Shown here one piece after another: positions 1-35,923 of a stretch of 35,923 nt of DNA (position 1 is the first letter of the stretch; every line of letters begins with the position of its first letter). Both the position numbers and the translations under genes were made by a program. Source of the stretch: Bacillota bacterium (lineage in GTDB: Bacteria; Bacillota; Clostridia; Eubacteriales; Eubacteriaceae). The stretch is taken from positions 1 through 35,923 of the forward strand of contig JAHIQT010000016.1 in assembly GCA_018903255.1 (NCBI GenBank). Direction: 5' to 3'. The notes beneath the pieces are model-generated. The model had not been told where the DNA came from and did no database searches. It saw only the letters and a program-made list of their open reading frames with translations.

Positions 1-321
1 GGCACACAATGAACAGGGATTTTTTTCCTGTCGTTCTTCAAATACGATCGGCCCAATGGCGGTTTTTTTGATTGTGTAGGGAACCTTCAGACTGGCGCAT
101 AAATCCACCAAGGGGGTCAGATCCATGCCGCCAAAGCCCATGTCCAGGGTAATTCCTTCCAGTTCAAAAGGAACCGGGGAAAAGTACTGAAAGCGTTTCA
201 TGGCATAAAGCAGAGCCGTGCTGTCTTTACCGCCGGACAGACCGACGGCAATGCGGTCTCCGGGTTTAATCATTTGATATTTTTCAACCCCCCGGCGAAG
301 GGGGCCAAGAATTTTTTTCAT
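1..321 (-). CDS. TtcA-family PP-loop tRNA thiolation ATPase (N-terminal part, runs off the window)
   Basis: The first 107 residues are present on the minus strand; the rest lies beyond base 1. An ATG at 319-321 follows AGGAG on the minus strand. The PP-loop ATP-pyrophosphatase motif SGGKDS lies near residues 29-34, and a CxxC pair (NPCSLC) lies near residue 103. This combination matches the TtcA/TtuA-like branch of the family. Such enzymes adenylate a tRNA base and exchange oxygen for sulfur, often with a [4Fe-4S] cluster held by CxxC motifs. Which tRNA position is modified cannot be told from this fragment. The gene is divergent from the DUF368 gene across a 340-bp gap. The family call is firm; the exact orthologue is not. 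Confidence 0.85.
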   Translation of the reverse strand, partial: MKKILGPLRRGVEKYQMIKPGDRIAVGLSGGKDSTALLYAMKRFQYFSPVPFELEGITLDMGFGGMDLTPLVDLCASLKVPYTIKKTAIGPIVFEERQEKNPCSLCA

Positions 322-661
322 TGAGTTCTCCTGTTTTTGTCTAATCCCAAATTGATATTGTCCGGCAAACGGAGCTTGTCAAAAGACTCCATAAAAGGTA
401 CAATAAAAACTTAATGGCATCGATATGTCATTTTATCATTTAATCGATGAGAATAAAAGGAGATTTCTTTAATACCGCCGGCAACCATCGGTTTTATCCT
501 GTCAGCGAAAAAATAATAAATTCTTTCAAAGCAAACGATAGCTTGTCAGAACGCTCAATTACAGCTAATGCGGTCATGTTTATTATTAAAAAAGACAGTT
601 CTTTCGTGGCATCATCGAGTTTCTGAATAGTTCAGAATAAATAATCTGTTAAGGAGAAAAA
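322..661. promoter_or_regulatory. Divergent intergenic region with overlapping promoters
   Basis: This is a 340-bp gap between the divergent ttcA-like and DUF368 genes. On the + strand TTGTCA (376-381) and TACAAT (399-404) are separated by 17 bp, a good sigma-A promoter with start near 411. That would give the DUF368 gene a leader of about 250 nt. On the minus strand a TTGACA (382-377) overlaps it, but its -10 (about 360-355) is poor. A perfect 7-bp inverted repeat, CATCGAT (418-424) and ATCGATG (443-449), lies just after the predicted + start. No open frame with a ribosome site was found. Nothing recognisable was seen in 460-650. Confidence 0.5.
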
Positions 662-1504
662 ATGATTGAAGAGAAAACAGAGAGTTTTTTATCACGCTTT
701 CTTAAAGGTGTGATTATTGCATTAGGGTTTATTCTTCCGGGCGTTTCGGGGGGAGTTCTAGCAGCAATTTTAGGTATCTATGAACGATTGTTAAGTTTTA
801 TGGCCCATCTAACCCATGATTTCAAACGAAATTTTTTATTTTTCCTGCCTGTTGGAATTGGTGGGATCGTCGGGATTGTCTTATTATCAAAACCGCTGGA
901 GTGGTTACTGGATCATTATCAAGTCATGGTGCTGTGGGGATTCGCAGGGGCGATCATCGGTACCTTGCCGGCTCTATTAAAAGAATCAACCAAACAAAAA
1001 AAACGTGACACCATCGATTTAATTTGGTTATTTGGGACTTTGATTGTTGGATTTTTGATTTTATATTTTATGGACAATCTGCTGGGCACTGTTCCTGCCA
1101 ATTTTTTTGGTTTTACCCTGGCTGGTGGCTTGATAGCCCTGGGTGTACTGGTTCCGGGGCTCAGTCCATCAAACTTATTACTGGTTTTGGGACTGTATGA
1201 CCCGATGTTGAATGGTTTCAAAAACGTTGACATATTAGGAACCTTTCTTCCAATAGCAATCGGCGGGGTTCTGGTAGTCCTCTTGTTGTCTAAATTCATT
1301 GAATGGCTGCTAAAGCAATTTCATTCACGAATGTATCACTTTATTATTGGAATCGTCATAGCCTCCACCATTTTGATTGTTATTCCACCGGTAGCAAACT
1401 ACTCCAATTTTACGATGCTAACAGGAATAGTGAGTGTAATCTTGTTCATACTTGGTTTGATGCTGGGATTCTGGATGAGCAGATTGGAAGAAAAATTTAA
1501 ATAA
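662..1504 (+). CDS. DUF368 integral membrane protein (PopT-type polyprenyl-phosphate transporter family)
   Basis: The product has 280 residues and is almost entirely hydrophobic. AAGGAG precedes the ATG. It shows an internal duplication: PGVSGG followed by an LGIY stretch (residues 26-46) is matched by PGLSPSN and LGLYDP (165-186). LPVGIGGIVGIVLLSK (62-77) is matched by LPIAIGGVLVVLLLSK (196-211). That two-repeat layout is typical of DUF368. Members of this family have been linked to recycling undecaprenyl phosphate across the cytoplasmic membrane for cell-wall polymer synthesis. The family assignment is firm; the transport role is inherited from the family and not visible here. It lies between a tRNA thiolase and a peptidase, so its neighbours say little about function. 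Confidence 0.85.
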   Translation: MIEEKTESFLSRFLKGVIIALGFILPGVSGGVLAAILGIYERLLSFMAHLTHDFKRNFLFFLPVGIGGIVGIVLLSKPLEWLLDHYQVMVLWGFAGAIIGTLPALLKESTKQKKRDTIDLIWLFGTLIVGFLILYFMDNLLGTVPANFFGFTLAGGLIALGVLVPGLSPSNLLLVLGLYDPMLNGFKNVDILGTFLPIAIGGVLVVLLLSKFIEWLLKQFHSRMYHFIIGIVIASTILIVIPPVANYSNFTMLTGIVSVILFILGLMLGFWMSRLEEKFK

Positions 1505-1588
1505 TCGGGGGTACCGATTAGTGTGAGTTTCAGTTGAAAATCTTAAACAGAGTTCTAGATTTCTTTGTTTTTAAAAATGGAGTACAAA

Positions 1589-2770
1589 ATGGCACTTTCT
1601 CAACAATTTTATATTAATAATCGAAAAAAACTGGGCGAACTATTAGAAAACAATAGCTTGACGATCGTCTTTTCCGGCCGCGAAATTCAAATGACTGAGG
1701 ATGCAAATTATCCTTTTTTCGGCAATAACAATTTTTATTATCTAACTGGTATCCGGGAACCGGAGCTGGTATTGTTGATGATCAAGAATGAAAAAGGCGA
1801 AGTCATTCAGTCTCTTTTTACTGAAGAAGCAGATCCTCTCAAAGAAAAATGGGTTGGCAAAAAGATCAGCAAAGATCAGGCCGCTGCTATTTCCGGGCTT
1901 GAGACGGTTTATTATCGAAAGGATTTACCCAAAGAAGTCGGTCGGCTGGCAACGGTAAAGACGCTCTATTTTGATTTTAAGACTCCGAAGCATCAGAGTT
2001 TTAAAACCGAAGATACTGATTTTAAAAATATCATCAAACAAGCTGAATTAAAAGATCTTCACCCCGTGATGGCTGGAATGCGACTGATTAAAACAGCAGA
2101 AGAAATCAGCGCTATTACAAAGGCTAATCATGTAACAAAAGCCGGGATAGCAGAAATAAAGAAAATAATGAAGCCCGAAATCTACGAATATGAACTGGCC
2201 GCTTTTTTTGAGTATTTTGTCAAAAAAGCAGGAACCGAAGGACTGGCATTTGAAACCATCGTCGCATCGGGAAAGAATGCCACCGTCCTGCACTATGTGT
2301 CCAATCGCTGTCCTTTGAAATCAGGCGATCTGGTTCTCTTTGACTTGGGTGCCCGCGTGGATGGTTACTGCGGCGACTTAAGCCGAACTCTTGCGGTTAA
2401 CGGGGAAATGACAAAGCAGCAAGAAGTACTCTATGAGATTGTCGATGCGGTTCAAAAGGAAATGTTCAAGGCCTACAAACCGGGAGCAGTGATGAAAGAT
2501 CTGCAGAATCTGACTCAGGAATTGTTCCTGGAAAAATGCTGTAGTGCCGGGTTTGTTCCCGCCAATAATGATATTACGGAATTTTATTATCATGGGATTG
2601 GCCACCCGTTGGGTTTGGATACCCATGATCTGCGACCAGCCGGCGACCTGATTTTAGCACCGGGAATGGTGATGACGGTGGAACCGGGTCTATATCTGGA
2701 AAAACTGGGCATTGGCATCCGGATTGAAGATGATGTGGTGATTACTGATTCCGGATGTACGGTTTTATAG
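1589..2770 (+). CDS. M24-family Xaa-Pro aminopeptidase
   Basis: This is a metal-dependent aminopeptidase that removes N-terminal residues preceding proline. The start is the ATG at 1589, because GGAG (1579-1582) sits six bases before it; the in-frame ATG at 1577 and TTG at 1565 lack a site. The N-terminal creatinase-like domain (about 1-165) is followed by a pita-bread catalytic domain. The five metal ligands are visible: Asp in VLFDLGARVDG and Asp in GYCGDLSRT, His in GIGHPLGLD, Glu in TVEPGLYL and Glu in IRIEDDV. The protein stops right after SGCTVL, about 20 residues earlier than many family members, with all ligands intact. It is monocistronic, and the metK promoter lies about 70 bp downstream. 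Confidence 0.9.
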   Translation: MALSQQFYINNRKKLGELLENNSLTIVFSGREIQMTEDANYPFFGNNNFYYLTGIREPELVLLMIKNEKGEVIQSLFTEEADPLKEKWVGKKISKDQAAAISGLETVYYRKDLPKEVGRLATVKTLYFDFKTPKHQSFKTEDTDFKNIIKQAELKDLHPVMAGMRLIKTAEEISAITKANHVTKAGIAEIKKIMKPEIYEYELAAFFEYFVKKAGTEGLAFETIVASGKNATVLHYVSNRCPLKSGDLVLFDLGARVDGYCGDLSRTLAVNGEMTKQQEVLYEIVDAVQKEMFKAYKPGAVMKDLQNLTQELFLEKCCSAGFVPANNDITEFYYHGIGHPLGLDTHDLRPAGDLILAPGMVMTVEPGLYLEKLGIGIRIEDDVVITDSGCTVL

Positions 2771-2841
2771 CTGCTTTTAAACGTGGTTTGGGGATTGGTT
2801 CAAGGCATGCTTGCAGAAAACTTTAGTCCGGAATAAAATGC

Positions 2842-2870
2842 TTGACAAAGAAAAAAATGATGTGTATGAT
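2842..2870 (+). promoter_or_regulatory. Sigma-A promoter of the SAM riboswitch-metK unit
   Basis: A perfect -35 TTGACA (2842-2847) is followed after 17 bp by -10 TATGAT (2865-2870). The predicted start near 2877 lies just upstream of the riboswitch P1 stem. Confidence 0.85.
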
Positions 2871-2894
2871 TTAAAAAAAGTAATTGAATATTTA

Positions 2895-2987
2895 CCTATC
2901 CAGAGAGGTGGAGGGACAGGCCCGATGAAACCCGGCAACCAGCATGTGCATGGTGCCAATACCTGCGATATTTTTCGCAATGATGGG
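2895..2987 (+). ncRNA. SAM-I (S-box) riboswitch aptamer
   Basis: The S-box core is plain: AGAGAGGTGGAGGGA (from 2902), then GGCCCGATGAAACCC, GCAACC and GGTGCCAA. P1 can form between CCTATC (2895-2900) and GATGGG (2982-2987). The aptamer binds S-adenosylmethionine. It is followed by an intrinsic terminator, so high SAM should stop transcription before metK. Both the position ahead of metK and the S-box architecture are classical for Firmicutes. Confidence 0.95.
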
Positions 2988-3005
2988 ATTTAATGTAGAA
3001 CATTA

Positions 3006-3031
3006 GCCTCGTCGTTAGACGAGGCTTTTTT
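3006..3031 (+). terminator. Riboswitch expression-platform terminator
   Basis: A perfect 8-bp stem, GCCTCGTC (3006-3013) with GACGAGGC (3018-3025) and loop GTTA, is followed by six T. A second perfect 6-bp hairpin (2991-3005, TAATGT with ACATTA) fills the gap to the aptamer and may be part of the switch. Confidence 0.9.
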
Positions 3032-3086
3032 CGTGATTAAGATTATCAGGTAAATGGACATTACGCTATAAACAAAGGAGAACACA

Positions 3087-4265
3087 ATGAAAAAATTATT
3101 TACCTCAGAATCGGTTACCGAAGGCCATCCAGATAAAATTTGCGACCAGATTTCTGATGCTGTTCTGGACGCCATTTTCGAACAGGATCCAATGGCTCGA
3201 GTGGCCTGCGAAACCCTGGTTACAACCGGGTTGGTACTGGTTGCTGGCGAGATTACCACATCCTGTTATGTCGACATTCCTAAGTTGGTAAGAGAAACAG
3301 TTCGAGAAATTGGTTATGACCGCGCAAAATATGGTTTTGACTGCGATACCTGTTCAGTGATAACCGCCATTGATGAACAATCTGCCGATATTGCTATGGG
3401 TGTCGATGAAGGCCTGGAATCCCGAAAAGGTGAAGCTGGTGAAGCCGATCTGGCTACCGGCGCCGGCGATCAGGGGATGATGTTCGGATTTGCTTGCAAT
3501 GAAACCCCAGAATTAATGCCGTTACCGATATCGCTGGCTCATCAGCTGGCTAAACGACTGACGGATATTCGTAAAGAAAAAATTGTTGATTATTTACGTC
3601 CGGATGGAAAAACCCAGGTAACCGTCGAGTATGATGATGGCCTGCCGACGCGGATTGATACCGTGGTTATTTCCACTCAGCATAGCAGCGATGTGGATTC
3701 AGAAACGATTGAGAAAGATATGATTGAGAAAGTCATCAAGGTAGTGATTGACCCCAAATTATTGGATGCCGAGACCAAATACTTTATTAATCCCACCGGA
3801 CGTTTTGTCATTGGTGGACCTCAGGGAGATTGTGGTTTAACCGGTCGTAAAATTATTGTCGACACCTATGGTGGCTATGGCCGTCATGGCGGCGGCGCAT
3901 TTTCGGGAAAAGATCCCACAAAGGTCGATCGCTCCGGAGCCTATGCAGCCCGACACGTGGCCAAAAATATCGTCGCTGCCGGTCTGGCAGATAAATGTGA
4001 AGTGGAACTAGCCTATGCCATCGGTGTTGCAACACCGGTTTCAATTTATGTCGACACCTTTGGTACCGGAAAAATCGAAGATGATAAGATTATTGCCTTA
4101 ATCGAAAAACATTTTGATCTCCGGCCAGCCGCGATTATCAAAAATCTTGGCTTAAGAGCACCTATTTATAAACAAACGGCGGCTTATGGTCATTTTGGCC
4201 GAACCGATCTGGATCTGCCCTGGGAACGACTTGACATGGTGGAAAAACTGAAAAGCAGTTTATAG
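3087..4265 (+). CDS. metK: S-adenosylmethionine synthetase
   Basis: MetK makes S-adenosylmethionine from methionine and ATP in the cytosol. The 392-residue length is normal. Signature stretches are [16 protein letters not shown] near the N-terminus, the [10 protein letters not shown] loop, and the glycine-rich [19 protein letters not shown] phosphate-binding segment. AAAGGAG precedes the ATG at 3087. Expression should be governed by the SAM-I riboswitch directly upstream, giving feedback by the product. No clear terminator follows the stop codon. Confidence 0.98.
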
Positions 4266-4317
4266 ATTTTATTAGACAAAAAAAACATCTAGCTTCATCA
4301 ATTTTGTTTAGCTAAAT

Positions 4318-4365
4318 GGGATGCATCGTGGTAAAATAATCATAAGTAAAACAACGATGTATCCC
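4318..4365. promoter_or_regulatory. Inverted repeat around a candidate -10 box upstream of the cysteine-motif gene
   Basis: GGGATGCATCGT (4318-4329) and ACGATGTATCCC (4354-4365) are an imperfect inverted repeat with one G/T-compatible mismatch in 12 and a 24-bp spacer. A TAAAAT hexamer (4332-4337) that could be a -10 lies in the spacer; no good -35 is seen. It may be a repressor operator or, if transcribed, an RNA hairpin ahead of the gene at 4401. Confidence 0.45.
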
Positions 4366-4400
4366 AGCAAAGATGCTTAAAAATAACCGTGGAGGAAAAG

Positions 4401-4835
4401 ATGGAAAAATATGTTGAGATTTATAATGCTTTTGGAAAAGACAAACCAGTTGAAGAACAACCCCAATATCATATGAATTGTGCCGAGGTACTGCTTCGGG
4501 CCGCTAATGATAAGTACGAATTAAACCTTCCGGATGAGAGCTTTCGGATGCTTCAGGGCTTTGGAGCCGGATTTTATTCTGAGAAAACTTGTGGTGCCTT
4601 TTCGGGATCATTGGCAGCCCTGGGCGCTTTATATACCGAAGAAAGACCATCAGACCAGGCTAAAATGACGCGAGCAGCAAAGCTTTTAGTCGAAGAATTC
4701 GAGAAAGAGTTTGGCAGTCTGGATTGTGATTACATCAAAAAACATCATCGCGATGAAGTAGCCGCCTGTAATCCGGTTAAACTACGGGCCGGCCAGGTTT
4801 TTGATCGGGTTGTGGCAGCACTGGAAAAAGAATAA
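4401..4835 (+). CDS. C_GCAxxG_C_C family putative redox protein
   Basis: The product has 144 residues. GGAGG lies five bases before the ATG at 4401; the upstream GTG at 4389 overlaps that site and is less likely. It carries the family pattern: a first Cys in HMNCAEVLL (C27), a glycine-rich GFGAGFYSEKTCGAFSGSL (C64), then single cysteines at 109 and 123. Members are small alpha-helical proteins of anaerobes thought to be redox active or metal/Fe-S binding, with no settled function. It forms a two-gene unit with the DUF308 membrane protein 39 bp downstream. An inverted repeat lies just upstream. Confidence 0.8.
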   Translation: MEKYVEIYNAFGKDKPVEEQPQYHMNCAEVLLRAANDKYELNLPDESFRMLQGFGAGFYSEKTCGAFSGSLAALGALYTEERPSDQAKMTRAAKLLVEEFEKEFGSLDCDYIKKHHRDEVAACNPVKLRAGQVFDRVVAALEKE

Positions 4836-4874
4836 TGAGAAAAATAACCACAAAGAAATGATGGAGGTTATCAT

Positions 4875-5489
4875 ATGAATCAAAGTGAAGCGAAATCCCT
4901 GGGCATTGATATGCTGGAACGGTCTTATGGCAAGTGGTGGCTGATGTTGCTGGATGGGCTGTGTTTTATAGCACTGAGCATATTTGCGATATTCTTCAGT
5001 AATCAGGCCATTACCCTGCTGGTTTTTGTTTTTGGTGTGTATCGTGGTATCATGGGAGTTGTTTATATCGTCTCGGCATTGATGATACGTCACAAATATG
5101 GTGCCAACACCGGTTTCAGTCTGGGAAGAGGAATCTTTGATTTAATTATCTGTGCTGTTTTTTTACTGGTACCCAATGTGATTGTGGCATTTTTTATAGT
5201 CATTATCGGTATCTGGGCTATTATCACCGGAATCTTACTACTGATTATTTCCGCAAATTCCGGAAACGTGGGCAGAATTGTAAAAATCGTCATGGGGGTA
5301 GCATTGATTGGGTTTGGAATCTACGCCTTTATTAATCCGATGGGTCCGGCAACAATTATCGTCATGCTTGTTGGTGCTGCTTTTGGCATATTTGGCCTAT
5401 TTTTAGTGATCCAGTCGATTGGTATGAAACGAACCTATACCCAGATCAAAAAAGTCAAAAGAGGCTATGAAGATTATCATATTGAATAA
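4875..5489 (+). CDS. DUF308/HdeD-family membrane protein
   Basis: The 204-residue protein has about six hydrophobic segments arranged as the pairs typical of HdeD/DUF308. The N-terminus has KWWLMLLDGLCFIALSIFAI, and the glycine-rich repeats (FVFGVYRGIMGVVYIVSAL, VIIGIWAIITGILLLI) are family-like. The C-terminal tail is charged and ends in YEDYHIE. GGAGG (4863-4867) precedes the ATG. HdeD of enteric bacteria is linked to acid resistance, but the biochemical role of the wider family is unknown. A strong terminator follows, so the unit with the preceding cysteine-motif gene ends here. Confidence 0.75.
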   Translation: MNQSEAKSLGIDMLERSYGKWWLMLLDGLCFIALSIFAIFFSNQAITLLVFVFGVYRGIMGVVYIVSALMIRHKYGANTGFSLGRGIFDLIICAVFLLVPNVIVAFFIVIIGIWAIITGILLLIISANSGNVGRIVKIVMGVALIGFGIYAFINPMGPATIIVMLVGAAFGIFGLFLVIQSIGMKRTYTQIKKVKRGYEDYHIE

Positions 5490-5515
5490 AATGGCGAAAT
5501 AATAGCGAACCATTG

Positions 5516-5551
5516 AGCAGCTCAGGTAGAAGAACCGGAGCTGCTTTTTTT
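5516..5551 (+). terminator. Rho-independent terminator after the DUF308 gene
   Basis: AGCAGCTC (5516-5523) pairs with GAGCTGCT (5538-5545), extended by GGT/ACC inside, followed by seven T. The minus-strand reading has no T tract after the stem, so it is directional for the + strand. A further GAGCTGCTTT copy sits at 5569-5578. Confidence 0.85.
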
Positions 5552-5576
5552 AGATAGAAAATAAAGGAGAGCTGCT

Positions 5577-6851
5577 TTATCGATGGCCCTTCACATTGCC
5601 ACGGCAATGGTTCTCGATAAAAGCAAGGGCAGTTTCAGTTCCAGTTTCCTGATCGATGATGGCCTTCAGGGTCTGGGCCTTTGATTGGATGGCCTCTTCT
5701 TCAAACAGGATGAAGCGTTGGATCAGCGCTTGTGTCGTGACCTGGGTTTCCTTCAGCGGTTTTAGTCCATACCCCTGTTGATAGAGGCGGTTGGCCCAGA
5801 AGGGTTGATCCACCGAAAAGGGGATAATCAGCTGTGGTTTGCCGCTCTTGATGGCTGCTGCCATGGTTCCCACGCCGCCATGATGGGCGATCCCTTTGCC
5901 ATGGGGAAACAACAGTGAATGGGGCGCGGCATTGATGGTCAGCAGATGCTCAGCCTCATCAAAGTGAAAACCGCTGTTGCCAGACAAAAGGATGCCCCGC
6001 TGATGGGTGGCATGAAGGGCTTCCTGCAGATGGTTTTTAAATTGTTCCGGAGCTTTAAGAGGCATACTGCTAAACGAGATGATAATCGGTGCTGGTCCCG
6101 AGTTTAAAAAGGCAGTTAATGTCGAATCGAGGTGCTCTGCTTGGGCATCAAGATAAAAAAAGCCAGGCGTCAGAACCCGACCCTCCCAGCTTGTGACTTC
6201 TGGAAATAAGGCCTTGCTGATCGGATAAATAATCGGGATGACTTGACCATTCAGGGAAAAGGTGTAGAGACCGCTTTTACGTTTGGGCAGATGCAAGGTT
6301 TTTTCTCTGAAATCATTGACCTCTTTGATGCTTGATCGCTCGGCTTGGGCAATCACCGAGTAGGTCCAGCGATTCAAGCGCTTTCCGAGATTTTTAGTTG
6401 GCGAGATGGCCAGGTTGGGAAATTCATCAATCGGAAAGGTAATCGGCACCGGGGGAATGCTGATACAGGGAATGTCGAGAATCTCGGCAATATCCGGAGC
6501 ACCGAAAGCCTTGGGATGATAGAGGATCACATCAGCTCCCTGGGTAGCCTCATAGAACTGATCGAGGGTTTGTCGAAAGGCCGGATTAACCACTTCATCA
6601 AGATATTTTTTGGTGCGAAATGGATGTTGCAGAGCATGTGCAAAAACCATTTGTCCTTCCTCGGTTTCCAGCATCGCCATCAGATCACTGGCAGCTTCTT
6701 TAAATTCGATTCCGGCTTCTTCAATAAATGGCTTGAATGTTTTTCCGGTACAGATGACGGTCTGATGCCCTTTTTCCCGCGCTTTTTGTGCCAGGGCAAC
6801 AAAAGGTTGAACATCACCACGGGTTCCCAAGGTTAAAATTGAAATTTTCAT
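5577..6851 (-). CDS. GT1/GT28-type glycosyltransferase (UDP-sugar dependent)
   Basis: The product has 424 residues with a GT-B two-domain layout. The N-terminal GTRGDVQPF loop (residues 9-17) is typical of the sterol/macrolide/GT28-like glycosyltransferases. The C-terminal nucleotide-sugar site shows HHGGVGTMAAAIKSGKPQ (323-340) and a PFSVDQPFWANRL stretch (from 344). It likely moves a sugar from a UDP donor onto a lipid or small-molecule acceptor. The acceptor is unknown and no biosynthetic partner lies nearby. The start ATG (6851-6849) follows AGAGGAG at a rather long spacing. It is the only complete minus-strand gene and sits alone between two + units, compatible with acquisition as a single gene. 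Confidence 0.8.
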   Translation of the reverse strand: MKISILTLGTRGDVQPFVALAQKAREKGHQTVICTGKTFKPFIEEAGIEFKEAASDLMAMLETEEGQMVFAHALQHPFRTKKYLDEVVNPAFRQTLDQFYEATQGADVILYHPKAFGAPDIAEILDIPCISIPPVPITFPIDEFPNLAISPTKNLGKRLNRWTYSVIAQAERSSIKEVNDFREKTLHLPKRKSGLYTFSLNGQVIPIIYPISKALFPEVTSWEGRVLTPGFFYLDAQAEHLDSTLTAFLNSGPAPIIISFSSMPLKAPEQFKNHLQEALHATHQRGILLSGNSGFHFDEAEHLLTINAAPHSLLFPHGKGIAHHGGVGTMAAAIKSGKPQLIIPFSVDQPFWANRLYQQGYGLKPLKETQVTTQALIQRFILFEEEAIQSKAQTLKAIIDQETGTETALAFIENHCRGNVKGHR

Positions 6852-6898
6852 TAATGACTCATCTCCTCTTTCTAGTTCCCAATTAAATCCATTTAGTT

Positions 6899-6926
6899 AT
6901 GATACTTTTTTACCCTGATTTTTCAA
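6899..6926 (-). promoter_or_regulatory. Promoter of the glycosyltransferase gene
   Basis: On the minus strand, -35 TTGAAA (6926-6921) and -10 TATCAT (6904-6899) are 16 bp apart, about 48 bases before the start codon. Confidence 0.6.
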
Positions 6927-6982
6927 GATTAATAAGGCTATCGGTAATAAATGAATTGGACGACGAAAAAGAATTTCAAATC

Positions 6983-7011
6983 TTCTTTATTTTATCTACA
7001 TATGTTATAAT
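6983..7011 (+). promoter_or_regulatory. Probable promoter of the U32-mutS2 unit
   Basis: A consensus -10 TATAAT (7006-7011) lies 55 bp before the U32 start; the -35 at 17 bp (TTCTTT, 6983-6988) is weak. Confidence 0.5.
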
Positions 7012-7066
7012 AATCAATTGCATAGAAGTTACGTGAAACATCGATTAATAAGAACATGAGGTAAAA

Positions 7067-9562
7067 ATGAATAAAAAACCAGAACTGCTGGCACCGGCCG
7101 GAACAATGGAAGCGGTCATTGCGGCCATCAACGGCGGGGCGGACGCGGTGTATTTTGGTGGTAAAACCTTTAATGCCCGTCGCAATGCCGAAAACATGAC
7201 GGATGAAGAAATAAAAGAAGCGGTCACGCTTTGTCATCAGCATCGGGTGAAAGTCTATGTCACCCTGAACATATTAATAAAAAATAGTGAAATGGGTGAA
7301 TTGGTCGGCGTCCTTAATTTTCTGAAAACCCTTAATTTGGATGGCCTGATTGTTCAGGATATGGGATTAATCTATTTGATCCGCCATTATTTTCCCGAGT
7401 TCAAACTCCAGACCAGTACCCAGGCTTCAGTTTATGGACTGGAAGGAGTCTTGTTTTTTCAGGAACAAGGGTTTTCCCGAGTGGTGCTACCGCGCGAGAT
7501 GCCATTAAGCCAGGTCGCTGAAATCAAGAAAAAAACCAAGGTTGAATTAAAAATATTCACCCATGGAGCCTTGTGTTACGCCTATTCCGGCCAGTGTCTG
7601 ATGAGCAGTATGATTGGCGGCCGCAGCGGTAACCGGGGTCTCTGCGCTCAACCCTGTCGCAAGAATTACCGGCTGTTTGATGAGAACAATCGGTTGGTTG
7701 AGGATGGCTATCTCCTTAGTCCCAAGGACTTAAATACTTTGGACGACCTGGAGACAATCATCGCTTCGGGTGTGGACTCCCTAAAAATTGAAGGCCGGAT
7801 GAAAACACCGGAATACGTCTATGGGATCACCCGGGCTTATCGGGAAGGCATCGATGCTGCTGCTGGCGAGAAGATTACCAAAACTGTCGATAATCAGGCC
7901 GTCATGCAGGTGTTTAACCGGGATTTCACCAGGGGTCACCTTTTTAACGAAGCGGATCTGCTCAATGCCCAGGTGGGCAAGAATCGGGGCGTTTTAATTG
8001 GCCAGGTTGTCAGCCTTGCTAAAACCGCTAAAAACGAGAATCATAAAAGTGCCTATCAGCCTCTGGGGATTCGTCTCAATGAGGATGCCCGGCTTCATGT
8101 CGGGGATGGCTTATCCTTTGGTGAGGACGGCAAAATGGGGACCAAGGTGGATGCGATTTTCACCCCGGCAGGCCGCCGGCTGGAACAAGGCCTTGGTGGC
8201 GATATCGTGGCCATTCCCTGTCGCTATGGGGTTTCACCAGGAACACCACTTTATAAAAATCTTGATAAGAGCTTAATGGATAGCCTTAAACAACTGGGTT
8301 CCCAATCCCTTGATCAACCAGGCGCTGCGGTGAATTTTAAACTGCTCCTGAAGCTGGGCCAACCGGCCGAAATAGCAGCCTTCACCGAGGGCTATGCGGT
8401 CACTTATACAGCCGATTTTAGTCCCGAAGTACCAATGAAAAATGCCATTGATGAGGCGATCGTCCGGGAGCAAATTTCCCGAATCGGTGGCACCGGCTAT
8501 GAACTGGGCACCATTTCCATGGAGCTGGATGATCGGGTTTTTCTTTCCCGCAGCCAGCTAAACACTTTGCGCAAAGAAGTATTGCTTAAACTGGTGGAGA
8601 CTCGGGCAGACGCTGAAAAAAATGCCGGCAATACCGGTGAGTTAAATCAGACAATGACGATTGTGCCGCTGGAGAAAGAACTGGCTGCTAAATCAGAACG
8701 ATTTAAAAAAATGCAATTAGCAGACTCGAAAAAATGGATTTCATTGGCATTCGAAAAAATGCCGGATCATCAGTTTTTAACGCTTTTGGATGGACTGGGT
8801 CTGGATCAGGTTGTGCTGCCGTTGCTTGGCGAGGGCGTCGCGGAAAAGACCGCCCTCTTAAAGGATCTGGGAATCGCAGTTTTACTGAAGACACCTAAAG
8901 TAATGGATGACGAATTAACTAAAAAAGTACGTCGCTTAGTGACCCGGGAGATGAATCAGGATGGCTTTTTAATTGGCAATTATGAAGCCCTGCATCTGTT
9001 AAATAAAAGATCATCTTATTTAGAGGCTGATCAGTCGTTTAATCTGTTTAATACCCTGGCAACCCGAGCATTAAAAGAGTGGGGTGTCGGTGGCGGCGTT
9101 TTGTCGCCGGAACTTACTGAAAGCGAGCTGAAAGAAATAAGCGAGCATTCTGAGATTGCCATGGTTTTACCAGTTTATGGTTCGCAGGAGCTGATGGTCA
9201 GTAAAAAATGTCTGTTTGGCTGTAAAAGCTGCCTGGAAAAGAAAAAAGGAACAACCGGTTTGTGCCATCAGGAAATGTCCGGTAAGCTGGTCGATGAGCG
9301 CGGATTTGGTTTCCCGGTAGAACGGGATGACCAGGGGCTGATTCATCTCTATAACGGCGATACTTTATTTCTCAGGGAAGAAATCCTGGAATTAAAAGGT
9401 GTGGACACCTGGCGAATCCAGCACCGTAACGAAAGTATGGAAAAGTTAAGGATCATCATCGGCTATTACAGTCAGGGAATTTATGACAAACATTGGGGTC
9501 TTCCGGAAGGGCTTGGGATCGAGGGAACCACCCGGGGAAGTTATAAACGAGGAGTGAAATAA
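7067..9562 (+). CDS. Peptidase U32-family protein with DUF3656-type extension (RlhA/YhbU-like RNA hydroxylation family)
   Basis: The product has 831 residues. The N-terminal TIM-barrel-like U32 domain starts with ELLAPAGTMEAVIAAINGGADAVYFGG. It carries the conserved four-cysteine set at about C170, C177, C193 and C197 (HGALCYAYSGQC and NRGLCAQPC). U32 relatives such as RlhA and TrhP hydroxylate rRNA or tRNA bases and are thought to bind an Fe-S cluster through these cysteines; the old peptidase label is doubtful. The long middle and C-terminal parts match the long Firmicutes form. A second cysteine group (C715, C719, C722, C733) lies near the C-terminus. The start is ATG at 7067. mutS2 follows after four bases, so they are co-transcribed. 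The precise RNA target is unknown. Confidence 0.85.
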   Translation: MNKKPELLAPAGTMEAVIAAINGGADAVYFGGKTFNARRNAENMTDEEIKEAVTLCHQHRVKVYVTLNILIKNSEMGELVGVLNFLKTLNLDGLIVQDMGLIYLIRHYFPEFKLQTSTQASVYGLEGVLFFQEQGFSRVVLPREMPLSQVAEIKKKTKVELKIFTHGALCYAYSGQCLMSSMIGGRSGNRGLCAQPCRKNYRLFDENNRLVEDGYLLSPKDLNTLDDLETIIASGVDSLKIEGRMKTPEYVYGITRAYREGIDAAAGEKITKTVDNQAVMQVFNRDFTRGHLFNEADLLNAQVGKNRGVLIGQVVSLAKTAKNENHKSAYQPLGIRLNEDARLHVGDGLSFGEDGKMGTKVDAIFTPAGRRLEQGLGGDIVAIPCRYGVSPGTPLYKNLDKSLMDSLKQLGSQSLDQPGAAVNFKLLLKLGQPAEIAAFTEGYAVTYTADFSPEVPMKNAIDEAIVREQISRIGGTGYELGTISMELDDRVFLSRSQLNTLRKEVLLKLVETRADAEKNAGNTGELNQTMTIVPLEKELAAKSERFKKMQLADSKKWISLAFEKMPDHQFLTLLDGLGLDQVVLPLLGEGVAEKTALLKDLGIAVLLKTPKVMDDELTKKVRRLVTREMNQDGFLIGNYEALHLLNKRSSYLEADQSFNLFNTLATRALKEWGVGGGVLSPELTESELKEISEHSEIAMVLPVYGSQELMVSKKCLFGCKSCLEKKKGTTGLCHQEMSGKLVDERGFGFPVERDDQGLIHLYNGDTLFLREEILELKGVDTWRIQHRNESMEKLRIIIGYYSQGIYDKHWGLPEGLGIEGTTRGSYKRGVK

Positions 9563-9566
9563 ATAC

Positions 9567-11936
9567 ATGGATCAAAGAAGTTTGAAGGTCTTGGAATATC
9601 ATAAAATATTAAAAAGTCTGGGTGAGCATTGTGTCACCCAGGGTGGGAAGGATCAGGCCAAAAATCTATTGCCGCAGGAAAACCTGACGGCAGTCAATCG
9701 GGGCCTTGATTTAACCAATGAAAGTCTGGGGATGATCCTCCGCAATGGCCGCCCGCCCTTGGTAGATGTACCGAATACCAGTGATTATGTCAAGCGGGCG
9801 GCGATTGGCTCAATGCTGTCGATGAAAGAACTGTTGTCGATTGCCACTCTGCTACGGATCGCCCGGGATATGGATAACTATTACCACAGTGATACGCAGA
9901 TGGATACCCTGGTATTACTTAGGGATCTGTTTACTTCGCTGGAAACCTGTGAAGAACTGGAAAAAGAAATCAGCCGAAAAATACTGGGACCGGAAGAAAT
10001 GGCCGACAACGCCTCCCGGGAACTATCCCGGATTCGGCGAGAGATGCAGTTTAAGTATAAACGGATCAGCGAAAAACTCAATCATATGATCAGTTCCACC
10101 GCCTATGATAAAATTCTCCAGGAAAAAATCATCACGATCCGGAACAATCGCTATGTTATTCCCGTCAAGCAGGAATACCGCAGCCAGGTGCCCGGAATTG
10201 TTCTGGATAAGTCGGCCAGTGGCGCAACCCTCTTTATTGAACCGATGGCTGTGGTGGAGCTAAACAACGATATCAAAATCCTGGTCACCGAAGAAGAACA
10301 GGAGATCGTCCGGATTCTCAAAGATCTGACCCAGAAGGTGGCCGATTTGCGGGATGAAATTATCTGCAATTATGATGTCCTGGTCGATCTGGATTTTCAG
10401 TTTGGCAAAGGCAAGTATGGGCTAACCATCAATGGGGTCAGAACCAGTGTCAGCGAAACCGGCGCGATTGAGCTGTTACGGGCCAAGCATCCGCTGATTC
10501 CCGAAGATCAAGTTGTCGCCTCGGATATTTATTTTGAAGCAGGCATTGACACCATGGTTATCACCGGGCCAAATACCGGGGGGAAAACGGTCTCCTTAAA
10601 AACTATCGGCCTGTTGAACCTGATGGTGCAGTCCGGGCTTTTTGTCCCGGTTCGGGAAGGCAGTAAAACCCGGATTTTTGCCGATATCTTTGCCGATATC
10701 GGGGATGAACAAAGCATTGAGCAAAGCCTCAGTACCTTTTCTTCCCATATGACCAATATCGTTGAGATTATGAACAAAGCGGATCATAATTCACTGGTAT
10801 TATTTGACGAACTGGGCGCCGGTACTGACCCCACCGAAGGGGCCGCTCTGGCTATTTCGATTCTTAATGCTCTCCATCTGCGCAAAGTAACCAGTGTATC
10901 CACCACCCATTACAGTGAGCTTAAGGAATACGCCCTGGTCACTCCGGGGGTGGTCAATGCCAGTGTCGAATTTGATGTCAAGACCCTGAGACCGACTTAT
11001 CGCCTGTTAATTGGGGTGCCGGGAAAATCGAATGCCTTTGAAATCGCCATGCGTTTGGGACTTGGTGAGGATGTCATTGAAAATGCCCGCGACCTGATCA
11101 AGAATGAAGCCATCCGTTTTGAAGAAACGCTGATTAAAATTGATGAAAAGCGTCGCCGCACCGAAGCGGAGCATGATGCGATCATTCGTTTGAAGCAGGA
11201 AACCGAAGCCTTAAAAGGACAAATGGATCGGGAAAAGCAGAAGTTTGCGGACGAACAAAAAGCCCTGATCCAAAAAGCCCAGGACGAAGCGATCGAAATT
11301 GTCAAGAAAACCCGAGCCGAAACTGAAGAAATTTATCGCGAAATCAGAACCATCCAGGAAACCACGACCACGGCAATCAAGGACAACAAGGAATTGGAAG
11401 CGATTCGCAAGCGCATCAAAGAAAAAGAGAAAAATCTTTATCAATTTGGCAGCCGACCCCAAAATTACCAGGGAGCAGCCCTGGAGATGGATGACCTCAG
11501 TGTCGGGATGAAGGTTTATATCAACAGTCTGCGCCGCGAAGGCGAGGTTTTAAACCTGCTGCCCAATGAGAATAAGGCCATGGTTCAGGCGGAAATGATC
11601 AAGCTTAAGGTTGATGTTGGCGACCTGAGTGTCTCAACAGCCTTGGCCAAACCGGAAGAGAAGAAGGTCACCTTTAAAAAGGTTGATCGTCATGTGATGG
11701 AAACCAAGCTTGATCTGCGCGGTAAAAATGGCGAAGAATCTTTGTATCTGGTCGATAAGATGATTGGCGACGCGATGCTTTCGGGCAACAAGCAGCTGGT
11801 GATTGTTCATGGCAAGGGCACCGGACGGCTCCGGGAGATCATTCATGAATACCTCAAAGGAAACCCCCTGATCGAAGATTTTCGCCTCGGTGCGATGAAT
11901 GAAGGCGGCTCTGGGGTAACCATCGTAACGCTATAA
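9567..11936 (+). CDS. mutS2: Endonuclease MutS2 / ribosome-rescue ATPase
   Basis: The 789-residue length is typical. It has the MutS core and clamp, then the ABC ATPase with Walker A GPNTGGKT (334-341) and Walker B LVLFDELGAGTDPTEG (from 410). A long charged coiled coil follows (about 515-640). The C-terminal Smr domain has LDLRGKNGEE and HGKGTGRLRE. The mismatch-recognition domain I of MutS is absent, as expected. MutS2 has been described as suppressing recombination, and in Bacillus as acting on collided ribosomes. GAGGAG (9549-9554) is 12 bases before the ATG. It is co-transcribed with the U32 RNA-modification gene, which fits a translation-linked role. Confidence 0.95.
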   Translation: MDQRSLKVLEYHKILKSLGEHCVTQGGKDQAKNLLPQENLTAVNRGLDLTNESLGMILRNGRPPLVDVPNTSDYVKRAAIGSMLSMKELLSIATLLRIARDMDNYYHSDTQMDTLVLLRDLFTSLETCEELEKEISRKILGPEEMADNASRELSRIRREMQFKYKRISEKLNHMISSTAYDKILQEKIITIRNNRYVIPVKQEYRSQVPGIVLDKSASGATLFIEPMAVVELNNDIKILVTEEEQEIVRILKDLTQKVADLRDEIICNYDVLVDLDFQFGKGKYGLTINGVRTSVSETGAIELLRAKHPLIPEDQVVASDIYFEAGIDTMVITGPNTGGKTVSLKTIGLLNLMVQSGLFVPVREGSKTRIFADIFADIGDEQSIEQSLSTFSSHMTNIVEIMNKADHNSLVLFDELGAGTDPTEGAALAISILNALHLRKVTSVSTTHYSELKEYALVTPGVVNASVEFDVKTLRPTYRLLIGVPGKSNAFEIAMRLGLGEDVIENARDLIKNEAIRFEETLIKIDEKRRRTEAEHDAIIRLKQETEALKGQMDREKQKFADEQKALIQKAQDEAIEIVKKTRAETEEIYREIRTIQETTTTAIKDNKELEAIRKRIKEKEKNLYQFGSRPQNYQGAALEMDDLSVGMKVYINSLRREGEVLNLLPNENKAMVQAEMIKLKVDVGDLSVSTALAKPEEKKVTFKKVDRHVMETKLDLRGKNGEESLYLVDKMIGDAMLSGNKQLVIVHGKGTGRLREIIHEYLKGNPLIEDFRLGAMNEGGSGVTIVTL

Positions 11937-12029
11937 TAAGCGGTGCCACCATCCGGGAGATCAAGGGGTTAGACCCACGCCAGAAAAACTGTTCTTTAAG
12001 CGCAGCTGGTGAGATAGTCTAAAATCACC

Positions 12030-12058
12030 TTGTCATTTTAGGTCACCCATAATACAAT
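12030..12058 (+). promoter_or_regulatory. Promoter of dcd-cysteine desulfurase-thiI
   Basis: TTGTCA (12030-12035) and TACAAT (12053-12058) are 17 bp apart, with the dcd start codon at 12107. Confidence 0.65.
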
Positions 12059-12106
12059 TAATAGGAAAATTTTCAAGGATATTGAATTTTGAAATTTGGA
12101 GGAAAC

Positions 12107-12640
12107 ATGATTTTATCGGATAAAACCATTTATAAATACTTAGAGAGCGGTGAGCTGGTTATCGATCCACTGGAAAAAGGCCAGGTTCAGCCAGCCTCGG
12201 TGGACATTCGTTTGGGAAACAGCTTTTTAAAGCTGGATGAAAATAATTTCGAGGCGATGACGCTAACAAACGAAATTAAGTATATTTCGATGGAGGCGGA
12301 TGAGATTATTATTCCGTCCAATTCTTTTCTGCTGGCAACAACCATGGAATACATCAAGCTACCCTGCAACCTGACCGCCTTTGTCGAAGGTCGAAGCTCG
12401 ATCGGTCGGATGGGTTTATTTATTCAGAATGCCGGATGGGTAGACCCGGGCTTTGAAGGCGAGATAACCCTGGAACTATACAATGCCAACCGGCTGCCGA
12501 TCAAACTGGAAAAGGGACGACGGATCTGCCAGTTGGTCTTTGCCCAAATGGACGATACCGCCTTAAATCCCTATCAAGGGAAATACCAGGGACAGCGTTC
12601 GGCTGTGGGGAGTCGCATTTTTCTGGATGAGGAATGCTGA
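12107..12640 (+). CDS. dcd: dCTP deaminase
   Basis: This enzyme deaminates dCTP to dUTP on the route to dTMP. The start is ATG at 12107 with GGAGG five bases upstream; the TTG at 12089 has no site. The 177-residue product has the homotrimeric Dcd/dUTPase beta-barrel signatures: QPASVDIRLGNSF, then VEGRSSIGRMGLFIQ, then GWVDPGFEGEITLELYN with the catalytic Glu. Some family members also hydrolyse dUTP (the bifunctional DCD-DUT type); the sequence alone does not settle which type this is. It heads a unit with a cysteine desulfurase and thiI, though the three share no pathway. Confidence 0.93.
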   Translation: MILSDKTIYKYLESGELVIDPLEKGQVQPASVDIRLGNSFLKLDENNFEAMTLTNEIKYISMEADEIIIPSNSFLLATTMEYIKLPCNLTAFVEGRSSIGRMGLFIQNAGWVDPGFEGEITLELYNANRLPIKLEKGRRICQLVFAQMDDTALNPYQGKYQGQRSAVGSRIFLDEEC

Positions 12641-12683
12641 TTTGGCGTCTTAAAAGCGGCCCGATGAGAGAAGGATCGAAACA

Positions 12684-13850
12684 ATGAAAGAAATTTACTT
12701 AGATAACGCAGCAACCACCAGGGTTGCTCCCCAGGTTGCGCAAAAAATGTTGGATACCCTGGTGAACAACTATGGGAATCCCTCATCGCTCCACCGCTTA
12801 GGAATTCGTGCTGAACAAGCGATCAAGGAAGTTCGGCAATTAATCGCCGATAATCTTTGCTGTCAGAGTCAGGAAATCTATTTTACTTCCGGCGGAACCG
12901 AAGGAAATAATATGATTATCCAGGGAGTCGTCGAGAATAAAAAACGTAATCGAATGCGAATAATTACCTCAGCGATAGAACACCCATCGGTGCTGGATGT
13001 ATTTACCTTTTATCAAAATCACCAGATTGAGGTCATTGTTTTAGGGGTTGATACCCAGGGGCACATTGATCAGGATCAGCTCAAAGCGGCGATCAATGAG
13101 GATACTATCCTGGTCAGTATTATTGGGGTGAACAATGAGCTGGGAACGATTCAGGATCTGCCTGCGATTGGTAAAATCATTAAGACGGTTAATCCCAAAT
13201 GCGTTTTTCATGTCGATTTTGTTCAGGGTTTTATGAAAATCCCCATCAATGTGCAGACTTGCCTGCTGGATGCCCTGACCTTGTCTGGCCACAAGATTTT
13301 CGGGCCTAAGGGTGTGGGTGCGGTTTATATTAAAAAGGGTACCGATATTAAACCGCTGATTCGTGGCGGCGGTCAGGAAAGCAATCTTCGCTCAGGGACG
13401 GAAAACGTTCCAGGAATAATTGGTCTGGGGGAAGCCATTCGTTTGCGGAAAGACGCGTTTGGCGATGAGTTTGAAGCGATTAGAATCCTGCGTACCGCCT
13501 TTATCAATGAAGTAGCGGCAAAAATTGATGGTATCAAAATAAATGGAGATCCCAACGGCAGCCCTTATGTGCTGAACCTTTCTTTTAACCGGGTGCGGGG
13601 TGAGGTGCTGCTACATAGTCTCGAATCCAAGGGGATATTTGTGTCCACAGGATCAGCCTGTTCGTCCCATAAAAAGGAGAAGCAGTATGTCCTCAAAGCG
13701 ATCGGCCTGGCCGAAGAATATAAAGAAGGAACCATCCGGATCAGCTTTTCACAAGAGATCACCAAAGACGATGTAGAAACCGCGGTGGAAGCGATTGCCC
13801 AGGCAGTCAACAGCTTGCGACTTTTGGTTAAACCAAGAAAAAATAGATGA
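12684..13850 (+). CDS. Cysteine desulfurase (NifS/IscS family), likely sulfur donor to ThiI
   Basis: This PLP enzyme takes sulfur from cysteine as an enzyme persulfide. The 388-residue product begins MKEIYLDNAATT. It has the PLP-stacking His in AIEHPSV (H100), HVDFVQ, the PLP Lys in SGHKIFGP (K204), RSGTENVPG, and the active-site Cys in STGSACSSHK (C326). AGAAGG precedes the ATG. thiI begins 16 bases downstream. The same pairing occurs in Bacillus (nifZ-thiI), where the desulfurase supplies ThiI for 4-thiouridine in tRNA. That dedicated role is the best guess; a general Fe-S role cannot be excluded because no iscU or sufU lies nearby. Confidence 0.93.
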   Translation: MKEIYLDNAATTRVAPQVAQKMLDTLVNNYGNPSSLHRLGIRAEQAIKEVRQLIADNLCCQSQEIYFTSGGTEGNNMIIQGVVENKKRNRMRIITSAIEHPSVLDVFTFYQNHQIEVIVLGVDTQGHIDQDQLKAAINEDTILVSIIGVNNELGTIQDLPAIGKIIKTVNPKCVFHVDFVQGFMKIPINVQTCLLDALTLSGHKIFGPKGVGAVYIKKGTDIKPLIRGGGQESNLRSGTENVPGIIGLGEAIRLRKDAFGDEFEAIRILRTAFINEVAAKIDGIKINGDPNGSPYVLNLSFNRVRGEVLLHSLESKGIFVSTGSACSSHKKEKQYVLKAIGLAEEYKEGTIRISFSQEITKDDVETAVEAIAQAVNSLRLLVKPRKNR

Positions 13851-13866
13851 CAGGAGCAAAAAAATA

Positions 13867-15027
13867 ATGGAACATGTTATTCTGGTTCGATACGGGGAGA
13901 TTGCCCTGAAAGGGTTGAACCGTAATTATTTTATCGAATTACTGGCAAAAAACATCAGAACTACCCTGCGCAGTGTACCATCGGCAAAGGTTAAAAAAAT
14001 ACAGGGGCGCTTGATTGTCAATGTCAGCGATGAAGATCTAAACCGGGCGATGGAGCGGGTACAAAAAGTATTCGGGATTGTCTCGATCAGTCCAGCGATT
14101 GTTATTGACAGTGATATTACGACGATTGAAGAAAATGCCATCGAGCAGGTGCGATCGGCTGAGGACATCAAAACCTTTAAGATCACCGCCAAGCGGGGTG
14201 ATAAAACCTTCCCGATCAAATCCCCCGATCTATGCTGCCGTCTCGGCGAAGTGGTGCTCGATAATGTCGCGGGTATCACCGTCGATATCCACAAGCCGGA
14301 TCTGAATCTGTGGGTGGAAGTTCGCGAACAAACCTATATGTATCACGAATTTATTGCCTGTAACGGTGGTTTGCCGGTCGGCTGCAGCGGCAAAGGTGCG
14401 CTTCTTTTATCTGGCGGTATCGACAGTCCGGTGGCTGGTTATCTGATGGCCAAGCGGGGCGTCGAAGTGATTGGGGTCTATTTCCACAGCTTCCCCTTTA
14501 CCAGTGATCGGACCAAGGAAAAGGTTATCGATCTGGCCAAGATCATGAGTCAATATTGCGGCAAAATCAAACTGTTTGTGGTTCCCTTTACCGAGATCCA
14601 GACCAAGATTGTGGAAATGTGTCCAGACCGGCAGACGACCATTATCATGCGTCGCTATATGATGCGGATTGCCGAGATGATTGCCAACAATGAAGGAGCC
14701 AAGGCGATGATTACCGGGGAAAGCCTCGGTCAGGTTGCCAGCCAGACCATGGAAGGGCTGGCGGCTACCAATGCCGTCGCCGGAATGCCAGTCTTTAGGC
14801 CGCTGATCGGCTTTGATAAAACCGAAATTGTCAAGATTGCCGAAACCATCGGCACCTTTGAAACCTCGATCCTGCCCTATGAAGATTGCTGCACCATTTT
14901 TGTGCCCAAGCACCCGGAAACCAAACCAAAGGTTTCGGAGATGCTGCGTTCCGAAGAAAAAATTGCCGAAATGATGGTGCAAATGATGGCCACCGCCGTG
15001 GCAGAATCCGAAGTTGTTACACTCTAG
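13867..15027 (+). CDS. thiI: tRNA 4-thiouridine synthetase ThiI
   Basis: ThiI adenylates U8 of tRNA and replaces oxygen with sulfur; it can also serve thiazole synthesis. The start is ATG at 13867 (MEHVILVRYGEIALKG) with CAGGAG ten bases upstream; an earlier in-frame codon at 13795 lies inside the preceding gene. The 386-residue product has an N-terminal ferredoxin-like and THUMP region (to about 165), the PP-loop SGGIDSP (182-188), and a C-terminal YEDCCTIFVPKHP. The rhodanese domain of the enteric enzyme is absent, as usual in Firmicutes, so sulfur must come directly from the upstream desulfurase. The operon terminator is displaced about 250 bp downstream by a repeat element. Confidence 0.95.
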   Translation: MEHVILVRYGEIALKGLNRNYFIELLAKNIRTTLRSVPSAKVKKIQGRLIVNVSDEDLNRAMERVQKVFGIVSISPAIVIDSDITTIEENAIEQVRSAEDIKTFKITAKRGDKTFPIKSPDLCCRLGEVVLDNVAGITVDIHKPDLNLWVEVREQTYMYHEFIACNGGLPVGCSGKGALLLSGGIDSPVAGYLMAKRGVEVIGVYFHSFPFTSDRTKEKVIDLAKIMSQYCGKIKLFVVPFTEIQTKIVEMCPDRQTTIIMRRYMMRIAEMIANNEGAKAMITGESLGQVASQTMEGLAATNAVAGMPVFRPLIGFDKTEIVKIAETIGTFETSILPYEDCCTIFVPKHPETKPKVSEMLRSEEKIAEMMVQMMATAVAESEVVTL

Positions 15028-15045
15028 GGGGAAACTAAAACTCCC

Positions 15046-15252
15046 GTACCGACCAATTGTTAATCTGTTGTTTGCTGCACCATGCGAAATCCGCTACGCT
15101 CCTTTCGCATTGGTCGCGGGCAGTCGCCAACTACAAACAAGCTTGTGATTGGCTCGTTGCCTGCGCGCAGAATCGGACAGGCTACGCCGTGTCCGCTCTG
15201 ATGCAAACAACATGATGTAACAAGGGTCTGACCCCTAGGTCATTGTCGGTAC
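15046..15252. repeat. REP/MITE-like non-coding element with terminal inverted repeats
   Basis: The 207-bp segment is bounded by GTACCGACCAAT (15046-15057) and the inverted ATTGTCGGTAC (15242-15252). Inside are two hairpins: ATGCGAAA (15082-15089) with TTTCGCAT (15103-15110), and CGGACA (15174-15179) with TGTCCG (15190-15195). Both loops contain GCTACGC. Near the right end is the palindrome-like AAGGGTCTGACCCCT. The element is G+C-richer than its surroundings and has no credible gene. A short relative lies at 27405-27441 and a possible degenerate trace at 11963-11976. It sits between the thiI stop codon and the terminator at 15278. Confidence 0.7.
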
Positions 15253-15277
15253 TACGTTAGCCCTTTGTCTATAACAT

Positions 15278-15307
15278 AAAACCAGGCAATCATTTTGCCT
15301 GGTTTTT
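15278..15307 (+). terminator. Terminator of the dcd-thiI unit
   Basis: A perfect 12-bp stem, AAAACCAGGCAA (15278-15289) with TTGCCTGGTTTT (15295-15306) and loop TCATT, runs into a T tract. Confidence 0.9.
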
Positions 15308-15308
15308 G

Positions 15309-15317
15309 TGTTATAAT
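15309..15317 (+). promoter_or_regulatory. Extended -10 promoter of hflX
   Basis: TGTTATAAT (15309-15317) is a consensus extended -10. No good -35 is seen because that position is occupied by the preceding terminator stem. The hflX start codon is 45 bases further on. Confidence 0.55.
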
Positions 15318-15361
15318 AAGGTACTCTATTAATCATTTTATAAAAATAAAAGGAAAAAATA

Positions 15362-17176
15362 ATGGCAGATAATAATAAAAGTGGCATTCGCCAAAGCTAT
15401 ATTAAAGAACTCGATGACCTGATAGGTTATGAAATGGAAAACCAGGCGCTTCTGGATGACTATGTGTTAGAAATCATGAAACGGTTAACCCTGCTGACCA
15501 AGCGGGAGGTGCTCATTTGTACCAATGACAAAAACCGCGTTCAGTGGGTCAATATTGGGGATGCAGCGACCGTTAATATTGGTAATGCTGAGATGCTCTA
15601 CCATGTCAAGTCGCTCAATAAATACCGGGTGATTCATACCCATCCCGGTGGCAATCCGCAGTTGTCTGCTGAGGATTTTTCAGCAGCAAAAAAACAGAAC
15701 CTCCAATGCATCATTGCCATTGGGGTCGATGAAAAGATACCGACCAGCTTTAGCATCGGTGTGCCAGTGGTCGAAGAGGCGACGATGGAATATGGTCAGG
15801 CGCTCTTTAAAACCCTCAAGGAAGTCAATAAGTTTCCGCTAGAGCATTATATTCTTTTGGCGGATCGGTTTATTAAAGACGATCCCAATAATCGCTTTGA
15901 TGCCGAAGACGAAGAGGAACGGGCACTACTGATCGGTCTGGATCTGCCCGGAAACAAAGGCGTCGAGCTGGTCGATTCGATGGAAGAATTGCAACAACTG
16001 GTAAAAACCGCCGGGGGAACTGTCCTAGAACAGGTTTGTCAGGCCAGAAGCCAGATTGATACCACATTTTATGTCGGCAAGGGAAAGCTCCAGGAACTGA
16101 TCAAGGTGATTCAGAACAACGATATCAACCTGATTGTCGCCAATGACGAATTGAATTCCCGGCAGATCGCCAATATCGAAGCGGCCACCGGAACCAAAAC
16201 GGTTGATCGAACCACGATTATTCTGGATATCTTTGCCCGTCATGCCAAAACCAAAGAAGGCAAGCTACAGGTGGAACTAGCCCAGCAGAAATACCGGATG
16301 AGTCATTTAAAAGGGCTGGGGATTGTGATGTCCCGGACCGGTGGCGGTATCGGTACCCGTGGACCCGGTGAAAAGAAGTTAGAAACCGATCGGCGCCATA
16401 TCCGCAAGCAGTTAGAAGAACTGGAAGCCCGGATCGAACGGATCAATAAGAGCAATCAGCTCAATGCCGTCCAGCGGGAAAAAAATAAGATTAAAACGGT
16501 TGGATTAATTGGCTATACCAACTCCGGCAAAAGTACCCTGTTTAACCAGCTGACCCAAAGCGAGGTGGTGACCAAAGATGGTCTCTTTATCACCTTGGAT
16601 TCGACCCTGAGAAAGGTCGATCCGGAACAGGGCGACTATCTGGTCTCGGACACGGTTGGTTTTATTGATAAGCTACCCCATGATTTAATTAAGGCCTTCA
16701 AAACCACTCTGATGGAAGTCGAAACAGCGGATCTGCTGCTCCATGTGGTCGATGTCTCCAACCATAATTACCAAGCCCAAATTGCGGTGGTCAATCAGGT
16801 ACTGGCAGATATCGGGGCGGGCAACAAAAAAGTGATCATGATTTATAATAAAATCGATAAGCTGACCCCAGAAGACCGGCAAGACTATGTGCTTAAAAAC
16901 CAGCAGGCTGTCGAAGCCTTGACCCTGTATCTTTCGGCCAAAGAGGGATTGGGAATTGAGCTTCTCTTTGAAACCATCAGTCGCGTGCTGATTGGCGAAA
17001 AACGACAAATTAATCTGCTGATTCCCTACGATGACAATAAGGCACTAGCGCAATTGCATGAAATGAAGGTGGTTGTGGAGATTGATCACCAGGCCGAAGG
17101 CAATCTGGTGACGATTGAGATGACCGATGATTTTCCAATCCACCTTTTTGCTAAGTATCAGGTGACCGAGGTATAA
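15362..17176 (+). CDS. hflX: GTPase HflX with N-terminal JAMM/JAB-like domain
   Basis: HflX binds 50S subunits or 70S ribosomes and splits stalled ribosomes. The 604-residue product is about 180 residues longer than enteric HflX. The usual start, ERALLIGLDLPGNKG, appears only at residue 187. The HflX domain has the glycine-rich SRTGGGIGTRGPGEKKLE, a coiled coil, then G1 GYTNSGKS (384-391), G3 DTVGF (430-434), G4 NKID (496-499) and G5 SAK. The N-terminal extension carries HTHPGGNPQLSAED (92-105), exactly the HxHx7SxxD metal motif of JAMM peptidases such as RadC, with E49 as a possible catalytic Glu. AAAGGAAAAA precedes the ATG. A YigZ-family gene follows after three bases. Confidence 0.93.
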   Translation: MADNNKSGIRQSYIKELDDLIGYEMENQALLDDYVLEIMKRLTLLTKREVLICTNDKNRVQWVNIGDAATVNIGNAEMLYHVKSLNKYRVIHTHPGGNPQLSAEDFSAAKKQNLQCIIAIGVDEKIPTSFSIGVPVVEEATMEYGQALFKTLKEVNKFPLEHYILLADRFIKDDPNNRFDAEDEEERALLIGLDLPGNKGVELVDSMEELQQLVKTAGGTVLEQVCQARSQIDTTFYVGKGKLQELIKVIQNNDINLIVANDELNSRQIANIEAATGTKTVDRTTIILDIFARHAKTKEGKLQVELAQQKYRMSHLKGLGIVMSRTGGGIGTRGPGEKKLETDRRHIRKQLEELEARIERINKSNQLNAVQREKNKIKTVGLIGYTNSGKSTLFNQLTQSEVVTKDGLFITLDSTLRKVDPEQGDYLVSDTVGFIDKLPHDLIKAFKTTLMEVETADLLLHVVDVSNHNYQAQIAVVNQVLADIGAGNKKVIMIYNKIDKLTPEDRQDYVLKNQQAVEALTLYLSAKEGLGIELLFETISRVLIGEKRQINLLIPYDDNKALAQLHEMKVVVEIDHQAEGNLVTIEMTDDFPIHLFAKYQVTEV

Positions 17177-17179
17177 GCA

Positions 17180-17812
17180 GTGGAAGATTATAAAACGGTT
17201 CTGTCTCCGGATCAAACTGAAATTGAAATCAAGAAGTCCCGCTTTATCAATATGGTATTTCATATTGAAGCCGAGGAAGAAGCGGAAGCGATTCTCGCCG
17301 AAATTCGCAAAAAGCATTATAAAGCCACTCATGTCTGCTGGGCCTATGTGCTCAATAGCAATCCCCGGCGTCAAAAAGCCAGCGATGACGGCGAACCCGC
17401 TGGTACCGCTGGCAAACCGATTCTTGAGGTCATCGATCATCGTGACCTCAAGGATGTGCTGGTGGTCGTGATTCGCTATTTTGGCGGCATCAAGCTGGGT
17501 ACTGGTGGTCTGATAAGAGCCTATGGCGGTGGTGCCACCGATGTTCTTAATCATTGTAGCGTAATTAAGAAACAATTTTCCGACCAATTGCAGGTGGTGG
17601 TCAGTTATTCCAGTTATGGCGGCCTGAGTAATGGTTTGTTGGAACGGGAGGTAATTCCGGTAAAGGAAGATTTTGGCGAGAATGTGACCCTTTCCTTTGA
17701 GATCCCGGTGGCCGGGACAGCCGCATTTTTAGCCTGGATTGAAGATAAAACCAACGGCACCGCTTCGGTGATTCAGGGCCAACCGGCTTTTGTGGACGTG
17801 GTGATTACCTAA
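17180..17812 (+). CDS. YigZ/IMPACT-family protein
   Basis: The 210-residue product starts with GTG at 17180, with CGAGG eight bases before it inside the end of hflX. The N-terminal UPF0029/Impact domain shows KSRFINMVFHI, HVCWAYVL and the signature DGEPAGTAGKPILE followed by VVVIRYFGGIKLGTGGLIRA. The C-terminal DUF1949-like ferredoxin fold has SYSSYGGLSNGLLE. Bacterial members have been linked to translation (eukaryotic IMPACT regulates GCN2), but the biochemical role is unsettled. Coupling to hflX supports a ribosome-related function. Confidence 0.88.
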   Translation: MEDYKTVLSPDQTEIEIKKSRFINMVFHIEAEEEAEAILAEIRKKHYKATHVCWAYVLNSNPRRQKASDDGEPAGTAGKPILEVIDHRDLKDVLVVVIRYFGGIKLGTGGLIRAYGGGATDVLNHCSVIKKQFSDQLQVVVSYSSYGGLSNGLLEREVIPVKEDFGENVTLSFEIPVAGTAAFLAWIEDKTNGTASVIQGQPAFVDVVIT

Positions 17813-17903
17813 AAAAGCCAGTGCGGCTAAGGACATTGTTGTTATAAGGTGGATGCTTTGGAAGTAGAATCATCGTTAGATAAATAACTAACGAACGAAA
17901 CCC

Positions 17904-17932
17904 TTTACAAAGTCTATAAAGTTGGTTATAAT
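17904..17932 (+). promoter_or_regulatory. Promoter of the PTS IIC (PfoR-type) gene
   Basis: TTTACA (17904-17909) and consensus TATAAT (17927-17932) are exactly 17 bp apart. The start near 17939 leaves a leader of roughly 195 nt before the gene at 18135. Confidence 0.8.
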
Positions 17933-17957
17933 TACCATAGTAAAAAATTAATACTGC

Positions 17958-18001
17958 GTTTTAAATTAGTGTGGATACAATAATGTATTTTAATTTAAGA
18001 C
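17958..18001 (+). other. Leader hairpin upstream of the PTS IIC gene
   Basis: An 11-bp outer stem pairs GTTTTAAATTA (17958-17968) with TAATTTAAGAC (17991-18001), with one G-U pair. Inside, ATACA (17975-17979) pairs with TGTAT (17984-17988) around loop ATAA. It lies in the predicted leader just before a terminator-like hairpin. No known riboswitch class is recognised. Confidence 0.5.
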
Positions 18002-18009
18002 AGAGAATA

Positions 18010-18041
18010 AAAATATCGGAGGTTTTCTTTCGGTATTTTTT
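18010..18041 (+). terminator. Terminator-like hairpin in the leader of the PTS IIC gene
   Basis: AAAATATCG (18010-18018) pairs with CGGTATTTT (18031-18039), with one wobble pair, and runs into TTTTTT. The stem is A/T-rich, so it may be a conditional attenuator. It lies about 95 bases before the start codon. Apart from this and the hairpin at 17958 nothing else is recognised in 17813-18134. Confidence 0.55.
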
Positions 18042-18134
18042 CTTGTGTCTGTGATTGGGTCAAATGGCCTGAGCACTTGATATAGAGAACACTTTTGAGA
18101 ATTAAATTTTGAAGGAAGCAAGGAGTGGGTTGTT

Positions 18135-19184
18135 ATGGAGAAAGAAAAAAAATATTTGGGGTTTAAGGATTTTCTGCAGAAGAAGGATATTGAGTTCTCG
18201 GTTCAGCGCTATTTAATGGAAGCCCTGAAGTATATGGCATTTGGATTATTTGGAACCCTGCTGATGGGCAGTATTCTCAATCAGGTTGGGATTTTATTTC
18301 ACATTCCTTTTTTAAGTGAAACGCTTTGGCCGGTGGCCATGGCGATGACCGGTCCGGCGATTGCGGTTGCGGTTGCCTATAGCTTAAAGGCGCCACCGTT
18401 GGTGCTCTTTTCGATTACGGTAGCGGGTGCCCTGGGAAATACTCTGGGCGGACCGGCCGGTGCTTTTTTAGCGGCTGCAGTGGGGGCAGAATTTGGGAAA
18501 GCCGTTTCTGGCGAGACCAAGGTCGATATTCTGGTAACCCCCTTTGTGACGATGATGATGGGATCTCTGACCGCGATGGTTGTTGGTCCGCCGATTGGGG
18601 CCTTGATGGTTGGTTTAGGCGAAGTGATTATGTGGGCAACAGTACAGCAACCGATTATCATGGGTTCAGTTATTGCTGTTGTCGTGGGGATGGTTTTAAC
18701 CCTGCCGATTTCTAGTGCCGCCCTATGTATTATGCTGGGGCTTTCAGGTTTGGCTGGGGGTGCGGCGACGGTTGGCTGCTGCTGTCAGATGGTTGGTTTT
18801 GCGATTCAAAGTTACCGCGATAATGGTGTCGGTGGCCTGGCTGCCCAGGGGATTGGAACCTCAATGATCCAGATGCCCAATATTATCAAAAACTGGAAGA
18901 TCTGGATTCCACCGACCCTAGCATCGGCGATCCTGGGACCTTTTGCGACCACCATTTTTCAAATGAAGAATACCCCGATTGCCTCAGGTATGGGTACCTG
19001 TGGTTTTGTTGGGCAAATTGGGACGGTCATGGCGATGACTGAAGCCGGTGATCCGGTCTTTAATATTGCCGCCGGGATTGTGCTGCTGCAATTTGTTTTC
19101 CCAGGTCTATTGACCTACTTGTTTTATCGGATTCTCCATGCCCGAGGTTGGATCAAAGATGGCGATTTAAAACTGGATATCTAG
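18135..19184 (+). CDS. PfoR-type membrane protein, PTS EIIC-like (PTS_EIIC_2)
   Basis: The 349-residue protein has about nine or ten hydrophobic segments. Its glycine-rich stretches (GALGNTLGGPAGAFLAAAVGAEFGK in two adjoining parts, TVGCCCQMVGFAIQSYRDN, GMGTCGFVGQIGTVMAMTEAGDP) resemble the COG3641/PfoR family, the membrane part of a sugar phosphotransferase-like permease. PfoR of Clostridium perfringens was first described as a regulator of toxin expression. No IIA or IIB domain or gene lies nearby, so it is either a stand-alone permease or sensor. AGGAG (18121-18125) precedes the ATG. The long structured leader with a terminator-like hairpin implies regulation by attenuation. Confidence 0.75.
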   Translation: MEKEKKYLGFKDFLQKKDIEFSVQRYLMEALKYMAFGLFGTLLMGSILNQVGILFHIPFLSETLWPVAMAMTGPAIAVAVAYSLKAPPLVLFSITVAGALGNTLGGPAGAFLAAAVGAEFGKAVSGETKVDILVTPFVTMMMGSLTAMVVGPPIGALMVGLGEVIMWATVQQPIIMGSVIAVVVGMVLTLPISSAALCIMLGLSGLAGGAATVGCCCQMVGFAIQSYRDNGVGGLAAQGIGTSMIQMPNIIKNWKIWIPPTLASAILGPFATTIFQMKNTPIASGMGTCGFVGQIGTVMAMTEAGDPVFNIAAGIVLLQFVFPGLLTYLFYRILHARGWIKDGDLKLDI

Positions 19185-19284
19185 TAAGTGACAAAAAAGT
19201 TGAAAACTCTGTGGTTTCTTAAAGGTTTATTCGTTATAATGGCAAAGCTTTATTAAGATTGATCAACTAAGGAAGGACGAATAC

Positions 19285-19773
19285 ATGAATAAAAACAATC
19301 GGGTTACATTTCTATTTAAGCTGCTATTACTGGCTTATCTGGGATTCTTATTTATCCTGACCCTATTGCCGGATACGACCAATATTACCTATGAAACCAC
19401 CTTTAATTTAGTGCCGCTGACCACCATTGATAACTTTTTTTATGATATTGTCGTGAATGGTTTTATTAACTGGGAATTCCTGGCGACTAAACCAACAGAT
19501 CCAACCGAAATTGTGTTATACACCTTTACTGATTCCTTTAAGAACCTGGCCGGAAACATTATTCTATTTATGCCGCTGGGTTTGTTATATCCCTTAGCAA
19601 GAAAGAACAAGGTCAAATTTTTTCATGCTTTTGTAGTGATATTAGCTAGTACCTGTACCATCGAACTGATTCAGTACCTTTTTTTAGCCAGTCGTCGGGC
19701 AGATATCGATGATATTATCTTAAATTTGATCGGCGGTTTAATTGGTTATGCGATTTACAAATGGATCGAGTAG
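19285..19773 (+). CDS. VanZ-like family membrane protein
   Basis: The 162-residue protein has four hydrophobic segments. VanZ-family marks are FNLVPLTTI after the first segment, NIILFMPLGLLYPLA, CTIELIQYLFL, and SRRADIDDIILNLIGGLIGY at the end. VanZ of enterococci gives low-level teicoplanin resistance, but most chromosomal relatives have no known role, so no resistance should be assumed. GGAAGGA precedes the ATG. A consensus -10 TATAAT (19235-19240) lies 45 bases upstream without a convincing -35. radA follows after 17 bases and may be co-transcribed. Confidence 0.85.
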   Translation: MNKNNRVTFLFKLLLLAYLGFLFILTLLPDTTNITYETTFNLVPLTTIDNFFYDIVVNGFINWEFLATKPTDPTEIVLYTFTDSFKNLAGNIILFMPLGLLYPLARKNKVKFFHAFVVILASTCTIELIQYLFLASRRADIDDIILNLIGGLIGYAIYKWIE

Positions 19774-19790
19774 AATACTAAGGGGGAAAC

Positions 19791-21152
19791 ATGGCTAAGA
19801 AGAAAAGTATTTTTGTCTGTCAGAACTGCGGTTATGATTCACCCAAATGGATGGGAAAATGTCCGGAGTGTGATCAGTGGAATACCATGGTGGAAGAGGT
19901 CGATCATTCCAAAATGGGGAGCAAGGAAAATACCCGGGAACGCGGCGTTTATTCCCGTCCTAAATCGCTGGCCGAGATTACCTATACTGGAGATACCAGG
20001 TACCCCACCTGTAACGAAGAGTTTGATCGGGTTCTGGGTGGCGGGATTGTGCCTGGGGGGATGATTCTACTGGGTGGTGACCCGGGGATCGGGAAGTCGA
20101 CACTGCTACTGCAGACTACCGAGGCGCTGGGCAATCAGGGATATAAAATACTTTATATCTCAGGGGAAGAGTCGGAACAGCAATTAAAAATGCGGGGCGA
20201 ACGGATGCATGTTAAATCCGAAAACATTTCCTTTTTATCAGAGATCAATATTCCCTATCTGCTGACGATTATTCTGGAAGAACGGCCGGATATTGTGATC
20301 ATCGATTCGATCCAAACGATGTACAGCCCCGATATCAGCTCAGCCCCGGGAAGTGTTAGTCAGATCCGCGAAAATACCGGTGCGCTGATGCAATTGGCCA
20401 AAAAAGACAATATCTCGATGGTGCTGGTCGGCCATGTCACTAAAGATGGGGCCATTGCCGGACCGCGTGTTTTAGAGCATATGGTTGATACGGTGCTCTA
20501 TTTTGAGGGAGAAAAATACCATGCCTATCGGGTGTTGCGGGGGGTCAAAAATCGTTTTGGCTCGACCAATGAGATCGGCATTTTTGAAATGACCGAAAAT
20601 GGCCTGCAAGCGGTCGCCAATCCATCCGAAATGATGCTCGACAGCCGCCCCGAGAATACCTGCGGGTCGGTCGTGGTGCCCTGTATCGAGGGTACCCGAC
20701 CGCTGCTGATTGAGCTGCAGGGTCTGGTTTCAGCCACCGGTTTTGGGAATCCCCGGCGGATGGCCACTGGCATGGATTATAACCGGATGGTGCTATTAAT
20801 GGCGATCATGGAAAAACGTTTGGGAATTCAGCTGCAGTCGGTCGATGCTTACATCAATGTGGTGGGCGGTATCAAGGTCGATGAACCGGCTCTCGATCTG
20901 GGCGTGATTGCGGTGCTTTATTCCAGCCTGCGGGATTTTCAGATCCCTGGCGATCTGATGATTCTGGGCGAGGTAGGATTAACTGGTGAGGTGCGTAACA
21001 TCCAGCACATTGAAAAACGGCTGATCGAAGGAAAAAAACTGGGCTTTAAACGCTGTATTATTCCGAAAGGCAACCAGAAGGGTCTGAAAATAGCCGGAAT
21101 GGAGATTCTCCCGGTGGATAATATTCGCTCTGCACTCGATTATTTGCTATAA
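19791..21152 (+). CDS. radA: DNA repair ATPase RadA
   Basis: RadA is a DnaB-like branch-migration motor that extends recombination intermediates made by RecA. The 453-residue product has an N-terminal zinc finger (C10, C13, C24, C27), Walker A GGDPGIGKST (95-104), the RadA-specific KNRFG motif (253-257) and a C-terminal Lon-protease-like domain with ATGMDYNRM and GEVGLTGEVR. AGGGGG precedes the ATG. It is followed by the probable 6S RNA gene and then ruvAB, so this stretch is rich in recombination genes. Confidence 0.97.
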   Translation: MAKKKSIFVCQNCGYDSPKWMGKCPECDQWNTMVEEVDHSKMGSKENTRERGVYSRPKSLAEITYTGDTRYPTCNEEFDRVLGGGIVPGGMILLGGDPGIGKSTLLLQTTEALGNQGYKILYISGEESEQQLKMRGERMHVKSENISFLSEINIPYLLTIILEERPDIVIIDSIQTMYSPDISSAPGSVSQIRENTGALMQLAKKDNISMVLVGHVTKDGAIAGPRVLEHMVDTVLYFEGEKYHAYRVLRGVKNRFGSTNEIGIFEMTENGLQAVANPSEMMLDSRPENTCGSVVVPCIEGTRPLLIELQGLVSATGFGNPRRMATGMDYNRMVLLMAIMEKRLGIQLQSVDAYINVVGGIKVDEPALDLGVIAVLYSSLRDFQIPGDLMILGEVGLTGEVRNIQHIEKRLIEGKKLGFKRCIIPKGNQKGLKIAGMEILPVDNIRSALDYLL

Positions 21153-21210
21153 ATTCAGGTCGGTTGAAGACCGTCGATTTGACTGCAGGTTACCGGCAAA
21201 AATTTATCCT

Positions 21211-21238
21211 TTGATTTCTGGTCAAAACCGTGTATAAT
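21211..21238 (+). promoter_or_regulatory. Promoter of the probable 6S RNA gene
   Basis: TTGATT (21211-21216) and consensus TATAAT (21233-21238) are 16 bp apart. The predicted start near 21245 coincides with the 5' end of the RNA closing stem. Confidence 0.7.
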
Positions 21239-21244
21239 TAAATT

Positions 21245-21419
21245 ATCCCAAAGTGTTCGTTTTTACTTTATTTTTGAACCTACATCAATACTCAGGGAGT
21301 CTGATTGTTCGCTAGCAGATGTTAGGCCTCATTAGAATCAGTGGAAAACAGAACCTAGAGACAAGACACCCACCTAGCTTTCGCTAGGGCGTCAAAAATG
21401 GAGTACGACACATTGGGAT
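21245..21419 (+). ncRNA. ssrS: Probable 6S RNA
   Basis: This non-coding stretch has its own promoter and terminator. Its ends pair: ATCCCAAAGTGT (from 21245) with ACACATTGGGAT (21408-21419), 11 pairs with one A-A mismatch. An early GTGTTCGTT and a later TTTTTGAACC resemble the 5' part of Bacillus 6S-1 RNA as I remember it. Internal stems include CTGATT with AATCAG around an upper arm, and the perfect CCTAGC-TTTC-GCTAGG hairpin on the 3' side. The length of about 175 nt, long closing rod and inner bubble fit 6S RNA, which sequesters sigma-A RNA polymerase. The call rests on structure and position; a covariance model search would decide it. Confidence 0.72.
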
Positions 21420-21441
21420 AGCACCTCAGGGTGCTTTTTTT
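21420..21441 (+). terminator. Terminator of the probable 6S RNA
   Basis: AGCACC (21420-21425), loop TCAG, GGTGCT (21430-21435), then seven T including the last stem base. It abuts the closing stem of the RNA. Confidence 0.9.
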
Positions 21442-21444
21442 GTG

Positions 21445-21472
21445 TTGAAATATTTTTTTGTTTTGGTACAAT
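21445..21472 (+). promoter_or_regulatory. Promoter of ruvA-ruvB-queA-tgt-yajC
   Basis: TTGAAA (21445-21450) and TACAAT (21467-21472) are 16 bp apart, directly after the 6S terminator and 34 bp before the ruvA start. Confidence 0.7.
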
Positions 21473-21506
21473 AGGTAAAGTATGTATAAATTTTGAAGGA
21501 GTGCTT

Positions 21507-22109
21507 ATGTACGAATATATGATCGGGAGCCTGGAAGAGCAAGCCATGGATTATGTGGTCATTGATCTAAACCGCATGGGATACAAGGTAAAGGTATCCA
21601 CCAATACATTAAATGAGCTGCCTAATCTGCATTCGGAGGTCAAGCTGCATCTTCATCAGGTGATCAAAGAAGACGAGGTTTCGCTTTATGGTTTTGCCAC
21701 TACCGATGAACGGGAGATTTTCAGGACGATGATCGGGATTTCTGGGATTGGACCAAAAGCGGCGATGGGACTCTTGTCGCAGTTTAGCCGCAACGAACTG
21801 ATTGGCCATATTGTCAACGATGATCCGAAGAGCATCGCCAAGGCTCCGGGAATCGGGATTAAAACCGCCAGCCGGATTATTCTGGAGCTCAAAGATCGCT
21901 ATAAGGATGTGTCAGTGGGCGACCTGAAGGCAGTAGATTTCCGCGGAAAAGATGATCATGCCAGCCAGGCCGTTAATGGACTGGTGGGCTTGGGCTATAG
22001 TCTATCGGAAGCGTCCGAAATGGTATCCCGGGCATATACGCCTGAGAGCAGCATTGAAGAACTAATCACTGGTGCGCTTCGCTCGGCCAATCCGTTGAAG
22101 GGACGGTAA
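21507..22109 (+). CDS. ruvA: Holliday junction branch-migration protein RuvA
   Basis: RuvA binds four-way DNA junctions and loads RuvB. The start is ATG at 21507 with GAAGGAG six bases away; the GTG at 21501 overlaps that site. The 200-residue product has the N-terminal OB fold (MYEYMIGSLEE), two helix-hairpin-helix motifs (ISGIGPKAAM at 78-87, APGIGIKTAS at 113-122) and a C-terminal RuvB-binding domain from about 150. ruvC, often found just upstream in relatives, is not here; the 6S RNA gene occupies that spot. ruvB follows after three bases. Confidence 0.97.
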   Translation: MYEYMIGSLEEQAMDYVVIDLNRMGYKVKVSTNTLNELPNLHSEVKLHLHQVIKEDEVSLYGFATTDEREIFRTMIGISGIGPKAAMGLLSQFSRNELIGHIVNDDPKSIAKAPGIGIKTASRIILELKDRYKDVSVGDLKAVDFRGKDDHASQAVNGLVGLGYSLSEASEMVSRAYTPESSIEELITGALRSANPLKGR

Positions 22110-22112
22110 CAC

Positions 22113-23177
22113 ATGAAGGAACGAATCATCACCTCCGATTTTACCGAATTGGATATTGAAATAGAAAAGAATTTAAGGCCTCAGGGTTTGGATGAATACA
22201 TTGGTCAGGAAAAGGTAAAAAAACAGATGGGCATCTTTATTAAAGCCGCCCAGAAACGCAATGAAAGCCTCGATCACGTGCTTTTATATGGCCCACCGGG
22301 TTTGGGTAAAACAACCCTGGCCAACATCATTGCCCGGGAAATGGGGGTCGGGATAAAAACCACCTCTGGACCGGCGATTGAAAAGGCCGGTGATCTGGCA
22401 GCCATTCTGACCAGTTTAAAAGAAGGCGATATCCTCTTTATTGATGAAATCCACCGGCTGCAACGGGCGGTCGAAGAGGTCTTATACCCGGCTATGGAAG
22501 ATTATGCCCTGGATATTATCATCGGCAAAGGGCCGGGTGCTCGCTCGATTCGGCTGGAACTGCCGCCCTTTACCTTAATTGGCGCGACCACTCGGGTGGG
22601 TCTTTTGACTTCGCCGCTACGGGATCGCTTTGGTATGATTCAGCGGCTGGAGCTCTATAATCCCGAACAATTGGCCACCATTATTCGTCGCTCATCAGGG
22701 ATTATCGGAATTGAAATGGATGATGAAGGCGCCGTTGAATTGGCTATCCGTTCCCGTGGCACGCCGCGAATTGCCAACCGGTTATTAAAACGGGTTCGGG
22801 ACTATTGCGAAATCGAAGGCCGCGGCGTCATCGATCTTAAGACTACCAGAGAAGCTCTCGATCTTTTTGAAGTCGATGCGGTCGGTCTCGATGAGATTGA
22901 TCGGATCATGCTCAGAACTATTGTTGAGAAATTTGATGGTGGTCCGGTAGGGATTGACACCCTGGCGGCTGCCATCGGTGAAGAAAAAAATACCATCGAA
23001 GAGGTTTATGAACCCTATCTGATCCAACTGGGGTTCCTTTCGAAAACCCCCCGCGGGCGGGTGATCACCAGCCGTGGCTATGCCCATCTGGGATTGCCGG
23101 TATCAATGAATGAGGCACTTAAGCTGCAACAGTTGAAAATAAATTTTTATGACAATGAGGAAGAAATAGATGATTAG
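22113..23177 (+). CDS. ruvB: Holliday junction helicase motor RuvB
   Basis: RuvB is the AAA+ ring motor that pumps DNA through RuvA-bound junctions. The 354-residue product has Walker A GPPGLGKT (60-67), Walker [10 protein letters not shown], sensor GATTRVGLL with the arginine-finger segment SPLRDRFG, and a C-terminal winged helix ([17 protein letters not shown]). GAAGGGACGG just upstream serves as ribosome site. Its last 8 bases overlap the start of queA, which implies translational coupling. Confidence 0.97.
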
Positions 23178-24195
23178 AACCGATTTTTACTACGATCTCC
23201 CCGATGAATTGATCGCTCAGAGTCCCCTCGAAAAAAGGGATGCGTCGCGGTTGATGGTGATTAACCGGGAAAAGAACACGGTTGAAGATCGTCAATTTTT
23301 TGAAGTGACCGGGTATTTGCGACCGGGAGATTTACTGGTGATGAATAACACCAAGGTGCTGCCGGGACGGCTGTTCGGCACGCGTGAAGATACGGGTGGC
23401 AAGGTCGAAATCCTGTTGCTGCGACACCTGTCTCAAAAAGACTGGGAAATCATGGTCAAGCCGGGAAAACGCGCCCGAGTCGGTGCCCGGATTGTTTTTG
23501 GGCCGGAGCTTAAGGGCCAAATCACGGGAACCACCCAGGGCGGGTTACGGATAATCAGCTTTGAATATGCTGGTATTTTTGAGGAAATCATCGATGAGAT
23601 CGGGCTGATGCCGGTACCGCCCTACATTCACGAAACCCTGAAAGACAATAACCGCTATCAGACCGTGTATGCCAAACATGCAGGCTCGTCAGCGGCGCCC
23701 ACTGCCGGGCTCCATTTCACCCCAGATTTGCTTCAAAAAATTGAAGAGATGGGAGTCGATATTGCCGAGGTTACCCTCCATGTTGGCATCGGCACCTTTC
23801 GTCCAGTAAAATGTGATGTGATAGAAGAACATCATATGCATGAGGAGTATTATGAGGTGTCAGAAGAAACCGCCAGAGCTATTAAACGAACCAAGGAAAG
23901 AGGCGGTCGGGTGATCGCCGTGGGTACCACCTCGGTGCGAACCTTAGAAAGTAATGCCAAGCTTCATGATGGGGTGGTGACCGCCTACACTGGAGTGACG
24001 GATATTTTTATTTACCCCGGTTATCAGTGGGAGGTGGTCGATGCTCTGATTACGAACTTCCATCTGCCGGAATCGACCCTGCTGATGCTGGTCTCGGCCT
24101 TTTATAACCGGGAAGCGATCATGAAAGCCTACCAAACCGCAATTGACTGGAAATATCGTTTTTTCAGCTTTGGGGACGCCTTACTGATTGAATAA
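23170..24195 (+). CDS. queA: S-adenosylmethionine:tRNA ribosyltransferase-isomerase QueA
   Basis: QueA transfers and isomerises the ribosyl part of SAM onto preQ1-modified tRNA to give epoxyqueuosine. The 341-residue product starts [12 protein letters not shown] and has the conserved [35 protein letters not shown] and [10 protein letters not shown] segments. The usual [10 protein letters not shown] motif follows the N-terminus. ATG at 23170 lies inside the ruvB end, with GAGGAAG as ribosome site. The next gene, tgt, acts one step earlier in queuosine synthesis. Confidence 0.96.
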
Positions 24196-24207
24196 AAAGA
24201 TGATTAG

Positions 24208-25338
<1,131 letters not shown>

Positions 25339-25355
25339 GATGAAGGAGAATGTGA

Positions 25356-25739
25356 ATGTTTGGAATTGATTTTACGTTAATTCTTCCTTTGATATTAGTA
25401 CTTGTATTTTTCTATTTCTTTATTTTAAGACCACAGCAAAAACAACAAAAAGAGATTAAAGAAATGCGATCAAGTATGAAACCAGGGGATGAAATTGTTA
25501 CAATTGGCGGATTTTATGCAATCGTCTATGCGATCGGTGAAGAAAATGTGACCATCGAATTATTGCCAGATTACAATAAGGCGCTGATTACCAAATCGGC
25601 TATTGCTCGAATTGTCAATGTTGGGGACGCTGTTGCAGAAACAGTAGCAGACGATTTTGAAGAGCTGGAAGACCTGGATAATGAAGAAGTCATTGTCGAC
25701 GCCGAATTTGAAGAAATCGACGAAGAAAAAAAATTATAA
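25356..25739 (+). CDS. yajC: Preprotein translocase subunit YajC
   Basis: YajC is a small membrane partner of SecDF. The 127-residue product has one transmembrane helix (about 7-24, [18 protein letters not shown]), the family stretch RPQQKQQKE, and [19 protein letters not shown]. The C-terminal tail is highly acidic, ending [16 protein letters not shown] precedes the ATG. secD and secF, often next in line, are replaced here by the SCIFF peptide and its maturase, an association of yajC with SCIFF that is common in clostridia. Confidence 0.95.
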
Positions 25740-25750
25740 AGAACTGACCA

Positions 25751-25794
25751 GCGATTGGTTAACTGGTAATTATCAGCTTAGCGCCGACAATCGC
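25751..25794 (+). other. Structured leader upstream of the SCIFF peptide gene
   Basis: GCGATTG (25751-25757) pairs perfectly with CAATCGC (25788-25794). Inside, CTGGT (25763-25767) pairs with ATCAG (25772-25776) around AATT. There is no T tract, so it is not a terminator. It lies between the yajC stop and the scfA ribosome site. Confidence 0.4.
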
Positions 25795-25826
25795 GGATAG
25801 AACAATTTTTGAAGGGAGTGAACAAT

Positions 25827-25970
25827 TTGAAGCACATTAAAATCATTAAAGAAGGTAAACTCACTGACGTAAAAAACAGAGGGTGCGGGGAATGCCAAAC
25901 TTCCTGTCAATCAGCCTGTAAAACTTCCTGTACGGTAGGAAACCAAAAATGCAAACAAACTGAAAAATAA
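25827..25970 (+). CDS. scfA: SCIFF peptide precursor (six cysteines in forty-five residues; ranthipeptide)
   Basis: This is a 47-residue peptide translated from TTG at 25827, with AGGGAG eight bases before it. It starts MKHIKIIKEGKL, then carries six cysteines at 20, 23, 27, 31, 35 and 42, including CGECQTSCQSACKTSCTVGN, the hallmark of the SCIFF family. The leader (about 1-18) should be recognised by the maturase encoded just downstream. Family peptides receive Cys-to-Thr thioether links; here T36, next to C35, and T25 and T33 are possible partners. SCIFF peptides are nearly universal in clostridia, and quorum-sensing-like roles have been proposed. No exporter or protease gene is beside it. 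A terminator separates it from the maturase. Confidence 0.93.
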   Translation: MKHIKIIKEGKLTDVKNRGCGECQTSCQSACKTSCTVGNQKCKQTEK

Positions 25971-25981
25971 TAAAGAGCCTG

Positions 25982-26016
25982 AAAGGGGCTGTCTCGTAAG
26001 AGATAGTCCCTTTTTT
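25982..26016 (+). terminator. Terminator/attenuator between the SCIFF peptide and its maturase
   Basis: AAAGGGGCTGTCTC (25982-25995) pairs with GAGATAGTCCCTTT (26000-26013) through 14 pairs including two G-U, loop GTAA, ending in six T. Partial read-through would make much peptide mRNA and little enzyme mRNA. Confidence 0.85.
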
Positions 26017-26031
26017 GATGATAGGAGAAAA

Positions 26032-27381
26032 ATGATACATAAATATAAAAAGAACGGCCTTAATATCGTTTTGGATGTCGATACCAGCACGGTGCTGACC
26101 GTTGATGAACTGACCTATGAATTGCTGGATCACTACGAGGATCAAAGCAGAGCCGAAATAATCGCAAACTATCAAGAAAAATATCCGATTGCAGAAATTT
26201 CTGAATGCCTTGATGAATTGGACAGTGTCAAAGCGACCGGGTTATTATTCCGGGAAATTGACTATCAACGCGAAAATTATGCCAATGAGGATTTGATTAA
26301 AGCGCTTTGTCTCCATGTCGCTCATGACTGTAACCTGAAATGTTCCTACTGTTTTGCCGCCCAGGGGGACTTTGAAGGTGAAAAATTGTTGATGCCGCTG
26401 GAAGTGGGTCAAAAAGCGATTGACTTTATCATCGCCCAGTCTAAGAACCGTGAAAATCTGGAGGTTGATTTTTTCGGCGGTGAACCGCTGATGAACCTCG
26501 AGGTGGTCAAACAATTGGTCATCTACGGCAATGAAATGGCCGCCAAACACAATAAGAAATTCAAATTTACGATGACCACCAATGGGGTCTTGCTCGATCC
26601 AAAAACCCGTGAATATCTCAATGAAACGATGGATAATATCGTTCTTAGCCTGGATGGTCGTAAAGCCGTCAATGATCAGATGCGACAAACCATCAATAAT
26701 CAGGGTTCCTATGATGTGATTATCGACAATATCAAAGCAATGGCAAAAATGCGGGGTGACAAAGATCATTATGTTCGGGGAACCTATACCCATCATAATC
26801 TTGATTTTGCCAAAGATGTAGAATTTTTGGCAAAAGAGGGTTTTAAAAGCATATCGGTGGAACCGGTAGTGGCTGAAGCGACGCACGATTACGCCTTGAC
26901 CGAAGCGGATCTGCCCACCATTATGAAAGAATATGATGATCTGGCTCTGGCTTACCTGAAACGTCATCAGGAGGGGCTTCACTATAACTTTTTTCATTTT
27001 AATGTCGATTTGGATCATGGCCCCTGTGTTTATAAACGGCTGTCTGGCTGTGGGGCTGGTAAAGATTATGTTGCGGTGACGCCGGAAGGTGACGTCTACC
27101 CCTGTCATCAATTTGTCGGAAATGAAGCTTTTAAGATGGGCGATGTAAGAAGTGGGATCACCAACGGCGAAATCAAAAAAATCTTTGATGCCGGCAACCT
27201 GTTAGAAAAAGAAGCCTGTCAAAGCTGCTGGGCTAAATACTTCTGTGGCGGCGGCTGTCATGCTAACGCCTACAACTTTAACGGTACCATTATGGAACCC
27301 CATTTTGTCAGCTGCGAAATTGAGCGCCGGCGAGTCGAAAATGCCATTATGATTTCGATTATCGAAGGCGAACAGGAATAA
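26032..27381 (+). CDS. scfB: SCIFF maturase, radical SAM/SPASM thioether-forming enzyme
   Basis: The 449-residue enzyme should install thioether bonds in the SCIFF peptide. The N-terminal part (about 1-90) is the RiPP-recognition-like domain. The radical SAM site is CNLKCSYC (C100, C104, C107), with GGEP at 149-152. The C-terminal SPASM region has many cysteines: C340, C358, C396, C399, C405, C409 and C428 (CGAGKDY, PCHQF, CQSCWAKYFCGGGC, SCE), expected to hold two auxiliary [4Fe-4S] clusters. Studied relatives are CteB of Clostridium thermocellum and Tte1186. AGGAG precedes the ATG. It is read through from the peptide gene past a strong terminator, as no separate promoter is evident. Confidence 0.95.
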   Translation: MIHKYKKNGLNIVLDVDTSTVLTVDELTYELLDHYEDQSRAEIIANYQEKYPIAEISECLDELDSVKATGLLFREIDYQRENYANEDLIKALCLHVAHDCNLKCSYCFAAQGDFEGEKLLMPLEVGQKAIDFIIAQSKNRENLEVDFFGGEPLMNLEVVKQLVIYGNEMAAKHNKKFKFTMTTNGVLLDPKTREYLNETMDNIVLSLDGRKAVNDQMRQTINNQGSYDVIIDNIKAMAKMRGDKDHYVRGTYTHHNLDFAKDVEFLAKEGFKSISVEPVVAEATHDYALTEADLPTIMKEYDDLALAYLKRHQEGLHYNFFHFNVDLDHGPCVYKRLSGCGAGKDYVAVTPEGDVYPCHQFVGNEAFKMGDVRSGITNGEIKKIFDAGNLLEKEACQSCWAKYFCGGGCHANAYNFNGTIMEPHFVSCEIERRRVENAIMISIIEGEQE

Positions 27382-27404
27382 GCTGTTAGGGTTGGCGTGA
27401 ACTA

Positions 27405-27441
27405 CCGTACCGACCAATGACCAAGGGGTCAGACCCTTGTT
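27405..27441. repeat. Short copy of the REP-like element end
   Basis: From CGTACCGACCAATGACC to GGGTCAGACCCTTGTT this matches, inverted and with about two differences over some 33 bases, the right end of the element at 15219-15252. Only this end is present. On the + strand CAAGGG (27422-27427) and CCCTTG (27434-27439) form a hairpin followed by TTTT, so it may act as terminator of scfB. Confidence 0.65.
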
Positions 27442-27493
27442 TTAATCTACCCCCTGGGTTTTTTGACAAGAATGGATATTTGTGGTAGATTAA
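27442..27493. promoter_or_regulatory. Perfect 10-bp inverted repeat spanning the rho promoter
   Basis: TTAATCTACC (27442-27451) and GGTAGATTAA (27484-27493) are perfect inverted arms with a 32-bp spacer. The right arm covers the -10, and the left arm ends 11 bp before the -35. This geometry could suit a repressor contacting both sides of the promoter. No regulator gene lies nearby. Confidence 0.5.
27463..27491 (+). promoter_or_regulatory. Promoter of rho
   Basis: TTGACA (27463-27468) and TAGATT (27486-27491) are 17 bp apart. The start near 27498 leaves a leader of about 130 nt that is poor in G, especially from 27550 to 27612. Confidence 0.7.
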
Positions 27494-27628
27494 GGTATCT
27501 ACATTAAACAAACCTTCAGATTATTCTGCGACTGGAAGCATCATATCAGTACAGCAAAATTAAAAACAAATCAAAATTTCATTCTAAGATCAATTACTAC
27601 ATCACCTAAAACCCACGGAGGCATTATA

Positions 27629-29356
27629 TTGGAAAAGAAATCATTGGAAGATTTAACGGTTGTTGAACTACGTAAACAGGCGGAGAATCTAGGGATCGAG
27701 AAAACAAGTCGGCTTAAAAAAATTGAATTGATTGAGGCCATTGAAGAAAAATTAGAGACTTCGGCAGAGCCAGAGCATCATCATCAGATAAAAGGAAATG
27801 AACAATTGACAGACGATAAAGAAGTAGCTGAAAAAAAAGACCAGGAAAAACAGCCAGGTCAAGCTAGTCAGCGGCTCACTAATGGCACAAATGGAAACGG
27901 CGCTCGTTCTCCCTATTACAAGATCAAAGATTCCATGGATAATGTCGTGGTGGTGGAAGGGAATCTGGAAATCCTGCCCGAAGGGTTTGGTTTTGTTAAA
28001 AATAGCCAGATGAAATCTCAGGAGGAGTTTGTGTATATTTCCGGCTCCCAGATACAGAAATTCAAGTTAGAAACCGGCGATGTCTTAAGCGGCAAGGTGC
28101 GCCCACCCAAAACTGGGGAAAAATATTCAGCGATGCTGTTTTTGGAAAAGGTCAACGGGACGAAAACAGCGGACATTATCCACAAGATCAATAGTATGCT
28201 ATATGTTGATGATAAAAAGGATTTGGATCGCTTTAAGACCTCCCAGGAAGGGATTCTGGATGTCAATTCTGATGGCTTTGGATTTTTAAGAACCAACCAT
28301 TATTTATCCGGAGACCACGATATTTATGTCGCCGCCAACCAGATTCGCCGCTTTAATCTCCGTACCGGGGATAAAATTCTCGGAAAAATTAAGATGTCCG
28401 GCGAAAATGAAAAATTTGACGCCCTGCTTTATGTCGAAAAGGTCAACGGCGATATTCCCGAAAAGATTGCCAATCGGCCGCGCTTTGAACGGCTGACACC
28501 GATTTTTCCGGAAGAGCGGATCACCCTGGAAACCACTCAGGATGTTGTCTCAACCCGGATGATCGATTTGTTTTCACCGATGGGAAGAGGCCAGCGGGGA
28601 TTGATCGTGGCGCCGCCGAAAGCTGGAAAGACGATTCTTTTAAAAGAAATTGCCACTGGCATTACCACCAATTATCCTGAGATTGAATTGATCATTCTGC
28701 TAGTCGACGAACGCCCCGAAGAAGTCACCGATATGAAGCGATCGATCGATGCCGATATTGTCTATTCAACCTTTGATCAGCCTCCGGAAAACCACATCAA
28801 GGTCGCTGAAATTGTGCTGGAACGGGGTAAGCGGCTGGTTGAACAGGGCAAAGACGTGGTGATTCTGGTCGATAGTTTAACCCGCCTGACCCGGGGAAAC
28901 AATCTGGTGGTTTCACCGTCAGGTCGAACCCTGTCGGGGGGGCTTGACCCGGAAGCGCTATTCTTTCCTAAAAAATTCTTTGGTTCTGCCCGAAATGTTG
29001 AAGAGGGCGGCAGTTTGACGATTCTGGCAACAGCCCTGGTCGATACCGGCAGCCGGATGGATGACATTATCTTTGAAGAATTTAAAGGGACTGGTAATAT
29101 GGAACTGCATCTGGAACGGGAATTGGCTGAACGGCGGATCTACCCGGCCATCAATCTGAACCGTTCGGGAACCCGACGGGAAGAAAAACTCTTAACCGCT
29201 GAAGAACTGAAAGTCAGCTTTGATATCCGTAAACTTTACAAGGGAACCACGGTTTATGACCTCACCGATAAGATTATTTCGATTCTGGAACGGACTAAAG
29301 ATAACGAAGCATTTATGAAAAAATTTATTGATAAATATAAAGCACAAAATATTTGA
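27629..29356 (+). CDS. rho: Transcription termination factor Rho with two tandem cold-shock/OB RNA-binding domains
   Basis: Rho is the hexameric RNA helicase that ends transcription. It starts at TTG 27629 with GGAGG seven bases upstream. The 575-residue product has a Rho_N helical domain (1-45), a charged linker (46-95), and then two OB domains instead of one. The first (about 105-177) has GFGF at 119-122, Y136 and EKY at 164-166. The second (about 203-275) has GFGF at 216-219, DIYV with Y233, and EKF at 261-263. The ATPase follows with Walker [24 protein letters not shown] and [21 protein letters not shown]. Both OB copies keep the aromatic RNA-stacking residues known from E. coli Rho. The ATPase motifs are intact, so it should be functional. 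Confidence 0.96.
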
Positions 29357-29381
29357 TCTTTTAAGAAATGTTTGATATAAT
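29353..29381 (+). promoter_or_regulatory. Promoter of rpmE
   Basis: TTGATC (29353-29358) overlaps the rho stop codon and is followed, after 17 bp, by consensus TATAAT (29376-29381). Confidence 0.75.
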
Positions 29382-29439
29382 ACGACGGTTGATAAAATAA
29401 CAATTAGCAATTAAATAAATAAGAAACGAGGTGGATTCG

Positions 29440-29655
29440 ATGAAAGAAGGCATTCATCCAAATTACGGCAAATCAATAGTTAAATGTGCATGTGGAAATT
29501 CATTTGAAACTGGTTCTATCAAACCAGAATTAAGAGTGGAAATCTGTTCAGTATGTCACCCATTCTTCACAGGGAAACAAAAACTTATTGATGCTGGTGG
29601 ACGTGTTGATCGATTTAATAAAAAATACGGCATTAAAAACGAGTCAGCAGAATAA
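29440..29655 (+). CDS. rpmE: 50S ribosomal protein L31, zinc-binding type
   Basis: The 71-residue ribosomal protein starts at ATG 29440 with GAGGTG six bases away (the GTG at 29431 is part of that site). It begins [10 protein letters not shown] and has the zinc-ligand cysteines of the C+ form: CAC near residue 16 and CSVC near 37, followed by HPFFTGKQK. The rho-rpmE order is common in Firmicutes. It has its own promoter and terminator. Confidence 0.97.
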
Positions 29656-29660
29656 AAAAG

Positions 29661-29687
29661 AAGTCGGTTCTTGTAACCGGCTTTTTT
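29661..29687 (+). terminator. Terminator of rpmE
   Basis: AAGTCGGTT (29661-29669) pairs with AACCGGCTT (29675-29683), with one G-U pair, and ends in six T. Confidence 0.88.
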
Positions 29688-29736
29688 CTTGTTCGGATGT
29701 AAAAATGGTTTGTAGTTTTAAGTTGAGGTAGGAAAA

Positions 29737-30621
29737 ATGACAATCAAAGAGATTTTAGATTTTGGGCGGCAGTCTCTTACTCAGGCCGGAATCGAATACC
29801 CGGGTTTAGAGGCGGAGATTCTGCTAAGCGCGATTTTGGATCAGGATCGGGTCTATTTTTATACCCATTCACAGGAATTGGTCGACTTAAAACAAGCAGA
29901 AACCTATCGCAGTGTAATAAAAAGACGCGGCCAATTAGAACCGGTAGCCTACATTCTGGAAAAAAAAGAATTCATGGGGATGGATTTTTTTGTCAATCGC
30001 GATGTTTTAATCCCCAGACCAGATACCGAGCCAATGGTGGAGTACTTGATTCACTATTTGCAAGTTAACTTCCCAGAAGGAGCTAAAATTCTGGATCTGT
30101 GCACCGGCAGCGGAGCAATTGGGATAGCGATTAAGAAACACTATCAAAAAGGTGCGGTCAGCCTCAGTGATTTTTCTGGAGCTGCGCTGGCAGTAGCCAA
30201 AATCAATGCCAATCAATTGGTCAAGGACGATCTTTCGCTTTATCAGGGAGACTTATTTGCCGCCATTCCCGAAGCCCAAACCTTCCACTTGATTGTCTCA
30301 AACCCCCCCTATATCAGTCAGGCAGAGATGAAGAAGCTGTCCCGGGATATTATTGAGTACGAACCCCATATGGCACTTGATGGTGGCGCATCGGGTTTGG
30401 ACTTTTACCGGCGGATTATTGAAGAGGCGTATTTGTTTTTGGAAAAAGACGGTCTATTAGCACTGGAAATCGGTGATAGTCAAAGCGGAACCGTGATGGA
30501 AATGTTAAAAAATAGCGGCTATCAGGAGATCCAGACGATCAGGGATCTGGGTGGACATATTCGGTGTGTGACCGGCAAATTATCCAGATTGAAGCCCGCT
30601 GATTATAATAAATTGGGATGA
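29737..30621 (+). CDS. prmC: Release factor glutamine N5-methyltransferase PrmC
   Basis: PrmC methylates the GGQ glutamine of release factors RF1 and RF2. The 294-residue product has the N-terminal helical release-factor-binding domain, then YILEKKEFMGMDFFV, RPDTEPMVE, the SAM-binding LDLCTGSGAIGI (119-130) and the catalytic NPPYIS (189-194). GAGGTAGG precedes the ATG. prfA, the usual neighbour together with rpmE, is not in this stretch, so the gene lies directly between rpmE and efp. Confidence 0.95.
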   Translation: MTIKEILDFGRQSLTQAGIEYPGLEAEILLSAILDQDRVYFYTHSQELVDLKQAETYRSVIKRRGQLEPVAYILEKKEFMGMDFFVNRDVLIPRPDTEPMVEYLIHYLQVNFPEGAKILDLCTGSGAIGIAIKKHYQKGAVSLSDFSGAALAVAKINANQLVKDDLSLYQGDLFAAIPEAQTFHLIVSNPPYISQAEMKKLSRDIIEYEPHMALDGGASGLDFYRRIIEEAYLFLEKDGLLALEIGDSQSGTVMEMLKNSGYQEIQTIRDLGGHIRCVTGKLSRLKPADYNKLG

Positions 30622-30698
30622 CGTCGTCTAAAAATTGTGATAGAATGATAATATTGATTTAAAAAGAAAAAATTAACATAGGCATAGCGGAGGTAAAC

Positions 30699-31256
30699 AT
30701 GGTATCAGCAGGAGATTTTAAAAAAGGTGTAACGTTTGAAATGGATGGACATACATTTACCATCATCGAATTTCAACACGTAAAACCAGGTAAAGGCGCG
30801 GCCTTTGTTCGAACAAAGATTCGAAATGTTATTACCGGAGCAGTGGTAGAAAAATCATTTAGTCCGACAGAACGTTACCCTAAAGCACAGGTAGAAACCC
30901 GTGAAATGGAGTACTTATATGAAGATGGTGGTTTATACTATTTCATGGACCAGGAAAGCTATGAACAAATTCCTTTGAACCTGAACCAGGTCGAGGAAGC
31001 ATTGAAATATCTAAAAGAAAATGATATTGCCACGGTAAAATCTTTAAAGGGTGTGGCATTTTCAGTAGCAGCGCCTAACTTTGTGGAATTAGAAGTTGTT
31101 AAAACCGATCCCGGCTTTAAGGGCGACACCGCCACCGGTGCCAATAAACCGGCAACTGTTGAAACCGGTGCAGTTATTACTGTCCCACTTTTTGTGGAGC
31201 AAGGTGATAAGATTCGAATCGATACCCGTACGGGTGATTACATGGAAAGGGTATAA
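30699..31256 (+). CDS. efp: Translation elongation factor P
   Basis: EF-P relieves ribosomes stalled at polyproline stretches. The 185-residue length is standard. It begins [17 protein letters not shown], and the tip loop [10 protein letters not shown] carries Lys32, the residue that is modified in many bacteria. The C-terminal OB domain ends with [11 protein letters not shown], a family signature. GCGGAGG precedes the ATG. No EpmA-type modifying enzyme is in the window. The next gene begins one base after its stop codon, so the two are tightly coupled. Confidence 0.98.
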
Positions 31257-31257
31257 A

Positions 31258-31689
31258 ATGAAATATATTAATGAAAAAGTTGCTTACACCAAAGGTTTGG
31301 CAGATGGTCTGGAGTTAGATCTGACTTCTAACGAAGGCAAGGTTCTGGTTCAGGTACTGGATATTCTTGAAGACATTGTCGATGCCCTCGATGGTATTAC
31401 TGAAGCTCAGGAAGAGCTGGAAGAATACGTGGAAATGGTTGATGATGATCTTTCTGAGCTGGAAGAGTTTATTTTGGATGAGGATTATGACGGAGACGAA
31501 GATTTTGAGTTTGATGAAGAAGACTACTATGAAATCATTTGTCCGGAGTGCGGAAATGTTTACATCACCGAATTTGAATCCTTTGAAAGCAATACCGTCG
31601 CTTGTCCGGATTGCGATGCCCCGTTTATATTAAATGAAGAGATTTCGTGCTGTGGTGAGGATGGTTGCGACTGCCATCAGGAAATCTAA
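31258..31689 (+). CDS. CD1247-type zinc-ribbon protein
   Basis: The 143-residue protein follows efp by one base. The N-terminal helical domain MKYINEKVAYTKGLADGL (about 1-60) is the part shared with CD1247-like clostridial proteins. A very acidic linker (about 60-92) follows. Then comes a zinc-ribbon-like unit with CPECGN (C95, C98) and CPDC (C116, C119), and a C-terminal cysteine cluster (C131, C132, C137, C139). The ribosome site is the GGAAAGG at the end of efp. The role is unknown; conserved linkage to efp suggests something connected with translation or cell-envelope regulation, but this is inference. Confidence 0.7.
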   Translation: MKYINEKVAYTKGLADGLELDLTSNEGKVLVQVLDILEDIVDALDGITEAQEELEEYVEMVDDDLSELEEFILDEDYDGDEDFEFDEEDYYEIICPECGNVYITEFESFESNTVACPDCDAPFILNEEISCCGEDGCDCHQEI

Positions 31690-31707
31690 AGAACTCAGGT
31701 TATTAAG

Positions 31708-32052
31708 ATGAAAAGTGAAATGAAAAACAATCAGTCCCCGAAGATCAATGACGAAATGATCGTTTCGATTGTCAGCTTGGCGGCTACTGGCGTTAACGGT
31801 GTGGCGCGTATTTCATTGAGAATCACCGATGAAATCATGGATAAACTTTATCTTGCTTCTACAATAAAAGGTGTCAAGATCGCCAGAGAACCGGAAGGTC
31901 TGATGATCTGGGTTTATCTTATCACCGAACCCGGAGTAGATATTATTAAGGTTTCAAATGCAGTTCAGAAAAAAGTTAAGGTTGCGGTCGAAGCCATGGC
32001 TGGTTTCCAGGTGGCGGCGGTTAATGTCCGAATTGAAGGTTCGGGGATATAG
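31708..32052 (+). CDS. Asp23/Gls24 family envelope stress-type protein
   Basis: The 114-residue product matches the small Asp23 (DUF322) proteins: NDEMIVSIVSLAATGVNGVARI, then GVKIAREPEGLMIWVYLIT and VSNAVQKKVKVAVEAMAGFQVAAVNVRIEG. Such proteins sit near the membrane, and in Staphylococcus they affect cell-wall stress. The unit efp-CD1247-like-asp23-nusB is common in clostridia. The ribosome site (CAGG at 31695-31698) before the ATG at 31708 is weak; ATG 31720 is an alternative. A terminator overlaps its stop codon. Confidence 0.85.
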   Translation: MKSEMKNNQSPKINDEMIVSIVSLAATGVNGVARISLRITDEIMDKLYLASTIKGVKIAREPEGLMIWVYLITEPGVDIIKVSNAVQKKVKVAVEAMAGFQVAAVNVRIEGSGI

Positions 32053-32070
32053 GGGCGGATCGCCCCTTTT
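32051..32070 (+). terminator. Short terminator overlapping the Asp23 gene stop codon
   Basis: AGGGGCG (32051-32057), loop GAT, CGCCCCT (32061-32067), then a four-T tract. The short T tract suggests partial termination before nusB. A TATAAT (32072-32077) follows directly, without a visible -35. Confidence 0.65.
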
Positions 32071-32100
32071 ATATAATAATGGAATCTGAAGGAGCAATGC

Positions 32101-32517
32101 ATGAGTCGAAAGAAGGAACGGGAATATGCGCTAAAAGGTGTATTTCAATTGGATTTTCATCCGGAACCAGGAGATTTTACCGATAGTATTGCATATTTTT
32201 TAGAGGATAATGAGCTGGATCTGGTTTATGGAAAGACCTTAATTGATACCACCGAAGCCCATCTTTCTGAAATAGATAATATTCTCGATGATTATCTTAA
32301 AAGCACCTGGAAGATTGATCGAATTCCAAAGGTAGAAAAGTCAATTCTGCGTTTGGCTATTTGTGAGTTGAAATATATGGATGAAAAGGTGCCATTTGAA
32401 GTGGTTATCAACGAGGCGATCGAGCTAAGTAAAAAATTCGGAGACGAGGATGGAAAAAATTACGTTAACGGTATCTTAAATAAAATTGTTAAGGATGAAC
32501 TCAATGAGTGCCCTTAG
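32101..32517 (+). CDS. nusB: Transcription antitermination factor NusB
   Basis: NusB works with NusE (S10) on boxA RNA during rRNA transcription. The 138-residue all-helical protein has REYALKGVFQLDF, then the stretch WKIDRIPKVEKSILRLAICEL and PFEVVINEAIELSKKFGDEDGKNYVNGILNKI (in adjoining parts), which are diagnostic. AAGGAG precedes the ATG at 32101. Its last bases overlap the start of the next gene. Confidence 0.95.
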   Translation: MSRKKEREYALKGVFQLDFHPEPGDFTDSIAYFLEDNELDLVYGKTLIDTTEAHLSEIDNILDDYLKSTWKIDRIPKVEKSILRLAICELKYMDEKVPFEVVINEAIELSKKFGDEDGKNYVNGILNKIVKDELNECP

Positions 32518-33475
32518 TCTTGGCATTGATACCAGTAACTATACAACTTCGGTTGCCTTAGTAGACGAAAATGAAAAGATGATTTATAACAAGGGCATCC
32601 TATTGGAAGTGAAGTCAGGAGAAAGAGGACTTCGTCAATCGGATGCCCTTTTTCAGCATGTTCAACATTTGCCACGATTGCTTGCGGATCTGCCCCGCGG
32701 TCGGGAAATCGAGGTCATCTGCTATTCACAGCGGCCGCGGCCGCTACTTGACTCCTATATGCCGGTCTTTCGTGCGGGCGAGTCTTTAGCGCGGTCGCTT
32801 GCTGGTGTATTGGATGTCAAATTACTGCCAGTGAGTCACCAGGAGAACCATCTCCGGGCGGCAATCTATGGTAGTGGTTCACCGGAATTGGAAACAACCT
32901 TCGCAGCGGTTCATTTTTCTGGAGGTACGTCAGAAATTCTGTTGGTTCAAAAAAAAGATATTGGCTACGACTGTGAAATCATCGCCCAGACGCGCGATCT
33001 CAATGCCGGACAACTGGTTGACCGGATTGGAGTCCTGATGGGCTGCGACTTTCCCGCAGGAGAAGCTTTAGAAGCTTTGGCAAAGCAGGTTGTCCCAGAA
33101 TCGATTAGCAGCCAATTTGTTATTTCGGCAACCATGGATGGGAGTGATTTTCATTTTTCGGGTCAGGAAAACCAGGCTCAGAGACTTTTGCAAGCGGGCG
33201 CTGATCAGGAGATCGTGGCCTACCTGGTGCTCAAAGCGATTGCTAAAACGCTGTCCAAATCGATTGGGGGATTGCGAAAAAATCACCCCTTTCAGTCGGT
33301 GCTTTTTTCCGGTGGGGTAATGTCAAATCAGATTATCAAAAAAATCGTGGTGCAGGAACTGCAAGCATCGGGACTCAATCTTTATTTTTCACCCGGGGAA
33401 TATTCTCGGGACAATGCGGTAGGAAATGCATTGATGGGGATCGACTATTATAAGAGCAATGAGGTGAGAACGTGA
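32504..33475 (+). CDS. Kae1/TsaD-like paralogue (M22 family), function unknown
   Basis: The 324-residue ASKHA-fold protein starts at ATG 32504 inside the nusB end, with AAGGA eight bases upstream. It begins LGIDTSNYTTSVALVDE. It keeps the Kae1-type metal ligands: HxxxH in SHQENH (H112, H116) and an Asp in YSRDNAVGN (D304). Other TsaD landmarks are altered: the glycine loop reads HFSGGTSEILL, and FSGLKT becomes FSGQENQ. The true TsaD that makes t6A37 in tRNA is therefore likely elsewhere, and this is the clostridial paralogue found between nusB and xseA. It overlaps xseA by four bases (GTGA). Its substrate is unknown. Confidence 0.8.
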   Translation: MSALSLGIDTSNYTTSVALVDENEKMIYNKGILLEVKSGERGLRQSDALFQHVQHLPRLLADLPRGREIEVICYSQRPRPLLDSYMPVFRAGESLARSLAGVLDVKLLPVSHQENHLRAAIYGSGSPELETTFAAVHFSGGTSEILLVQKKDIGYDCEIIAQTRDLNAGQLVDRIGVLMGCDFPAGEALEALAKQVVPESISSQFVISATMDGSDFHFSGQENQAQRLLQAGADQEIVAYLVLKAIAKTLSKSIGGLRKNHPFQSVLFSGGVMSNQIIKKIVVQELQASGLNLYFSPGEYSRDNAVGNALMGIDYYKSNEVRT

Positions 33476-34683
33476 CAAATGCAAGAATACTCAGCGTCTC
33501 TGAGCTTAACCAGTATGTTAAAACCTTGTTGGAATCAAACAGTCTTCTTAAGAATCTGGCGATCCAGGGGGAACTTTCCAACGTGAAACGGGCGGCATCA
33601 GGACATTTGTATTTTTCTCTGAAAGATGCCGCCAGTAAAATTGATTGCGTGATGTTTAAGAATGCGGCCATCGGTCTTAAGTTTTTGCCCAAAGAAGGCC
33701 AGAAGGTGACATTGCGGGGGAGTTTAGGCGTTTATCAGCCCAGCGGACAATATCAGATTACAGTGAGATCGATGGAGCCACAGGGGTTGGGGGATCTTTT
33801 CCAGGCCTATCTGGCGCTAAAAGATGCTCTCGAAGGCAAGGGATATTTTGATCGCGATCATAAAAAAAAGCTGCCAGAAATCATCAGCCGGGTTGGTCTT
33901 ATCACGTCTCCGACCGGAGCAGCGGTAAAAGATATGATTTCGATTATCAAACGTCGGAATCCGCTGATCGATATTGTCATTTATCCCAGTCTGGTGCAGG
34001 GTGATGAAGCGGCTGGGAATATCATCAAGGGCATTCGAGCCTTTAATGCTGTTCAGTCGGTCGATGTGATCATCATCGGCCGGGGGGGCGGTTCGATTGA
34101 AGATTTATGGGCCTTTAATGATGAGTATCTGGCTAAAGCCATTTATGAATCGGACTTACCGATCGTTTCGGCGGTCGGACATGAAATTGACTATACGATA
34201 GCTGATTTTGTGGCTGACTTACGGGCACCCACACCTTCTGGTGCGGCAGAACTGGTGGCCGAAGAAACCATGACGATGATTCTGGCTCTGGTTAACCAGA
34301 AAAGCCGCCTGATTCAGATTATCGAAGCTATAATCGGTAAAAACCGTGAGACTGTCTTGCGGTTAAAAAAAGATTTACTGCGGTTTCGTCCCCAGGAACG
34401 GATCGAAGAAATGCGTCTTTATCTGGATCTCATTAATGACCGGATGATCCGTGCATTAAAAGGTCGGATTAAAAATGAGCGACAGCAACTGATAAATGTA
34501 AAAACCCGGATCGAAGCCATGAGTCCTGTAAATGTGCTAAAAAAAGGTTATGTTCGGGTGACCGATAACAATGGCTTCCCCATTGCTTCGATAACTGCTT
34601 TAACGAACGATCAGCTCGTGATCCTTCATTTTGCGGATGGTGAGGCGAAGGCAAGCATTCAATCCACTAAGGAGAATAAATAA
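33472..34683 (+). CDS. xseA: Exodeoxyribonuclease VII large subunit
   Basis: XseA with XseB forms a nuclease that digests single-stranded DNA from both ends. The 403-residue protein starts with GTG at 33472 after GAGGTGAG. It has the N-terminal OB fold (LAIQGELSNVKRAASGHLYFSLKD in two adjoining parts), GLITSPTGAAVKD, the catalytic-core GRGGGSIEDLWAFNDE, SAVGHEIDYTIADFVADLRAPTPSGAAEL (adjoining parts), and a C-terminal coiled coil ending with LKKGYVRVTD. Overlap with the genes on both sides shows tight translational coupling. Confidence 0.97.
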   Translation: MTNARILSVSELNQYVKTLLESNSLLKNLAIQGELSNVKRAASGHLYFSLKDAASKIDCVMFKNAAIGLKFLPKEGQKVTLRGSLGVYQPSGQYQITVRSMEPQGLGDLFQAYLALKDALEGKGYFDRDHKKKLPEIISRVGLITSPTGAAVKDMISIIKRRNPLIDIVIYPSLVQGDEAAGNIIKGIRAFNAVQSVDVIIIGRGGGSIEDLWAFNDEYLAKAIYESDLPIVSAVGHEIDYTIADFVADLRAPTPSGAAELVAEETMTMILALVNQKSRLIQIIEAIIGKNRETVLRLKKDLLRFRPQERIEEMRLYLDLINDRMIRALKGRIKNERQQLINVKTRIEAMSPVNVLKKGYVRVTDNNGFPIASITALTNDQLVILHFADGEAKASIQSTKENK

Positions 34684-34901
34684 TGGCAGTTAAAAAACTA
34701 AAAACTAAAATGAGTCGACTGGAGACCATTGCAGAACTACTAGAAGATGACAATCAGGAAATTGAGGCATCGATGAAATTGTTTGAAGAAGGCATAAAAC
34801 TGATCAATGAGTGCAGCGCCGATTTGGACACGCTTGAAGGAAAAATAACGATTATGGTCGATGGCGAAGAGCAGGAATTCGAGGGGAGTGTGGAGGCGTG
34901 A
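34683..34901 (+). CDS. xseB: Exodeoxyribonuclease VII small subunit
   Basis: The 72-residue helical protein has SRLETIAELLEDDNQEIEAS and MKLFEEGIKLINEC, the standard XseB pattern of two helices that bind the XseA coiled coil. The ATG shares its first base with the xseA stop codon (TAATG), with AAGGAG upstream. The start of ispA overlaps its stop codon. Confidence 0.95.
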   Translation: MAVKKLKTKMSRLETIAELLEDDNQEIEASMKLFEEGIKLINECSADLDTLEGKITIMVDGEEQEFEGSVEA

Positions 34902-35794
34902 GCAATTTTAAAAATCAGCTTAATGAGCGGGTAGCTGAAATTAATGGGGAGCTGGAGAAAGCTTTTCAACAAAATCTCGACACCCCGGAAGTGATTCTCG
35001 AAGCCATGAAATACAGCATTTTTGCCGGCGGAAAACGACTGCGCCCGATTTTGATGATGGAAACCTGCCGCGCCCTGGAAGGCGATCTGGAAAGGGTCAA
35101 ACCGCTGGCGATGGGAATGGAGATGATCCACACATACTCGCTGATCCATGATGATTTGCCGGCTATGGATAATGATGATCTGAGGCGGGGGAAACCCACT
35201 AATCATAAGGTTTATGGAGATGCAATGGCGATTCTGGCCGGCGATGGACTCCTCAATTATGCGGTTGAAACGATGCTCCAGGGAACCCATGGCCTGACTG
35301 GCCTTGCTTTGACAAACTATCTTTCTGCGATGAAATCGATTATGGGAGCTGCTGGCGTGCGCGGCATGATCGGTGGTCAGGTAGCTGACATGCTAAGCGA
35401 GGATAAGGTCATTGGTCTTGACGAAATGGACTATATTCATCTGCACAAAACCGCTGCCCTGCTTGAAGCCTGTGTTCAGAGCGGTTGCTTGATGGCTGGA
35501 GCTGAACCGGCTACCCAGGGCCGGCTGATCAGTTATAGTCACCGGATCGGCCTGGCTTTTCAGATTGTCGATGATATTCTTGATATTGAAGGCAACGAGG
35601 CGGATCTGGGCAAGCCGATTGGCAGTGACGAAAAAAATCATAAATCCACCTTCGTATCACTCTATGGCCTGGAGGCGTCAAAATTGCGGGTAGCTGAGTT
35701 GGAAACCGAAGCCATTGAAATGCTTAAGCCAATTGGTGACCGCACCACCTTTCTTCAGGAGTTGGCCAAGTATATTTGCCGCCGCCGAAAATAA
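34898..35794 (+). CDS. ispA: (2E,6E)-farnesyl diphosphate synthase
   Basis: This prenyltransferase condenses dimethylallyl and isopentenyl diphosphates to farnesyl diphosphate, feeding undecaprenyl and quinone-type lipids. The 298-residue protein starts with GTG at 34898 (the GTGA overlaps xseB); GGGGAG at 34882-34887 is the better-spaced ribosome site. GGKRLRP (44-50), the first Asp-rich motif DDLPAMDNDD (85-94) and the second, DDILD (225-229), are intact. The gene order xseA-xseB-ispA is typical. dxs, often the next gene, is not present before tlyA. Confidence 0.95.
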   Translation: MSNFKNQLNERVAEINGELEKAFQQNLDTPEVILEAMKYSIFAGGKRLRPILMMETCRALEGDLERVKPLAMGMEMIHTYSLIHDDLPAMDNDDLRRGKPTNHKVYGDAMAILAGDGLLNYAVETMLQGTHGLTGLALTNYLSAMKSIMGAAGVRGMIGGQVADMLSEDKVIGLDEMDYIHLHKTAALLEACVQSGCLMAGAEPATQGRLISYSHRIGLAFQIVDDILDIEGNEADLGKPIGSDEKNHKSTFVSLYGLEASKLRVAELETEAIEMLKPIGDRTTFLQELAKYICRRRK

Positions 35795-35886
35795 GGAATC
35801 AGGCTTTCAGATCAAACAGCAAGCGATTCATAGTTAACAAGAAAATTAGCATATAGCTGAAAACAGACCCATGAAAAGAGGAAAAA

Positions 35887-35923
35887 TTGAAAGAACGTTT
35901 AGATAAATTGTTAGTAAACCGGA
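35887..35923 (+). CDS. tlyA: TlyA-family rRNA 2'-O-methyltransferase (first residues only)
   Basis: Only 12 codons are inside the window: TTG at 35887 with AGAGG five bases upstream, giving MKERLDKLLVNR. This is the conserved start of the S4 RNA-binding domain of TlyA/hemolysin-A-like methyltransferases, which commonly follow ispA or dxs in clostridia. The call relies on these few residues plus position. Confidence 0.7.
   Translation, partial: MKERLDKLLVNR

Follow-up and report, generated by a model that had tools for sequence, protein, structure and literature searches.

The canonical Rho of Escherichia coli carries one RNA-binding OB domain per subunit. PMC11018626 divides the RNA site of this domain into a core site of two nucleotides and an extended site that takes the preceding nucleotides and is lined by D60, F62, P83, S84, Q85, R87, R88 and F89, together with residues 102, 105 and 115. 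The paper prints K102/R105, whereas the RefSeq record of E. coli Rho, against which we verified the E. coli residue numbering used below, reads R102/K105. Binding of rut RNA by E. coli Rho is abolished by R88E, reduced by K115E and left undisturbed by F89S, so not every conserved contact matters (PMC11018626). Other sources describe the pocket for a pyrimidine-cytidine (YC) pair (PMC8828861, PMC4499133), extremely defective RNA binding in Y80C and F62S mutants (PMC4150792), and rules for the loading site that are loose, asking for pyrimidine- and C-rich, G-poor, unstructured RNA (PMC12350095).

The Rho described here has two OB domains per subunit; the added one is placed after the helical domain and before the ordinary OB domain. 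In carrying extra material in its N-terminal half it resembles the Rhos with an N-terminal insertion domain (NID), found in about 35% of species according to PMC7446863, among them Mycobacterium tuberculosis, Micrococcus luteus and Clostridioides difficile, where such material is able to alter RNA binding (PMC8828861, PMC4499133 and PMC7446863). In these papers, however, NIDs are described as conserved neither in length nor in composition, and that of M. tuberculosis is predicted to be disordered, whereas the extra domain seen here is a folded, conserved copy of an RNA-binding domain and falls outside the NID description; only the linker at residues 46-93 fits it, in the manner of an ordinary short NID. 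Text searches of the open literature (titles and abstract openings among the matches listed) found no description of a duplicated Rho RNA-binding domain. The doubled architecture may nevertheless have been noticed earlier; any program that annotates domains would report both PF07497 hits.

The DNA analysed (the window, 35,923 nucleotides) belongs to the Acetobacterium-like draft genome (G000) of an acetate-making bacterium, 2.9 Mb in 216 contigs and 83.2% complete. The product of its rho gene (Table 1) scores 668.3 bits against the whole-protein model NF006886 (cut-off 315) and 637 bits against TIGR00767 (cut-off 509.45); against the short-form Rho paralog model NF041509 it reaches 462.2 bits, short of the cut-off of 628. 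A RecA-type motor with a Walker A motif is joined to an OB domain, the combination by which a Rho is recognised, and the draft genome holds no PF07497 match beyond rho. The protein is a normal Rho motor and the sole one found in its genome. The named records closest to its N-terminal stretch, each 97% identical, are those of HGW-Firmicutes-4 (a Firmicutes MAG) and Acetobacterium dehalogenans DSM 11527. In the predicted model, the Rho_N region forms helices at residues 3-7, 11-20 and 31-44, OB1 adopts a fold (pLDDT per ten-residue block about 79 to 88), and confidence in the inter-OB segment drops to about 60 at residues 191-200.

Table 1. The rho gene of the window and the parts of its product (positions in the window).
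Feature	Residues	Position	Strand	Basis
GGAGG ribosome-binding site		27617..27621	+	7 nt 5' of the rho TTG start; direct sequence reading
rho, transcription termination factor, TTG start	575 aa	27629..29356	+	ORF; NF006886, TIGR00767
Rho_N helical domain (PF07498)	6-42	27644..27754	+	37.9 bits, cut-off 24.9
Disordered, fast-evolving linker	46-93	27764..27907	+	pLDDT <50; dN/dS 0.31 (residues 46-104)
OB1, first (extra) Rho_RNA_bind domain	105-177	27941..28159	+	PF07497
Inter-OB segment	178-202	28160..28234	+	model helices 180-191, 199-202; dN/dS 0.028
OB2, second (canonical) Rho_RNA_bind domain, adjoining the motor domain	203-275	28235..28453	+	PF07497
C-terminal RecA-type motor, Walker A PPKAGKT	285-575	28481..29353	+	PF00006 (ATP-synt_ab) at 309-513; motif from translation

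The surroundings of the gene can be described briefly. Upstream lie tgt and yajC, followed by a six-cysteine SCIFF ranthipeptide precursor (25809-25970; TIGR03973, 74.1 bits, cut-off 50) and, just before rho, the SCIFF radical-SAM maturase (26032-27381; TIGR03974, 629 bits, cut-off 425). Between the maturase and rho, a hairpin resembling an intrinsic terminator was spotted by eye (27422-27443; CAAGGG-GTCAGA-CCCTTG, then TTTT), about 185 bases from the rho start. The region downstream of rho (29431-32517) encodes ribosomal protein L31, prmC, efp, two further ORFs and nusB, and rho is grouped here with genes of translation and antitermination. Between positions 24000 and 31500, no Rfam family attained its gathering score.

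A sequence-only reading of this DNA had claimed two homologous OB domains within a single Rho frame, and the residue numbers that we checked (GFGF at 119-122 and 216-219, Y136, Y233, EKY at 164-166 and EKF at 261-263) are correct. The profile search bears the claim out with two significant matches: PF07497 covers two stretches of the whole protein, with 187.5 bits together, and when the domains are scanned alone OB1 scores 90.7 bits (E 5.1e-26, profile positions 1-71 of 73) and OB2 104.9 bits (E 1.9e-30, positions 2-73 of 73), both far above the cut-off of 27. Of 72 aligned positions, 27 are identical between the copies, which align with a score of 130, compared with a mean of -26.6, a standard deviation of 10.3 and a maximum of 15 over 1000 shuffles. 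Taking residues 48-121 of E. coli Rho as the reference, 34 of 72 aligned positions are identical in OB1 and 39 of 72 in OB2. Derivation of OB1 from an OB family foreign to Rho is not favoured, as its sequence, profile and fold matches all point to Rho: PF07497 is the only family above its cut-off, all 14 PDB sequence matches at E up to 0.1 are Rho, and so are all 50 fold matches among the matches listed. RNase II and RNase R are known examples of proteins with several OB or cold-shock domains, but OB1 belongs to PF07497; against the RNase B OB family, PF08206, OB2 reaches 28.3 bits (cut-off 24), and OB1 does not rise above the cut-off.

The comparison of RNA contacts is based on 58 doubled frames, all distinct, out of 59 genomes, in which OB1 and OB2 each occur as 46 distinct sequences, and on 33 distinct single-OB frames, namely 28 of the best-scoring loci of a class-level genome sample, the loci of G176 and G189, and the three single-OB loci of the order. 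The two copies of the window itself (L001, L002), duplicate loci and open frames identical to another were dropped before counting, and L099 and L100 contained no Rho. Because each domain is represented by only 46 distinct sequences, near-copies within a single genus carry much weight in counts of 58, and the 30 class singles lean towards the canonical because 28 of them are among the best-scoring of 227 matched genomes, with two added.

The aromatic stacking residues are largely retained in both copies, as the sequence-only reading had held. Throughout the 58 doubled Rhos, OB1 keeps Y80, E108, S84, Q85, F89 and R102, together with F/Y62 and K/R88; position 110 is Y in 57 and F in one, and position 105 is K in 53 and R in five. 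Elsewhere OB1 departs from the canonical pattern: position 64 is F in 45, L in six, I in six and V in one; position 66 is K in 41 and R in only five; position 78 carries an aromatic residue in 37 (Y 18, F 15, W 4) and D in one; and the place of R87 is taken by Q in 56 and T in two. With R87 missing in all 58, D78 in 57 and F64 replaced by L, I or V in 13, OB1 no longer has the whole canonical pocket. From the crystal structures of 1999 and 2003 we take R66 and D78 to be the residues that read the cytosine of the second base. OB2 keeps both of these in all 58, with Y80 in 57 (F in one), F64 in 56, R87 in 53 (K in five), F/Y110 in 52 (N in two, Q in four) and E108 in 50 (D in eight), and has lost or reduced K105 (0), S84 (10), Q85 (45) and L58 (7). 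Among the 33 single-OB Rhos, R66, D78, Y80, R87 and E108 are each present in all, K105 in 28 (R in four) and S84 in 32. Counting distinct sequences only (46 OB1, 46 OB2, 28 singles) leaves the picture unchanged, with D78 in one, R87 in none and K/R105 in all 46 of OB1, and D78 and R66 in all 46 and K105 in none of OB2. Position 115, a lysine in E. coli, is aromatic in OB1, OB2 and singles alike and is uninformative, and E117 is found in 57 of 58 OB1 and 55 of 58 OB2 domains. OB1 is no more positive than the others, the mean net charge being -1.9 for OB1 slices, -1.4 for OB2 and -1.9 for singles.

In the window protein itself, OB2 has the complete YC-type core set (F217, F219, R221, D231, Y233, E261 and F263), here defined as aromatics at 62, 64, 80 and 110 plus R66, D78 and E108; OB1 lacks the set, F134 standing in place of D78. 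The complementary motifs that had been noticed (RPPKxGExY in the first copy, [18 protein letters not shown] in the second) are echoed across the order. Among 51 columns conserved in the singles, contact residues account for 10 of the 19 asymmetrically kept columns and for 7 of the 32 others (Fisher p 0.034), a modest excess that depends on thresholds and a contact list of our own choosing. OB1 and OB2 look specialised, each retaining different contact residues. The twelve potential primary sites with which the hexamer had been credited hold up in that the duplicated domain is real, but these sites are not of one kind, OB1 being without D78 and R87 and OB2 without K105; going by these residues, they should rather be stated as six canonical and six divergent sites.

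What might a second OB domain do for Rho? We propose, with a probability of roughly 0.6, that OB1 acts as an auxiliary single-strand RNA grip beside the OB2 loading site, lengthening and strengthening the primary contact of each subunit. OB2, adjoining the motor, would serve as the ordinary YC loading site, and OB1 would add a grip for single-stranded RNA at the outer rim. OB1 retains the stacking and extended-site residues, with the second-base pocket, which would prefer C, rebuilt, so that a weaker or different base preference is to be expected of it. Together the two domains would hold a longer stretch of RNA per subunit, and before ring closure this longer hold would strengthen binding to loading sites that are weak or poor in C. 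Counting against the proposal are the gaps in the OB1 pocket, the faster evolution of OB1 compared with OB2, a net charge no more positive than in OB2 or the singles, the modest size of the excess of contact residues and the tolerance of F89S in E. coli Rho. The wider or longer RNA loading footprint that had been suggested is plausible; we infer it, like RNA binding by OB1, its base preference and its effect on termination, from sequence. That the two copies preserve different portions of the ancestral grip suggests that this Rho may recognise its RNA targets in a manner of its own. It is conceivable, though we put this forward only tentatively, that the reading is split, with OB2 contributing R66, D78 and R87 and OB1 contributing S84, Q85, K105 and the rebuilt pocket; the two would then recognise a composite element about twice as long, and the loading code would depend less on C than in the Rhos studied so far.

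The same residues bear on the possibility that OB1 is a protein-contact module whose docking partner would be RNA polymerase, a Nus factor or the adjacent Rho subunit, and whose conserved residues would serve that interface instead of RNA. Such a function could accommodate the lack of D78 and R87, the OB1-fixed states that set it apart from the singles (Q87 in 56 of 58, V101 in 56, P104 in 52) and the conserved inter-OB segment, and the Rof-bound surfaces of Rho also belong to RNA polymerase interfaces (PMC11018626). Pure protein contact, however, would have no need of the near-invariant Y80, E108, Y/F110, S84, Q85, R102 and K/R105, all RNA contacts in E. coli, and we consider docking an unlikely main function of OB1.

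Selective constraint was estimated by NG86 on 136 pairs from 17 genus-level sequences (17 of 18 matched genus members, the truncated L007 being excluded). The resulting dN/dS values were 0.123 for Rho_N, 0.306 for the linker, 0.049 for OB1, 0.028 for the inter-OB segment, 0.024 for OB2 and 0.021 for the motor, ratios that are rough because mean dS, at 1.0 to 1.6, approaches saturation. Both OB1 and OB2 are under purifying selection; OB1 shows a sixfold contrast with the linker and evolves about twice as fast as OB2. Linker length varies widely among doubled Rhos, and the two OB domains do not; one doubled Rho (L092/L146, a 733-codon frame) has a far longer N-terminal part, with OB1 starting near residue 263. 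Flanked by the disordered linker and the conserved inter-OB segment, OB1 might be mainly a spacer or regulatory lid that sets the distance of Rho_N or the open or closed state of the ring, RNA binding being minor, and the N-terminal insertion of M. [quoted passage not shown] (PMC4499133) could be cited in favour. A spacer would not require Y80, E108 and an aromatic residue at position 110 in 58 of 58 doubled Rhos, and we think this role improbable.

How widely is the doubled Rho distributed? Within the order, PF07497 matched in 62 of 67 genomes, with two domains in 59 and one in three. The comparison across the window's own family that the sequence-only reading had proposed gave two domains in all 36 matched genomes out of 40, the other four being without a match. 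Every matched genome of families f1, f2, f3 and f5, 59 in all, has the tandem, and all sampled members of the fifth family, f4 (G059, G060 and G061), have a single-OB Rho. The genomes of the order without a match, of which G008, G019, G037 and G038 are incomplete and G052 is 96% complete, are uninformative either way. Named strains with a doubled Rho include Acetobacterium wieringae DSM 1911, Eubacterium callanderi FD and Pseudoramibacter alactolyticus ATCC 23263.

Outside the order, the class sample (291 genomes, 278 of them outside the order, 227 matched at E up to 0.001) and the phylum sample (398 genomes, 284 matched besides the window's own) each contained no tandem. As the two samples have 7 matched genomes in common, this amounts to 0 of 504 distinct matched genomes, three of whose matches (two in the class sample, one in the phylum sample) fall below the family cut-off. 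Second PF07497 hits occurred in two of the 278 class-sample genomes (G176, G189) and, in the phylum sample, in G425, G519, G636, G657 and G677, the last being G176 again; we rejected them as independent tandems, all lying below the cut-off and at another site in the genome. A scan with patterns from the tandem alignment, covering one genome per species in 84,980 species, returned 49 loci, 47 doubled and two single (L148 and L149, titled 'Clostridia bacterium'); it is blind to distant independent cases because the patterns were drawn from the doubled clade. Titles of 44 of the 47 name Eubacteriaceae-type organisms (Acetobacterium, Eubacterium, Alkalibacter, Alkalibaculum, Pseudoramibacter, Anaerofustis and 'Eubacteriaceae bacterium'), and the remaining three are labelled as Firmicutes, Clostridiales and Lachnospiraceae MAGs. 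A tblastn search of plasmids with the OB1-OB2 stretch gave 51 records; the 10 matches listed span 249 to 351 bases, too short to be two OB domains.

The doubled Rho is a real, conserved, lineage-specific variant within this order. These data also speak to whether OB1 might be the decaying relic of a neutral duplication: in all 61 doubled loci a profile of single OB domains gives it a lower score than OB2, and it evolves faster, but its retention in every matched genome of the four families, its dN/dS of 0.049 and its invariant pocket residues make decay highly improbable, and we regard it as already refuted by the absence of loss in 59 genomes and the strong purifying selection. An assembly or contamination artefact, which the fragmented, incomplete draft of a metagenome-assembled genome might have suggested, is practically out of the question and likewise already refuted, the same architecture recurring in 59 genomes of the order, named strains included.

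When did the second domain arise? In a careful tree built on 41 chosen Rho rows with OB1 removed, the 23 doubled Rhos form one clade (100/100, and in all 200 bootstrap trees), with the three singles of the order as its sister (98/98); a quick tree of 87 rows agrees, supporting the doubled clade at 100 and the order clade at 94. In a tree of the individual domains, OB1 (58 rows) forms one clade with support of 100 and OB2 (58 rows) one with 97, which places the duplication before the families split and gives no sign of homogenisation. On the 85 columns of the domain tree, too few for its deeper order, constraint tests rejected neither the grouping of OB1 with OB2 (p-AU 0.818) nor that of OB2 with the singles of the order (0.69). 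The flanks are more informative. The motif KLKDSIEDA stands directly before the OB domain in the three single-OB Rhos of the order, and a similar motif precedes OB1, and never OB2, in all 61 doubled loci from 59 genomes and is found before the OB domain in none of the 30 other class singles; the downstream flank R..F..L follows OB2 in 60 of 61 doubled loci and OB1 in none. This arrangement fits a tandem duplication inside one gene in which the outer flanks were kept. We conclude that one old internal tandem duplication took place in the ancestor of four of the five sampled families and has been retained since. Loss of one copy in f4 would be an alternative, a less parsimonious one. The single-OB Rhos with KLKDSIEDA upstream (L083/L097 in G059, L082/L042 in G060 and L034/L093 in G061) are natural unduplicated controls.

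A natural Rho with two divergent reading domains provides a ready-made test of which residues govern affinity, base choice and footprint, and the single-OB family of the same order allows a direct before-and-after comparison. The doubled Rho is fixed in a lineage to which acetogens and gut anaerobes belong, and its study could aid terminator prediction in the acetogens used in biotechnology.
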